From Vibrio pomeroyi (GTDB lineage: Bacteria > Pseudomonadota > Gammaproteobacteria > Enterobacterales > Vibrionaceae): a DNA stretch of 64,000 nucleotides. Made by a program: the position numbers and the translations under genes. The notes under the pieces were generated by a model. That model saw nothing but the letters and a program-made list of their open reading frames with translations, did not search any database and had not been told where the DNA came from. The stretch lies in contig NZ_AP025506.1 in NCBI RefSeq assembly GCF_024347595.1, positions 2,542,001 to 2,606,000 on the forward strand, written 5' to 3'. Shown piece after piece: positions 1-64,000 of this stretch (position 1 is the first letter of the stretch; each line of letters starts with the position of its first letter).

Positions 1-2
1 TA

Positions 3-968
3 TTAACGACTGACTACCGCGCGGTCGATGACTGATTGAGGCAATGTCACACCTAACTCACGAGCAGCTTCCAAATTCACCACCAGCTGTGAGCTTTGTG
101 CGGTTTTAACGCTCAATTTTCCAGGCTTTTGTCCATTGAGAATAGCCGCTACATAATCCGCAGTTTGTACACCAACGTCATAGTAATCTAGACCTAAACC
201 TGCAATAGCGCCTTTTCCTACATAAGATGTAGCGCCTGCGACGACGGGCGTATCAGCTTGGTTAGCCGCGTTGATAAGACCTTCCATGCCGCTTGCAACA
301 GTATTGTCCGTTAAGGCGTAGATAACATCCGATTTCTTTGCCACTGATTCTGCTTTTGATTCCACATCATCAATGGTGAGTGCTCTTTCTGTATAAAGGG
401 TAAAACCAAAGTCTCGTGTCGCTTTCTTTAACAGTCCAACCAAGGCAACTGCATTTGCCTCTGCTGGGTTGTACACAACACCGATTGAGTTAGCTTCAGG
501 AAGCAGTTCTTTGATTAATGACACATGCTGAGTGATCGGAGATAAGTCAGAAAGCCCCGTGACATTACGCCCCGGTTTTTCTAATTGTTTAACGAGCCTA
601 GCGCCGATAGGATCCGTAACCGCGGTAAACACGATAGGAATCGAGCGAGTCGCCGACACTAAGGCTTGTGAGGTCGGTGTTGCGATACCTACCAATACAT
701 GGGGATTTTCACTGACGAGCTCTCTGGCAATTTTGGCAGCTTGCGCTGGATTCCCATCCGCCATTTCATAAGAAAACTCTAAGTTCTTTCCGGGTTCATA
801 GCCTTTAGCTCTTAATCCTTCAAGAAGCCCTAAGCGTGTTGCATTTAGATCTGGATGATCTACAACTTGTGACACCGATACCTTGGCAATATTTGCTGTT
901 ACATTACTAGCCCATAGCAATAGGCAGCCACTTAACGCAGCCGTTAATACTTTTCTTACAGAACCCAT
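3..968 (-). CDS. ABC transporter substrate-binding protein (PF04392-like)
   Basis: Periplasmic solute-binding component of an ABC importer. After a hydrophobic signal peptide (about residues 1-25, ending near SNVTA) comes the two-lobed fold of the PF04392/TrpX-like family, with the typical segments VLVGIATPTSQAL, IPIVFTAVTDPIGA and GLGLDYYDVG. The ligand cannot be told from sequence; aromatic amino acids are one possibility for the family. The start was moved from the longest ORF (986) to the ATG at 968, because AGGGAG lies about 6 nt upstream. Permease and ATPase genes would be expected downstream, off the left edge of the window. Complete at its 3' end (stop at 3-5). Confidence 0.8.
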   Translation of the reverse strand: MGSVRKVLTAALSGCLLLWASNVTANIAKVSVSQVVDHPDLNATRLGLLEGLRAKGYEPGKNLEFSYEMADGNPAQAAKIARELVSENPHVLVGIATPTSQALVSATRSIPIVFTAVTDPIGARLVKQLEKPGRNVTGLSDLSPITQHVSLIKELLPEANSIGVVYNPAEANAVALVGLLKKATRDFGFTLYTERALTIDDVESKAESVAKKSDVIYALTDNTVASGMEGLINAANQADTPVVAGATSYVGKGAIAGLGLDYYDVGVQTADYVAAILNGQKPGKLSVKTAQSSQLVVNLEAARELGVTLPQSVIDRAVVSR

Positions 969-1286
969 CAATACTCCCTTCATCAAGCGCTCGTTGTTAT
1001 TGCTCGATCTAGAGAGATCACAACATTAAATTCACTATTGATATTATTACCAGTAACTTTTGATAACTTGAAGTGATATTTAACAAAAACACAACAAAGC
1101 TCGAATTATGCGTCAAAAGGCTGGTTGGGTTGAATCCATAGGTAAGAAACGAAGTGAATAACAAGAAGCAAATGAAACAAACAACGAAGGGTAAGATGAG
1201 CAAACAGGGCCAAGAAGAACGAATCTGAGAACATGCCATCAACTCTGTATAGCTGTTCTCAGACGATAGGGAGAAGTGAGGTTTTC
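969..1286. other. Intergenic region between the binding protein and yfbV
   Basis: AT-rich, about 320 bp. It should hold the promoter of the binding-protein gene. The only long reading frame here (74 codons, minus strand) has no ribosome-binding site and a low-complexity hydrophobic translation, so it is not called. No repeat or hairpin stands out. Confidence 0.5.
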
Positions 1287-1739
1287 TTAGAACCAGCGTT
1301 CCATTGAAGATTTGTCTAACTGACGGAATGCTCGATTCAGAATAATCGCCAATTCCTTATAACGGGGGCGTGGCTTCATTGGCTCTAACGCAAAACCCGT
1401 TTCAGTGATCTTCTCATGCAGTTCGCGATACCACGATACTAATGCTGGCGGAAGTTGTGTATTGGAGCGGTTACCTAACCACCACATGCCTTGAAGTGGC
1501 AAACTAATAGCAAACAAAGCCATAACCACTGCTTGTGGCATCGCTTGGTAATTATTAAAGACCATTTGTGTAAGAACGCTGATAGCAGCTATCGCGGGCA
1601 TCACCTTAACACCAAAGCGCGTCGCCTTAATGATGCGTTGCTCAGGGAAAATAGCGTTTAACTCTTTTCGAACAGGCCAGAGATCCATGTACTTTTGGCC
1701 ATCTTTTAAACTGCTAGCTAAACCAACTCTATTGCTCAT
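1287..1739 (-). CDS. yfbV: UPF0208 membrane protein YfbV (DUF412)
   Basis: A small inner-membrane protein of 150 residues, the usual family length. It shows the family N-terminus ([17 protein letters not shown]), two hydrophobic segments (about residues 45-62 and 68-88) and a conserved C-terminal helix with [10 protein letters not shown]. The family has been tied to chromosome macrodomain organisation in E. coli; that is family knowledge, not visible here. It is divergent from ackA, the same arrangement as in E. coli, which strengthens the call. ATG start at 1739. Confidence 0.88.
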
Positions 1740-2046
1740 ATGAGTCTCCCATTAAAAAAAAGTTGAAATCATCAACTAAAAACACAAAAATTTGACGAAA
1801 AATAATATTCTTTCAAATTTTTTTGTTATATTTGCACAATATCGCTATTATTTGCAGACCTCAATCTCATTGTTGCCCTTATTTACAATTTAAGCAACTT
1901 TGAGAAGACTTCTGCAAGGAATGCACAAGCCTCTTTTTTTGAAAAAGTGCGCTTTCACTTTATACGGAAATTAACGTTTTTTTGACCAAGGTTAGTACGC
2001 AAGCTACCGTGCTTCGTCTATTCTTGAGATTAATTTTCATCCTTAA
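1740..2046. other. ackA/yfbV divergent promoter region
   Basis: About 340 bp of very AT-rich DNA between the divergent yfbV and ackA starts. It contains a palindrome GTTGA-AATCA-TCAAC at 1763-1777 close to the yfbV start, and long A and T tracts. Promoters for both genes should lie here, but no single -35/-10 pair can be picked with confidence. Confidence 0.45.
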
Positions 2047-2060
2047 CTGATTTCGATCAG
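2047..2060 (+). promoter_or_regulatory. FNR-like box upstream of ackA
   Basis: CTGAT-TTCG-ATCAG is a perfect inverted repeat matching 8 of 10 positions of the FNR consensus TTGAT-N4-ATCAA. It ends 23 bp before the ackA start codon, so it may lie in the leader and act as a repressor site rather than at -41.5. Acetate-kinase operons are oxygen-regulated in enterics; direct FNR control here is inferred. Confidence 0.35.
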
Positions 2061-2082
2061 AAAAATTAACAGGTAGTCATTA

Positions 2083-3279
2083 ATGTCTAAGCTAGTTTTA
2101 GTTTTAAACTGTGGTAGTTCTTCTCTTAAATTCGCTGTGGTTGATGCAGAAACAGGTGCTGAGCACCTAACTGGTCTTGCTGAGTGTCTGGGTCTTCCAG
2201 AAGCTCGTATGAAGTGGAAACTTGATGGCAAGCACGAAGCACAACTAGGCGCGGGCGCAGCTCACGTAGAAGCACTATCTTTCATGGTAGAAACTATTCT
2301 TGCTTCTAAGCCTGAGCTTAAAGCTAACCTTGGCGCTATCGGTCACCGTATCGTACACGGTGGCGAGCAGTTCACTTCTTCTGCACTTATCACTGATGAA
2401 GTACTTAAGGGTATTCAAGACGCTGCGACTTTCGCACCTCTTCACAACCCAGCTCACCTTATCGGTATCGAAGCGGCTCAACAGAACTTCCCAGGCCTTA
2501 AAAACGTTGCTGTATTCGACACTGCGTTCCACCAAACAATGCCTTCAGAGTCTTACCTATACGCTCTACCGTACAACCTGTACAAAGAGCACGGCATCCG
2601 TCGCTACGGCATGCACGGTACTTCTCACCTATTCATCACTCGTGAAGTTGCAGGCCTACTAAACAAGCCAGTTGAAGAAGTTAACATCATCAACTGTCAC
2701 CTAGGTAACGGCGCTTCTGTATGTGCTATCAAGAACGGTCAATCTGTAGATACTTCTATGGGTCTTACTCCTCTTGAAGGTCTTGTAATGGGTACTCGTT
2801 GTGGTGATCTAGATCCTGCGATCATCTTCCACCTACATGACGCTCTTGGTTACTCTGTTGAAGAAATCAACAACATGCTAACTAAAGAGTCTGGTCTTGC
2901 TGGTCTAACTGAAGTGACTTCTGACTGTCGTTTCGTTGAAGACAACTACGGTGAGAAAGAAGAAGCAACTCGTGCAATGGACGTGTTCTGTCACCGTCTA
3001 GCTAAGTACGTAGCTGGTTACACTGCAACTCTAGAAGGTCGTCTAGACGCAATCACTTTCACTGGCGGCATCGGCGAGAACTCTGGCCCAATCCGTGAAA
3101 TGGTTCTTAACCGCCTAGGCATCTTCGGCATCGAAGTTGACGGTGAAGCTAACCTTAAAGCTCGTTTCGGCGGCGAAGGTACTATCACTACAGCTAACAG
3201 CCGTATCCCAGCAATGGTTATCTCTACTAACGAAGAGCTAGTAATTGCTGAAGACACTGCGAAACTAGCAGGTCTTTAA
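2083..3279 (+). CDS. ackA: Acetate kinase
   Basis: Converts acetyl phosphate and ADP to acetate and ATP, the last step of the overflow/fermentation acetate pathway in the cytoplasm. At 398 residues it has family length. Signatures seen: N-terminal [14 protein letters not shown], the phosphate-binding segments [10 protein letters not shown] and [36 protein letters not shown], and FTGGIGENS near the C-terminus. Codon use is strongly biased, as expected for high expression. Followed by pta, but a strong terminator lies between them. An FNR-like box precedes it. Confidence 0.97.
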
Positions 3280-3339
3280 TTGATTTTCCTAACTAGCTTC
3301 ACTCGAAGCTAGTCAGTTTTTCATATCAAGAAAATGGGG

Positions 3340-3399
3340 CTCAACTTCTATTCCTACCCCAATTTAAATATCGGTGGGAATAGCAGTTGAGCTTTTTTT
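3340..3399 (+). terminator. Strong intrinsic terminator/attenuator between ackA and pta
   Basis: About 20 nt (3340-3359) can pair with 3373-3392 with roughly two mismatches, followed by seven T residues. A smaller hairpin at 3292-3312 (ACTAGCTTC/GAAGCTAGT) precedes it. Together they should make most ackA transcripts end before pta, or set the ackA:pta ratio by read-through. Confidence 0.8.
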
Positions 3400-3426
3400 A
3401 TTTCCAATAGTCAAAGGTGTTCGTCA

Positions 3427-5592
3427 ATGTCACGTACTATTATGCTTATCCCTACAAGCGCTGGTGTTGGTCTTACTAGTGTTAGCATGGGTGTTCTTCG
3501 CGCTATGGAGCGTAAGGGCGTAAGTGTTTCTTTCTACAAGCCAATCGCTCAACCTCGCAGCGGTGGTGATCAACCCGATCTAACGTCTACTATTATCAGC
3601 GTAAACAGCGACATTAAGATTGGTGAGCCAATCGCAATGACTAAAGCTGAAGCTTTGATCGGTAGCGAAAAAATGGACGTACTTCTTGAGTCTGTTGTTG
3701 AGCAATACAACAAGATCAACAAAGACGCAGAAGTAACGCTAATCGAAGGTCTAGTACCTACTCGTAAGCACCCATTTGCTAACCAAGTAAACGCGGAAAT
3801 CGCGAAGACACTTGGCGCGGAGATCGTATTCGTTGCGACTCCTGGTACTGACAACCCTACGCAACTTAAAGAGCGTATCGAAGTAGCATGTTCTAACTTC
3901 GGCGGTACTAAAAACAAAAACATCAAAGGCGTAATCATCAACAAGCTTAACGCTCCTGTTGATGAAGCTGGCCGTACTCGCCCTGACCTATCTGAAATCT
4001 TTGACGATGCAGATACAGCTCAGCAAGCGAACCTTGAAGTAATGCAAATCTTCAACTCTAGCCCTATCCGTGTTCTTGGCTGTGTGCCATGGAGCATCGA
4101 CCTAATCGCAACTCGTGCGGTTGATATGGCTAAGCACCTTAACGCTGAAATCATCAACGAAGGTGAAATCGCAACTCGTCGTATTAAGAGCATCACTTTC
4201 TGTGCACGTTCTCTACCGCACATGATTGAGCACTTTAAGCCAGGTTCACTGCTAGTAACTTCTGCAGACCGTCCTGACGTTATCGTTGCTGCGGCTCTTG
4301 CTGCGAAAAACGGTGTTGAGATTGGCGCAATCCTGCTTACTGGCGGTTACGACATCCCAGAAAGCATTGCTAACCTATGTGCACCAGCATTCGCTTCAGG
4401 TCTACCGATCTTCAAAGCGCAAGGTAACACTTGGCAGACTTCTCTTAACCTACAGAGCTTCAACCTAGAAGTTCCTGCAGACGATAAAGAGCGTATCGAG
4501 TTCGTTAACGATCACGTTGCAAGCCACATCGATGGCCCTTGGATTGATTCTCTATCTGAAGGCACTCAAGGCATCCGCCGTCTAAGCCCACCAGCATTCC
4601 GTTACCAGCTAACTGAATTCGCTCGTAAAGCGGCTAAGCGCATCGTTCTTCCTGAAGGTGATGAGCCACGTACAGTTAAAGCTGCGGCTATCTGTGCTGA
4701 GCGCGGTATCGCGACTTGTGTACTTCTAGGTAACCCAGAAGAAATCCGTCGTGTTGCTGCACAGCAAGGTGTTGAGCTTGGCGCTGGCGTTGAAATCATC
4801 GACTCTGCATCAGTTCGCGAAAACTACGTAGCTCGTCTAGTAGAACTTCGTGGCGCTAAAGGTATGACTGAAGTTGTAGCTCGTGAGAAGCTAGAAGATT
4901 CAGTATTCCTAGGTACTATGATGCTTGAAGCTGGTGAAGTTGACGGCCTAGTTTCTGGTGCTGTTCACACAACGGCGAACACTATCGTTCCTCCGTTCCA
5001 GATCATCAAGACTGCTCCTGATGCTTCTATCGTATCTTCAATCTTCTTCATGCTTCTGCCTGATCAAGTTCTTGTATACGGTGACTGTGCGATCAACCCA
5101 GATCCAACAGCTGAACAGCTTGCTGAAATCGCTATCCAATCTGCAGATTCTGCTGCGGCATTCGGTATCGACCCACGCGTTGCTATGATCTCTTACTCTA
5201 CTGGTGAATCTGGTAAGGGTGCAGACGTAGATAAAGTACGTGAAGCAACTAAGATTGCTCAAGAGAAACGTCCTGATCTAGTAATCGACGGTCCTCTACA
5301 GTACGACGCGGCTATCATGGAAAACGTTGCAGCTTCTAAAGCTCCGAACTCTCCAGTAGCAGGTAAAGCGACAGTATTCGTATTCCCAGACCTAAACACT
5401 GGTAACACGACTTACAAAGCGGTACAGCGTTCAGCAGATCTAGTATCTATCGGTCCAATGCTTCAAGGTATGCGCAAGCCAGTAAATGACTTGTCTCGTG
5501 GCGCTCTAGTAGACGACATCGTTTACACAGTAGCTCTCACGGCTATCCAAGCAGACCAAGCCGCTCAAGCTGAAGAAAAAGTAATTAACTAA
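3427..5592 (+). CDS. pta: Phosphate acetyltransferase (long, three-domain form)
   Basis: Interconverts acetyl-CoA and acetyl phosphate, upstream partner of AckA. The 721-residue length is the long proteobacterial form. An N-terminal BioD-like P-loop domain begins [18 protein letters not shown], a DRTGG domain follows (about residues 220-330), and the C-terminal PTA catalytic domain (about 390-715) has [39 protein letters not shown] and [15 protein letters not shown]. Highly biased codons. Co-directional with ackA, 147 bp downstream, separated by a terminator. Confidence 0.97.
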
Positions 5593-5612
5593 TTTTTCTT
5601 TAGTAGAAAGCA

Positions 5613-5644
5613 AAAACCCTAGATGTTTATCTAGGGTTTTTTTT
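5613..5644 (+). terminator. Intrinsic terminator after pta
   Basis: AAAACCCTAGAT pairs with ATCTAGGGTTTT across a short loop, ending in a run of eight Ts. It lies 21 bp past the pta stop. Confidence 0.9.
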
Positions 5645-5695
5645 GACTTAAATAAGGTATACCATTCCGATAAGGTATTTTATTAAGTAAGTCCC

Positions 5696-6700
5696 ATGTC
5701 TATAGAGTTCGCCAATAACACCACAATCAGAGATCTCGTTCTCAAGAATGTCAGCATTATACTCGCGCTGTTTGTTCTTGTAGTAGCTGCGACAAATTTT
5801 TTCATTAGCCATGATTACATCTTAGGAGCAATGGAGCTCTTAATATCGACGACCTTTCTCCATGTTTATTATAAAGTTAAAAATAATCAAACACTTTCCT
5901 GGCAGCCATTTGCTATAGCTGCAGCGGTGACTATCGGATTACTTTATGGTTTCGCTCATACAAAACCGCACTCTGCGATTGTGATGTGGGTTTACGTTTT
6001 ACCGGCTCTTTATCAGCTACTTTTCGATCGGCTTTTAGGTTCTATCGCCACCTTTTTAATGCTCATCGCAACCACATTCATTTACTTCCCGAACCTATTT
6101 ATTGAGGGTACTTATCCATTTGCTTTCGTAAATTTCATGATCCCTTACGTGATGATTTGGGTTGTTGCTTATAACCATGAAACAGTGAGAATTGGCGTGC
6201 AAAAGCGTCTAGAACAACTGGTAAGAACAGATGCACTTACAGGTGCCTGGAACCGTTTAGCTTTGCAGCAAGATGCTTCCTACAAGTTGCACTGTTGTGC
6301 AAAAAGTCACCTTCTTCACTTCGACTTAGATTGGTTCAAACGCATTAATGATACTTATGGCCACAGTGCCGGAGACAAAGTGTTAAAAGCAATTGTTAAA
6401 GAGGTAGGGAGAGTCATCCCCACCAGCAAAACTTACCGTATTGGCGGAGAAGAATTTTGTGTCATTTTTTGCACCGCTGACTTTCAACAAGCACTAGAAG
6501 ACAGTGAAAAACTGAGATCGAGTATTGAGAAACTCGTAATACTTAATAATCAATCCAGTTTAAATGTGACGATCAGCGGAGGGCTAATCGAACTACCCAA
6601 CCAGTGTACTCAGTATCAATTAGATAAAGCTTTACAAAATACCGATAGAGCACTCTATAAAGCCAAAGAGTCAGGACGGAATATTATCCTACCCGCTTAG
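5696..6700 (+). CDS. Membrane diguanylate cyclase (GGDEF protein)
   Basis: Predicted to make cyclic di-GMP from two GTP. The N-terminal half (about residues 18-160) has five or six hydrophobic helices of a 7TM-like sensor region with no recognisable ligand motif. The C-terminal GGDEF domain starts at RTDALTGAWNR and has the metal site FDLDWFKRINDTYGH and an intact active site GGEEF (250-254). The RxxD inhibitory site expected just before GGEEF is absent, so product inhibition may be weak. Its stop overlaps the convergent yqjG-like gene by 4 bp. Confidence 0.9.
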   Translation: MSIEFANNTTIRDLVLKNVSIILALFVLVVAATNFFISHDYILGAMELLISTTFLHVYYKVKNNQTLSWQPFAIAAAVTIGLLYGFAHTKPHSAIVMWVYVLPALYQLLFDRLLGSIATFLMLIATTFIYFPNLFIEGTYPFAFVNFMIPYVMIWVVAYNHETVRIGVQKRLEQLVRTDALTGAWNRLALQQDASYKLHCCAKSHLLHFDLDWFKRINDTYGHSAGDKVLKAIVKEVGRVIPTSKTYRIGGEEFCVIFCTADFQQALEDSEKLRSSIEKLVILNNQSSLNVTISGGLIELPNQCTQYQLDKALQNTDRALYKAKESGRNIILPA

Positions 6701-7638
6701 AGAACACGCCTATGATCGGACTCTAAATCTAGCGCTGGTCCTTTAGGAACGACCTGAGTTGGGTTAATGCCCGTGTGGCTGTAATAGTAGTGACGTTTGA
6801 TATGATAAAAATCAGTCGTCTCTTTGATGCCTTCGATCTGATACAGCTCTTTTAGGTAACCCTGAATATTTGCATAGTCCGCAATTCGCTGCTTGTTACA
6901 CTTGAAGTGACCTACATACACAGCATCGAATCGAACCAAGGTCGTAAACAACCTCCAATCCGCTTCTGTAATCTCGTTACCCGCCAGATAACGGTGTTCG
7001 CTAAGGTAGGCGTCCACTTTGTCTAACGCGTCAAATAACGCGTCATACGCTTCTTCATAAGCCTCTTGTGTGGTCGCAAAGCCGGTACGATAAACGCCGT
7101 TATTGATATTTGGATAGATGTAGTCGTTCCATTCGTCAATCTTGCTCGCCAACTCCCATGGGTAGTAATCGTCGGTGTTACCTGTTAACTCATTAAATTC
7201 TGAATTGAACATGCGGATGATTTCAGACGACTCGTTGCTCACGATGGTGTTGGTTTTCTTATCCCATAAAACAGGAACCGTGACTCGACCTGAATAGTCC
7301 GATTTAGCTTGGGTGTAGATTTGGTGCATGCGAGTGTGACCGAACAGAGGCTCAGGCAAGCCCATTTGCCATCCTTCGCTCATCATGTCAGGGCAAACCA
7401 CCGTCACATCAATATGATCGGTTAGGTCTTTCAATTCACGGAAGATCAGCGTGCGATGCGCCCACGGACAAGCTAACGATACGTATAGGTGGTAACGACC
7501 ACTTTCTGGCTCAAATTGCGCTCCGGCTTTATTTTCAACCCAGTTGCGAAAGCCCGCATCTTCACGAACGAACTTACCACCGCTTTCTTTGGTGTCGTAC
7601 CACACATCGTGCCAAACACCTTCAACTAACTTGCCCAT
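6697..7638 (-). CDS. yqjG: Glutathionyl-hydroquinone reductase (YqjG/ECM4 family)
   Basis: Glutathione S-transferase of the Xi/omega-like class that reduces glutathionyl-hydroquinones in the cytoplasm. Visible signatures: SLACPWAHRT with the catalytic Cys at about residue 57, the glutathione-binding VSNESSEIIRM, a C-terminal helical domain with EADWRLFTTLVRFDAVYVGHFKCN, and the terminal THTGINPTQVVPKGP-type segment. Length (313 aa) is typical. The start was set at the ATG at 7638, because AGAGG lies 7 nt upstream; the longer frame begins with TTG. Substrate in this organism is unknown. Confidence 0.9.
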   Translation of the reverse strand: MGKLVEGVWHDVWYDTKESGGKFVREDAGFRNWVENKAGAQFEPESGRYHLYVSLACPWAHRTLIFRELKDLTDHIDVTVVCPDMMSEGWQMGLPEPLFGHTRMHQIYTQAKSDYSGRVTVPVLWDKKTNTIVSNESSEIIRMFNSEFNELTGNTDDYYPWELASKIDEWNDYIYPNINNGVYRTGFATTQEAYEEAYDALFDALDKVDAYLSEHRYLAGNEITEADWRLFTTLVRFDAVYVGHFKCNKQRIADYANIQGYLKELYQIEGIKETTDFYHIKRHYYYSHTGINPTQVVPKGPALDLESDHRRVL

Positions 7639-7674
7639 ATCCAAACCTCTGTGATGCTAACTTTTCTCTAGTAT

Positions 7675-7714
7675 AAAAAAAGCCAACTTTTTCAAAACTA
7701 GAAGAAGTTGGCTT
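7675..7714 (-). terminator. Intrinsic terminator upstream of yqjG
   Basis: Read on the minus strand, AAGCCAACTT pairs with AAGTTGGCTT and is followed by a T run. It is a second barrier between the opp operon and yqjG. Confidence 0.75.
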
Positions 7715-7773
7715 AGTTGTTCGAATATTTTGATGAAGCTCGTTGAGCGGACCAATAAGCCTAAACCTAAGAC

Positions 7774-7807
7774 AAAAAAAGCGCGACTCTAATAACTAGT
7801 CGCGCTT
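7774..7807 (-). terminator. Intrinsic terminator of the opp operon
   Basis: On the minus strand AAGCGCGACTAGT pairs with the segment ending GTCGCGCTT, followed by seven Ts, 36 bp after the oppF stop. Confidence 0.88.
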
Positions 7808-7842
7808 AAGCCTGTCACAGGCTGAACCGTTTTAAATAGGCT

Positions 7843-8835
7843 CTAGACTTGTACGTGCAAGCAAGATACTGCGTGAACGTCATCGCCTTGAATCGATGGC
7901 TTAGTTTGCGCACACGCCTCTGTTGCTTGTGGGCAACGAGTACGGAACACACAACCTGATGGCGGGTTGATTGGCGATGGTAGATCACCTTCCAGCATCT
8001 GAATGGTTTTACTGCGCTCTAAACGTGGGTCTGGAATCGGAACTGCAGACATCAACGCTTTGGTGTATGGGTGCTTAGGATCAGAGAACAATGCATCTGA
8101 TTCGCCAAGTTCTACCGCATTGCCTAAGTACATCACCAACACGCGATCAGAGATGTGTTTAACAACCGACAAATCGTGCGCGATGAATACCAAAGACAAA
8201 CCTAGCTCTTTTTGTAGCTCCTTCAGAAGGTTAACTACTTGAGCTTGGATAGATACGTCCAATGCTGAAACTGGCTCATCACAGATGATCATCTTAGGCT
8301 TCAATATAAGTGCACGTGCGATACCGATGCGTTGACACTGACCACCTGAGAACTCATGCGGGTAACGGTTGATTACGTTTGGTAGTAGACCAACCTTTGC
8401 CATCATCTCTTTAACTCGGTCCTTCACTTCCTGTTTAGAAAGTTCTGGGTAAAAAGTCTCTAGAGGCTCAGCGATGATGTCACCAACAGACATACGCGGG
8501 TTAAGCGATGCTAGTGGGTCTTGGAAGATCATCTGAATCTCTTTACGAGTTTCACGACGCTGTACTTCCTGCATTTTAGTTAGGTCTTGACCTAACCACA
8601 TAACTTCGCCGTCTGTCGCTTCAACCAAACCAATGATTGCACGAGCAAATGTCGATTTACCACAACCAGACTCACCTACTACACCTAGCGTTTCTCCTTC
8701 GTAAAGGTGAATATCAACGCCATCAACAGCTTTCAGGTTTGACGGTTTTGCCCAAGGCCACGCTGATTTAGCTGCGATGCTAAAGTGAACTTTCAGGTCT
8801 TTAATATCTAGTAATAACTGCTTATCTACACTCAT
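7843..8835 (-). CDS. oppF: Oligopeptide ABC transporter ATPase OppF
   Basis: One of two ATPases that power peptide import through OppBC. Walker A GESGCGKST, signature FSGGQCQRIGIARAL and Walker B MIICDEPVSALD are all intact, and the C-terminal oligopeptide/dipeptide extension with its cysteine-bearing GCVFRTRCPQATEAC is present. The ATG at 8835 overlaps the oppD stop as ATGA; the longer frame would use TTG. Last gene of oppABCDF, followed by a terminator. Confidence 0.95.
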   Translation of the reverse strand: MSVDKQLLLDIKDLKVHFSIAAKSAWPWAKPSNLKAVDGVDIHLYEGETLGVVGESGCGKSTFARAIIGLVEATDGEVMWLGQDLTKMQEVQRRETRKEIQMIFQDPLASLNPRMSVGDIIAEPLETFYPELSKQEVKDRVKEMMAKVGLLPNVINRYPHEFSGGQCQRIGIARALILKPKMIICDEPVSALDVSIQAQVVNLLKELQKELGLSLVFIAHDLSVVKHISDRVLVMYLGNAVELGESDALFSDPKHPYTKALMSAVPIPDPRLERSKTIQMLEGDLPSPINPPSGCVFRTRCPQATEACAQTKPSIQGDDVHAVSCLHVQV

Positions 8836-9803
8836 TTTGTCCAAGTCTCCCAGTCAGAAAAACAAGCACGCTGACGGTCATTACCAAATGGCGTCAAAAT
8901 AGGTGCTTCTTGCTTACAACGATCCATTACGCGGTGACAACGGTCTTGGTAAGGACAGCCTGTTGGCAGGCGAAGTAAGTTTGGTGGATTACCTGGAATA
9001 GTCGGTAGAATTTCACCTTCTGTATCCAAACGAGGAATCGCTTTCAGTAGGCCTTCTGCGTATGGGTGACTTGGCTCGTAGAAGATTTCATCAACCGTGC
9101 CGTACTCCATTGTACGACCAGCGTACATCACAAGTACCTTGTCACATGAACCTGCAACCACACCCAAATCGTGGGTGATCATGATGATTGCCGTGTTGAA
9201 CTCATCTTTCAATTCGTTCAGCAATTCCATGATTTGCGCTTGAATAGTTACATCCAAAGCGGTTGTTGGTTCATCCGCGATAAGCAGTTTAGGACGACAC
9301 AATAGTGCCATTGCTATCATCACACGCTGACGCATACCGCCAGAAAATTCGTGTGGGTACATAGTGATACGCTTGCGTGCTTCAGGGATTTTAACCGCTT
9401 CAAGCATGCGTACTGATTCTTCAAACGCCTCTGCTTTACCCATGCCTTTGTGCAGCATAAGTACTTCCATCAGCTGATCACTTACTTTCATGTAAGGGTT
9501 CAGTGATGTCATCGGATCTTGGAAGATCATAGCGATCTGTTCAGCACGAACTTTGTTCAGCTCTTTCTCTGGAAGGTTAAGAATCTCTTTACCTTCAAAC
9601 TTCGCGCTACCCGAGATGATGCCGTTCTTAGCCAGCAAACCCATGATAGAGAATACAGTTTGTGATTTACCTGAACCTGACTCACCCACGATACCCAGCG
9701 TTTCGCCTTGGTTGAGTGAGAAGTTCAGATCGTTTACTGCGGTTACGATACCATCTTGCGTGGTAAATTCGACGCGCAGATCTTTGACATCTAATAAGCT
9801 CAT
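8832..9803 (-). CDS. oppD: Oligopeptide ABC transporter ATPase OppD
   Basis: Partner ATPase of OppF. Walker A GESGSGKSQ, signature FSGGMRQRVMIAMAL, Walker B LLIADEPTTALD and the C-terminal cysteine motif GCPYQDRCHRVMDRC are seen. 323 residues is normal for OppD. It lies 42 bp after oppC and overlaps oppF by 4 bp, pointing to translational coupling. Confidence 0.95.
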   Translation of the reverse strand: MSLLDVKDLRVEFTTQDGIVTAVNDLNFSLNQGETLGIVGESGSGKSQTVFSIMGLLAKNGIISGSAKFEGKEILNLPEKELNKVRAEQIAMIFQDPMTSLNPYMKVSDQLMEVLMLHKGMGKAEAFEESVRMLEAVKIPEARKRITMYPHEFSGGMRQRVMIAMALLCRPKLLIADEPTTALDVTIQAQIMELLNELKDEFNTAIIMITHDLGVVAGSCDKVLVMYAGRTMEYGTVDEIFYEPSHPYAEGLLKAIPRLDTEGEILPTIPGNPPNLLRLPTGCPYQDRCHRVMDRCKQEAPILTPFGNDRQRACFSDWETWTK

Positions 9804-9845
9804 TATTGCTTCCTTAATCTTTTATAGCTTTTAATTGCTATTTCT

Positions 9846-10748
9846 TTATCTGTCTTTTGGATCAAGCGCGTCGCGCAGACCATCACCTACGTAGTTAAAG
9901 CAGAACAGCGTAACTACCATGAATGCCGCAGGGAATGTCAGTTGCCAAATTGCAACTTCCATTGTTTGCGAACCTTCTTGAAGCAATGCGCCCCAGCTTG
10001 TCATAGGCTCTTGAACACCAAGACCAAGGAAAGATAAGAATGATTCTGTAAGGATCATGCTTGGAATAAGCAGCGTAGAGTAAACCGCTACGATACCCAG
10101 TACGTTTGGTACGATGTGACGTGTAATGATCTTCCATTTGCTCACACCACATACGTGTGCTGCTTCAATGAACTCTTTACTACGTAAGCTCAGCGTTTGG
10201 CCACGTACAATACGCGCCATATCTAGCCAAGCAATCGCACCAATAGCAACGAAGATTAGGATGATGTTACGACCAAAGAATGTTACTAGAACGATAACTA
10301 GGAACATGAATGGAACCGCGTACAAAATCTCTAGGATACGCATCATCACTCGGTCAGTACGGCCACCGATGAAGCCAGAAGCTGCACCGTAAAGCGTACC
10401 AATCAGTACCGCTACGAAGGCACCCATCACACCAACCATCAGTGAGATACGGCCACCGATAAGCGTACGAACATACAAGTCACGGCCTAAGCTATCTGTA
10501 CCAAACCAGTGATCCGCATTAGGACCTACGTGCATTGCGTACCAGTCAGTATCATCATAAGTGTACTGAGCTAGCATCGGTAAGAAGATAACCGCCAGTA
10601 CCATAATAGTAAGGATGAACAGGCTGACCATCGCTGCCTTGTTACGCATGAAACGAATGCGTGCATCCTGCCACAAACTACGACCTTCAATCTCTAAACT
10701 CTCAGAGAACTTTTCGATCGCTTCTAAATTTTCTTTTTTCTTCAACAT
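9846..10748 (-). CDS. oppC: Oligopeptide ABC transporter permease OppC
   Basis: Inner-membrane permease subunit with a long cytoplasmic N-terminus (about 35 residues) and six predicted membrane helices. The EAA-type loop contacting the ATPases reads EFIEAAHVCGVSKWKIITRHIVPN. The periplasmic insert with HWFGTDSLGRDLYVR is typical of OppC/DppC. 12 bp separate it from oppB. Confidence 0.95.
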   Translation of the reverse strand: MLKKKENLEAIEKFSESLEIEGRSLWQDARIRFMRNKAAMVSLFILTIMVLAVIFLPMLAQYTYDDTDWYAMHVGPNADHWFGTDSLGRDLYVRTLIGGRISLMVGVMGAFVAVLIGTLYGAASGFIGGRTDRVMMRILEILYAVPFMFLVIVLVTFFGRNIILIFVAIGAIAWLDMARIVRGQTLSLRSKEFIEAAHVCGVSKWKIITRHIVPNVLGIVAVYSTLLIPSMILTESFLSFLGLGVQEPMTSWGALLQEGSQTMEVAIWQLTFPAAFMVVTLFCFNYVGDGLRDALDPKDR

Positions 10749-10760
10749 AACCAGTCCCTG

Positions 10761-11681
10761 TTAGTAGCGAATTTTCGGGTCAATCAGCGCTAGCAAAATA
10801 TCAACGATTGCGTTGAACAAGATGAATAGGAAACCAATCAAGATGGTTACACCCATTACTAGCGAGTAGTCACGGTTAAACGCGGCGTTAACAAACAGCT
10901 TACCGATACCTGGTAGGCCGAAGATGGTTTCAACAACAACTGAACCTGTGATGATACCTACGAACGCAGGTCCCATGTAAGAAACAACAGGCAGCATTGC
11001 TGGCTTAAGTGCATGTTTTAGAATGATATAACGGTAGCTTAGGCCTTTTGCACGTGCAGTTCGGATAAAGTTACTGTTTAGCGTTTCAATCATGCTACCG
11101 CGAGTAATACGAGCAAAGGTTGCTACGTAAAGAAGAGACATCGCGATAACAGGCAGCACGATGTACATGAATGTACCGCCATGCCAACCACCTGCTGGGA
11201 ATATGTTCCAGTGCAGAGAGAAAAGGTAAATAAGCGCCGGTGCCAACACGAAGGATGGCATCACCACCCCGAGCATGGCGGTCGACATTATGGTGTAGTC
11301 GACCCAGGTATTGTGCTTCAAGGCAGCAATCGTCCCGACGGTGACCCCCATCAATAGTGTGAAGATAAAGGCAACAAAACCTACCTTCGCAGATACTGGA
11401 AGTGCAACCGCGATCAGCTCATTTACTGTGTAATCTTGGTATTTAAACGAGGGACCGAAGTCACCTTGTAAGATATTTGTCAAATACGTGGTGTATTGTT
11501 CAAATACTGGTTTATCTAAGCCGTATTTAGCTTCGATGTTAGCCATAACTTCTGGCGGTAATGGACGTTCGCTTGAAAACGGGTTACCCGGTGCGAAACG
11601 CATGAGAAAGAAAGATATAGTGATCAACACCAACATGGTTGGAATCGCTTCAAATATCCTTTTCATAATGAATTTAAGCAT
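10761..11681 (-). CDS. oppB: Oligopeptide ABC transporter permease OppB
   Basis: Permease partner of OppC, 306 residues, six predicted helices. It begins MLKFIMKRIFEAIPTMLVL and carries the EAA loop FIRTARAKGLSYRYIILKHALKP and the C-terminal VETIFGLPGIGKLFVNA motif of the family. Separated from oppA by 114 bp holding a hairpin that probably lowers opp permease levels relative to OppA. Confidence 0.95.
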   Translation of the reverse strand: MLKFIMKRIFEAIPTMLVLITISFFLMRFAPGNPFSSERPLPPEVMANIEAKYGLDKPVFEQYTTYLTNILQGDFGPSFKYQDYTVNELIAVALPVSAKVGFVAFIFTLLMGVTVGTIAALKHNTWVDYTIMSTAMLGVVMPSFVLAPALIYLFSLHWNIFPAGGWHGGTFMYIVLPVIAMSLLYVATFARITRGSMIETLNSNFIRTARAKGLSYRYIILKHALKPAMLPVVSYMGPAFVGIITGSVVVETIFGLPGIGKLFVNAAFNRDYSLVMGVTILIGFLFILFNAIVDILLALIDPKIRY

Positions 11682-11719
11682 AAACTCACTCTTTCAGTCT
11701 GTGACAATTAAAATTAGAA

Positions 11720-11754
11720 AGACGCTACATGCGCGCCCTGCGCATGTAGTGTCT
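11720..11754 (-). terminator. Hairpin between oppA and oppB (attenuator/stabiliser)
   Basis: AGACGCTACATGCGC (11720-11734) pairs with 11740-11754 with one mismatch across a 5-nt loop; there is no long T tract. This looks like the intercistronic element seen in many binding-protein operons, which protects the upstream oppA message and lets only part of transcription through. Confidence 0.65.
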
Positions 11755-11795
11755 GTATCGTTATAGTTATATTAACTTTTTAGAATCGAAGCTTA

Positions 11796-13427
11796 TTATT
11801 GAGCTTTGATGTATAGGTCTTTCGAGAAGATCTTATCTTCCGCGTTGTTGATTGGGAAACCACCCACATGCGGGTTAAGTAGACGAGATTTAACGTATTG
11901 GTAGATAGGAGCGATTGGCATGTCTTTTGCCATTAGCGCCTCAGCTTCTAGGTAAAGTGCTTTACGCTCTTCTTCTGAAGTTGAGTTAAGTGCTTTATCG
12001 ATGATTTGATCGTAAGCCGCGCTGTCGTAGTGAACACCACCGGTAGTGTTGTTACTCTTCATTAGCGTTAGGAACGAAGACGCTTCGTTGTAGTCACCAC
12101 ACCAACCAGCACGTGCTACTTCGAAGTCACCAGAATCTTTAGAAGATAGGTACGTTTTCCACTCTTGGTTCTCAAGTGTTACAGAAAGACCCAGTGTTTT
12201 CTTCCACATAGAACCTAGCGCTACAGCAATCTTCTTGTGGTTCTCTGAAGTGTTGTAAAGTAGGTTAAATTTAAGTGGGTTGTCTTTACCGTAACCCGCT
12301 TCTTCAAGAAGACGTTCCGCTTCTGCGTTACGCTCTTTCTGAGACATCTTACCGTAAGCAGGTAGCTCAGGATCGAAGCCAGCTGTGATTTCAGGCGTTA
12401 GGAAATACGCAGGTTTTTGACCTTGCGCTAGGATAGCACCTGTTACGATATCACGGTCGATTGCGTAAGAGATTGCCTGACGAACACGAACATCATCAAA
12501 TGGTGCTTTCTTCGTATTGAAGATGTAGTAGTAAGTACATAGGTTACCCGCTACAGATACATCTTCCGCGTATTCTTTTTGAAGACGCTTGAAGTGCTCA
12601 GTTGGAAGTTCGTTTGTGAAATCGATTTCGCCAGATAGGAAGCGGTTCATTTCCGCTACTTGGTTTTCGATTGGTAGGAAGGTTACTTTATTTAGAACCG
12701 TCTTATCGTTGTTCCAGTATTGGTCGTTACGCTTAAGTACTAGACGCTCATTAACAACCCATTTATCAACAGAGAATGCACCATTGCCAACAAAGTGCTC
12801 TGGCTTAGTCCACTGGTCACCGTATTTTTCAACAGTCGCCTGGTGTACTGGCTTCATTGTTGTGTGGCCCATCATCATTACGAAGTATGGTACCGCTGTT
12901 TCTAATTCAACAACAAGCGTGTTTGCATCTACAGCTTTAACGCCTAGCTCACTCTTGTCTTTCTTACCCGCTACGATGTCCTTCGCATTCGCCATCTTGG
13001 TATATTCCATGTACCAAGCGTATGGAGAAGCCGTCGCAGGATCGACTGCACGTTTCCAGCTGTATACGAAATCTTGAGCTGTTACAGGATCGCCGTTAGA
13101 CCATTTTGCGTCTTTACGTAGGTGGAAAGTGAATGTTTTGTTGTCTGTCGTTTCCCAGCTTTCAGCAACACCAGGGATAGTATTACCTTCGCCGTCTTGG
13201 TTCACTAGACCTTCAAGAAGATCACGGATTACGTGAGATTCTGGTACACCTTGAGATTTGTGTGGGTCGATTGTCGCAACTTCAGTACCGTTACCACGAA
13301 CAAGTTCCTGAACTTTTGCCAGTTCTGTACCTGCTGGAACTTCAGCAGCAATAGAAAGAGTAGAAGAGGCAGCCACTGCCAAACCAGCACCTAGAAGAAG
13401 GGCCTGAGTGATTTTATTCTTGTACAT
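11796..13427 (-). CDS. oppA: Oligopeptide-binding protein OppA
   Basis: Periplasmic peptide receptor of the Opp importer. A signal peptide ends about residue 28 (SIAA|EVPAG), followed by an SBP_bac_5 domain with ATIDPHKSQGVPES, the typical FTFHLRKDAKWSNGDPVTAQDFVYSWKR-type segment (residues about 95-122) and YAIDRDIV. 543 residues is the expected length. First gene of oppABCDF, with a long 5' region containing a CRP-like site. Confidence 0.96.
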   Translation of the reverse strand: MYKNKITQALLLGAGLAVAASSTLSIAAEVPAGTELAKVQELVRGNGTEVATIDPHKSQGVPESHVIRDLLEGLVNQDGEGNTIPGVAESWETTDNKTFTFHLRKDAKWSNGDPVTAQDFVYSWKRAVDPATASPYAWYMEYTKMANAKDIVAGKKDKSELGVKAVDANTLVVELETAVPYFVMMMGHTTMKPVHQATVEKYGDQWTKPEHFVGNGAFSVDKWVVNERLVLKRNDQYWNNDKTVLNKVTFLPIENQVAEMNRFLSGEIDFTNELPTEHFKRLQKEYAEDVSVAGNLCTYYYIFNTKKAPFDDVRVRQAISYAIDRDIVTGAILAQGQKPAYFLTPEITAGFDPELPAYGKMSQKERNAEAERLLEEAGYGKDNPLKFNLLYNTSENHKKIAVALGSMWKKTLGLSVTLENQEWKTYLSSKDSGDFEVARAGWCGDYNEASSFLTLMKSNNTTGGVHYDSAAYDQIIDKALNSTSEEERKALYLEAEALMAKDMPIAPIYQYVKSRLLNPHVGGFPINNAEDKIFSKDLYIKAQ

Positions 13428-13996
13428 TTAATAAACTCCAAGTTTTATGTATTGCATCCATGACTTCTTTGCTTGGTTCACTGAACGGCAGTGATTTAGA
13501 TTTATTTAGCTCAAAATTTAAGCATAAAAACCTAAAACCTTACAAAGATTGAGGCACACACTATCAACCATTGAAGTAATTTGCCATAAACAAGTCGCAA
13601 AAAATCGGATAATTCTCCGAATCATTCAAGGTAACAGTGTAAATCTCTAATAAAAACCTAATGAATAGTGAGTTACACATAGGGATTAATTAAAAAACAG
13701 CCTTTAGTGTTGATGTATCTGTATTGATACTTTTTTTTAGCATCTTATGCTAGAACACGGTCAGCAAATTAACATTAATGCCACATGAAATCTAATTGCA
13801 CATCACATACCCCCTAAATAGACTCCACTATTTGTGAGGATTATCACTTTATACAAAACAGCATAATGCACTGCACCAAAACAGATTTAGAAATGCACCA
13901 AGACAGACAAAATCACGCACCGAATTTATATGCAACTTGAATGATTAACCATTTATTAATAAACCACTTATTTATAAATAGCTTTGTAGCACGCAC
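13428..13996. other. oppA upstream region
   Basis: About 570 bp without a gene. It includes a CRP-like palindrome (13833-13848) and, near 13715-13738, a short GTATC/GATAC hairpin followed by eight Ts on the plus strand, which could end a short plus-strand transcript. No coding frame with a ribosome-binding site is seen. A long oppA leader with small-RNA target sites is likely from what is known of opp regulation. Confidence 0.45.
13833..13848 (+). promoter_or_regulatory. CRP-like site upstream of oppA
   Basis: TGTGA-GGATTA-TCACT matches the CRP consensus TGTGA-N6-TCACA at 9 of 10 informative positions. It is 406 bp upstream of the oppA start, so it serves a distal promoter if real. Confidence 0.4.
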
Positions 13997-14026
13997 AAAA
14001 AAACCGACTTTAATAGTCGGCTTTTA
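13997..14026 (-). terminator. Terminator of the moa operon
   Basis: Minus-strand GCCGACT-ATTAA-AGTCGGT hairpin followed by seven Ts, 34 bp past the moaE stop. Confidence 0.8.
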
Positions 14027-14059
14027 ATATTCGATCTGAAGGTAAGTAACCTTAGGTGG

Positions 14060-14515
14060 TTATTTTTCCCAACGCTCTGCAGCTTTCGCATCTGAATCTC
14101 GAGAGTCAACCCAACGAGTTTCTTCAGTGGTACGTTCCTTCTTCCAAAACGGCGCTTTGGTTTTCAGGAAGTCCATCACAAACTCACAGGCTTCAAAGGC
14201 CGCACCGCGATGTGCACTGGAGACACCAACGTAAACAATCTGGTCACCGATATCTAGGTCACCAACACGATGGATAACTCGCATCTTTTGAATCGGCCAG
14301 CGTGCCTCAGCTTGATCACAGATCTCGCTCAGTGATTTCTCTGTCATACCCGGGTAGTGCTCCAGAGACAAGCCAATCACATTGTCGCCAAGGTTCATGT
14401 CGCGAACTTTACCAACGAACGTCACAATCGCTCCGGCAGCTGTACCTTGAGCCAAGTAGTCGTATTCGTCGCCTACAGAGAAATCCTCTGCTGTCACTAA
14501 TACTCTTGGATCCAT
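14060..14515 (-). CDS. moaE: Molybdopterin synthase catalytic subunit MoaE
   Basis: Large subunit of molybdopterin synthase; with thiocarboxylated MoaD it adds sulfur to cyclic pyranopterin monophosphate. Family motifs: GAIVTFVGKVRD, LEHYPGMTEKSL, IHRVGDLDIGDQIVYVGVSSAHR, FLKTKAPFWKKE with the active-site lysines. 151 residues. Two bases separate it from moaD. Last gene of the operon. Confidence 0.96.
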   Translation of the reverse strand: MDPRVLVTAEDFSVGDEYDYLAQGTAAGAIVTFVGKVRDMNLGDNVIGLSLEHYPGMTEKSLSEICDQAEARWPIQKMRVIHRVGDLDIGDQIVYVGVSSAHRGAAFEACEFVMDFLKTKAPFWKKERTTEETRWVDSRDSDAKAAERWEK

Positions 14516-14517
14516 GC

Positions 14518-14763
14518 TTAGCCTCCAGTCACTGGTGGGAAGAAAGCGACTTCATCGCCGTCTTTCACTTCAGTCGTCAAAGGCACGATAGATTGGTTAA
14601 GCGCAGCCAGAAGCTTGCCCTCTTCCAAAGCGATATCCCATTTTCCTTCTTGTGCTACAAGGTGGCTGCGAATCGCTTCAATCGTCTTAAATTGTGCATC
14701 AACTTCAACGCTGTCCACACCAACAAGCTCACGAGTTTGAGCAAAGAAAAGTACTGTAATCAT
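14518..14763 (-). CDS. moaD: Molybdopterin synthase sulfur carrier MoaD
   Basis: Ubiquitin-like sulfur carrier, 81 residues, ending in the diagnostic Gly-Gly (FFPPVTGG) that is adenylated and thiocarboxylated. It starts [15 protein letters not shown]. Its ATG overlaps the moaC stop by 4 bp. Confidence 0.95.
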
Positions 14764-15239
14764 GATTCCACCTTAAAGTGACCAGATTTACCACCCGTCT
14801 TCTCTAACAGGCGTACATTCTCGATAACAATGTCTTTCTGAACAGCTTTACACATATCGTAAATCGTTAACGCAGCAACAGAAGCAGCCGTTAGCGCTTC
14901 CATTTCTACGCCTGTCTTACCTGCAAGCTTACAAACAGATTCGATGCGAACCTTGTTTTCAGACTCGATAGCTTCAAGCTGCACTTCTACTTTAGTTAAT
15001 AGCAGAGGGTGACACAGTGGAATCAGATCCCACGTCTTCTTAGCCGCTTGAATACCCGCAATACGTGCCGTTGCGAAAACATCACCTTTATGGTGGCTAC
15101 CAGAAACAATCAGTTCTAGCGTTTCAGCAGACATTTGAACGAATGCTTCCGCTCTCGCTTCACGTACTGTCTCAGCTTTAGCCGATACATCGACCATGTT
15201 TGCTTCGCCAGACGCGTTAATGTGTGTAAATTGGCTCAT
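14760..15239 (-). CDS. moaC: Cyclic pyranopterin monophosphate synthase MoaC
   Basis: Works with MoaA to turn GTP into cyclic pyranopterin monophosphate. Motifs seen: [19 protein letters not shown] (substrate-binding His), [21 protein letters not shown] and the C-terminal KTGGKSGHF. Start placed at ATG 15239, preceded by GGTGG about 7 nt upstream; the longer frame starts with TTG. Overlaps moaD by 4 bp. Confidence 0.96.
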
Positions 15240-15251
15240 ACTCAAACCACC

Positions 15252-15764
15252 TTATACAGAAAGGTGTGGCATGAAGTTACAAGGGCGGTGGCTAGCGTCC
15301 ATCTGTTGCTTGATGATCTTAGTCCAACCTGTGCGACAAGCACCTGTAGAACCTGGCATCGCAAAGATTACTGTGTGGTTAGCAAAGCCCGCGATCGCAC
15401 GAGATTGAATTGTCGATGTACCGATTTCTTCGTAAGACACTTGACGGAATAGCTCACCAAAGCCTTCTACTTCTTTGTCGAATAGTGGCTTAAGCGCTTC
15501 AGGCGTACTGTCACGAGAAGTGAAGCCCGTACCGCCAGTGATCATGATCGCTTGTACGCTTTCATCAGCGATCCACTTAGATACGATCGCACGGATCTTG
15601 TACATGTCGTCGATAACGATTTGCTTATCAACAACGTTGTGACCCGCTTCTTTAGCATGCTCCGCTAGGTAACCACCTGATGTGTCATTTTCTTCTGTAC
15701 GCGTATCTGAAACCGTTAGTACTGCGATGTTTGCTGCTTGGAATTTGCTTTCTGCGTGACCCAT
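15252..15764 (-). CDS. moaB: Molybdenum cofactor biosynthesis protein MoaB
   Basis: MogA/MoaB-type molybdopterin-binding protein, implicated in MPT adenylation. Motifs: VLTVSDTR, MITGGTGFTSRDSTPEAL, and FAMPGSTGACRTGW. 170 residues. It sits 12 bp from moaC, but 346 bp from moaA because a MITE is inserted between them. Confidence 0.94.
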   Translation of the reverse strand: MGHAESKFQAANIAVLTVSDTRTEENDTSGGYLAEHAKEAGHNVVDKQIVIDDMYKIRAIVSKWIADESVQAIMITGGTGFTSRDSTPEALKPLFDKEVEGFGELFRQVSYEEIGTSTIQSRAIAGFANHTVIFAMPGSTGACRTGWTKIIKQQMDASHRPCNFMPHLSV

Positions 15765-15795
15765 TTGTTCACCTATATAAATTTTTCAATTATGA

Positions 15796-16059
15796 GGGCG
15801 TGTTGACCTTTCGTGATTAAATTTTGTTCGAGATAAAAGCGTTTTAATCGCGGCGAGGGGGAAGTAGCCTAGTCATTCTAAGTAAATCTCCCTCAACAAA
15901 GAGTAAAACGCTTTTAGTCGAACCCTTCGGGCAGCGTTTGCTGGTCATTTCTACTACGTTATCGGCTTCTCATGTAGGCTAGCTACACATCAAAGCCTCT
16001 GCCTTGTATAAATACCCAGCAACTCGCTGCAAAAATCAGCTCGAAAGAGCAACACGCCC
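15796..16059 (+). mobile_element. MITE copy 1 (264 bp), between moaA and moaB
   Basis: Non-coding element with imperfect terminal inverted repeats: GGGCGTGTTGACCTTTCG on the left and the same sequence with two changes, inverted, on the right (near 16042-16059). The right side is followed by TA; the left flank is GA, so one duplication base has drifted. Two further copies are at 43088-43348 and 47151-47413. Internally a palindromic block (around AAAGCGTTTTA and TAAAACGCTTTT) can form a large hairpin. TA flanks suggest mobilisation by an IS630/Tc1-mariner-type transposase, which is not present in this window. Confidence 0.85.
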
Positions 16060-16120
16060 TAGACTGATTCGCCCAGCCTGAAGAAGCTGAGCGATAAAAT
16101 GCTTTAGAGTATATAGCGGG

Positions 16121-17110
16121 TTAACCGCCGATTGACGCCAAGTTTGGAGTCATGCCGCTGTTGCCATCATGTAAGAAGTGGCTAACGGACTTGGTTTGAA
16201 GCTGAGCCTGAATTCGGTCAATGAGCTCTTGCTCTTGTTGATCTTCTTGAATCAGATCTCTCAGTTCAACACCGTGGTCGCCAAACAGACATAGGTGAAG
16301 TTTACCGGTCGCAGAAACACGCAGGCGGTTACAACTCTCACAAAAGTCTTTCTCGTAAGGCATGATCAAACCAATTTCACCCTTGTAGTCTGGGTGGACA
16401 AACACTTGTGCAGGCCCATCATTAACGGCTTTGACTTTCAGTAGCCAACCGTTAGCAATAAGCTGATTGCGAATAGCAACGCCCGATACATGGTGTTTAT
16501 CAAACAACTCGTCCATCTCGCCGGTTTTCATCAGCTCGATAAAACGTAATTGAATGGGTTTGTCTTTGATCCAATTAAGGAAGGCTGGTAATTCCTGACT
16601 GTTGAGGTCTTTCATCAATACAACGTTGACTTTGACTTGTTCATAGCCAACCTCAAACGCTTTATCAATACCTCGCATAACCTCAGTGAACTTATTCTCA
16701 CCAGTGATCTGATGGAACATACGTGAATCTAAGCTATCCACGCTGACGTTTATATGGGTTAAACCAGCATCACGCCACTGCCCTACTTGTTTCTCCATGC
16801 GATAGCCATTTGTTGTCGTGGCTACTTTTTCGATGCCTGGAGTAGAAGCAACGGTATGTATGATTTCAGGAAAGTCTTTACGCAGACTCGGTTCTCCGCC
16901 TGTAATGCGGATCTTTGAGGTACCACAATCTGCAAACGCTTTTACAATGCGTTTGATCTCGGGAACACTTAAAAAAGACGAGTTTTTTTGCCCTGACGGT
17001 TTATAACCATCCGGCAAGCAGTAAGTACATTTAAAGTTACAGACGTCTGTAACCGACAAGCGCAAGTAATAAAACTTGCGATGGAATCTATCTTCGAATT
17101 GTTGCGCCAC
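16121..17110 (-). CDS. moaA: GTP 3',8-cyclase MoaA (radical SAM)
   Basis: First enzyme of molybdenum cofactor synthesis. The N-terminal radical-SAM cluster site CNFKCTYC, the [10 protein letters not shown] segment, the C-terminal second cluster ligands [18 protein letters not shown] and the functional terminal Gly-Gly (ASIGG) are all present. The start is placed at GTG 17110: GGAAAGG lies 6 nt upstream and the resulting VAQQFEDRF aligns with other MoaA N-termini; the longer frame would use TTG. Preceded by a Moco riboswitch-like leader. Confidence 0.95.
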
Positions 17111-17116
17111 GGAACA

Positions 17117-17241
17117 CCTTTCCAAACACGGGAGGCATAATCATTTCCAATTAAGCCCTTGTGACAACATGTCACTGGCTCTTGATGCGTATCGGTACAG
17201 CAAATACCACTGTGCGACTTAGCATGCGAGAGCTCGGAGTT
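17117..17241 (-). ncRNA. Probable Moco (molybdenum cofactor) riboswitch in the moaA leader
   Basis: The minus-strand leader holds several conserved-looking pieces: AACTCCGAGCTCTCGC near the 5' end, a GTGACA-TGT-TGTCAC hairpin, then GCCTCCCGTGTTTGGAAAGG whose last part is the ribosome-binding site of moaA. This arrangement, with the Shine-Dalgarno inside the element, matches what I know of the Moco RNA ahead of enterobacterial moaA. It should reduce translation when cofactor is plentiful. A covariance-model search was not possible. Confidence 0.72.
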
Positions 17242-17445
17242 ATGGCAACCGCACGTTATATTCATACGCGCAGTAGCTGAGTAATAAAATACTTAATATT
17301 TGTACGTGAATCTAGCTCTGATGGTAAAAAACGGGTCACATCGGCAAAAAAAACGTATCAAACGCTCAAAATAACTCTTGTTGAGTATATAGCGAGAAGC
17401 ATTTAACCTAAATTATAGTTGGTAATAATCTAACAAGAACAAAAA

Positions 17446-18333
17446 ATGAATATTTACTCTTCAAAGAAAGTCGTAGCAATCGGTGGAGGCCATGGCTTAG
17501 GTCGTATGCTTGCTGCATTAAAAGACTTTGGTAACAACGCAACTGGCATTGTTGCAACAACGGATAATGGCGGTTCAACCGGACGAATTCGTGACTGCCA
17601 AGGTGGTATCGCTTGGGGAGATACACGCAACTGTATCAACCAATTGATCACTGAACCTTCAATCAGCTCGATGATGTTTGAATACCGCTTTCGCGGCCAA
17701 GGTGAGTTAGACGGCCACAACTTAGGTAACCTAATGCTAACGGCGTTAGACAACCTTTCCGTTCGCCCATTGGAAGCGATTAATCTAATTCGTAGCATGC
17801 TCAAAGTCGACGTCAATATCGTTCCGATGACCGAGCACCCTTCTGACCTCACAGCCTTATCCATGGACGGCCGCTGGGTAACCGGCGAAACCAACGTTGA
17901 TGACATGACAGAAAAGCTACGCATGATGGACCTGTCGCCAGAAGTACCAGCAACCAAAGAGGCCGTTGCCGCGGTGGAAGAAGCAGACTGTATTGTGCTT
18001 GGCCCAGGCAGCTTTTTAACCAGTGTGATGCCTCCGCTGCTACTGCCAGAAATTGGTAAAGCAATCTCAGAAAACACCAAAGCAAAAGTTATCTTCATTG
18101 AAAACCTGTCTCCAGAACACGGTCCTGCAGGTAAAATGACGCTTCAAGAGCAATTGGAGTGGTGTGAACGTACTTGTAAAGCACGTAAAATAGACGTTGT
18201 ACTAGGCAATGAACCACACCCAGAACTAGAAGGGCAATGGAATTGTGTGACCACGGATCTTGCATCTGCAAATCGAGATTGGCGACACGACCGAGTGAAG
18301 CTTCAACAAGCGATCGAAGCTCAGCTGGCTTAG
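17446..18333 (+). CDS. yvcK: YvcK/CofD-like gluconeogenesis factor
   Basis: Member of the YvcK/YbhK family, which binds UDP-sugars and affects morphology and growth on gluconeogenic carbon sources in other bacteria; the biochemical role is not firmly known. Motifs: VAIGGGHGLGRML, TTDNGGSTGRIR, GHNLGNLMLTAL, CIVLGPGSFLTSVMPPLL. 295 residues, normal. Divergent from moaA, as ybhK is beside moaABCDE in E. coli. Followed by a terminator. Confidence 0.9.
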   Translation: MNIYSSKKVVAIGGGHGLGRMLAALKDFGNNATGIVATTDNGGSTGRIRDCQGGIAWGDTRNCINQLITEPSISSMMFEYRFRGQGELDGHNLGNLMLTALDNLSVRPLEAINLIRSMLKVDVNIVPMTEHPSDLTALSMDGRWVTGETNVDDMTEKLRMMDLSPEVPATKEAVAAVEEADCIVLGPGSFLTSVMPPLLLPEIGKAISENTKAKVIFIENLSPEHGPAGKMTLQEQLEWCERTCKARKIDVVLGNEPHPELEGQWNCVTTDLASANRDWRHDRVKLQQAIEAQLA

Positions 18334-18358
18334 TCCATAAGTTCAAGTGATAGAAAAC

Positions 18359-18385
18359 GAAAAAGGAGCATCATGCTCCTTTTTT
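18359..18385. terminator. Bidirectional terminator between yvcK and luxU
   Basis: AAAAAGGAGCA-TCA-TGCTCCTTTTT is a near-perfect hairpin with A and T tracts on either side, able to end both the rightward yvcK and the leftward luxO-luxU transcripts. Confidence 0.85.
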
Positions 18386-18426
18386 AGTCTCTGTATCTCT
18401 ACTTGTATATTTGGCAATTAACCGTT

Positions 18427-18771
18427 TTAGAGATCCGTCATCAACTGCTGATATTCAGTATAAGTCGATAGCAGAAGCTCCTGCATATCTTGAAAATCAA
18501 TATCAGTCACGGGCAATGCTTGCTTCACTTTTGCGTCTAAGCTAATAGCAAAATTACACAGAGAATCAGCACCAAAACTCGCAGCACTGCTCTTCAATGC
18601 ATGGCTGATGTCGGCCAAGTACTTAGACGTATCGGTATCTTTATTTAGCTCTAGGTGCTCGTAGTATCCTTTCAATTCACCTAAAAAGATTTCCAATAAC
18701 ACTGGGACATTCTCTTGCCCAATCTCACCGGCAAGCTCATCAACTTTTTGCTGATTTAATACTTTCATCAT
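18427..18771 (-). CDS. luxU: Quorum-sensing phosphorelay protein LuxU
   Basis: Single-domain histidine phosphotransferase that passes phosphate from hybrid autoinducer sensors (LuxQ/CqsS/LuxN type) to LuxO. 114 residues with the Hpt motif [17 protein letters not shown]; the phospho-accepting His is at residue 57 when the first of two adjacent ATGs is used. It follows luxO by 23 bp in the same direction, as in other vibrios. Confidence 0.95.
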
Positions 18772-18794
18772 CGTTCTTTCTTATTGTTTGGCGA

Positions 18795-20183
18795 TTACTG
18801 CTTCGCATTCCACGTTTGCAATTTACGGTATATCGTTGATGGACTGACATCCAAGAAACCAGCCGCGCGAGGGATGTTGCCATCACACGCTTTTATGGCC
18901 TGTTCGATTGCCGTTTTCTCAGTGATCCACAATGGGAAAATATCTTTTACTGTGATGTCTTCACTCTGCTTCTCTTTCAGGCGCAGACTGTTTTCAATCG
19001 GCTGATTCAATGGTGGCGGAAGCATGTTCAGAGTAATCTCTTTACCATTATTCAACACCACCACATTCCGCAATACGTTTTGTAGCTGACGAACGTTACC
19101 CGGCCACTCATATTGGTTAAAGCGATCCAACACTTCTTGCGCAAAACGAACAAACGCCTTGCCTTCTTCAACCGACATATAACCCAACAGTGAGTATGCA
19201 ATCTCGATAACATCTTCACCACGCTCACGCAATGGCGGCAAGTGCAGAGGAATCACGTACAAACGGTAGTATAAGTCTTCTCTAAAGCGACCTTCTTGCA
19301 CTTCTTTCCAAGGGTCACGGTTGGTCGCACAAACAAAACGAACGTCCACACTCTTCATCTTCGAAGAGCCCACTTTTTGAAAAGTACCGGTTTGAATAAA
19401 ACGCAGAAGCTTGGTTTGCAGTTCAAGATCCATCTCACACAGCTCATCGAGGAACAGTGTGCCTCCATCAGCTAGCTCAGCAGCACCTTGACGATCGGTT
19501 GCCGCCCCCGTAAACGCCCCTTTTACGTGGCCAAACAGCTCACTTTCAATCAAGTCTTTAGGAATTGCCGCACAGTTGATGGCGATGAAAGGCTTATCGC
19601 CACGCTTGCTAGCCGCGTGAATCGCTTCTGCACATACCTCTTTACCCGTACCACTTTCACCGGTAATGAAAATACTCGCTTTACTTGATGCTGCAGAATC
19701 GATCGTTCGGTAAACCTGCTGCATGGTTTGACTACTGCCAATGAAGCCTTGGTAATTCTGGTTTCCCGGATGTTCAGAGCTGTTCTTGAGCTTGGTCGCT
19801 TTGCGGATCGCGTTGTTCACCGTAATACGAAGTCGGTCGGCTTCACACGGCTTGATAAGGAAGTCCTGAGAGCCATGACGCATCGCTTCTACGGCAGTAT
19901 CGATAGAGCCGTGCGCTGTCATGAAGATAACGGGCACTTCAGGGTATTTTTGTTTTACAGCAAAGAGCACGTCCATACCCGTCATATCAGGCAGACGTAA
20001 ATCTAATAAAATGAGGTCAGGGATTCGATGATTCAAACTCTCAATTGCATCGCGGCCAGTGCCGACAATGTTGATATCAATTTCGAGCGGTGTAAGATAC
20101 GAGCGATATAACGCTGCGACTGAAGCCGTATCCTCCACCATCAACAAATACTTTGATTTGTTATCTAGCGTTTTTGATTGCAT
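18795..20183 (-). CDS. luxO: Quorum-sensing response regulator LuxO
   Basis: Sigma-54-dependent activator that, when phosphorylated at low cell density, turns on Qrr small RNAs. Receiver domain with Asp61 in [16 protein letters not shown]+ domain with Walker A GESGTGKE, the sigma-54 contact loop GAFTGA and Walker B-like GGTLFLDE; C-terminal Fis-type helix-turn-helix ([20 protein letters not shown]). 462 residues. A LuxO-binding palindrome, a sigma-54 promoter and qrr1 lie immediately upstream on the other strand. No constitutive-activating change is evident. Confidence 0.97.
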
Positions 20184-20231
20184 ATCCTAGCCATTTATAA
20201 TTTGCATTTCTTATTATAGTCGCATTCCGCT

Positions 20232-20244
20232 TTGCATTATGCAA
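20232..20244. promoter_or_regulatory. LuxO-binding site
   Basis: TTGCA-TTA-TGCAA is an exact match to the LuxO enhancer consensus (TTGCA-N3-TGCAA), 64 bp before the sigma-54 promoter of qrr1 and 49 bp upstream of the luxO start. Half-sites (TTTGCAT, ATTGCAT) occur nearer luxO, which may serve autoregulation. Confidence 0.85.
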
Positions 20245-20307
20245 ATTAGCCACAATATTTGTATTGTATTTTTTTACTTGCTTCAAGTAATCAATGTTTT
20301 ATCTATA

Positions 20308-20323
20308 TGGCACGAACGATGCA
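20308..20323 (+). promoter_or_regulatory. Sigma-54 promoter of qrr1
   Basis: TGGCACGAACGATGCA fits the -24/-12 consensus TGGCAC-N5-TTGCA closely, with GG and GC at the right spacing. Transcription should start near 20333. Confidence 0.9.
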
Positions 20324-20332
20324 ATTATACAG

Positions 20333-20426
20333 ATGACCTTCGGGTCACCTAGCCAACTGACGTTGTTAGTGGACTGAGTGTCCACAAACGTAAGCCAGTA
20401 GAACAATTACTACTGGCTGTTTTTTG
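20333..20426 (+). ncRNA. qrr1: Quorum regulatory RNA Qrr1
   Basis: Hfq-dependent small RNA that controls the LuxR/HapR-type master regulator and other targets. It contains a 5' hairpin (TGACC-TTCG-GGTCA), the invariant Qrr core CTAGCCAACTGACGTTGTTA at 20349-20368, a second hairpin (GTGGAC/GTCCAC) and a terminal hairpin AGCCAGTAG/CTACTGGCT followed by six Ts. Position, divergent from luxO with a sigma-54 promoter and LuxO site, is that of qrr1 in vibrios. Ends are estimates. Confidence 0.95.
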
Positions 20427-20511
20427 TCTGAAACACTCTCAAATGTTGTCTTTTGAGGCGAACTTCTTTAGTTAATACTTGAGTTAAGAAGTGCGATTAG
20501 CTGAAGAGAAG

Positions 20512-22542
20512 TTAGCTATTAGTAATGAATTGCTTTCTTAACTGCTCTATTTCATCACGCTTCTGTGCCGCCAATTCAAATTCCAAGTTCTGAGCATGCT
20601 GATACATTGCCGCTTCCAACTTGCTGATCTCTTTATCAAGCTGTTGCGGCGTAAGCACTGCATAACTTTCTGAAGGCTCAGCCACCTTAGACAGCGGAAC
20701 TTGTTTAGATTGTCGCTGTTGTTTCGACTTGGTGATATCACCCAGTTCCATAATGTCTTTGATATTACGCTTAAGCGCTTGCGGCGTAATACCCTGCTCT
20801 TCGTTGTAAGCCTGCTGTTTCTCTCTACGACGGTCGGTTTCATCAATCGCTTTTTTCATCGACTTAGTAATCGAGTCACCGTATAGGATCGCTTTACCTT
20901 CTAGGTTACGTGCGGCACGACCAATGGTTTGGATCAGAGAACGTTCAGAACGTAAGAAGCCCTCTTTGTCTGCATCAAGAATCGCCACCAGCGATACTTC
21001 AGGCATATCCAAACCTTCACGAAGTAAGTTAATACCCACTAACACATCGAACTCGCCCAAGCGCAGGTCTCGTATGATCTCTACACGCTCAACCGTATCG
21101 ATATCCGAGTGCAAGTAACGAACCTTAACGCCATGCTCGCTTAGGTATTCGGTTAAGTCTTCCGCCATTCGCTTCGTCAACGTGGTAACCAAAACACGCT
21201 CTTCTTTCGCTGAACGGATTCTGATTTCAGACAACAAGTCATCAACCTGAGTCGCAACCGGTCTTACTTCAATAATTGGATCTAACAGGCCAGTAGGACG
21301 AACGACTTGATCGGCAATCTCGCCATCTGATTTTTCAATCTCGTAATTACCCGGAGTGGCAGAGACAAAAATCGTTTGCGGCGCGATCGATTCAAACTCG
21401 TCGAACTTCATTGGACGGTTATCCAATGCAGAAGGCAAACGGAAACCAAACTCAACCAGAGTTTCCTTACGCGAGCGGTCACCTTTATACATGGCGCCAA
21501 TTTGTGGCACGGTCACGTGTGACTCATCGATAATCAACAGACCATCATTAGGTAAGTAATCAAATAGCGTCGGAGGCGCTTCCCCTTCGGCACGGCCACT
21601 TAAGTATCGTGAGTAGTTTTCGATACCCGAGCAGAAACCAAGTTCGGTCATCATCTCGATATCAAACTGAGTTCTCTGAGAAATACGCTGCTCTTCCAAA
21701 AGCTTGTTGTTGTCTTTTAGGTATTGAGCTCGGTCTCGAAGTTCGTCTTTAATGTTCTCAATCGCCTCAAGGATTTTCTCCCTTGGCGTTACATAGTGAG
21801 TTTTCGGATAAACAGTAAAGCGCGGTAAGTCTCTTTGCTTGACCGCACCAGTTAGTGGGTCAAAGATACTGATGCAATCTACTTCGTCATCGAACATTTC
21901 GATGCGCACAGCATCTTGGTCAGATTCAGCAGGGAAGATATCAATCACTTCACCACGAACGCGGAACTGGCCACGCTCGAACACGACGTCGTTTCTTGAA
22001 TATTGCAGCTCAGCCAAGCGGCGTAAGATATCGCGTTGGTCCATGACCTCACCGCGACTCAAATGAAGCATCATCTTCAGGTAAGACTTAGGGTCACCCA
22101 GACCATAGATAGCCGATACAGACGCGACGATGATGGCATCTTTACGTTCTAGCAAGGCCTTGGTTGCCGAAAGCCTCATTTGTTCGATATGGGCGTTCAC
22201 AGACGCATCTTTCTCGATGAATGTGTCTGTTGTCGGAACGTAGGCTTCTGGTTGGTAGTAATCGTAGTAAGACACGAAATATTCAACGGCATTATTAGGA
22301 AAGAAGGATTTCATCTCGCCATACAACTGCGCCGCTAACGTCTTATTAGGTGCTAACAAGATCGCAGGTCTTTGAGATTGGGAAATGACGTTAGCAAGGG
22401 TAAAAGTTTTACCTGAGCCCGTTACCCCTAGTAGAGTTTGATGTGCCAAACCAGAATCTAATCCATCTAGTAATTTGGTTATCGCTGTCGGCTGGTCACC
22501 GGACGGGCTGTAGTCCGATACCAAGTCAAAGAGTTTACTCAT
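20512..22542 (-). CDS. uvrB: Excinuclease ABC subunit B
   Basis: Damage-verification helicase of nucleotide excision repair. Walker [12 protein letters not shown], the beta-hairpin region [16 protein letters not shown] box ([13 protein letters not shown]), helicase motif [11 protein letters not shown], and a C-terminal UVR domain (about residues 632-668) for UvrC contact. 676 residues. A LexA-like box lies 16 bp upstream. Confidence 0.97.
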
Positions 22543-22557
22543 AGGTCGCCATTTCCA

Positions 22558-22577
22558 TACTGTTTTTTTAATCAGGT
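22558..22577. promoter_or_regulatory. LexA (SOS) box of uvrB
   Basis: TACTGTTTTTTTAATCAGGT has the CTGT half-site, eight bases and TCAG in place of ACAG. It resembles the known E. coli uvrB SOS box, which also has a T-rich centre and an imperfect right half. Position just upstream of uvrB supports it. Confidence 0.65.
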
Positions 22578-23002
22578 CATTGTCACTCTAGGAGGAGTGT
22601 CGTTGCAACTATTATCTAGAGAAATGCTTCTTAAGATTCGAGATCAGTTATAGCTTTTATTTTTAGAACTTGGTATTATCCGTGCCCCTGCAAAGTTTCC
22701 CCAGCTAAATTACTCGAATTTTAATCCACCACTTTTCCCCAAAAAACCTAAAAATACCGCTTGTTTTACTGCTCAATTTATAATCTAGAAAAGTTATACA
22801 ACCGTGATATTTTGATACTATTTCTTTAAATACATCAAGTTAGATCCAATTTTTATATTTTCAGATTTATCCCAATTATTGTTGTTAAAGTTTCACACAC
22901 ACACTTATCCACAATTTTGGTGGATAACTAAAGCAAACCTAAATCCAATAAGGCGTTCTAGAAAGTAAAGTTTTTTATCTTACTTTTTTCTGCTATTTTT
23001 TG
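22578..23002. other. AT-rich gap between uvrB and tRNA-Asn, with paired DnaA boxes
   Basis: No gene is seen in about 425 bp. It holds an inverted pair of DnaA-box sequences, TTATCCAC at 22905-22912 and GTGGATAA at 22920-22927, separated by 7 bp; the left one extends to the full 9-mer TTATCCACA. Rest is AT-rich without repeats. Confidence 0.5.
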
Positions 23003-23031
23003 TTGACAGAAAAACGGACTGTTATTAGAAT
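23003..23031 (+). promoter_or_regulatory. Sigma-70 promoter of tRNA-Asn
   Basis: TTGACA, 17-bp spacer, TAGAAT, followed by a GC-rich discriminator (TCGCGTCGC) typical of stringently controlled stable-RNA promoters. Start predicted near 23038, 14 nt before the mature tRNA. Confidence 0.88.
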
Positions 23032-23051
23032 TCGCGTCGCTAACAAGCAAT

Positions 23052-23127
23052 TCCCCTTTAGTTCAGTTGGTAGAACGGCGGACTGTTAATCCGTATGTCG
23101 CAAGTTCAAGTCTTGCAAGGGGAGCCA
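23052..23127 (+). tRNA. tRNA-Asn (GTT)
   Basis: 76 nt with acceptor TCCCCTT/AAGGGGA, D arm GTTCAGTTGGTAGAAC, anticodon arm GGACTGTTAATCC (GTT in the loop), T arm GCAAGTTCAAGTCTTGC and encoded GCCA end. All four stems pair. A single gene with its own promoter and terminator. Confidence 0.97.
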
Positions 23128-23140
23128 AATTCTAGAAGAA

Positions 23141-23168
23141 AGCTCAATCGAAAGATTGGGCTTTTTTC
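23141..23168 (+). terminator. Terminator of tRNA-Asn
   Basis: AGCTCAATC-GAAA-GATTGGGCT hairpin (one G-T pair) followed by TTTTT, 14 nt after the tRNA. Confidence 0.9.
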
Positions 23169-23221
23169 GTATATAATTGCGACTAACTTGTTCCAAGTTA
23201 ATGTCACACCCGAATCGTCGG

Positions 23222-23261
23222 ACCGCCCCACCCGCCCGGGTCAAGTCTCGACAGTGGGGCA
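23222..23261 (+). other. tRNA-like GC-rich hairpin between two terminators
   Basis: GCCCCAC near 23224 pairs perfectly with GTGGGGC ending at 23260, enclosing CCCGGGTCAAGTCTCG, which resembles a T arm. D and anticodon arms are missing and the 3' end reads AAAA in place of CCA. It may be the remnant of a second tRNA gene, as it is followed by its own terminator. Function not claimed. Confidence 0.35.
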
Positions 23262-23272
23262 AAATTTAAAGA

Positions 23273-23304
23273 AGCCGCATCACTCGATGCGGCTTTTTGC
23301 GTTT
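23273..23304 (+). terminator. Second intrinsic terminator downstream of tRNA-Asn
   Basis: AGCCGCATC-ACTC-GATGCGGCT followed by TTTTGCGTTTT. It lies beyond the tRNA-like hairpin, consistent with a former tandem tRNA unit. Confidence 0.8.
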
Positions 23305-23353
23305 TAGTCGAAAAAAAAGCTCAACAGACACAGCTGTGATTAGCTAACACCCA

Positions 23354-23385
23354 TAAAAAAACGCCTCACAAGGAGGCGTTTGGCT
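23354..23385 (-). terminator. Terminator of the GPH symporter gene
   Basis: Minus-strand AACGCCTC-CTTGT-GAGGCGTT followed by TTTTT, 42 bp past the symporter stop. Confidence 0.85.
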
Positions 23386-23426
23386 TAGTGACTAAACTGA
23401 GCTTTATTCTAGGTTAAACAGTGTGG

Positions 23427-24800
23427 TTATGCTTCAGCAGTAACCGCATTAACCTGTGTCTGTTGATCCGCTTGTTCTTTATCAAAACCTTCATGCAGAT
23501 GGTAGTAACGCTTGTAAACAAGAGCACTTACTGTCATTAGAATGGCAGGCAGTCCTACCATCATAAATTGTAAACCCATAATTGTGCTGTCAGACTGTTC
23601 CACGTTTGGTACGTAACCCACGATTGATAAGCCGATACCCACGATGAAACCACCCGCTGCACCTGCAAACTTCACAAGCATAGTTTGAACAGAGAAAATA
23701 ACACTCTCGCTACGACGACCTGTTTTATGCTCACCGTAATCCACAACATCCGCTAGCATAACCGTTTGAAGTGCGTTTGCGATGCCCACACCAAACTTGA
23801 TTGCCGCACCTGCGATACCAATTAAAATCGCGTTACCTGGAGCAATGAAGCCCATGATTAGCAGAGTGATACAAGACAATACAGGGAAACCACAAGCGAT
23901 AACCCATAGGTGCTTACGTGGCAATGCAGAAGCAATACGAGGGAACAAGAACACACCAGCAACTTCAGCAATACCTGCAACCATCATATAAACAGGGAAC
24001 AAGTCTGCGTTGCCTAATGCGTAAGAGAAGTAGTAAATGGCAAAACCACCCACTAGCAAGTTAGCGATTTGGAACGACAATACCGTACCGATAAGTGCTT
24101 TTAGTTGGTCATTTTTGCCGATGATAACCAGTACATCTTTAAAGCTAAAACGTTCAGCAGGTTTAGCATTCGCTGGTGCAGATTTTTCTTTTACATTACG
24201 AGCAATCAAGAATGCGCTCATCACAAACAATACCGCAATCAACATAGCAACGTTGAAGAAGCCTTGTCCTTGGTCACCATCACCCAACTTACCAACAATG
24301 TGTAACCCGTAAGTACCCGTAATAAACCACGCTAAGCTAGCAAACAGTCTTGGCCATACCACAAGCTTTTCACGCTCTTGGCGAGAACTTGATAGCGCAG
24401 GAATCATAGACCAGTATGGAATATCCATAATGGTGTAAGTAAGACCCCATAGGATATAAGCAGCAGCCGCATAAATGTATAACGTAGTGCCTTCGAACAT
24501 GTGCGTACTGAAAAGACCAACGAGCACTACCGCATTTAATAAGGTACCAATCACAATCCAAGGTCGGAATTTACCAAACTTAGATCGTGTGTTATCAACG
24601 ATAACGCCCATCATTGGGTCGGTCACCGCATCGACGATACGAGCGGCTAAAAAGATGGTACCCACGAACGCAGCTGAAAGCCCGGCAACATCCGTAAAAT
24701 AGAACATCAGGAAGATGTAGATCGGAGCACAGGCAAAGTCTTTACCGAGAGCCCCAAGTCCATAAGATAATTTGGTTTGTAGAGTAATTTGATCAGACAT
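23427..24800 (-). CDS. GPH-family galactoside:cation symporter (MelB-like)
   Basis: Inner-membrane sugar/cation symporter of the glycoside-pentoside-hexuronide family, 457 residues with twelve predicted helices. Family signatures: SYGLGALGKDFACAP at the N-terminus, ARIVDAVTDPMMGVIVDNTRSKFGKFRPWI in the first loop (residues about 52-81), and LADVVDYGEHKTGRRSE near helix 10. Start chosen at ATG 24800 (AAGGAA 6 nt upstream); the longer frame adds 18 unlikely residues. It shares a LacI-type operator with the neighbouring galactosidase genes, so melibiose, raffinose-type or lactose substrates are likely; which one is inferred. Confidence 0.88.
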   Translation of the reverse strand: MSDQITLQTKLSYGLGALGKDFACAPIYIFLMFYFTDVAGLSAAFVGTIFLAARIVDAVTDPMMGVIVDNTRSKFGKFRPWIVIGTLLNAVVLVGLFSTHMFEGTTLYIYAAAAYILWGLTYTIMDIPYWSMIPALSSSRQEREKLVVWPRLFASLAWFITGTYGLHIVGKLGDGDQGQGFFNVAMLIAVLFVMSAFLIARNVKEKSAPANAKPAERFSFKDVLVIIGKNDQLKALIGTVLSFQIANLLVGGFAIYYFSYALGNADLFPVYMMVAGIAEVAGVFLFPRIASALPRKHLWVIACGFPVLSCITLLIMGFIAPGNAILIGIAGAAIKFGVGIANALQTVMLADVVDYGEHKTGRRSESVIFSVQTMLVKFAGAAGGFIVGIGLSIVGYVPNVEQSDSTIMGLQFMMVGLPAILMTVSALVYKRYYHLHEGFDKEQADQQTQVNAVTAEA

Positions 24801-25220
24801 AATATTTCCTTCAGGCACGTAACCCCATCTCCTAACAGACGTTGAAACGCTCACCTTTTATTTATAATAATTCATCCACTTAAGTTCCGTTTTAGAGCCA
24901 CTCTTTGGTCGCTTCTTAAAACACTCAAGTATCAAGTCCGACGCTAATGTAACCATTAGTCTTAATTGATACTGTGATCAACAACCACTTCATGGAAACG
25001 TTTTCAGTCCAATTATCAAAGTGAGAGATCAAACAATAAATCACTCTTATTTTTAGAGAAAAAGCGCGATTTAAGTCATGAAAATCATCTACTACGCACT
25101 CACCTTTATGAGAACGATTACAGAAAGCGAATGCTACGACCTGTTATCAACATGGGTTCTTACTGACAATAACGAGCTCGATTCATTTTTGTGTAGCAAA
25201 AGTAACGTTGTTAATGGCAA
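24801..25220. other. Promoter region of the symporter gene
   Basis: About 420 bp between the symporter start and the alpha-galactosidase terminator. It contains the LacI-type operator at 24993-25006 and a TGTGATC half-site (24974) that could be part of a weak CRP site. A 66-codon plus-strand frame runs into the terminator and is not believed. Confidence 0.5.
24993..25006. promoter_or_regulatory. LacI/GalR-type operator 1 (symporter)
   Basis: TGGAAACGTTTTCA, a palindrome with central CG typical of LacI-family sites. The inverted form is repeated exactly at 27476 and 28137. It lies 192 bp upstream of the symporter start. Confidence 0.82.
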
Positions 25221-25252
25221 TAAAAAAACCGCACAAGTCTCCCTGTGCGGTT
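25221..25252 (-). terminator. Terminator of the alpha-galactosidase gene
   Basis: Minus-strand ACCGCACA-GGGAGACT-TGTGCGGT followed by seven Ts, 28 bp after the stop. Confidence 0.88.
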
Positions 25253-25279
25253 CATGGATTTCAAAATTATCTATATGAG

Positions 25280-27397
25280 TTAATCGATACGCTCAAACTT
25301 AATCAACATCGCGGTTTCAGCATCAAGGATTGGCATTGTCAAACCAACCTCAGCACACCATGCTCCAGACAGCTCGCAACCAGATTCCGTCCAAGGTGGT
25401 TGATAATTAACGATGTCGCTGTAATTAGCAGGCTTATCTATCACAGACACCTTATAAATACTTTGCGGATCTAACCCAGGGATTCGTAAGTGCCCACTCA
25501 GTGAATTAGTTGGCATCGCCAGTTGTGCCACCATAATAACAGCCTCTGATGTATCTTCTGACACCACCGCATGTATTTGATGAGCGTTATCGTCTGTCGG
25601 AATTCGCCAGGTTCGTCCACTATGCAGCAATGGGCGCAACATCTTATGTAAACGAATATAGTGCTCAAAACCCTGTTTCTCTTCTTCGACTTCTTTCACA
25701 GGATCTAATTCAATACCCATGTGACCAAAAAGTGCCGTGAGCCCCCGAAACTCGATGCTATGGCGGCGACGAGTACTGTGGCAGTGGCTTGCTCCGATAT
25801 GGCTTCCCATCACCTCTGGCGGGAAAAAGTAACTCATTCCACGCTGAATCGTTTGTCTTTCCAGAGCATCATTGTTATCAGATGCCCAAAAACGTTGTGT
25901 ACGCTTAAGGACTTCAAAATCAATACGTCCACCACCCGCTGCACAGGATTCGATATCGACTGCTGGGTGTTTCGCTCGCACTTTGTCGACCAGCTCATAA
26001 TAGCGAGCCGTTTGTTGGTGAGCCGCCGCTTTGCCCAAGTGTGCAGGTTGTACAACTTCTCGGTTCATATCCCACTTGATGTAAGCGATATTGTATTGGC
26101 TCAAAAAATGGTCAAGACGCTCAAATAAGAAGTCGAATGCCTGTTGATTCTGGAGATCGATAACATATTGATTTCGCCCTGTCGGCTGATCATAGCCGTC
26201 AACCGCCAGCAACCAATCAGGATGCGCTCGATATAAGTCTGAATCTTTGTTGATCATCTCTGGCTCGAACCACAAGCCAAATTCCATACCTAGTTGATTC
26301 ACGTGTTCGACAACAGGCTTTAAACCATTCGGGTATTTTTCTTCATCTAAGAACCAATCGCCTAATGCTGCTTTATCGCCATCACGCCCTTTAAACCAGC
26401 CATCATCAATGATAAAGCGCTCTACTCCCATCTCAGCGGCTTGGCTAGCCATCGACATAATGTAATCAGGGTCATGGTCGAAATAGATACCTTCCCATGT
26501 ATTCAGGTGGATAGGTCGAGGTTTTTGTACGAAAGATTCCGGCAAAATTGAATGACGTACGTGTGAATGGAATTGGTGACTCATTCCATTTAAGCCGGCA
26601 GCACTGAAGCTCGCGTAAAGCCAAGGCGTTGTTAAGGTTTCGCCTTCATCCAATGCGATCTCGCCCGGAAGATAAATCACTTCGGCTTGCACATAGCGAC
26701 GACCATCTGCTTTTACATCAGCACGTAATCTGTGGTTTCCACTCCAAGCGAAGTGAATCCCCCATACATCACCGTTCATTTCATTGAAGTTGGATGTACC
26801 GACAACCATTGCAGGGTAATGCTCATGAGACGTTCGTCCGCGACGGTTTTCTTGTTGATACCCGCCTTGTTGTAAGGATTGACGCACCGTTTGGAACTCA
26901 TGAACCCAACGGCCGTAATACGTCATAAGCTCATTGGCTCTAGCAGGTAACGGCAAGGTATTTGCCAGACGGCTCACCTGATAAAGCCCAGGTTTCATAT
27001 TGGTTAGCGTGTGACGGGATTTAACGACGTCATGTCCATCAAGGCATAGCTCCGTTGTCAAACGTAAGCCAGCTCGTAGGTCTTCACTCTCAATGAGTAA
27101 GCTCGATGGCGTCTGTTGAATCTCCGTAATAGAAAAAACTGGCGCCCAATCCATGCCATCTCGGTGCCCTTCCAGTGCAGGACTGCTGAAAACGCCACGT
27201 CCGAGCTCGGGACTCAGTGACATTGCAACATCATTATCAAGGCGGCCATATGGAACAGGCCTTTCAAGAGAAACACGGAAGTTGGCTAAATCACCACGAA
27301 CGGGGACTCCCCAATGAAGAATTTCGGCAAAATCGCCAAGTTCCACAATCAGTTGCGAGTGTTTACCGGTAATATCAATTAGGGATTTATTCGTCAT
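25280..27397 (-). CDS. Alpha-galactosidase, glycoside hydrolase family 36
   Basis: Hydrolyses terminal alpha-galactosides such as melibiose or raffinose sugars. 705 residues without a signal peptide, hence cytoplasmic. N-terminal beta-supersandwich, then a TIM barrel with LNTWEGIYFDHD, RFIIDDGWFKGRD and FGLWFEPEMIN. The nucleophile is Asp443 in IKWDMNR; the proton donor is probably the Asp of WASDNNDA (about residue 507). The C-terminal beta domain is complete. A LacI-type operator lies 79 bp upstream. Separated from the symporter by its own terminator, so the two are probably separate units under one regulator. Confidence 0.93.
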   Translation of the reverse strand: MTNKSLIDITGKHSQLIVELGDFAEILHWGVPVRGDLANFRVSLERPVPYGRLDNDVAMSLSPELGRGVFSSPALEGHRDGMDWAPVFSITEIQQTPSSLLIESEDLRAGLRLTTELCLDGHDVVKSRHTLTNMKPGLYQVSRLANTLPLPARANELMTYYGRWVHEFQTVRQSLQQGGYQQENRRGRTSHEHYPAMVVGTSNFNEMNGDVWGIHFAWSGNHRLRADVKADGRRYVQAEVIYLPGEIALDEGETLTTPWLYASFSAAGLNGMSHQFHSHVRHSILPESFVQKPRPIHLNTWEGIYFDHDPDYIMSMASQAAEMGVERFIIDDGWFKGRDGDKAALGDWFLDEEKYPNGLKPVVEHVNQLGMEFGLWFEPEMINKDSDLYRAHPDWLLAVDGYDQPTGRNQYVIDLQNQQAFDFLFERLDHFLSQYNIAYIKWDMNREVVQPAHLGKAAAHQQTARYYELVDKVRAKHPAVDIESCAAGGGRIDFEVLKRTQRFWASDNNDALERQTIQRGMSYFFPPEVMGSHIGASHCHSTRRRHSIEFRGLTALFGHMGIELDPVKEVEEEKQGFEHYIRLHKMLRPLLHSGRTWRIPTDDNAHQIHAVVSEDTSEAVIMVAQLAMPTNSLSGHLRIPGLDPQSIYKVSVIDKPANYSDIVNYQPPWTESGCELSGAWCAEVGLTMPILDAETAMLIKFERID

Positions 27398-27475
27398 TTT
27401 TTTAACCTTAACGCGTTTAATTACCCCGTATCATAGTTATTGAGCCCAGAGTTTCTGTGATCAAACTCGAAATCA

Positions 27476-27489
27476 TGAAAACGTTTCCA
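27476..27489. promoter_or_regulatory. LacI/GalR-type operator 2 (alpha-galactosidase)
   Basis: TGAAAACGTTTCCA, identical to the site at 28137 and the inverse of that at 24993. It ends 79 bp upstream of the start codon. A TGTGATC half-site at 27456 may mark CRP input. Confidence 0.82.
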
Positions 27490-27705
27490 GTAAATATCTA
27501 AGACTGATAACTTTGGTAAATAGCTCCTAATTCAAAGATTTAGATTGACCACCATTCCATCTCATATTGCCTACCTCTAGGTAGAATTGAACTTTCCACT
27601 CTAAATAAAGCAATATAAAACGATAATTAACGGCAATTTAATCCTTTAAATTCAGCAAATTAAATCAAAGTTCCCATTAACACATAGGCTAAAATACATT
27701 TCCTC
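27490..27705. other. Part of the 830-bp gap between alpha-galactosidase and porin
   Basis: AT-rich, no reading frame with a ribosome-binding site. Nothing recognisable before the promoter-like sequence that starts at 27706. Confidence 0.4.
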
Positions 27706-27734
27706 TTGAACTGATCACATCACACTCGTATTCT
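27706..27734 (+). promoter_or_regulatory. Sigma-70 promoter-like sequence for candidate small RNA
   Basis: TTGAAC, exactly 17 bp, TATTCT. Start predicted at about 27741. The spacer contains TGATCACATCACA, which could be bound by CRP or another factor. Confidence 0.5.
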
Positions 27735-27740
27735 TAGATC

Positions 27741-27895
27741 TTCGAGTACATCTATGAAGTGTCTCTCTGGGTCCTAACTTTTACATTCCAGCTTGACGGT
27801 ACAGAACACAATGCTTGTAGCCTTGCTGCTGCATTTGCTTTGATACTTACTTCCTTGTCTCACGAGCCCAGTTATCATTAACTGGGCTACTTTTC
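27741..27895 (+). ncRNA. Candidate small RNA complementary to the porin start region
   Basis: A stretch of about 155 nt between a promoter-like sequence and a hairpin (AGCCCAGTTA-TCAT-TAACTGGGCT, 27865-27888, then ACTTTT). Bases 27754-27765 (ATGAAGTGTCTC) are the exact reverse complement of 28218-28229, which cover the Shine-Dalgarno and most of the start codon of the downstream porin gene; G-U pairs extend the duplex by one on each side. This is the usual layout of a translation-blocking small RNA. The terminal T run is short, so it may instead be a long porin leader that folds back on its own start site. Not a known family to me. Confidence 0.5.
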
Positions 27896-28136
27896 CCCAA
27901 AGCCCTCGAACAACTGACACTCAAAGCACACCACGCCCACTTCACCTCTACTTTCAAGACAAACAACAGCATCATCACTCCTTCTAAACCACCGCACAGC
28001 ACTGAGTAAAGAAAACGATTCCACTTAAAAGTCACAAATCCTTGCGTAAAACCGTCTCTACAAGCCCAATAATCAGATCAAAATCACACAAAATAATCAC
28101 AAACCCATCAATAGCATGAAAATGCCAACTTCATCA
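27896..28136. other. Region between candidate small RNA and porin operator
   Basis: No gene recognised; a 62-codon minus-strand frame here has no ribosome-binding site. Around 28073-28088 a sequence (inverse TGTGATTTTGATCTGA) matches a CRP half-site plus part of the other half. Confidence 0.4.
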
Positions 28137-28150
28137 TGAAAACGTTTCCA
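28137..28150. promoter_or_regulatory. LacI/GalR-type operator 3 (porin operon)
   Basis: TGAAAACGTTTCCA, identical to operator 2. It ends 77 bp before the porin start, placing it over the likely promoter of porin-malM-like-lacZ. Confidence 0.82.
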
Positions 28151-28227
28151 GAGTTTATTTACACTCTCGCTCGAGTTAGGACTCAAACATAAAAATATCC
28201 ATAAATAAAAAATAATGGAGACACTTC

Positions 28228-29472
28228 ATGAAACAAAAAATGCTAGTCAAAGCATTAGGATTCACTCTGTCCCTCGCCCCATTAGTCAGCTTCGCTGCAG
28301 TGGAGAACGTAACGTATTTTGGTTATGCAAAATGGGGCAACATCTACACCGACAATGACCAACATAACGACGGCAAAGGAGAACGCAACGACGTTATTCG
28401 AGCAGGCCAAGGTTACGGTAACTACCGTTTAGGTAATGAACTAAATTGGTGGGAAGCGGGGGTGAAAGCCGATGTATGGCGTGACAATGACGCCTATTTT
28501 GACACCACGATTTATCTAGGTAGTGGTGATAGCTGGGGAGACGTGAGTACGATTCAGCTTTGGTCAGCAGGCCATGGGCTTATCGACGGCCAACCCAACG
28601 CAAAAATTTGGGCAGGTGAACGTTTTTACCGTCGCCACGAAGTCCACATGATAGATGTGAAGTACTGGGATACATCCAGCACCGGTCTTGGTATTGAAGA
28701 TTGGGATCTCGGCTTTGCTGATGCTCACTTAGCTTGGATGGCACCAAACTCTTCAAGTGACGATGGACGCAGCCTTCATAACATCGATGCCCGCTTAAGT
28801 GGCATTGAACTGAGTGAAACTGCGGACCTAACACTCGGCCTAAACTACGTAACTACGCAGAACTCAAGCTACGACGATAAAGACATTACTACTTCTGGCG
28901 CAATGCTCTCTGCTCTTTACCGTCAAGCTTGGAACTACGGTTCAAACACCTTGGCTTTCCAATATGGTACCGATGCGTTGGCAGGCGGGTTAATGAGTGC
29001 TGAAGGTGGCTCAAACAGAAAATACAGCACGGGCGTGGAACACGATGGTTCTAGCTGGCGCCTATTTAACCACGGTGACTTGAATATCAGTGAAGATGTT
29101 CAAGTGATGTACTCCATCGCTTATCAAGACAAAAACCTAGATAACAACGATGGTGAGAAGTGGTTCAGTGTCGGAGCTCGTCCTCAATATGCTTGGACAG
29201 ATTACATGTCGACAGCATTAGAGGTGGGTTACGAAACGGTAGAAGCTCAAAACGGCTCGGGCACCAACGATATGTATAAAGTGACCGTGGCTCAAATGTT
29301 CCAAGCTGGAAAAGGGGTATGGGCTCGTCCATCTATTCGTATTTTTGCGACGTACTCTGAATCCAACAACGAATGGGACCGTGGTAACGAAGTGTATGGC
29401 ACGGCGACGAGCATCAATGCAGAGACCGTCGATGAAATTACCTTTGGTTTCAACGTAGAAACTTGGTGGTAA
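28228..29472 (+). CDS. LamB-type carbohydrate porin
   Basis: Outer-membrane sugar-selective porin of the maltoporin family. Signal peptide of about 23 residues (ending SFAA), then the LamB-like beginning (VTYFGYAKWGN), the YRLGNE motif shared with maltoporins, many alternating aromatic strands and a C-terminal aromatic (ETWW) typical of beta-barrel insertion signals. 414 residues. Its genetic neighbours make alpha- or beta-galactosides the likely cargo, an inference. The ribosome-binding site (GGAGA, 28217-28221) and start are complementary to the candidate small RNA upstream. Confidence 0.88.
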   Translation: MKQKMLVKALGFTLSLAPLVSFAAVENVTYFGYAKWGNIYTDNDQHNDGKGERNDVIRAGQGYGNYRLGNELNWWEAGVKADVWRDNDAYFDTTIYLGSGDSWGDVSTIQLWSAGHGLIDGQPNAKIWAGERFYRRHEVHMIDVKYWDTSSTGLGIEDWDLGFADAHLAWMAPNSSSDDGRSLHNIDARLSGIELSETADLTLGLNYVTTQNSSYDDKDITTSGAMLSALYRQAWNYGSNTLAFQYGTDALAGGLMSAEGGSNRKYSTGVEHDGSSWRLFNHGDLNISEDVQVMYSIAYQDKNLDNNDGEKWFSVGARPQYAWTDYMSTALEVGYETVEAQNGSGTNDMYKVTVAQMFQAGKGVWARPSIRIFATYSESNNEWDRGNEVYGTATSINAETVDEITFGFNVETWW

Positions 29473-29577
29473 ACACAGAAACCAAGCGTTGATTCAACCA
29501 TTGAGTTGGCGCTTGAAACTGGAATAGCAATTTAATGGGGAAGCCGATGGTTCCCCCTTTACAAAGGTAGTAATCAG

Positions 29578-30474
29578 ATGAAATTAAAATCATTGGTAGT
29601 CATTGTCGCGGCATTAACTTTAAGCGCATGTAGCGGCATACCAGAACAAGAACTCAATACTGATTTCAATAGCAGTGCATGTTGCTCTCAACTCAGCACG
29701 CTCCCTGTCACTCAATTGTCTATTCCATTCCACCAGCAAGTCATCATGGACGGTGATTTACCGACCCTGCCCGCTTCAACACTGAATGAAAACGTAGCAG
29801 CGAACAACCAACGGTTTCCAACGACCGCATATCAAATTAGTGACGATGCAGAATCGCTCTCACTGTTAGTGCGCTCATACATAAAAGATGATGGCTTGTT
29901 CGCTCCATCGATCTATATCTTTGATAAGCAATGGCAACTGCTCGGCCAGTACAGCGCGAACGACTTCACTTATTACCCAACCGCTATGCAAGGGCTAGAA
30001 AGAATTGAGGTATCCATTTCACTTATGCCTCAACGAGACAATGCACAATATGTTGTGGTTAGTGCCGATAGCACCAAATTAGACAGCACTATCAGTCGTA
30101 TTCACCCTGAAGAGCTGTATTCAGAATCTCAGCAAATCATCGGCAATAAGCAACTGCCTCTAACCGCCACATTTAGCAATGTTGGGATCATTGATCTTAC
30201 GGCGAGCGAATCTACAAACAGTGCGGTATTGACTCTCTTGGCTAAGCTTGGTGTTTCATCAAATACTCAACCTGAAACCTTAGGTTCGCAGCCACCTTCT
30301 CAGCCATCACCTGTCGAAACGAACCAACAAGCACAATGGTTGAACGTTCAACAAGAAATTGACCAAGCACTCGATAGTAACGACGTCAAACAAGCCGCAT
30401 TTATTGCTAACCAAGCGGCCGAACAGGGCTTGCCACAAGCGAAAGATTATTTACTAAAACGACTCGCTGAGTAG
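29578..30474 (+). CDS. MalM-like lipoprotein
   Basis: Predicted outer-membrane-associated lipoprotein: a short signal peptide ends at lipobox LSAC (Cys18). The body resembles MalM, the periplasmic protein of maltose operons (segments QQVIMDGD, APSIYIFDKQWQLLGQY, QYVVVSADSTKL). The Pro/Gln-rich linker near residue 235 leads to a TPR/Sel1-like tail (DVKQAAFIANQAAEQGLPQAKDYL). It lies 105 bp after the porin and 110 bp before lacZ, in one likely operon. Its role is unknown; a link to the porin is inferred from MalM-LamB pairings. Confidence 0.75.
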   Translation: MKLKSLVVIVAALTLSACSGIPEQELNTDFNSSACCSQLSTLPVTQLSIPFHQQVIMDGDLPTLPASTLNENVAANNQRFPTTAYQISDDAESLSLLVRSYIKDDGLFAPSIYIFDKQWQLLGQYSANDFTYYPTAMQGLERIEVSISLMPQRDNAQYVVVSADSTKLDSTISRIHPEELYSESQQIIGNKQLPLTATFSNVGIIDLTASESTNSAVLTLLAKLGVSSNTQPETLGSQPPSQPSPVETNQQAQWLNVQQEIDQALDSNDVKQAAFIANQAAEQGLPQAKDYLLKRLAE

Positions 30475-30536
30475 CAAAAGAAACACGTAATACAAACCAT
30501 TTGAACAACGGTCACCACAGCTTAAGAAAGTGGTGA

Positions 30537-33686
<3,150 letters not shown>

Positions 33687-33770
33687 GCAAAGTTAAACCA
33701 GCGGGTCAGCCTGAATCCGCTTGGTTTTACGATGTCCTGATTCGCTTAATTCACACGCCAATGTGACTAT

Positions 33771-33806
33771 AAAGCCAAGTTCTACCTAAGAGCTTGGCTT
33801 TTCATT
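33771..33806 (+). terminator. Terminator after lacZ
   Basis: AAGCCAAG and CTTGGCTT pair across a 13-nt loop, followed by TTCATTTTT. Confidence 0.75.
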
Positions 33807-33945
33807 TTTAAACTGTCGAACACTCCCAAATAAACCCTCAAACCCCGTCATATTTAGCGTTTAGTGTTTGAATTGCCTAAGTATCCGGTGTTAAATGTCC
33901 AACCATCACCACCACACAGCGTTAAATTTAGAATAAGAGAGCGGA

Positions 33946-34950
33946 ATGGCTACCATTAAAGATGTTGCGAAAGAAGCAGGCGTGTCAATTGCGACCACCT
34001 CTCGAGTGATCAACAATGCGCCTCACACCAGTGAAACCGCCATTACAGCAGTAAAGGCGGCAATGGAGAAACTTGGCTATCGCCCAAATGCCAACGCTCG
34101 TGCACTGGTCAGCAAGTCTTCAAACGCGATTGGTGTGCTGGTTAATGATGTTTCTGCCCCTTTCTTTGGCTCGATGATCAAAGCCATTGATACCGTGGCA
34201 AGTGAACAAGAAAAACAGTTACTGATTGGCAGTGGGTATCATGACGCGACTAAAGAGCGCAATGCGATTAACTTGCTGATCAACAGCCGCTGCGAATCTC
34301 TCGTGGTTCATAGCAAAGGCATTAGCGACGAAGAATTGGTTAAGCTAGCGAATGAAGTGCCCGGCTTGGTTCTCATCAACCGAATTGTTCCCGATATCGA
34401 AAGCCGCTGTATTGCTCTCGACAACCGCCGAGGCTCTTACATCGCGACGGAATATTTGATTAAAAACGGTCACAAGCACATCGGTTACATCTGCTCGAGT
34501 CACAACATTGAAGATGCTCATGATCGCTTAGCGGGTTATTTGGATGCACTGAAAGACAATGGTATTGAACCTAGTGACGAATACATCGAATACGGCGAGC
34601 CTGACGAATTAGGTGGTGAACAAGCCATGGTTAACCTAATGGCTAAAAACACCGACATCACAGCGATTGCCACTTATAACGATTACATGGCTGCAGGCTG
34701 CTTGGCACTGCTGCAAGAAAACGGCATTCGAATTCCAGAAGACATGTCCGTTATTGGGTTTGATGATGGACACATTGCACGCTTCATTTACCCTAGATTG
34801 ACGACCATTCGCTACCCAATTCAAGTCATGGCAAATCAAGCGGTTAAATTATCTCTTCAACTCGCAAGCGATGAACCGAAAGAACAGTCAGAACATAAGT
34901 TGTTTATGCCTATACTGGTGCGCAGAGCTTCGGTTAGAAACATCAGTTAA
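33946..34950 (+). CDS. LacI/GalR-family transcriptional regulator of the galactoside locus
   Basis: 334 residues. N-terminal helix-turn-helix TIKDVAKEAGVSIATTSRVIN and hinge helix ANARALVS, followed by a periplasmic-binding-protein-like effector domain (IGVLVNDVSAPFFGSM ... AIATYNDYMAAG ... SVIGFDDGHIARF). The HTH is of the GalR subtype, whose targets have a central CG, matching the three TGGAAACGTTTTCA-type sites in this locus. It has no such site at its own promoter. Likely a repressor relieved by a galactoside or galactose; effector unproven. Confidence 0.9.
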   Translation: MATIKDVAKEAGVSIATTSRVINNAPHTSETAITAVKAAMEKLGYRPNANARALVSKSSNAIGVLVNDVSAPFFGSMIKAIDTVASEQEKQLLIGSGYHDATKERNAINLLINSRCESLVVHSKGISDEELVKLANEVPGLVLINRIVPDIESRCIALDNRRGSYIATEYLIKNGHKHIGYICSSHNIEDAHDRLAGYLDALKDNGIEPSDEYIEYGEPDELGGEQAMVNLMAKNTDITAIATYNDYMAAGCLALLQENGIRIPEDMSVIGFDDGHIARFIYPRLTTIRYPIQVMANQAVKLSLQLASDEPKEQSEHKLFMPILVRRASVRNIS

Positions 34951-35250
34951 GAATACTCGGGGCACTAAAAGCGTAGCTTCATAAAACGAACAGTTACTCG
35001 GGCTTGGTGTTTTCGATTCCTGACACTTTTTACAACAAAGAAAATAGGATTGATTTGATGAGTTATCATTCGGTTAATCTTATTTTTCATTCCCATCAAA
35101 TACCCACCTATACTTAACCTGATCTATCTTAATCAAACGTTTACTCGTTGATTTTTTCACCAAGTGTCTAAATCCCTAGTGATCCTTGGTTGTTATTAGG
35201 TGAGCAAAGCAGGATAATATCGGGATCGGAATCTCAAGAATTAATCCATT
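34951..35250. other. rsxA upstream region
   Basis: 300 bp, AT-rich, no gene or convincing hairpin. The promoter of the rsx operon should lie here, but no clear consensus site was found. Confidence 0.45.
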
Positions 35251-35829
35251 ATGACCGAATACCTTTTGTTGTTGGTTGGCACAGTGCTAGTCAATAACTT
35301 TGTGCTAGTGAAGTTTTTAGGGCTATGTCCTTTCATGGGAGTCTCCAAGAAACTGGAGACTGCGATTGGCATGGGCCTCGCGACGACTTTCGTTCTGACG
35401 TTAGCGTCGGTATCTGCATACCTAGTAGAAACCTACATCCTTACCCCTCTGGGTATTGAATACCTGCGTACCATGAGCTTCATCTTGGTTATCGCGGTAG
35501 TTGTTCAATTTACGGAAATGGTCGTTCACAAAACCAGCCCGACTCTTTATCGCCTATTGGGTATCTTCCTACCTCTTATCACCACCAACTGCGCGGTATT
35601 AGGTGTGGCACTTTTGAACATCAATGAAAACCACAACTTCATCCAGTCGATCATCTATGGTTTTGGCGCGGCTGTGGGTTTCTCTCTTGTTCTGATCCTA
35701 TTTGCTGCGATGCGTGAGCGTATTGCGGTTGCTGATGTTCCAATGCCATTCAAAGGCGCATCAATTGCGATGATCACAGCAGGCCTAATGTCTCTGGCAT
35801 TTATGGGCTTTACTGGGTTGGTGAAATAA
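35251..35829 (+). CDS. rsxA: Electron transport complex subunit RsxA/RnfA
   Basis: Integral membrane subunit of the Rsx/Rnf ion-pumping NADH:ferredoxin oxidoreductase; in enterics it also keeps SoxR reduced. 192 residues with six predicted helices and the conserved [21 protein letters not shown] and [11 protein letters not shown] segments, whose cysteines hold a membrane-embedded cluster with RsxE. First gene of rsxABCDGE-nth, two bases before rsxB. Confidence 0.96.
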
Positions 35830-35831
35830 GC

Positions 35832-36425
35832 ATGAGTACCATTTTAATTGCGATCATTGCGCTAGCCGTTTTAGCCGCTGTTTTTGGCGCTATTTTGGGC
35901 TTTGCTTCTATCCGATTTAAAGTAGAAGCTGATCCTATCGTCGATCAAATCGACACCATTTTACCGCAAACTCAATGTGGCCAATGTGGCTACCCAGGTT
36001 GTCGTCCATACGCAGAGGCGATCGCTAACGGAGACAAGATCAACAAATGTCCTCCTGGCGGCCAAGCAACCATTGAGAAGCTAGCAGACTTAATGGGCGT
36101 AGAAGTTGAAGACTCCGCTCATGACTTAGATAACAAAGTAAAAACCGTTGCTTTCATTCATGAAGATATGTGTATCGGCTGTACCAAGTGTATTCAAGCT
36201 TGTCCTGTTGACGCCATTGTTGGTGGCACCAAGGCACTGCACACAGTAATCAAAGATGAATGTACAGGTTGTGATCTATGTGTCGCACCGTGCCCTACTG
36301 ACTGTATCGAAATGATTCCAGTGGCAACAACGACTGAAAATTGGAAATGGCAGATGAACATCATTCCTGTTACAGATATCACTAACCAAGCAACTGATGC
36401 GACTGCGTCAGAGCCTAAGGCGTAG
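35832..36425 (+). CDS. rsxB: Electron transport complex subunit RsxB/RnfB
   Basis: Iron-sulfur subunit anchored by one N-terminal helix. An Fe-S domain has [16 protein letters not shown] with a further Cys at CPPGG, then two ferredoxin-type [4Fe-4S] motifs, [16 protein letters not shown] and [16 protein letters not shown]. 197 residues. Separated from rsxC by 7 bp. Confidence 0.96.
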
Positions 36426-36432
36426 GGTTAGT

Positions 36433-39243
36433 ATGATCTCTTTAATTGAACAAATTCGCACGGGCTCTATTTGGAACTTCCCGGGCGGCGTACACCCTGC
36501 TGAAAACAAGAAACAATCCAATACCACTGATATCGTTCACGCAAGGCTTCCTGAAGAAATCGTTCTTCCGGTAAAACAGCACATCGGTAAGCCAGGTAAC
36601 TTATTGGTTGCTGCGGGTGACACCGTACTAAAAGGCCAACAACTGACAGCCTTGGACACGGGTTTTACGTTACCAGTACACGCACCAACATCGGGTGTGA
36701 TTACCGCTATTGAACCAAGAACTACCGCTCACCCTTCAGGCTTAAGCGAACTCAGTGTAGTCATTAAACCTGACGGCTTAGACACTTGGATTGAAAAACA
36801 CCCAGTTGAAGACTTTTCGACAAAAAACTCAGACGAACTGCTTGATGTGATTCGCCAAGCTGGTATTTCAGGTATGGGCGGCGCAGGCTTTCCTACTGCG
36901 AAAAAGCTTCAGTCAGGACTTGGTCGTACTGACATTTTGATCGTCAACGCTGCTGAGTGTGAACCTTACATCACCTCTGATGACAAGTTGCTTCAAGAAC
37001 ATGCCGAAGAAGTACTAAAAGGCATCGAAGTGGTTGAACACATCCTTCAACCAAAACTGACCGTGATTGGCATTGAAGACAATAAGCCAGACGCGATAAA
37101 AGCACTTGAGATTGCAGCGAAAGACAAAGATATCGTCATTCGTGTTATCCCAACAAAATACCCTTCAGGTGGTGAGAAACAACTGATCAAGATCCTCACC
37201 AATAAAGAGGTTCCAGCTGGCGGTATTCCTGCCGACATTGGTGTTTTAGTTCAGAACGTCGGTTCTCTCTATTCGATTAAGAGAGCAGTAATAGACGGCG
37301 AACCTGTCGTTAACCGCGTTGTGACTTTAACCGGCAAGACCTTTAAGCAACCTCGTAACGTTTGGGCGCTATTAGGCACGCCAGTACATGAGTTGCTTGA
37401 AGAGTTTGGCTACAAAGCCGATAAAAAGCTGCCGCGTTTGATTTTGGGCGGCCCTATGATGGGCTTCACCTTGCCACATGCCAATGTGCCAATCACTAAA
37501 ACGTCGAACTGTATTTTAGCGCCAACGCGTCGTGAGATTTCTCCAAGCACTTACGAAATGGAATGTATTCGATGCAGTGCTTGTGCCGAAGCTTGCCCTG
37601 CCTCCCTACTGCCTCAACAGCTGCAATGGCACGCTAAAGCCAATGAGCTGGACAAGTGCGAAGAGCTAAATATTAAAGACTGTATTGAATGTGGTGCTTG
37701 TGCGTTTGTTTGCCCAAGTGAAATTCCTCTGGTTCAGTACTATCGCCAAGCGAAAGCCGAAATCAAAACAAGAAAAGACGAAGCAACGGCCGCAGAGCGC
37801 GCCAAGGTTCGTTTCGAAGAGAAAAACGCTCGTATGGAGCGTGACAAAGCAGAACGCGAAAACCGCTTCAAGAAAGCCGCGGATAACCGTCGCAAAGACA
37901 TGAAATCAGCAGACGGTGACGATGCAATTGCTGCTGCGATTGCACGAGTTAAAGCACAAAAAGCCGCTGCTGATCAGGCTCCAAGTGAAGAGCCAGCAGT
38001 GAAACCTGCGGTTGCAGCTGCGATTGCTAAAGCAAAAGCGAAACAAGCTGCGGCTCAGAAAGCAGACGGTGCTGAACCAGACAACTCTGAAATGTCGAAG
38101 CTACGTGAAGAGCGTAAGCGTCAAGCTCGAGAACGCAAGGCACAACAAGCTGCTGCTGACGCTCCAGATGAAAGCTCTGGTGATGGCAAGAAAGATGCTG
38201 TCGCTGCAGCTATCGCTCGTGCTAAAGCTAAGAAAGCTCAACAAGCGGAATCAGCTTCTGATGCTCCGGCGGAAAGTACTGGTGACGGCAAGAAATATGC
38301 CGTTGCTGCCGCCATCGCTCGTGCTAAAGCGAAGAAAGCTCAACAAGCAGAGTCAGCTTCTGACGCTCCTGCTGAAAACTCTGGCGACGCTAAGAAAGAT
38401 GCAGTTGCTGCAGCTATTGCCCGTGCTAAAGCCAAGAAAGCACAACAAGCAGAATCTGCTTCTGAGGCTCCTGCTGAAAGTACTGGCGATGCCAAGAAAG
38501 ATGCAGTCGCTGCTGCGATTGCACGTGCTAAAGCGAAGAAAGCTCAACAAGCGCAATCAGCTTCTGATGCTCCTGCTGAAAGTACTGGTGATGCCAAGAA
38601 AGATGCGGTTGCTGCTGCGATTGCACGTGCTAAAGCGAAGAAAGCACAGCAAGCGGAATCGGCTATTCAAACAGAAAGTGAAGCTCCAACTGGAAGCTCT
38701 GGCGATGCTAAAAAAGACGCAGTTGCTGCGGCCATTGCACGCGCTAAAGCGAAGAAAGCTCAGCAAGTAAAACAAGCTGAAACAGTAGAAACGCCTGAAC
38801 CGGTAATTGAAGTTGAAGCTGAAACTCAACAAGAGTCAGTCGATCCTAAAAAAGCGGCTGTTGCTGCCGCTATTGCACGCGCTAAAGCTAAGAAAGCCCA
38901 GCAAGCGAAACAGGCTGAGACAGCAGAAACGCCAGAACCAGTGATCGAAGTAGTAGCTGATGCTCAACCAGAAGCTGTCGATCCTAAGAAAGCCGCGGTT
39001 GCTGCCGCTGTCGCACGTGCTAAAGCGAAGAAAGCACAGCAAGCTAAGCAGGTCGAAGCTGAAGAAATCACTCCTGAAGCCGTGGCTGAACCATTAATTG
39101 AAAAAGAGACTGTGGTTGAATCTGAGGCTCAATCAGAACCCGTCGATCCTAAGAAAGCAGCCGTTGCTGCCGCAATTGCTCGTGCTAAAGCAAGAAAAGC
39201 GCAGCAAGAGCAAGATAAAAAGAACAATGAGGAGAAAGAGTAG
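36433..39243 (+). CDS. rsxC: Electron transport complex subunit RsxC/RnfC with long repeat tail
   Basis: NADH-oxidising, FMN- and Fe-S-carrying peripheral subunit. Residues 1-430 are the conserved core: GGVHP start, a [13 protein letters not shown] flavin/NADH segment, and two [4Fe-4S] motifs [12 protein letters not shown] and [12 protein letters not shown]. After a charged coiled-coil (about 440-490) the last 430 residues are about eleven copies of an Ala/Lys/Gln-rich unit (core [15 protein letters not shown]). At 936 residues it is longer than most homologues. Start set to ATG 36433; the longer frame overlaps rsxB. Its stop overlaps rsxD by 1 nt. Confidence 0.95.
37918..39215 (+). repeat. 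Tandem repeats in the rsxC tail
   Basis: Two degenerate units, then six units of about 34 codons (linker rich in Ser, Ala, Pro, Glu, ending GDAKKDAV) and three longer units with DPKKAAV linkers. The core [15 protein letters not shown] is nearly invariant while linkers differ, and synonymous codons vary between units, so repeats are not all recent copies. Predicted alternating helices and flexible linkers. Confidence 0.9.
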
Positions 39244-40289
39244 TGGCCTTCTTTATCGCCAGCTCACCGCACGCACACAATCGTAGAAGCACCCCAGATC
39301 TAATGAAATGGGTGGCTATTTGTGCATTGCCAGGTCTACTAGCTCAAACCTACTTCTTTGGATGGGGTACGCTCATCCAGTTAGTATTTGCTATCGCACT
39401 TGCTGTTACCTTTGAAGCAGCTGTAATGCTACTAAGAAAACGTCCGCCAGTAATGGCGCTGCGTGATTACAGTGCGGTTGTGACCGCCTGGCTACTCAGT
39501 GTCGCTATTCCTCCGCACTCACCGTGGTGGATTCTAGTGATTGGTATGTTCTTCGCTATTATTATCGCGAAACACCTATATGGCGGGCTTGGGCAAAACC
39601 CATTTAACCCGGCGATGGTCGCTTACGTTGTTTTGCTGATCTCATTCCCAGTTCAGATGACCAGTTGGAATGCTCCTACTAGCTTAACCGCTGAAGCAAC
39701 GAGCTTTGTTGACTCATTTTTGATGATCTTTACCGGTTTCAATAACGAAGGTTTGTCTCTTCAACAAGCACGTCTTGGTATTGATGGCACCACAATGGCA
39801 ACGCCGCTTGATGCATTCAAAACCGCATTGGCAGCAGGTAACACCGCTTCTGAAGCTCTGTCTCAACCGCAATTTAGCTGGCTAGCTGGCGTAGGTTGGG
39901 AATGGGTGAACCTTGCTTACCTCGTTGGCGGCTTGGTACTGATCAAGCAACGCGTGATTCAATGGCATATTCCAGTGGCGTTCATCGGCAGCCTTGCGTT
40001 GTTTAGCCTAGTGTTCTTAATCCTAACTCCAGGTGAAACCGCTTCCCCAACCATTCACCTATTGTCTGGCGCAACCATGCTTGGTGCATTCTTCATTGCA
40101 ACCGACCCGGTTTCGGCTTCGACGACAGTAAAGGGACGCTTAGTATTTGGTGCTCTGATTGGCGCGTTGGTGTTTATTATCCGCAGTTGGGGTGGCTTCC
40201 CTGATGGCGTGGCGTTTGCTGTATTGTTAGCCAACATGTGTGTTCCACTGATTGACTACTACACCAAACCTCGTACGTACGGTCACTAA
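39243..40289 (+). CDS. rsxD: Electron transport complex subunit RsxD/RnfD
   Basis: Membrane subunit carrying covalently bound FMN at Thr278 in [16 protein letters not shown]. About nine to ten predicted helices, 348 residues. Starts with GTG directly at the rsxC stop (1-nt overlap), so it is translationally coupled. Conserved [11 protein letters not shown] also seen. Confidence 0.95.
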
Positions 40290-40301
40290 GGAGCGGATAC
40301 C

Positions 40302-40931
40302 ATGCTAAATGCTATTAAGAAAAACGGCCTTGTACTCGCGATTTTTGCTTGTGCTTCAACAGGTTTGGTGGCGGTAACGCACTACCTAACCAAAGATCAG
40401 ATCAAACAGCAAGAACAGGCTCAACTGCTGTCTGTACTTAACCAAGTGATCCCGCACGATCTTCACGACAACGAACTGTTTTCGTCTTGTACTTTGGTTC
40501 AAGCAGAAGAGCTTGGTACTGAGCAAGCGATGCCAGCTTACATCGCTAAACTTAATGGTGAGCCAAGCGCGATTGCTATCGAAGCGATTGCACCAGACGG
40601 CTACAATGGCGCGATTAAAGTCATTGTTGGAATGAAAATCGACGGTACGATTTTAGGCACTCGCGTGCTTTCACACCAAGAGACTCCGGGCTTGGGTGAT
40701 AAGATTGACCTACGTGTGAGTGATTGGATTCTTTCGTTTGCAGGTAAGCAAGTGACGGACTCTAATCTAGACCGTTGGAAGGTTCGTAAAGACGGTGGTG
40801 ACTTCGACCAGTTTACTGGCGCAACCATTACGCCAAGAGCGGTCGTTAAGTCGGTTAAAAAAGCGGTTCAGTACGTTAACCAAAACAACCAAGCATTGCT
40901 TGCTCAACCTCTAAATTGTGGTGGTGAATAA
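40302..40931 (+). CDS. rsxG: Electron transport complex subunit RsxG/RnfG
   Basis: Periplasm-facing subunit with one N-terminal helix and covalent FMN at Thr175 in [12 protein letters not shown]. Also shows [12 protein letters not shown]. 209 residues. Its stop overlaps the rsxE start by 1 nt. Confidence 0.95.
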
Positions 40932-41623
40932 TGAGTGACCATAAAACACTAATCAAAAATGGCATGTGGGCTAACAACCCTGCCCTAGTTCAACTTCTTG
41001 GCTTATGTCCTCTGTTGGCTGTGTCTTCAACGGTGACGAACGCACTTGGACTGGGTATTGCGACTCTGCTTGTATTGGTCGGTTCGAACGTTGCTGTTTC
41101 TCTGGTTCGTAACCACGTACCAAAAGAAGTGCGTATTCCAGTATTCGTAATGATCATTGCATCACTGGTAACCTGTGTTCAGCTTCTGATGAATGCTTAC
41201 GCGTATGGCCTTTACCTGTCTTTGGGCATCTTCATCCCACTGATCGTAACCAACTGTATCATCATTGGCCGAGCTGAAGCCTTCGCTTCTAAAAACGAAG
41301 TGCTGCCTGCTGCTCAAGATGGTTTCTGGATGGGTCTTGGCATGACATCGGTACTGGTTGTACTGGGTGCAATGCGTGAGGTTATTGGTAACGGCACCTT
41401 GTTTGATGGTGCAGACCTGCTTCTTGGTGATTGGGCTTCTGTGTTACGAATCCAGATATTCCAATTTGATAACAGCTTCTTGCTAGCCCTGCTTCCGCCA
41501 GGTGCCTTTATTGGTGTTGGTTTTTTGATTGCGTTGAAAAACATCATCGACAACCAAGCAAAATCTAGACAGCCTAAACAAGAAAAACCAGTCATTGAAC
41601 GCGCTCGCGTTACTAATGCTTAA
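40931..41623 (+). CDS. rsxE: Electron transport complex subunit RsxE/RnfE
   Basis: Six-helix membrane subunit homologous to RsxA, 230 residues, with [31 protein letters not shown] and [16 protein letters not shown] segments. It pairs with RsxA around the membrane iron-sulfur cluster. Last rsx gene; nth follows after 184 bp. Confidence 0.95.
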
Positions 41624-41807
41624 TAAGTTACAGTAGCTTAAACCCCTGATGAGTAGCTCAACCGCTCAGCAGGTAATTAGATTGACCAAGTACACATAAT
41701 AATGACGCTCATAAGGGCGCGTAACCGATGATAAAGCCTGAGCATTGAGAGTTTATTGAATACCAACTCCGGAACTCAAGCCCTAACTATTTGAAAGTAA
41801 TGTCGCT

Positions 41808-42443
41808 ATGAACAATGTAAAACGAGTAGAAATACTTGAGCGTTTAAGAGAAAACAATCCAAAGCCAGAGACTGAGCTTAACTGGAACAGCCCTTTCGAG
41901 TTGCTGATCGCGGTACTTTTATCAGCACAGGCCACCGATGTCAGTGTCAACAAAGCAACGGATAAGCTTTACCCGGTCGCTAATACTCCACAAGCCATTT
42001 TCGACCTAGGTGTTGATGGCTTGAAAGAGTACATCAAGACAATCGGCCTATTTAATTCAAAAGCAGAAAACACGATTAAAACGTGTCGAATGCTGCTTGA
42101 CCTACACAACGGTGAAGTACCGGAAGATCGTGCGGCATTAGAAGACCTTCCTGGCGTTGGTCGTAAGACAGCTAACGTAGTATTGAACACCGCTTTCGGT
42201 TGGCCAACCATTGCCGTTGATACTCATATCTACCGTGTATCAAACCGTACTAAGCTAGCAATGGGTAAAACGGTCGACGATGTTGAGGCTAAGCTTCTCA
42301 AAGTCATTCCAAAAGAATTCAAACTGGATGTCCACCACTGGCTCATTCTTCATGGACGTTACACCTGTGTTGCACGTAAACCACGCTGTGGCAGTTGTAT
42401 CATTGAAGACCTATGTGAGTTCAAAGAGAAGACTGACGTCTAG
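41808..42443 (+). CDS. nth: Endonuclease III
   Basis: DNA glycosylase/AP lyase for oxidised pyrimidines. Helix-hairpin-helix LPGVGRKTANVVL with the catalytic Lys, catalytic Asp in AVDTHIYRVSNR, and a C-terminal [4Fe-4S] cluster loop (CVARKPRCGSCIIEDLC). 211 residues. Downstream of rsx as in most gammaproteobacteria. Between stop and gloA a short direct repeat (GAAGCTAA three times near 42455-42484) is seen. Confidence 0.96.
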   Translation: MNNVKRVEILERLRENNPKPETELNWNSPFELLIAVLLSAQATDVSVNKATDKLYPVANTPQAIFDLGVDGLKEYIKTIGLFNSKAENTIKTCRMLLDLHNGEVPEDRAALEDLPGVGRKTANVVLNTAFGWPTIAVDTHIYRVSNRTKLAMGKTVDDVEAKLLKVIPKEFKLDVHHWLILHGRYTCVARKPRCGSCIIEDLCEFKEKTDV

Positions 42444-42557
42444 GCTAGCTCTAAGCTGAAGAAGCTAAGAAGCTAAGAAGCTAAATATCACCGCATTTTT
42501 CTCGCGGTAAGAACCGAATTACAAAAACGTAAACATAGTTAAAGCTAGGAGCAAATC

Positions 42558-42974
42558 ATGTCAAACGGTCGTATTTTACACACCATGCTACGCGTTGGTG
42601 ATCTAGACAAGTCTATCGAGTTCTACACCAATGTAATGGGCATGCAGCTATTACGTAAGAACGAAAACAAAGAGTACGAATACACACTGGCTTTCGTTGG
42701 CTTTGGCGACGAATCTCAAGGCGCTGTGATTGAACTAACGTACAACTGGGGCACGACTGAATATGACCTTGGTTCTGCGTTCGGCCACGTTGCTATCGGT
42801 GTTGATGACATCTACACAACGTGTGACGCGATTAAAGCAGCAGGCGGTAACGTGACTCGTGAAGCAGGCCCAGTAAAAGGTGGCTCTACGCACATCGCAT
42901 TCGTTAAAGATCCTGATGGCTACATGATTGAGTTGATTCAAAACAAACAAGCAAGCGCAGGTTTAGAAGGTTAA
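42558..42974 (+). CDS. gloA: Lactoylglutathione lyase (glyoxalase I)
   Basis: Converts the methylglyoxal-glutathione hemithioacetal to S-lactoylglutathione. 138 residues; metal ligands typical of Ni-dependent GloA appear in RILHTMLRV (His), VIELTYNW (Glu), FGHVAIGV (His) and GYMIELIQ (Glu). Good ribosome-binding site AGGAG. Followed by a terminator. Confidence 0.96.
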
Positions 42975-43025
42975 TCCCTAAATACCTTTGCAAGATTAGG
43001 CTAGAACGTCTGATAAAATGAACAA

Positions 43026-43057
43026 AGAAGCGAGCACTATGCTCGCTTCTTTTTTAT
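43026..43057 (+). terminator. Terminator of gloA
   Basis: AGAAGCGAGCA-CTA-TGCTCGCTTCT hairpin followed by a run of Ts. Confidence 0.92.
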
Positions 43058-43087
43058 CACTCTCCCCATAATCGATATTCTTTATTA

Positions 43088-43348
43088 GGGCTTATTGATG
43101 TTTTGCGGTTGAATTTTGTTCGAGATAAAAGCGTTTTAATCGCGGCGAGGGAGACGTAGCCTAGTCATTTTAAGCAAGTCTCCCTCAACAAAGAGAAAAA
43201 CGCTTTTTGCCGAACCCTTTGGGCAGCGTTTGCTGGTTATTAACGACTACGTTATCAACTTCTCTTACAAACAATATATCAAAGCCTCATCCTTCCATAT
43301 AAACCCAGCAACTCGCTGCAAAAACAAGCTCAAAAGGTCAACACGCCC
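43088..43348 (+). mobile_element. MITE copy 2 (261 bp)
   Basis: Same element and orientation as copy 1, with intact TA on both sides (43086-43087 and 43349-43350). The right inverted repeat is well kept (GTCAACACGCCC); the left has decayed (GGGCTTATTGATGTTTTGCGG). It sits just after the gloA terminator. No coding capacity. Confidence 0.85.
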
Positions 43349-43384
43349 TATATATTATTAACAATCTCACTGATGAAACTTTAC

Positions 43385-43401
43385 ATGATAATGATTATCA
43401 T
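43385..43401. promoter_or_regulatory. Fur box
   Basis: ATGATAAT-G-ATTATCAT is a perfect 17-bp palindrome matching the Fur consensus (GATAATGATAATCATTATC). It ends 36 bp upstream of the next start codon, where it should cover the promoter. Confidence 0.85.
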
Positions 43402-43437
43402 TTAAATTAACCACCTATTGATTAGTGAGGTAATACA

Positions 43438-43872
43438 ATGATTAGCGAATGGGAAAAACACACGTTACTCGCCGATACGGCATTGCAGCTCGATGATCCT
43501 GTACGAAGTATTCTTCACTATCAGCAAGCATTGAACTTAAGCGAAGAGATCACAGAACGTACCGATATTCAGGCAGATGAACGCTTACTGATTTCAGTGA
43601 TTTCTTGTCACAATCTTGCGCAATTCTGGCGCTGGGCCGGTGATACTGAGTACGAACTTAAGTATCTTCAATTAGCTTCAGAAAAAGTGCTGACTCTGAT
43701 CCCTCAATGCCCTAACACGCAATGTTCCAGCTTTATCGATTCTATTGGTTGTTGTAAGAAAGCACTTATCGATTTCATGAAACGCCATCCCAACCCTAAA
43801 ATTGCTTCTATGGTGGAAAAGATCGATACCGCGACCAATTGTGAAATGATCGCTCGCTTCCGCTTAAACTAA
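43438..43872 (+). CDS. DUF2753-like protein under Fur control
   Basis: 144 residues, cytoplasmic, mostly helical. The first part is TPR-like (DDPVRSILHYQQALNLSEEI ... LISVISCHNLAQFWRWAGDTEYELKYLQLASEKV in two helix pairs). Five cysteines lie in the second half, including CPNTQC and the pair in SIGCCKKAL. I recognise it as the DUF2753 group of vibrios; no function is known to me. A perfect Fur box upstream suggests iron-responsive expression. Shares a bidirectional terminator with motY. Confidence 0.78.
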   Translation: MISEWEKHTLLADTALQLDDPVRSILHYQQALNLSEEITERTDIQADERLLISVISCHNLAQFWRWAGDTEYELKYLQLASEKVLTLIPQCPNTQCSSFIDSIGCCKKALIDFMKRHPNPKIASMVEKIDTATNCEMIARFRLN

Positions 43873-43919
43873 GCAAGCTCCTTTCGCAGACGAAATATTT
43901 AGCCTTTTGATTCAGATAC

Positions 43920-43948
43920 AAAAAGCCCGTCATGACGACGGGCTTTTT
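43920..43948. terminator. Bidirectional terminator between DUF2753-like gene and motY
   Basis: AAAAAGCCCGTC-ATGAC-GACGGGCTTTTT. Serves the two convergent genes. Confidence 0.9.
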
Positions 43949-43973
43949 AATTTGAGCTTTAGATTTTTTAGAG

Positions 43974-44855
43974 CTAAACCTGCGTTCTGCCCAATGAGAT
44001 AACAACGCGTCGGTTCTTGTCTTTACCAATTGGCGAGTTGTTGTCGGCAATTGGACGACGTTTACCATAACCTTGTACTTGAATACGATCTTCTGGCAAG
44101 CCGAGAGACTTGAAGTATTCTCTCAACGACTCCGCTCTTCTTTCTGAAAGGTTTTGGCTAATGCCTTTGCTGTCCACAGAATCGGTGTACGTTGCCACCA
44201 GCACAAGATCAATGTCTTGGTTGTAGCGAACATAATCAGCAATCTGGCTCAGCCTTTTACGTGACGACTTATTCAGCTGATCGCTGTTACGATCGTAATG
44301 CAAGATAGTGAAAGAGATATCTTCAAAGCTGTAAGGCAGTAAGTTGGCAACACAATCACTGAACACATTGTACTTTTCTTGGAACAACACCGACGACAAG
44401 GACACTTCGATACGTTGATCTCGGCTTTGCCACTCTTGGTAGCTGAATGTCGGGTAACGCCCTTTCTCCAGCTCACTCAAGATACCCCAAGCCGTTTGTC
44501 CACCTACGTAGCCATCAAATTGTTGGAAGAACTTAATGGTTGTCATGCGATCAGCACTTTCCCCCGGACGCCAAGGTGGTGGCATTGAAATCAAGCTGAC
44601 ATTGCGTGTCGCACCCATTGGGCGGCGCATTTTAAGCTCAAAGTCCAAAATGATTTTTTTACTCGCACGAGATGAAAACTCAGCGTCACCAAAATTTGGG
44701 ATTGGATGAACTAAGCGACATTCTAGTGGCGTGTTAGCCACCATCTCCCACGTAGACTGTTGAGGAGATGCTCCGTAACGCTTTTCTTGTGCCATTACCG
44801 ATGACGACATAAGAAGCGAAAATAGCATTGAACCTGTTATGAGTTGTTTCTTCAT
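43974..44855 (-). CDS. motY: Sodium-driven flagellar motor T-ring protein MotY
   Basis: Periplasmic protein that with MotX forms the T ring of the polar Na+ flagellar motor and holds PomAB stators. Signal peptide ends near residue 22 (VMA|QEK). The N-terminal MotY-specific domain (about 25-165) is followed by an OmpA-like peptidoglycan-binding domain with [26 protein letters not shown] and [11 protein letters not shown]...GKDKNRRV. 293 residues. Single gene. Confidence 0.95.
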
Positions 44856-45043
44856 AAAGTGGAGTATCTCTTAAGCAATTCGTTTAACAATGCAGCCAAT
44901 TGCCGCATTTTTCTCTCGCGTTTAAATATGCAATTATCAAGCCGCAATGGGTCGGCTAATTTATGATTTATTGCCCTTCCCTAGTTTTTATCACTGCTAT
45001 TATCTGCAATAATGCAGCCTTAATCACACTTATTTGGGCTAAC

Positions 45044-45688
45044 ATGACTGTAGAAAACGAAGCTCTGACCCTAAAAAAACGCTTTCGCGGCTATTTTCCA
45101 GTGGTCATCGACGTGGAAACCGCAGGGTTTAACGCAGAAACCGATGCATTATTAGAAATCTGTGCCATTACATTAAAAATGGATGAGAACGGAGATCTGC
45201 AACCTGCATCAACGCTTCATTTTCACATTGAGCCTTTTGAAGGCGCAAATATAGAGCAGGCAGCATTAGACTTTAACGGAATTAAAGACCCATTTAGCCC
45301 ATTACGTGGTGCTGTGTCGGAACAAGAAGCCCTTAAAGAAATCTACAAGCTAGTGAGAAAAGAACAAAAAGCTTCAGATTGCAGTCGTGCAATCATGGTA
45401 GCTCACAACGCTACATTCGATTTGAACTTCGTTAATGCGGCAAGTGAGCGTTGTAAGCTTAAACGCGTCCCGTTCCATCCATTTGCAACTTTTGACACTG
45501 CAGCTCTTAGTGGTCTTGCCTACGGTCAAACCGTTTTGGCTAAAGCTTGCCGCACTGCAGGGATGGAATTTGACAACAAAGAAGCACACTCTGCTTTGTA
45601 TGATACGCAAAAAACCACAGAGTTATTTTGCGGCATAGTAAACAAATGGAAAGCCCTTGGTGGTTGGCCTCTTGTTGACGAAGAATAA
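45044..45688 (+). CDS. rnt: Ribonuclease T
   Basis: 3'-5' exoribonuclease of the DEDDh class that trims tRNA CCA turnover products and stable-RNA 3' ends. Exo motifs: [10 protein letters not shown] (Asp, Glu), [12 protein letters not shown] (Asp) and the His/Asp of [11 protein letters not shown]. Start placed at ATG 45044, giving 214 residues; the longer frame adds a 27-residue hydrophobic leader that family members lack. The ribosome-binding site is weak. Confidence 0.94.
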
Positions 45689-45752
45689 AAATAGAGTCGG
45701 TAAACGTTTTTTCGTATTGCCTTCATAAAAAACACAACATCCCGAGAATAAT

Positions 45753-47078
45753 ATGAATCCTGTTGTAATTTCAGTTTGCATCATGCTTGTTTTAGCTTTG
45801 ATGCGTGTAAACGTAGTCGTTGCTCTGACGTTCAGTGCAATTATCGGTGGCGTAGCCTCTGGTATGAGCTTGAACGATGCAGTTGCGGCGTTCGAAAGTG
45901 GATTAGGCGGCGGTGCAACGATTGCACTTAGCTACGCTATGCTTGGTACATTCGCTGTTGCTATCTCACGTTCTGGTATCACAGACCTACTTGCTCAAAG
46001 CGTTATCAAACGTATTCACGGCAAAGAGAACAGTGCAGCATCGACTGGTCTTAAATACGGCATCCTTGCGTCGTTGATCTTAGTGACCATGTCTTCGCAA
46101 AACGTGATTCCGGTACATATCGCCTTCATCCCAATCTTAATCCCACCTCTATTAGGCGTATTCGCAAAAATGAACCTAGACCGTCGTCTGGTTGCGTGTG
46201 TGCTGACTTTTGGTTTGATTACACCTTACATGGTTTTGCCGATTGGTTTTGGTGGTATCTTCCTAAACAACATCCTGCTTAAAAACCTTCACGACAATGG
46301 TCTTGAAAACGTTGTAGCAAGCCAAGTACCAATGGCGATGTTGTTACCAGCTGCCGGCATGATCTTCGGTCTTCTAACGGCAGTATTCTTTACTTACCGT
46401 AAGCCTCGTCAGTACAAAGAAACGTCTCACACGATTGTTTCAACTGAGACAAAAGAGATCAACAAAAAGCACATCCTAGTAGCGGCGGCGGGTATCGTTG
46501 CAGCACTAACGGTTCAACTGTCGACGGGTTCTATGATCATCGGTGCTCTTGCTGGTTTCATGGTATTCACATTCGGTGGCGTAATCGCTTGGAAAGAGAC
46601 ACAAGATGTCTTCACCAAGGGCGTTCACATGATGGCAATGATCGGTTTCATCATGATTGCAGCGGCAGGTTTCGCAGCAGTAATGAAGCAAACTGGCGGC
46701 GTTGAATCTTTGGTTGAAGCGCTTTCAACCAGCATCGGTGATAACAAGCCTCTAGCTGCACTGCTTATGTTAATTGTTGGTCTATTGGTGACTATGGGTA
46801 TTGGTTCTTCGTTCTCTACGATTCCAATCCTTGCAACTATCTACGTTCCACTAGCGGCAGCATTTGGTTTCTCACCAATGGCAACGATCGCTCTAGTAGG
46901 TACAGCTGCAGCGCTTGGTGATGCGGGTTCTCCTGCTTCTGACTCAACATTAGGTCCAACATCTGGTCTTAATGCTGATGGTCAACACGAACACGTATGG
47001 GAAACAGTAGTACCGACGTTCCTGCACTACAACATCCCACTGATCGTATTCGGTTGGATTGCAGCCATGGTTCTGTAA
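45753..47078 (+). CDS. NhaC-like Na+/H+ antiporter-family transporter
   Basis: Inner-membrane transporter, 441 residues with about eleven or twelve helices. It has the N-terminal Na+/H+ antiporter-family region ([23 protein letters not shown]) and NhaC-type segments ([56 protein letters not shown]). Related proteins are annotated as antiporters or histidine/amino-acid transporters, so the substrate is uncertain. Followed by a terminator and a MITE. Confidence 0.8.
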
Positions 47079-47118
47079 TTAGGTTCTGCAGTTAAACAGT
47101 CCTACGCTCACTTTTATA

Positions 47119-47144
47119 AAGACCGCCTCGTGCGGTCTTTTTGT
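47119..47144 (+). terminator. Terminator of the NhaC-like gene
   Basis: AAGACCGC-CTCGT-GCGGTCTT followed by TTT; the MITE begins 7 bp later. Confidence 0.88.
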
Positions 47145-47150
47145 ATATAG

Positions 47151-47413
47151 GGTCTGTTGACCTTTCGAGCTGATTTTTGCAGCGCTTTGTGGGAAATTTC
47201 CACAAGGCAGAGGCTTTGAAGTGTAGCAAGCCTACATGAAAAGCCGATAACGCAGTAGAAATGAACCACAAAGGCTGCCCGAAGGGTTCGGCTAGAATCG
47301 TTTTATGCTTTGTTAAGAAGTATTTACTTAGAGTGACTAGGCTACATACTCCTTGCCGCGCCTAAAACGATTCTATCTCGAACAAAATTTAACCACGAAA
47401 AGTCAACAGACCC
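47151..47413 (-). mobile_element. MITE copy 3 (263 bp), inverted
   Basis: Same element as copies 1 and 2 but in the opposite orientation. Terminal repeats GGGTCTGTTGACCTTTCG and its inverse (CGAAAAGTCAACAGACCC at the right) match at 17 of 18 positions, the best preserved of the three. It is flanked by TA on both sides (47149-47150 and 47414-47415). Confidence 0.9.
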
Positions 47414-47415
47414 TA

Positions 47416-47779
47416 GCCTCTTTCCCCTTTTATCTCTAACTTTAGAAACGCGCTAACCCTCTGAACCAACATCACTTTCTATACATTATTCCGTGCGCAT
47501 TGATATGCAACTTATGGCTATTCATTAAATTCACTTCTACACTTAAGTGTTTAATAAATAAGCCGCTAATTCATAGAGAACACCAATCACAGTAAGTAAA
47601 TGATCAGAAATAGCGCAGGAAAAAGGTTCGAGAACAAGGCAGATTTTTTGGTAAGTAGTTATTCTACAATCAAAAATTCTAACGCAGTTATCGAGCGTTT
47701 TAACCAGCTAGGATGATTAGTTATTTACTACGATTGGTGTAATAAAGTGGCAAGGCTCAATACGTCAGAAGGCTACTAT
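47416..47779. other. Upstream region of the receiver-TPR gene
   Basis: About 360 bp, AT-rich, no gene. It should hold the promoter of the two-gene signalling operon; no clear regulator site found. Confidence 0.45.
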
Positions 47780-49123
47780 ATGGATATACTCGCCCGATCG
47801 CGCTACCTCATCATTGATGACAGCAGCGTTATTCAAAGTGCGACACGCGCACTGCTTATCAAACTCGGTGTTCCGAACAACAATGTAATCAGCGCCTCCA
47901 ACGCCCAAAATGCGATTGAGGCTTGCCGTGCACATCGATTCGATATCTTACTGATTGACCATGATTTAGGCTCAGGTAGTAATGGCTTACAGCTGCTTGA
48001 GTTTTTGCAGCAGAAAGAGTTAATCAAACCACAAACCCTTGTGTTTATTGTGACGGGTAATGATAGCCAAGACATCTTCTTTGGTTATGCTCACTTCGAA
48101 CCTGATGGCTACCTGATCAAACCAATAAGAGCCGATGACATCATAAAACGAGTGACATCAGCCCTGTGTCGACAGCAATACTTTTCGGCACTAGAGCAAG
48201 CCTATCTTAAGAATGGGCTCAACGCGGTAAAGCCACTCTTTGGTAAAGCTCCTGACCCATCGACATTGAAAGACGCTATTATCTACATGGCGAACATTCT
48301 GATTAAGAATCACCACCTAGATGAAGCACAAGCCATGTTGAATGGATTGTTGCAGCTCCATGATTACTTGCCAGCCAAGGTCAAGCTGGTTGAAATCCAT
48401 ATCGATAAACAGAATTATCACGACGCGCTCAGTCAGATAGATGGCTTGATAGAAAACAATCCACGTAACATCAAATTGCAGCAACTTAAGGTCAAAATCT
48501 GTCTCAATACCAGTGACTTCGAATCGGCTAACGAGCTAATCGACCAAGTGCTCACCGTAAATGGCAGTAATATTGAGCTGACCAACACCATGGTTTGGCT
48601 ACAACTATTAGATAAAAACGTTGAACAAGCGACCCTACACCTCAAATCGCTTGCTCAACTCATTCCCCACTCGATTTGGGACTCTGCGGGTAAGCGAGCA
48701 CTGATCTTATGGGCAGACAGTTTAACCCTCACTCAAAAAGAACTAGCACTTTGGAAACCAGAAGGTGCATGGCAAAGACTCTCTCATTCTGAAAAGTCAC
48801 ACGCACTCAGTAAGCCGTTGTTGAAGCTTTGTCGCACCTTACAGCTCATTCAACTCGAACAACATGAGGTTGCAAAGGAGCGCATTGATAGCATTTCGAT
48901 GAATGAGTTCTCAGACAATGATGTCGAAGCCTTCTTCTTGTTGGCACTGTGCTATCAAGCCTTGGGTCTACAAGACAAAGTCGATCAAATAAAGCGCCAA
49001 ATTGAGATCCATCTAAAAGCAGACCACACCAGCCTCGCCCTTTTGCAACGTATGGCATTACAACAAGCAGACAATTTTGCATTACCCACACTAACCAAAG
49101 CACCTTTGGCCGCCGTTAGTTGA
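47780..49123 (+). CDS. Response regulator with TPR output (REC-TPR)
   Basis: 447 residues. N-terminal receiver domain (YLIIDDSSVIQSATRALL; phospho-acceptor Asp60 in LLIDHDLG; switch Thr in FIVTGND; Lys in YLIKPI). From about residue 145 the rest is TPR-like helices (LDEAQAMLNGLL, YHDALSQIDGLIENNPRN, FESANELIDQVL). No DNA-binding or enzymatic output domain. Start set at ATG 47780 (AAGG 7-8 nt upstream); a GTG 33 bp earlier is possible. It precedes the hybrid kinase by 46 bp, same strand. Architecture resembles VieB-type proteins that modulate phosphorelays. Confidence 0.85.
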   Translation: MDILARSRYLIIDDSSVIQSATRALLIKLGVPNNNVISASNAQNAIEACRAHRFDILLIDHDLGSGSNGLQLLEFLQQKELIKPQTLVFIVTGNDSQDIFFGYAHFEPDGYLIKPIRADDIIKRVTSALCRQQYFSALEQAYLKNGLNAVKPLFGKAPDPSTLKDAIIYMANILIKNHHLDEAQAMLNGLLQLHDYLPAKVKLVEIHIDKQNYHDALSQIDGLIENNPRNIKLQQLKVKICLNTSDFESANELIDQVLTVNGSNIELTNTMVWLQLLDKNVEQATLHLKSLAQLIPHSIWDSAGKRALILWADSLTLTQKELALWKPEGAWQRLSHSEKSHALSKPLLKLCRTLQLIQLEQHEVAKERIDSISMNEFSDNDVEAFFLLALCYQALGLQDKVDQIKRQIEIHLKADHTSLALLQRMALQQADNFALPTLTKAPLAAVS

Positions 49124-49169
49124 GCATGCCGTCAAACCCAAATGAGTACGTAAACGACAGGATGTCTTT

Positions 49170-52100
49170 ATGCAGAACAATGCTACAAAAACGAAAACGT
49201 GGTGTGTCGCCTTTCTATTGAGTTGCCTTACGGTATTCATGTGGCCACTGCACAGCCTTGCTGAAAGCACACCCCTAGAAAACTCGTCGAATAACCAAGT
49301 TGTATTACGTGTCGGCCTGCCTTCTTACAACATGGTTCCTTATAGCTATCAACATCAAACGCCCTCTGGGAACATTGTTTCTGAAGGGCTACTTATCAAT
49401 ATGTTGGACGAGGTATCAGCGAACGCTGGCTTCAAATATCAGATTGAGCTGTACCCAACATTTAGCGGCGTACTCAGTGCATTTGAAAGAGGTGAATTGG
49501 ATTTGTTGGTCGGTGTCTCTTCGACCAAAGAGCGCCAAGAATATATGACGTTCAGTGAGCCGATGTTCTCGATTCGACGAGCGGTCATTACTCAAAATCT
49601 GAAAATAAACGACTTGAGTGAACTGGCAACCGCAAACTTAGCGCTAGAGAAAGGGTTTGCGCTCAATGACCTTCTTCCTAGTTTGCTTCCAGAGAGTCGA
49701 ATTACCACGCTAGACAGCACACAAGCGGCCTTCACAGCGATTGAAGAGAATCGTGTTGATGCTTACATTGGTGATGCACTTGCGCTTTCTGCGTTACTGC
49801 GAGAACAACCTAAAGACTCACTTACACTGTCGGTCCTTCCCGACTTGCCAGCCGATCACTTGCACTTTGCGGTCAAAAAAGGAAAACACAAACTACTCAG
49901 CCGAATCAATTTCGCTTTAGAGGACATCAAGGAAGGTTCTCTGCAATCGATTTACAATCAATGGCTTGCTCCCTCTCAACACTCGATGTTGCTGGATTAT
50001 GGAACATTGAATTTAACTCAAGACGAAAAGAACTGGCTTGATAACAACCCGTCCATCCCTGTAGGCACACACTCCAATTGGTATCCTTACGACTTTACCA
50101 ACGAGCAACAGCAACACTCCGGCTTATCTGCTGACGTCTTAAATCTAATAAGTAATGTGCTCGGCGTGTCATTTAAAAGTACCACTTACCTAACACCAGA
50201 AGCAGCAGAGGTCGCATTCAATAATGGTGAGACTATGGTGCTAACCAACATCACGCCAACCACAGATAAAATCCGATACATGGACTTCACTCAAGCTTAC
50301 AGTTTTGAACCTTGGGTGTTATTGAGTCGCTCTGATCGATTAGGCAACTTTGCGCCAAGTGGCACCGAAGCGATTGGTGTGATTGAAAGTTCGGGAGGCA
50401 CAACGGTTCTACCTTCTCTCTGCCTGACTTGCCAAGCCGTCCCTTACATCAATCACGTCAGCGCTTTCCAAGCATTACAGAAAGACGAAATCAGTTTTGC
50501 GCTTGCTTCACTTCATCATGCCGCGCCTTTATTGCATCAAGACTATGTAGGGCAATTCAAAATCACCGGCACCATCAACGAACAAAACAGCGCACCACTG
50601 GCTTTAGCCGTTAACTTCCGCCACCCCATGCTGTTGAGTATTCTCAACAAAGCCATTGGCGCATTGCCTGCCAATGAACTTGAACGCTTGGAGAAAAAAT
50701 GGCTGACCTATGAATACCAAGAAGGTTTGTCGCCACGCGAAGTGGCTAAATGGTCGGTGATCATCGGGCTTGGGATCTTTGTGGTCATTTTCGTGATCGT
50801 ATTCTGGAACCGTAAAATGGCGGCGGAAATCGAGCAGCGAAAAGTCGCAGAACAACGCGCCAAAGCCGCAGAAGCCCATTTACAAACATTGGCCGACAAC
50901 ATTGATGGGGTGGTACTAAAACATATTCAAACGCACCCTCAACAGCCTTTGAATATCCAGTTTAGCTTCGTCAGTGCCGGTGTAACCGATATGTTCGGCT
51001 TATCCGTGGATAGTGTAAAAGAGCACCCTCAAAATCTGTTTGGTCTAATCTCTGAGGAGGACTTGCCCCAGTTTGAAGCCAGTATGCTTGATGCTATTGA
51101 AACCGGGCATTGGGAAAGCGAACAGCAAGTACAGTTAGAATCTGGTGAAGTGAAATGGGTGAAATTTAATAGCCAAGTATCAAACGGCCACGCTATCGAA
51201 TGGAACACGGTGATTACAGACATCACCCTACTGAAAAAACAGCAACAGGCTTTAGACAATGCTCGCCAGAAAGCAGAAAGTGCCACCGCCGCTAAGTCGC
51301 AATTCCTAGCGACTATCAGCCATGAGGTTCGCACCCCAATCAGTGGGATCTTAGGATTACTGGAATTAATGCAAGAACATCAGCTGAGTGAAGAGTTACT
51401 CAACTTACACGGAGGATTGAATCAGTCTGCTCGTAACTTACTGCACATCGTTAATGACGTACTCGATTACTCCAAGATTGAAGCGGGAAAACTAGAGCTT
51501 AACCCGACCGAGATCGAACTTGGCAAAGTACTAGCGCGCATCGTACAGCCGCAATCCATTCACGCGCAGCAAAAAGGCTTGGCCTTCCACTATTGGCAAG
51601 ACCCAAACCTTGCTCAATGGTTGTTTGCGGACGACATACGACTCCATCAGATTCTGAACAACTTCCTCAATAATGCGATTAAGTTCACCGAACACGGGAC
51701 AATTTCATTACATGTCGACGTCATTGAGAAAAACGAACATCAACAAACAATTAGCCTCACCGTCTCAGACACGGGCATTGGTATCCCGAAAGACAGACAA
51801 CAAAGTTTATTCCAACCTTTTGAACAAGCCGACAAAACCACCAGCCGCCGCTTTGGGGGCACAGGGCTTGGGCTGTCTATCGCCTTGAAGTTAATTGAAC
51901 AGATGAATGGCACGATAGAGTTGTCGAGTGAAGAAGGAAAAGGCAGCCACTTTACAGTTACCGTTACCCTCCCAACTTGTACGCCTGAACAGGCAGTCAG
52001 CAACGCCTTGGCTCTGCCACAAACCCTGCTATGTACTTCGAATGTTGAGAATACTATTGAACTAGGTGTGGGCAATCACTCTTACGAGGTGTATGTGGTT

Positions 52101-53528
52101 GGTTACGTGCTTCAACAAGAAGAGCTGTGTCGATATCTAAAACACTTCGGCCTTGAACCTAAGGTTCTGCATATTAATCAAAAGCACCTGCTCAAAGAAA
52201 TGGTCGTCAAACATCAGCCAAAACACATCTTTGTAGCAATGTCTGTATGGCAACAGTTGGCGATTACCGATGCCTGGATTCAACAACATGCGAGCTCAAC
52301 ACGATTCACCGTGATCAACCAAAATCCAATGCTCTCGCCTGAGCCTTTAGGCAACTCGTGGTGTTTGTCGGTTAATCCATTCCTGCCCGATAACTTGGTT
52401 CACGTTCTAACGAAGCCCGTCAGTCACGATAATCTAATCTCGCCATTAGACAACGAAACTAAAGCGCCGATCGCCACAGAGACTCGCGAACAAGCTGAAC
52501 TCAACGGCAGGCTGATTCTGGTCGCGGAAGATCACCCCATCAACCAACAAGTCATCGCTAAGCAGCTTGAAAATATCGGTGTCCACGCCGACATCGTTGA
52601 TAACGGAGTGTTGGCTCTGAACGCCTTGAAAGATAAACGCTATGGCCTATTGCTAACCGATTGCCACATGCCCGAAATGGACGGATACACACTTGCCTCA
52701 AGCATTCGTCAAATAGAACAACGCAAAGAGGAACTTAATCAAGAAACTCAAAGACTGCCAATCGTCGCGCTGACGGCAAATGCAGTGCAAGGTGAAGATG
52801 CTAACTGCTACGCACACGGCATGGATGACTTCTTGGTTAAACCCGTATCTATTAAGCAGATGAGATTAACCATTGAGAAGTGGTTACCCACAACCGACGC
52901 TTCCAACCCGACTCGTGAAACTGATGTTTACGATGCAGAGGAATTAGATACACAGAACCAGGAAGTCAGTGCTTCATCAAACTCTTCACCTAAAGACGAG
53001 GAAACCAATAAAGACGAAGAAGTCAATGAATTTTCGATGCTGTTCCAAGGTATTGAACAGAGCTTTGAGGATAATCAGAGCCTAGAGGCAAGCGAAGATC
53101 TCGTTCCTGCAAGCACCCACGACTCCTTCAGCGATACAAACAATCAAGTGATCGACTACGCCGCACTCTATGATCTCTTCGAAGATCACGATGTAGTAAT
53201 GACCTTGCTTGATGAGTTTGCCGTAAGCTTCATTGAAGAGAATAAACAGATACACGAGCTGTGGGCTAACAAGGAATACCGAGAACTTAAAACCACGGCA
53301 CACCGACTTAAAGGCGCGGCCAAAATGGTGGCATGTGACACGATTGCTTCTCCGCTCGCAATCATTGAGGCACAAGCAAACGATCTAGGAACCGAAGCCA
53401 CGGACTTAGAAAATGTTGAATCAACAATTGACGCATCAATCGAAGAAGTATTGGCAACATTCGAACGGTTTACAGAGGAGATAAACCAACTACGTCAGAC
53501 AAAAGAAAAGGCTTACTCTTATGAGTAA
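49170..53528 (+). CDS. BvgS-like hybrid sensor histidine kinase
   Basis: 1452 residues. Signal peptide (about 1-31), two tandem periplasmic SBP_bac_3 domains (about 45-270 and 285-510), one membrane helix (about 533-555, VIIGLGIFVVIFVIVFW), a short coiled coil, a PAS domain (about 570-690), HisKA with His718 in ISHEVRTPISG, HATPase (N box NNAIKFT, G boxes DTGIGIP and GTGLGLSI), a degenerate receiver-like stretch (about 960-1085), a true receiver with Asp1164 (LLTDCHMPEMDG) and Hpt with His1378 (AHRLKGAAKM). It senses a small periplasmic molecule, possibly an amino acid; ligand and target regulator are unknown. No DNA-binding response regulator is encoded beside it. Confidence 0.92.
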   Translation: MQNNATKTKTWCVAFLLSCLTVFMWPLHSLAESTPLENSSNNQVVLRVGLPSYNMVPYSYQHQTPSGNIVSEGLLINMLDEVSANAGFKYQIELYPTFSGVLSAFERGELDLLVGVSSTKERQEYMTFSEPMFSIRRAVITQNLKINDLSELATANLALEKGFALNDLLPSLLPESRITTLDSTQAAFTAIEENRVDAYIGDALALSALLREQPKDSLTLSVLPDLPADHLHFAVKKGKHKLLSRINFALEDIKEGSLQSIYNQWLAPSQHSMLLDYGTLNLTQDEKNWLDNNPSIPVGTHSNWYPYDFTNEQQQHSGLSADVLNLISNVLGVSFKSTTYLTPEAAEVAFNNGETMVLTNITPTTDKIRYMDFTQAYSFEPWVLLSRSDRLGNFAPSGTEAIGVIESSGGTTVLPSLCLTCQAVPYINHVSAFQALQKDEISFALASLHHAAPLLHQDYVGQFKITGTINEQNSAPLALAVNFRHPMLLSILNKAIGALPANELERLEKKWLTYEYQEGLSPREVAKWSVIIGLGIFVVIFVIVFWNRKMAAEIEQRKVAEQRAKAAEAHLQTLADNIDGVVLKHIQTHPQQPLNIQFSFVSAGVTDMFGLSVDSVKEHPQNLFGLISEEDLPQFEASMLDAIETGHWESEQQVQLESGEVKWVKFNSQVSNGHAIEWNTVITDITLLKKQQQALDNARQKAESATAAKSQFLATISHEVRTPISGILGLLELMQEHQLSEELLNLHGGLNQSARNLLHIVNDVLDYSKIEAGKLELNPTEIELGKVLARIVQPQSIHAQQKGLAFHYWQDPNLAQWLFADDIRLHQILNNFLNNAIKFTEHGTISLHVDVIEKNEHQQTISLTVSDTGIGIPKDRQQSLFQPFEQADKTTSRRFGGTGLGLSIALKLIEQMNGTIELSSEEGKGSHFTVTVTLPTCTPEQAVSNALALPQTLLCTSNVENTIELGVGNHSYEVYVVGYVLQQEELCRYLKHFGLEPKVLHINQKHLLKEMVVKHQPKHIFVAMSVWQQLAITDAWIQQHASSTRFTVINQNPMLSPEPLGNSWCLSVNPFLPDNLVHVLTKPVSHDNLISPLDNETKAPIATETREQAELNGRLILVAEDHPINQQVIAKQLENIGVHADIVDNGVLALNALKDKRYGLLLTDCHMPEMDGYTLASSIRQIEQRKEELNQETQRLPIVALTANAVQGEDANCYAHGMDDFLVKPVSIKQMRLTIEKWLPTTDASNPTRETDVYDAEELDTQNQEVSASSNSSPKDEETNKDEEVNEFSMLFQGIEQSFEDNQSLEASEDLVPASTHDSFSDTNNQVIDYAALYDLFEDHDVVMTLLDEFAVSFIEENKQIHELWANKEYRELKTTAHRLKGAAKMVACDTIASPLAIIEAQANDLGTEATDLENVESTIDASIEEVLATFERFTEEINQLRQTKEKAYSYE

Positions 53529-53533
53529 GCCTT
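53508..53533 (+). terminator. Hairpin overlapping the kinase stop codon
   Basis: AAGGCTTACTC-TTAT-GAGTAAGCCTT is a perfect 11-bp stem; the kinase stop codon lies inside its right arm. There is no T run after it, so it may stabilise the 3' end rather than terminate. Confidence 0.5.
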
Positions 53534-53570
53534 AGAAGTCGTTGCGTCAATACAGACAGCTCTCGCTGAA

Positions 53571-54200
53571 TTATGCAGCGGGGGCGTTATTCACTAGAAT
53601 TTCGCGAATAGACTTAAGCGTCGCTTCCGTTGAATGGTAATCCAACTCAACTTCACTAAAAATGCCATTCACTTCAAGCATTAACGTTGGGTAAGAAAAC
53701 ACACCCATCGCTTCTTTAAAGCCTAACTGGTCATCTAATTCACTTTCCAATAACTTACTAGAAAGGTCATTTTCAAACTGTTGTACGTTCATGCCTAGCT
53801 CTTCAGCCAACTGCAGGTGCGTTTCTTGACTGTGTGGCAACATCGCACGAAGGTAGTACGCATGTTGAATCGCTTCCAGCATCGCTTCATAGTGATCTTG
53901 AAAACCTGCGGCAATTACAGCACGGCACGCAGGGTAAGTGCTGCGAACAGGCTTACACTCAGTCCAAAATTCGTGGTTAAACTCGGTACCTAGCTTAGCT
54001 TCGATCTGCTTCCAGATCGCTTGCAGCTTGCCTTTCATCTCTTCTGACATCGGCTCATCAGAATCCGGAGCCAAGCCACCCACTACATAGTTAAACTCAA
54101 TGCTCGCAGGCAATTGTTGCTTCAACAACTCAAGCGTTGGCTTGTATCCCCAACACCAACTGCACATTGGATCATGCACATAATGAAGTTTTACGTTCAT
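53571..54200 (-). CDS. DsbA-family (FrnE-like) thiol oxidoreductase
   Basis: Thioredoxin-fold protein of 209 residues with CSWC (Cys13, Cys16) in VHDPMCSWCWGY and the cis-Pro loop YPTLMLEVNG. It lacks a signal peptide, so it works in the cytoplasm, unlike DsbA. Related proteins are annotated as DsbA-family or FrnE-like isomerases; substrate is unknown. Downstream of grxD with its own terminator between, consistent with a redox neighbourhood. Confidence 0.85.
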   Translation of the reverse strand: MNVKLHYVHDPMCSWCWGYKPTLELLKQQLPASIEFNYVVGGLAPDSDEPMSEEMKGKLQAIWKQIEAKLGTEFNHEFWTECKPVRSTYPACRAVIAAGFQDHYEAMLEAIQHAYYLRAMLPHSQETHLQLAEELGMNVQQFENDLSSKLLESELDDQLGFKEAMGVFSYPTLMLEVNGIFSEVELDYHSTEATLKSIREILVNNAPAA

Positions 54201-54241
54201 TGTTCGTTCCTTATCGAGTCGACTCTTCTATCAATTCCAAC

Positions 54242-54268
54242 AAAAAAGGAGCCTGATTAAGGCCCCTC
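54242..54268 (-). terminator. Terminator of grxD
   Basis: Minus-strand GGGGCCT-TAATC-AGGCTCC (one G-T pair) followed by TTTTTT, 31 bp after the grxD stop. Confidence 0.75.
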
Positions 54269-54298
54269 ATTTTAACTATTCAGCGCAAAGGCTAGAGC

Positions 54299-54637
54299 TT
54301 ACTCAGCGTCATCACCAGCAACTTTAGCTGCTGCTTCTTTGATGATTGGCTGAAGTTCGCCTTTTTGGAACATCTCAAGAATGATGTCACAACCACCGAT
54401 TAGCTCACCTTCAACCCAAAGTTGTGGGAAAGTTGGCCATTGTGCGTAAGCTGGAAGCTCTGCACGGATATCAGGGTTTTGTAGAATATCTACGTAAGCA
54501 AATTTCTCGCCACATGCCATTAGAGCTTGAGACGCTTGAGAAGAGAAACCACAGCTAGGTAGCTTAGGAGAACCTTTCATGTACAGTAGAATAGTGTTTT
54601 CTTCAATTTGCTGTTTGATTTTATCGATAGTTTCCAT
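54299..54637 (-). CDS. grxD: Monothiol glutaredoxin GrxD
   Basis: Iron-sulfur-cluster-carrying glutaredoxin of 112 residues with the monothiol active site CGFS (Cys29) in SPKLPSCGFSSQ, cis-Pro region WPTFPQLWV and GGCDIILEM. Divergent from sodB across 269 bp, a common pairing in vibrios. Confidence 0.96.
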   Translation of the reverse strand: METIDKIKQQIEENTILLYMKGSPKLPSCGFSSQASQALMACGEKFAYVDILQNPDIRAELPAYAQWPTFPQLWVEGELIGGCDIILEMFQKGELQPIIKEAAAKVAGDDAE

Positions 54638-54906
54638 TGCTTCCTCGTTAATGGATTACGGCTTTTATTGCCTTTATTCTACCCCAAACCAAAAGAATAA
54701 AAACCATATAAAAAAAGCGGTTAACAAGCTAAGCTAACAATTCACACAAAAGTGATGAAATAAGCTTTTAATAAAGTAAAAACTTGCTAAACTATATCGC
54801 AAGTCAGCAAATTGACCATGGTTGGCAGTATAGCGAGCCATGAATAATAATATCACTGGAAGCAATCGAAAGAGTTAACTCTTTCATATCAATGGAGAAT
54901 TGAGCA

Positions 54907-55491
54907 ATGGCATTTGAACTACCGGCTCTTCCTTACGCGAAAGACGCACTAGAACCACACATCTCAGCAGAAACGCTAGATTTCCACCACGGTAAGCACC
55001 ACAACACTTACGTTGTTAAGCTAAACGGTCTTATCCCAGGTACTGAGTTTGAAGGCAAAACACTAGAAGAGATCGTTAAGACTTCTACTGGTGGTGTTTT
55101 CAATAACGCTGCTCAAATCTGGAACCACACGTTCTACTGGCACTGTCTTGCTCCTAAAGCAGGCGGCGAACCAACTGGCGCTGTTGCAGAAGCTATCAAC
55201 GCTGCATTCGGTTCTTTCGAAGAATTCAAAGCGAAATTCACTGATTCAGCAATCAACAACTTCGGTTCTTCTTGGACTTGGTTAGTTAAGAAAGCTGACG
55301 GTTCTCTAGACATCGTTAACACTTCTAACGCTGCTACTCCTCTAACAGAAGAAGGTGTTACTCCACTTCTAACTGTTGACCTATGGGAACACGCTTACTA
55401 CATCGATTTCCGCAATGTTCGCCCTGACTACATGGCTGCATTCTGGAACCTAGTAAACTGGTCTTTCGTAGAAGAGAACCTAGCTAAGTAA
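54907..55491 (+). CDS. sodB: Superoxide dismutase, iron type
   Basis: Cytoplasmic Fe-SOD, 194 residues. Metal ligands lie in [13 protein letters not shown] (His), NHTFYWHCL (His) and [14 protein letters not shown] (Asp, His). The Ala-Ala-Gln of NNAAQIWNH is the Fe-type signature. Highly biased codon use. In relatives its mRNA is a target of the iron-responsive RyhB RNA; the leader was not analysed further. Confidence 0.97.
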
Positions 55492-55532
55492 TCTATTACT
55501 TAAGCTACGCTATTTATAGCGAGTTACCTGTT

Positions 55533-55563
55533 AAAAGCTCATGCCTCGGCGTGAGCTTTTTTG
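55533..55563 (+). terminator. Terminator of sodB
   Basis: AAAAGCTCA-TGCCTCGGCG-TGAGCTTTTTT. Confidence 0.9.
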
Positions 55564-55739
55564 TATTTGTCGTATTCCTATCAATACGAACATGACGAAA
55601 AAAATCAGCCAATCAAGCCTGCTTTTTAACCTATTCTTACCTTTCTTAATCGCCCTGCATAAATTCTCTATTCGCCTGTAATTAAAGGCTAAAGTTTGCC
55701 GACTCCATGCCGTTAAAGGTGTATCAAACGAGAGGCGTC

Positions 55740-56243
55740 ATGCAAATACATACTTTAGACAAAGCAGGAATCATCAACGAACTGAAGTTCGGCATCGGAA
55801 TCAGCCAAGCGGTTGAGCAAGGTCGCCGTGCAGATTTCGCGTTGCTGCTATCTATGTTTTCTAATGATGTTCGCGATTGCACGCCCATCGATACCATTGA
55901 AGTTACAGAAACAAACGAAGATCGCCTACGCAAGCAATTTGGCGTAGCAGAACCACAGCAACTGCGTTCAAACCAATCTTCATATGAGATTTCAGCGCAA
56001 CAATCTAATCATTTTCATCAGGCTAGCCTTGCCAGCGCAAAACTCAGCCATTACTTGAAACCCGAAGCCTTGGCTTTTATGCCTGAAGATACGGCTGACT
56101 TCCCGGAAGAGGTTTACCAAAACCTTTCAGGTCACGATCGACGTAAACTGGCGAACAAGCATGTCCCTGACTTGCCTCATGCCACACTCTATAACGAGCT
56201 ATCGACTGCCCAACGTCAGTATCAAATTCAAGCTCAGGTATAA
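55740..56243 (+). CDS. VC2046/SO_2500-family hypothetical protein
   Basis: 167 residues, soluble, no membrane segment. It begins MQIHTLDKAGIINELKFGIGISQAVEQGRRADFALLL in segments I recognise as the VC2046/SO_2500 family, found beside sodB in vibrios. No domain of known function. Start placed at ATG 55740 after GAGG; a longer frame begins 33 bp earlier. Function unknown. Confidence 0.7.
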   Translation: MQIHTLDKAGIINELKFGIGISQAVEQGRRADFALLLSMFSNDVRDCTPIDTIEVTETNEDRLRKQFGVAEPQQLRSNQSSYEISAQQSNHFHQASLASAKLSHYLKPEALAFMPEDTADFPEEVYQNLSGHDRRKLANKHVPDLPHATLYNELSTAQRQYQIQAQV

Positions 56244-56518
56244 CTTCAGCCCCGCTTTCTCGATTTATTTCTGCCTCTCTATCGACTTTGTTCAATTCAC
56301 TTTCTTAAATGATTCACGTGAGTGATATGAGCCACCAGCCTTGGGCATACTCGAAACACCCGTTGTCGATTACCGCTTGAAGTTACTACAAAATGTGACG
56401 TGCCACTAAGTTCATAAAAACTTATTAATTGGCGCACCTTAGTTTGAACCAATTCACACCCATTGTATGAAATTTAACCCATTCTTATCCGACACGGATG
56501 ATTTGTTTAGGTACTGGG

Positions 56519-57202
56519 ATGGAAATAAAAAGCTCAATCATATTGGTGACATCTGCCGGCTCGCGACTGGGAGGGACGATTGCGAACCACTTTGTTAACC
56601 TTGGAGCCACAGTCATCCTTTGTGATAACGATACCGAAGCACTTCAGGCTACCTATTTACAGTGTGCCCGATTCTCTGATTCTGTTTACCACTACCCGCT
56701 CGAAAGTCATGACAACCAATCGATTCTCAGCGTGTTTGATTTTATCCAAACCACTTTCAACACCACACCCGATGTATTGGTCAATAACTGGATAAGCTCA
56801 CCAATGCCAAGCCTAATTGGTGATCAGCCCGTCAGCAGCTTTATTAATGATCTTTCTTCTATGGCATCGACCCTTTTCGCATTTGGTCAAATCAGTGCAG
56901 AGAGATTACGAGATGAAAAGAAAGAAGGCGTGATTGTGAACGTGATATCACACGATGATTTTCATGACGTATCTGGCTTAGAGAGCGCGAACTCCATGAT
57001 CACCGGATTCACACACAGTTGGGCCAAAGAACTCACCCCGTTTAAGATCCGTGTTGGTGGTGTCGTTCCCGCGATTCACAATGCCGATGGCAAGTTCAAC
57101 CGTTGTCATTGGGCACAACTGCAAGATGAACTCACCCGAACCGCAGAGTACATTATCTCTAATGATTATTTTAGCGGGCGTGTTGTTGCGGCAGAGGTTT
57201 AG
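56519..57202 (+). CDS. SDR-fold protein lacking the catalytic Tyr and Lys
   Basis: Short-chain dehydrogenase-like protein of 227 residues. The nucleotide-binding glycine motif is TSAGSRLG and the DNNxxA strand end reads LCDNDTEAL. Where active enzymes have YxxxK (as in PYSASKAA), this one has GLESANSMI, so Tyr and Lys are replaced by Glu and Ser; the preceding Ser (NVISHDD) remains. It is probably not a dehydrogenase but a binding or regulatory protein. An in-frame ATG 21 bp upstream is an alternative start. Confidence 0.75.
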   Translation: MEIKSSIILVTSAGSRLGGTIANHFVNLGATVILCDNDTEALQATYLQCARFSDSVYHYPLESHDNQSILSVFDFIQTTFNTTPDVLVNNWISSPMPSLIGDQPVSSFINDLSSMASTLFAFGQISAERLRDEKKEGVIVNVISHDDFHDVSGLESANSMITGFTHSWAKELTPFKIRVGGVVPAIHNADGKFNRCHWAQLQDELTRTAEYIISNDYFSGRVVAAEV

Positions 57203-57263
57203 CCTCGCCTATTCCTGCTCAGATAAAGTTCCTGATCTAAGGGCAATTCACAAATCAACAGCA

Positions 57264-57296
57264 TAAAAAAAGCCCCAGTCTTTCGACTGGGGCTTT
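57264..57296. terminator. Terminator between the SDR-like gene and adhE
   Basis: AAAGCCCCAGTC-TTTC-GACTGGGGCTTT; on the minus strand it is followed by seven Ts and ends adhE transcripts. It can also act on the plus strand, less strongly. Confidence 0.9.
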
Positions 57297-57360
57297 AAAC
57301 TTTTCCCGATAGATAAGTATCGTGCTAGCGAAAACTTATCTCAAAACTAATGCTTACTTA

Positions 57361-60066
57361 TTATGCGTTAGCTTTTTCTTTTTTAGCTTTTGGTGCTTTC
57401 GCTTCAGCTGGTTTTTGGTCAGCTTTCTTAAGGATAACTGTAGTACCTTCGAAAGTTTCACCTTCAACGTATGCTTCGCCGTAGTAAGAAGTTGTTAGTA
57501 CTTCTTTAAGCTCAGTGATAAGTGGGTAACGTGGGTTAGCACCTGTACACTGGTCATCGAACGCTTCAACAGCTAGCTCGTCTAGTTTAGCAACGAAATC
57601 AGACTCGTTAACACCCGCAGCTTGGATAGATAGTGGGATGTCTAGGTCTTTCTTAAGCTCTTCTAACCAAGTCAGTAGACGTTCAATCTTCTGAGCAGTA
57701 CGGTCACCAGCTTGGCTTAGGCCTAGGTGGTCAGCAACTTCAGCGTAACGACGACGTGCTTGTGGACGGTCGTACTGAGAGAATGCAGTCTGCTTAGTTG
57801 GGTTATCGTTCGCGTTGTAACGTACAACGTTTGAGATAAGTAGTGCGTTAGCAAGACCGTGTGGTAGGTGGAACTCAGCACCAATTTTGTGAGCCATTGA
57901 GTGACACACACCTAGGAATGCGTTCGCAAATGCTACACCAGCGATAGTTGCTGCGTTGTGTACTTTCTCACGAGCGATTGGGTCAGCCGCACCATTTTTG
58001 TAGCTTGATGGTAGGTATTCTTTAAGCATCTTAAGAGCTTGAAGAGCTTGACCGTCTGAGTATTCGTTCGCTAGAACAGATACGTAAGCTTCAAGAGCGT
58101 GAGTTACTGCATCGTAACCACCGAACGCTGTTAGAGACTTAGGCATGTTCATTACTAGGTTCGCATCAACGATAGCCATGTTTGGCGTGATTTCGTAGTC
58201 AGCTAGTGGGTACTTAGCACCAGTCTTGTCGTCTGTAACAACAGCGAATGGAGTAACCTCTGAACCAGTACCTGAAGTTGTAGTGATACATACAAGCTCA
58301 GCTTTTTGACCCATTTTAGGGAACTTGTAGATACGTTTACGGATATCCATAAAGCGCATTGCTAGTTCTTCGAAGTGAGTTTCTGGGTGCTCGTACATAA
58401 CCCACATGATCTTAGCAGCATCCATTGGAGAACCGCCACCTAGAGCAAGGATTACGTCAGGTTGGAAGCTCTTCATTGCTTCAGCGCCTTTCTCAACAAC
58501 AGATAGCGTTGGATCCGCTTCTACGTCGAAGAAAGTTTGAACTTCGATGCCTTGTGCTTTAAGCAGGCTAACTACGTCATCAGCGTAACCGTTGTTGAAT
58601 AGGAAACGGTCAGTTACTAGGAATGCGCGTTTCTTACCTTCTAGGTCGCTCATTGCGATTGGAAGGCTACCACGACGGAAGTAGATAGACTTAGGTAGTT
58701 TGTGCCACAACATGTTTTCAGCTCGCTTCGCTACAGTTTTCTTGTTGATAAGGTGCTTAGGACCTACGTTCTCAGAGATAGAGTTACCACCCCATGAACC
58801 ACAACCTAGAGTTAGAGAAGGTGCAACGTTGAAGTTGTACAGGTCACCGATACCACCGTGAGTAGTAGGGATGTTGATTAGGATACGAGCAGTTTTCATC
58901 TTGTCACCGAAGTAACGGATGCGGTCTGCGTTAGTATCTTGGTTAGTGTAAAGACCAGATGTGTGACCGATACCACCGATTTCAACCATAGTTACCGCTT
59001 GAGCAACAGCGTCTTCGAAGTCGTCTGCGCGGAATAGACCTAGAGTTGGAGATAGTTTCTCGTGAGCGAACTCGTCATCGTAAGAAACTTTACCAAGACC
59101 TTCACCTACAAGTACTTTTGTATCAGCAGGAACTTTAACACCAGCCATTTCAGCGATTGCTGGAGCAGGTTGACCTACGATTTTAGCGTTTAGGTTGCCG
59201 TCGATAAGAAGCACTTTACGTACTTTATCTGCGTCAGCTTTAGACAGAACGTGAGCTTTGTGAGAAGCGAAACGCTCTTTAACTTCTTCGTATACATCGC
59301 TAACAACAATTGCAGCTTGCTCAGAAGCACATACAACGCCGTTATCGAATGTTTTAGACATTAGGATAGATGCTACAGCACGTTTGATGTCAGCTGTTTC
59401 ATCGATAACTACAGGAACGTTACCAGCACCAACACCGATAGCAGGCTTACCAGAAGAGTATGCTGCTTTAACCATGCCTGGACCACCAGTAGCAAGGATA
59501 AGTGCGATACCGTCGTGCTTCATAAGCGCGTTAGAAAGCTCTACAGATGGTTGGTCGATCCAACCGATGATGTCTTTTGGAGCACCAGCTGCAACAGCTG
59601 CGTCTAGAACCAGTTTCGCTGCGTCGTTAGTTGAGTTCTTTGCACGTGGGTGTGGCGAGAAGATGATGCCGTTACGTGTCTTAAGAGAAATTAGAGATTT
59701 GAAGATTGCTGTAGAAGTTGGGTTCGTTGTTGGAACGATACCACAGATGATACCTACAGGCTCAGCGATAGTCATTGTGCCTAGGTTATCATCTTCTTCT
59801 AAGATGCCACATGTTTTTTCGTCTTTGTATTTGTTGTAGATAAATTCAGATGCAAAGTGGTTTTTGATAACCTTATCTTCAACAATACCCATTCCAGATT
59901 CAGCAACTGCTTGTTGTGCAAGTGGAATACGAGCGTGGTTAGCAGCAAGAGAAGCTGCGCGGAAGATTGCGTCTACTTTCTCTTGAGAGAATGTTGCAAA
60001 CTCTTCTTGTGCTGCTTTAACGCGAGCTACTAGAGCATCAAGTTCCGCTAAGTTAGTTACAGGCAT
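57361..60066 (-). CDS. adhE: Bifunctional acetaldehyde-CoA/alcohol dehydrogenase AdhE
   Basis: Reduces acetyl-CoA to acetaldehyde and then ethanol with NADH during fermentation; forms spirosomes. 901 residues: N-terminal aldehyde dehydrogenase (about 1-440, catalytic Cys246 in GVVCASEQ) and C-terminal iron-containing alcohol dehydrogenase (about 450-870; GGGSPMDAAK, metal-site GGYDAVTHALEAY, CHSMAHKIGAEFHLPHG in segments). A Lys/Ala-rich tail (about 875-901) extends past the catalytic domain. Highly biased codons. RBS AGGAG. An FNR-like site lies 132 bp upstream. Confidence 0.97.
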   Translation of the reverse strand: MPVTNLAELDALVARVKAAQEEFATFSQEKVDAIFRAASLAANHARIPLAQQAVAESGMGIVEDKVIKNHFASEFIYNKYKDEKTCGILEEDDNLGTMTIAEPVGIICGIVPTTNPTSTAIFKSLISLKTRNGIIFSPHPRAKNSTNDAAKLVLDAAVAAGAPKDIIGWIDQPSVELSNALMKHDGIALILATGGPGMVKAAYSSGKPAIGVGAGNVPVVIDETADIKRAVASILMSKTFDNGVVCASEQAAIVVSDVYEEVKERFASHKAHVLSKADADKVRKVLLIDGNLNAKIVGQPAPAIAEMAGVKVPADTKVLVGEGLGKVSYDDEFAHEKLSPTLGLFRADDFEDAVAQAVTMVEIGGIGHTSGLYTNQDTNADRIRYFGDKMKTARILINIPTTHGGIGDLYNFNVAPSLTLGCGSWGGNSISENVGPKHLINKKTVAKRAENMLWHKLPKSIYFRRGSLPIAMSDLEGKKRAFLVTDRFLFNNGYADDVVSLLKAQGIEVQTFFDVEADPTLSVVEKGAEAMKSFQPDVILALGGGSPMDAAKIMWVMYEHPETHFEELAMRFMDIRKRIYKFPKMGQKAELVCITTTSGTGSEVTPFAVVTDDKTGAKYPLADYEITPNMAIVDANLVMNMPKSLTAFGGYDAVTHALEAYVSVLANEYSDGQALQALKMLKEYLPSSYKNGAADPIAREKVHNAATIAGVAFANAFLGVCHSMAHKIGAEFHLPHGLANALLISNVVRYNANDNPTKQTAFSQYDRPQARRRYAEVADHLGLSQAGDRTAQKIERLLTWLEELKKDLDIPLSIQAAGVNESDFVAKLDELAVEAFDDQCTGANPRYPLITELKEVLTTSYYGEAYVEGETFEGTTVILKKADQKPAEAKAPKAKKEKANA

Positions 60067-60705
60067 GGTGGATCTCCTAAAATAATAAATATTAAAAACT
60101 TTTTATTAAATTCGCTGCTTGCCGTTAACCTTAAACACCAGCGTTCTTAGTAAATTGCTTTCAGGGCTGAGTATATTATTTCACAGTGTGAAAAAAATTG
60201 ACCCAGATCAGTTACCCAAAAAGAATTAACCAGAAAGTAGTAAGGCAATCGCAAAAATAAACTTAAGACTATGATTTATATGGCTTAATATCACACTTTT
60301 CGTTCGTGCAAAAAACAAGCAAACAGACAACTTTTTTCTACATTGCGTCATAAACTGTAAAAAAGTTTCATTTTTAGTCAGCTCACTTACATGTATACGG
60401 CCAAAACTGTGCTACTGAGAGTATATCCATACCGTTGCAACGAGCTAGAAACTGTCATAATTTTTATTAAAAGCGTGCGTGAGATAACATTTAGTTCAAA
60501 TCAAGTTACAACACGAAACACGAGAAAACATTTTGCAACACTGACATTACACATCTCACACTCAATTAGTTTTTCTAAAAAATAGCCCCTTCTTCAAGTT
60601 AGTTTTTTTCATTCGCTCTCATTGAATTTGTCCCTTACATTACGCACTCTGACAAAGGTCAGATCAAACCCACTATCCTACTTAACGTTACTGGAGATCG
60701 CTCTC
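60067..60705. other. Divergent promoter region of adhE and the MarC-like gene
   Basis: 640 bp, AT-rich, without a believable gene. It includes a perfect palindrome TTTCACAGTGTGAAA at 60179-60193, an FNR-like box next to it, and TGAC-AAAG-GTCA at about 60652-60663 near the plus-strand gene. Long leader for adhE is likely, as in enterics. Confidence 0.5.
60198..60211. promoter_or_regulatory. FNR-like box upstream of adhE
   Basis: TTGAC-CCAG-ATCAG matches the TTGAT-N4-ATCAA consensus at 8 of 10 positions. It is adjacent to a 15-bp palindrome (TTTCACAGTGTGAAA). Fits anaerobic control of adhE; not tested. Confidence 0.4.
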
Positions 60706-61344
60706 ATGCAAGGTTTAGAACTCGCAATCTTTATGCAATTCTTCCTTGGGCTTGTTGCAGCCGTAAACCCAATCGGCATCATGCCTGTTTTTGTTTCTTT
60801 AACTGCTCATATGCCACCAGAAGAGCGAAACAGGACAGCCTTACAAGCCAACATTGCTGTTGCCGTTATCTTGATTGTCTCGCTTGTTGCAGGGCAAATG
60901 CTTCTTGATATGTTTAGCATCTCGTTGGATTCATTCCGCGTTGCAGGCGGTTTACTGTTATTGAGCATCGCATTTTCGATGATGAGCGGTAAGCTCGGTG
61001 AAGATAAGCAGAACAAACAAGAGAAATCGGAATACATCAGTAAAGAGCAGATCGGCGTGGTTCCACTGGCTATGCCTCTAATGGCTGGTCCGGGTGCAAT
61101 CAGCTCGACGATTGTTTACGGTTCTCGCTACCCTGCTGCTATTGATACGGTAGGCATCGGCATTAGCATCATTGCTTTCGCTACCTGTTCTTGGCTTTTA
61201 TTCCGTTCAGCGCCAGTTATCGTTCGCTTCCTAGGTCAAACCGGCATCAACGTTATTACACGTATCATGGGCTTGATCCTGGGTGCGCTAGGCATCGAGT
61301 TCATCGCCAACGGCTTACGTAACCTATTCCCAGGGTTAGCATAA
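60706..61344 (+). CDS. MarC/YchE-family membrane protein
   Basis: Inner-membrane protein of 212 residues with six predicted helices and the MarC-family segments GLVAAVNPIGIMPVF, RVAGGLLLLSIAF, PLAMPLMAGPGAIS and IMGLILGALGIEFIANGL. The function of the family is unknown. It corresponds to YchE, which also neighbours adhE in E. coli. Start set at ATG 60706 (GGAG about 10 nt upstream); the longer frame adds 28 residues not seen in the family. Confidence 0.88.
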   Translation: MQGLELAIFMQFFLGLVAAVNPIGIMPVFVSLTAHMPPEERNRTALQANIAVAVILIVSLVAGQMLLDMFSISLDSFRVAGGLLLLSIAFSMMSGKLGEDKQNKQEKSEYISKEQIGVVPLAMPLMAGPGAISSTIVYGSRYPAAIDTVGIGISIIAFATCSWLLFRSAPVIVRFLGQTGINVITRIMGLILGALGIEFIANGLRNLFPGLA

Positions 61345-61397
61345 CGTTTAGCGAAATTGGCTCGTGTATTGCGAGCAATCAAGATTGATATATAGAT

Positions 61398-61433
61398 GAG
61401 GCGAGTAAAGCGATTGGGCTTTCACTCGCCTCG
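61398..61433 (+). terminator. Hairpin after the MarC-like gene
   Basis: GAGGCGAGTAAAG can pair with CTTTCACTCGCCTC with one bulged base; followed by GTTATTAT, a weak T tract. Confidence 0.6.
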
Positions 61434-61492
61434 TTATTATGAAGCTTGTATAATGACTGTTAATACATTTAACAGAAGATGAACCTCTCCTT

Positions 61493-62338
61493 ATGTCACG
61501 TAAGCCACTTAAGCATCATTTGTACGTCATTATCTTTGGCACTCACACTCCAGCCGGACGCGCATTTGATATTTCACTGATCGTTGCAATCTTGGCTTCG
61601 CTGTTGGTGCTTATCTTAGAGTCGATCCCTAATGTGATGACCGAGTGGTCACAACAGTTGCGTTACATTGAATACAGCTTTACTGCCCTCTTTACGCTTG
61701 AGTATCTGTTGAGGCTCTATTGCTCTCCAAAACCAAAATCTTATGCCACCAGCTTTTATGGTGTCGTTGACCTGTTAGCGATTCTCCCAACTTACCTAGC
61801 GATCATCTTCCCGGGTGCTTCATTTATGGGTGTGGTGAGACTGCTTCGTGTGATGCGTATCTTCCGTATCCTAAAATTGGTTCGCTACCTACAAGATTCC
61901 AACATATTGCTGCGCTCATTATTGATGGCGAGACGAAAGATTCTGATCTTCTTCAGTACAGTCGGCATCTTGGTCGTTATCTTTGGTGCTTTGATCTTTG
62001 TTATTGAAGGCCCAGAGAATGGCTTCACCAGTATTCCTCACAGTATCTACTGGGCAATCGTGACCATCACAACTGTGGGTTACGGTGACATGGTGCCGCA
62101 AACCGCATTAGGTAAGGCTATCGCATCTCTGACTATGCTTTTGGGTTACTCAATCTTAGCTGTGCCGACCGGGATTATTACCGCAGAACTCAGTAATGAA
62201 ATGAACTCGCACAAAGAGTTGGTCAAATGTCCAAACTGCAACCGTTCAGGCCACGATTCTGATGCCATCTATTGTAAACACTGTGCTAGTGAGTTGGCTG
62301 ATCCCGACAAACGAGTCGTTACTGAAGATAAAGAATAA
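61493..62338 (+). CDS. Voltage-gated-type K+ channel with C-terminal zinc ribbon
   Basis: 281 residues. Six membrane segments of the Kv fold: S4-like RLLRVMRIFRILKLVRYLQ with repeated Arg/Lys, pore helix and selectivity filter TVGYGD (194-199) in AIVTITTVGYGDMVP, then S6 with a Gly hinge and PTGII. The cytoplasmic C-terminus has CPNCNRSGHDSDAIYCKHC, a four-cysteine zinc-ribbon motif, in place of an RCK or cyclic-nucleotide domain. Physiological role unknown. Terminated by the hairpin at 62347. Confidence 0.9.
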   Translation: MSRKPLKHHLYVIIFGTHTPAGRAFDISLIVAILASLLVLILESIPNVMTEWSQQLRYIEYSFTALFTLEYLLRLYCSPKPKSYATSFYGVVDLLAILPTYLAIIFPGASFMGVVRLLRVMRIFRILKLVRYLQDSNILLRSLLMARRKILIFFSTVGILVVIFGALIFVIEGPENGFTSIPHSIYWAIVTITTVGYGDMVPQTALGKAIASLTMLLGYSILAVPTGIITAELSNEMNSHKELVKCPNCNRSGHDSDAIYCKHCASELADPDKRVVTEDKE

Positions 62339-62346
62339 ACGCCCAC

Positions 62347-62376
62347 AAAAAAGAGCTCCTAAGAGCTCTTTTTGTT
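62347..62376. terminator. Bidirectional terminator between channel and pilin genes
   Basis: AAAAAGAGCTC-CTAA-GAGCTCTTTTT. Confidence 0.9.
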
Positions 62377-62400
62377 TTCTTAACTATCAGACTAAAGCAA

Positions 62401-62922
62401 CTAACAACCGTCGGTAAACACTTCGACTTTATAGTCATCGTTGGCTTCCATTGCAGCCGTATACTTTACATAACACTGCGTTTTCTCGATCGCGCTGTTG
62501 AAATCATTTGGAAGAACATCCGACAAATATTCCGATCGGGTAATCAGCCATAAGTCAGGGTCACTTACAGGACCATTATTATGCGCAGCCCACGTCCACT
62601 CTGTAGTTAGGTCATGAAACCCAGATTCAATCGCTAAAAAGTTTTCCATTCCCCCCTTCTCAACTGCGGGGTAACCAAACGTCACACGCCCGTAGTCAGA
62701 GATCAGATAAGACTCTTGATCTTCCATACCCTCAACAGCGGCTTTTTCGAATGCCAAATCAGAGGCTGTGTGAACCGATGCTCCCAACCCTTCTATAACC
62801 GAAGCTCTAGCATCATGTTGTATGTTTAAAAACTTAGGCGCTGCAACAACCGCTAAAACACCAATAATGACGATAACAACAACTAACTCGATCAGAGTAA
62901 AACCTTTGAGGTTTGCTTTCAT
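62401..62922 (-). CDS. Type IV pilin-like protein (MSHA-type)
   Basis: 173 residues with a classic prepilin leader: MKANLKG|FTLIELVVVIV, cleavage after Gly7, Glu at +5 and a long hydrophobic helix. The globular part ends with two cysteines (KTQCYVKY and the final Cys) that may close a D-region loop. Resembles MshA-type pilins of vibrios, yet no pilus-assembly genes are nearby. Could be an accessory or minor pilin. Confidence 0.85.
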   Translation of the reverse strand: MKANLKGFTLIELVVVIVIIGVLAVVAAPKFLNIQHDARASVIEGLGASVHTASDLAFEKAAVEGMEDQESYLISDYGRVTFGYPAVEKGGMENFLAIESGFHDLTTEWTWAAHNNGPVSDPDLWLITRSEYLSDVLPNDFNSAIEKTQCYVKYTAAMEANDDYKVEVFTDGC

Positions 62923-62988
62923 TTTCTAGCTCCAACTTTAAGACGCACGAAATGTAAGGTTTTAAAGTCAGACCTCTGTCATCAGATA

Positions 62989-63014
62989 CAAAAAAAGCGC
63001 CCTAAGGCGCTTCT
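62989..63014 (-). terminator. Terminator of asd
   Basis: Minus-strand AGCGCC-TTAG-GGCGCT followed by seven Ts. Confidence 0.88.
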
Positions 63015-63042
63015 TCTTTAATTATTCTCAGAAATGAGGCAG

Positions 63043-64000
63043 TTACGCTTTCTCAGCGAGAATAATACGTAATGTACGACGTAGTGGTTCTGCAGCACCC
63101 CAAAGCAGTTGGTCACCAACTGTGAATGCGTTTAAGAAGTCGTTACCCATAGACATCTTACGTAGACGACCTACTGGTACAGACATCGTGCCTGTTACTT
63201 TAGCCGGAGTCAGTTCTTGCGCAGTGATGTCACGGTCATTAGGAATCACTTTAACCCAATCGTTGTGCGTCGCGATGATCTCTTCGATTTCGTCCATTGG
63301 AACGTCTTGCTTAAGCTTGATCGTTAGTGCTTGAGCGTGACAACGCATTGCACCGATACGTACACAAGTGCCATCGATAGGGATTGGCTGACCATCTAGG
63401 CCAAGAATCTTGTTCGCTTCAACGCCCGCTTTCCACTCTTCCTTGCTCTGGCCGTTTTCACGCTTCACATCGATCCAAGGAATCAGTGAGCCAGCAAGAG
63501 GAGCACCAAATTGGTCTGTTGGGAATGAAGATGAACGAATCGTATCCGCGACCTTCTTATCAATATCAAGAATTGAGCTTGATGGGTTTGCTAGTTCAGA
63601 GCTTACGCTGTCGTTGATCACGCCCATCTGTGAGATAAGCTCACGCATGTTTTTAGCGCCAGCGCCCGATGCCGCTTGGTAAGTCATCGCACTCATCCAC
63701 TCGACCATGCCTTTTTCATATAGGCCGCCTAGTGCCATAAGCATCAAGCTCACAGTACAGTTACCGCCAACGAAAGTGTTGGTGCCGCTATGAATACCTT
63801 GTTGGATTTGAGCCAAGTTAACAGGATCAAGAGTGATGATTGAATCAGCGTCCATACGCAGAGTAGAAGCCGCATCAATCCAGTAGCCTTTCCAACCTGC
63901 TTGACGCAGCGCTGGGTATACTTTTGACGTGTAGTCGCCACCTTGACAGGTAATCACTGCATCTAGCTGTTTTAGGCTATCAATATCAAAAGCGTCTTGA
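63043..64000 (-). CDS. asd: Aspartate-semialdehyde dehydrogenase (partial, 5' end beyond window)
   Basis: Makes aspartate semialdehyde for lysine, threonine, methionine and diaminopimelate synthesis. Visible: [25 protein letters not shown], then the catalytic Cys in [16 protein letters not shown], the substrate-binding [16 protein letters not shown] and the C-terminal [17 protein letters not shown] in segments. The reading frame runs open through the right edge of the window, so the GTG at 63957 is an internal Val, not the start; roughly 50-60 N-terminal residues are missing. Gammaproteobacterial class of Asd. Confidence 0.96.

Follow-up and report, generated by a model that had tools for sequence, protein, structure and literature searches.

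A probable conserved small RNA of Vibrio with predicted two-block pairing to the mRNA of a neighbouring galactoside porin

Between positions 27741 and 27895 of the 64,000-nucleotide stretch of Vibrio pomeroyi DNA analysed here (the window), there quite probably lies the gene for a separate, structured and probably dedicated small RNA (sRNA), which, judging from the sequence and its relatives, would lower the expression of the neighbouring galactoside porin. The initial annotation of the window had proposed a locally encoded sRNA covering the porin start site, and four comparative findings support this proposal. The RNA structure is conserved, as is most of its promoter core; the RNA is present in 23 of 25 porin genomes, and the other seven carriers have an orphaned or broken porin locus; every one of the 31 copies in the genus retains two pairing blocks, which are weaker or missing in the pair of porin genomes devoid of the RNA; and two conserved islands are separated by a poorly conserved spacer and by an operator word and presumed promoter belonging to the porin.

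In the mechanism that we propose, the exposed loop of the sRNA (27769-27780) would first contact a small 5′-terminal hairpin of the porin mRNA (28173-28184), after which the pairing would extend to a second sRNA stretch (27754-27765) lying over the Shine-Dalgarno sequence and start codon (28218-28229), with the A-rich leader between the two blocks looped out. Ribosomes would be blocked at the porin start and the mRNA would probably be destabilised. Porin transcription itself would be set by a LacI-type repressor and probably also by CRP, and the sRNA, because the LacI-type operator word is absent from its own promoter, would set a threshold, such that porin is produced only once the induced mRNA exceeds the sRNA. 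If real, this would be a new Vibrionaceae sRNA family, with regulator and target in one sugar-use locus, and it would bear on the question of why porin synthesis from a lactose-type operon has to be braked after transcription.

The galactoside locus

The window carries a galactoside (lactose/melibiose) cluster in which Pfam matches identify, on the minus strand, a sugar transporter gene (MFS_2; 23427-24854) and a divergent alpha-galactosidase gene (25280-27397; Melibiase, 5.2e-121) and, on the plus strand, the LamB-type porin gene that is the proposed target (28228-29472; LamB, 1.5e-82), a gene for a MalM-like protein (29578-30474; MalM, 5.9e-15), a beta-galactosidase gene (30585-33686; glycosyl hydrolase family 2 domains) and a LacI-type regulator gene (33946-34950; LacI). 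A LacI-type operator word on the plus strand at 28136-28151 recurs in identical form at 27475 and as a reverse copy at 24993. Upstream of the porin promoter, the plus-strand stretch 28073-28088 is a putative CRP-like site, as judged by eye against the consensus. Spacing and conservation point to TACACT at 28160-28165 (plus strand) as the porin −10 element, so that porin transcription would start near 28172 and the second of the pairing blocks described below would coincide with the start of the porin mRNA.

Elsewhere in the window, a Qrr quorum-sensing sRNA (20334-20426) adjoins a LuxO-like regulator gene (18795-20183), as is ordinary for Vibrio, and a molybdenum cofactor riboswitch (RF01055), likewise ordinary, lies on the minus strand at 17099-17251.

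Structure, promoter and ends of the RNA

The region 27741-27895 (plus strand) is a conserved structured RNA, as is evident from its fold, from pair counts and from matches to two models of the RNA, R1 and R2. The fold has a z score of −4.5, with none of 200 shuffled sequences as good, and standard pairs fill 84.9% of pair cells over 30 distinct sequences, as against 34-53% with slid partners, and 14 of 36 pairs have both-side changes, in an alignment that was fitted to its own model and leans towards the structural result. The inner stems, the hairpin carrying the second pairing block and the terminator-like hairpin are paired in 97-100% of cells and the outermost stem in 87%, while a variable hairpin is poorly resolved (42% and 74% of cells).

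The flanking signals reported in the initial annotation are found exactly where it had placed them, namely TTGAAC and TATTCT at a 17-bp spacing (27706-27734, plus strand), which constitute the predicted −35 (27706-27711) and −10 (27729-27734) elements of the sRNA promoter, and the hairpin AGCCCAGTTA-TCAT-TAACTGGGCT at 27865-27888 (plus strand), a terminator-like structure followed by a short interrupted U run; the ends of the RNA are themselves predicted. The promoter matches the consensus at 8 of 12 positions, and a simple scan lists no promoter and, on account of a poor T run, passes over the 27865 hairpin as a terminator; in the aligned copies, the U run after this hairpin is mostly short or interrupted, with at most five U in a few of them. 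Yet this weak consensus match and poor U run go together with a conserved promoter core and a covarying 3′ hairpin: among 17 aligned species rows, 15 retain the −10 element (CGTATTCT) and at least 15 the CTTG of the −35 element, and the hairpin is paired in 99.6% of cells, with both-side changes in four of its nine pairs. The −10 element differs in copies L095 and L096. In these two loci (at about 1440-1515) the palindrome CCTTAC-N4-GTAAGG stands in place of the sRNA −10 region, and about 25 nt able to form a further hairpin are inserted ahead of the first pairing block.

The further claim that the RNA contains no coding frame holds broadly, save for one seven-codon ATG...TAA frame at 27754-27777, which we reject as coding, its ATG being gone in L008, L017, L020 and L096 and the frame differing in other clades.

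A short U run, and the location of both pairing arms on the same strand 453 nt apart, would also suit a single long leader, in which transcripts from 27741 continue past a weak terminator as far as the porin operon, with pairing of the two halves serving as an on/off switch or with processing of the 5′ part as in Vsr217-malK; the excerpted text of PMC8265627 supplies a precedent in the vsr217-malK transcript, described there as having no predicted terminator. We nevertheless regard this as unlikely, given the strong covariation of hairpin 27865-27888 and the distribution of conservation. Among 11 species, conservation is concentrated in one island at about 27700-27900, with a dip at the variable hairpin, and another at 28080-28240, with very little in the spacer at 27900-28000, and within the porin island lie an operator word, the putative CRP-like site and a −10-like sequence, with the second target block as the presumed 5′ transcript end. 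As far as conservation can tell, the two islands favour two transcripts, a separate sRNA and a porin mRNA, over one long leader.

Pairing with the porin leader

The pairing noted at the outset stands up to a letter-for-letter check: sRNA block 1 (ATGAAGTGTCTC, 27754-27765, plus strand) is the exact reverse complement of target block 1 over the porin Shine-Dalgarno sequence and start codon (28218-28229, plus strand), and, as had also been observed, U-G pairs at 27753:28230 and 27766:28217 lengthen the match. Each of the two 12-mers is unique in the window. A second block had been overlooked. The stretch 27769-27780 (GGGTCCTAACTT, plus strand), situated mostly in the loop of the hairpin 27767-27791, can pair with 28173-28184 (GAGTTAGGACTC, plus strand) at the predicted 5′ end of the porin mRNA through 12 pairs, two of them G-U, and this target can also form a 4-bp hairpin with the loop UAGG. 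The two blocks are in matching antiparallel order, such that 27 nt of the sRNA could pair with both leader ends and 33 nt of A-rich leader would be looped out.

The argument that a 12-nt match at this spot is unlikely to arise by chance is upheld by a comparison of 54 ORF start regions, none of which shares as long an exact complement with 27741-27895 as that of the porin (12 nt, followed by one of 10 and three of 9). Pairing with the seed stretch is likewise strongest for the porin start (−34.5 kcal/mol, the next being −25.2), which also comes first, narrowly, in whole-RNA cofolding (−19.3 vs −19.0 for the start at 35832), an energy which none of 300 shuffled leaders attained (best −18.3).

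In the 32 rows available for pairing analysis (31 genus copies and L031), block 2 retains 12 of 12 pairs throughout and block 1 retains 10-12 of 12, with at most two mismatches, and the predicted interaction energy of the 32 cognate pairs averages −21.3 kcal/mol. Conserved complementarity to the porin ribosome-binding region, as expected of a trans-acting porin-repressing sRNA, is present in all 32. When L154, from genome G299 of a second genus, is included, 14 distinct rows keep 328 of 336 possible pairs, compared with a mean of 325.2 when the leaders are re-dealt among the rows by permutation (p 0.012); without the second genus the figure is 305 of 312 (p 0.06).

Both-side changes are seen at two positions of block 1, from T-A to C-G in L095 and L096 and from G-C to A-T in L154, and both also fit changes in the sRNA's own stem. 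Elsewhere, pairing is kept through G-U changes (L004, L011, L014, L020, L022, L023 and L077) or broken (L008, L017, L024, L094, L095, L096 and L154). The cognate interaction of L094 is weak (−9.1 kcal/mol), and when the window exchanges partners with L094 or L095, the pairing is equal to or better than that of the cognates. Compensatory change is limited to two positions, and the pairing signal is carried mostly by conservation. The expectation that seed and target would covary in relatives is accordingly realised at those two positions, with plain conservation at most others, and the converse case, named in advance as telling against the sRNA, of a porin start changed without a matching seed change occurs in part, in L094, L095 and L096, accompanied there by partial matching change and an intact block 2. 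Block 1 has a second role on either side, forming stems within the sRNA and comprising the Shine-Dalgarno sequence and start codon in the leader, so that each could be kept separately.

Distribution and natural losses

A DNA search gave matches in 27 of 196 genus genomes, of which 25 are real, the matches L026 and L027 being unrelated. With strict filters, such that weak relatives may be missed, model R1 found matches in 31 of 227 genus genomes, 30 of them real and with 31 copies (G039 has two), and model R2 in 34 of 329 family genomes, 31 of them real, these being the same 30 and G299 of the second genus. Left out of the counts are the R1 match in G062 and matches in G265, G302 and G315, all of which have little beyond a terminator hairpin and lie at other loci, together with two reverse-strand hairpin matches. 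The spread of the sRNA amounts to about thirty species, and the carriers named by a pattern scan, which comprised 38 stretches including chance matches in unrelated phyla, include V. jasicida, V. mytili, V. splendidus, V. fortis and V. aestuarianus. The divergent alpha-galactosidase gene adjoins the sRNA in all 32 loci in which the flanks were read (26 + 5 + 1). In G039 the locus occurs twice, on two contigs (L013 and L028), and the alpha-galactosidase frame of L013 is split into two ORFs.

A porin search with a threshold of E 1e-60 gave 25 positive genomes out of 227, of which 23 also have the sRNA (Fisher 3e-23, kinship uncorrected). The two porin genomes in which the sRNA is not detected are G141 and G167, at whose loci model R2 gives nothing up to E 10. 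Their leaders, which read GAGTTCGCACTC...GAGAAACTTCAT in G141 and GAGTCTGGCTCT...GAGACACACCAAT in G167, are predicted to interact with the 32 sRNAs at mean energies of −8.9 and −10.4 kcal/mol, respectively, compared with the −21.3 kcal/mol of cognate pairs. In G141 block 1 is short by one pair only and the loss falls chiefly on block 2; the two hairpins, at the 5′ end and at the start, persist and the loop letters are altered, a change to be anticipated if the sRNA made use of those letters. Conversely, all 28 of the 227 genomes that have the two-block pattern in its exact form are sRNA carriers, and the remaining two carriers, G086 and G023, have one G-U-compatible change each.

Seven sRNA carriers are without a full porin match, the porin locus being orphaned or broken. 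In two of them (G112 and G203) the porin gene is broken, and the other five share a common deletion junction at which the start codon and Shine-Dalgarno sequence have been lost and both blocks kept. These five porin-deletion loci, in which the leader is that of the lac operon, are L003, L006, L010, L011 and L083; 1 of 24 block columns varies among them, compared with 27 of the 110 columns in the rest of the leader (p 0.017, kinship uncorrected). The arrangement would be an unusually clean one, in which each pairing block has a set position and either partner has been lost naturally, the sRNA where the porin persists and the porin where the sRNA persists, and it would make a good model of sRNA-target co-evolution.

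The persistence of both blocks where there is no translational start would fit a leader that is mainly a decoy, the sRNA acting chiefly on other mRNAs and being soaked up by the porin/lac leader when galactosides are present, for which chb-ChiX, in the excerpts of PMC4098024, is a known precedent. Such a role is decidedly unlikely in our estimation, as the blocks in the porin-less loci may be relics and a coarse pattern search of the window's own genome gives no surplus of other sites, with 40 places for the loop block against 71 in a reversed-pattern control and 25 against 30 for a third conserved stretch. For block 1 the same coarse search gave 45 places against 32 in the control, and among the 17 examined, the porin and two others, L125 and L146, precede ORFs of more than 200 aa. 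L125 and L146 resemble the block-1 target with two and three mismatches, just before ORFs of 232 and 319 aa, respectively, and are possible minor targets or chance occurrences.

The retained sites also invite a more speculative extension of the dedicated sRNA that we prefer, doubtful as it stands, namely a self-contained RNA titration circuit travelling with the sugar locus, in which the sRNA would clamp the 5′ hairpin and ribosome-binding site, the leader would act as a dedicated sRNA sink and the sites would be selected even after porin loss, with the effect of adjusting the remaining operon genes or releasing other targets. Block 1 of each partner does have other reasons for conservation, but mere coincidence, with a real sRNA having no action on the porin, is highly improbable: the two blocks are in matching order, are kept in every genus copy and are weakened where the sRNA is absent, and no shuffled leader out of the 300 pairs as well.

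Comparison with known systems

No Rfam 15 family matches the region 27600-28260 at its gathering threshold. The best match below threshold is to VrrA (RF01456) at 27819-27895, with 20.6 bits against a gathering threshold of 50 and an E value of 0.5. VrrA is likewise a Vibrio sRNA acting on the 5′ region of a porin mRNA; however, the match is confined to the variable hairpin and terminator, and the VrrA target is ompA, at another locus.

As described in excerpts of PMC8265627 and PMC10370196, Vsr217 (ctrR) is made from the malK leader under MalT, without a predicted terminator, and acts on fbp in trans; like the present RNA, it is an sRNA of Vibrio that precedes a sugar-transport gene in the same orientation and belongs to a disaccharide regulon. 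No homologue of the present RNA turns up at the presumed malK locus, model R2 giving no match up to E 10 at L158, the 4.1-kb stretch around the best MalK match of the window genome. Also set aside is srvg23535 of V. alginolyticus, the mutant of which uses melibiose less well, and which, according to the excerpted PMC6186989, adjoins rctB and is a different gene. A Photobacterium transcriptome paper (PMC3505737) contains nothing on lactose or galactosidase.

Within the open-access literature, a scope outside which most subscription papers and supplementary tables fall, we recognised no description of an sRNA at this locus. There is reportedly an earlier transcriptome catalogue of a Splendidus-clade strain, in which the present RNA could bear a catalogue number. 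The sRNAs of type I toxin-antitoxin systems are encoded next to a single target, with which they share a long perfect pairing stretch; here, in contrast, the target is a sugar porin and not a toxin.

The closest functional parallels are with ChiX and MicX. In the account given in excerpts of PMC4098024, ChiX continuously represses the chitoporin mRNA chiP by base pairing, beneath a sugar-sensing repressor, and can itself be titrated by an operon mRNA. The present sRNA is predicted to work in a like manner, a sugar-porin mRNA being repressed beneath transcriptional control, but its sequence and hosts are other than those of ChiX, and the two are likened by description, not letter for letter. 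In general, chiX is not known to be encoded beside chiP, and a two-block clamp on both the 5′ end and the start site is, to our knowledge, specific to the present case. MicX of Vibrio cholerae, for its part, lowers the outer-membrane protein mRNA vc0972 via a region near or overlapping the translational start, as excerpted from PMC1976385; by the same excerpts it differs in overlapping an upstream ORF and in being unlinked to its target, and it too is likened by description. On the best reading, by function and description, the present sRNA would work like ChiX or MicX, such that what appears to be new is a two-block sRNA linked to a galactoside porin, and what is already known is the functional kind to which it would belong, the porin-repressing sRNAs.
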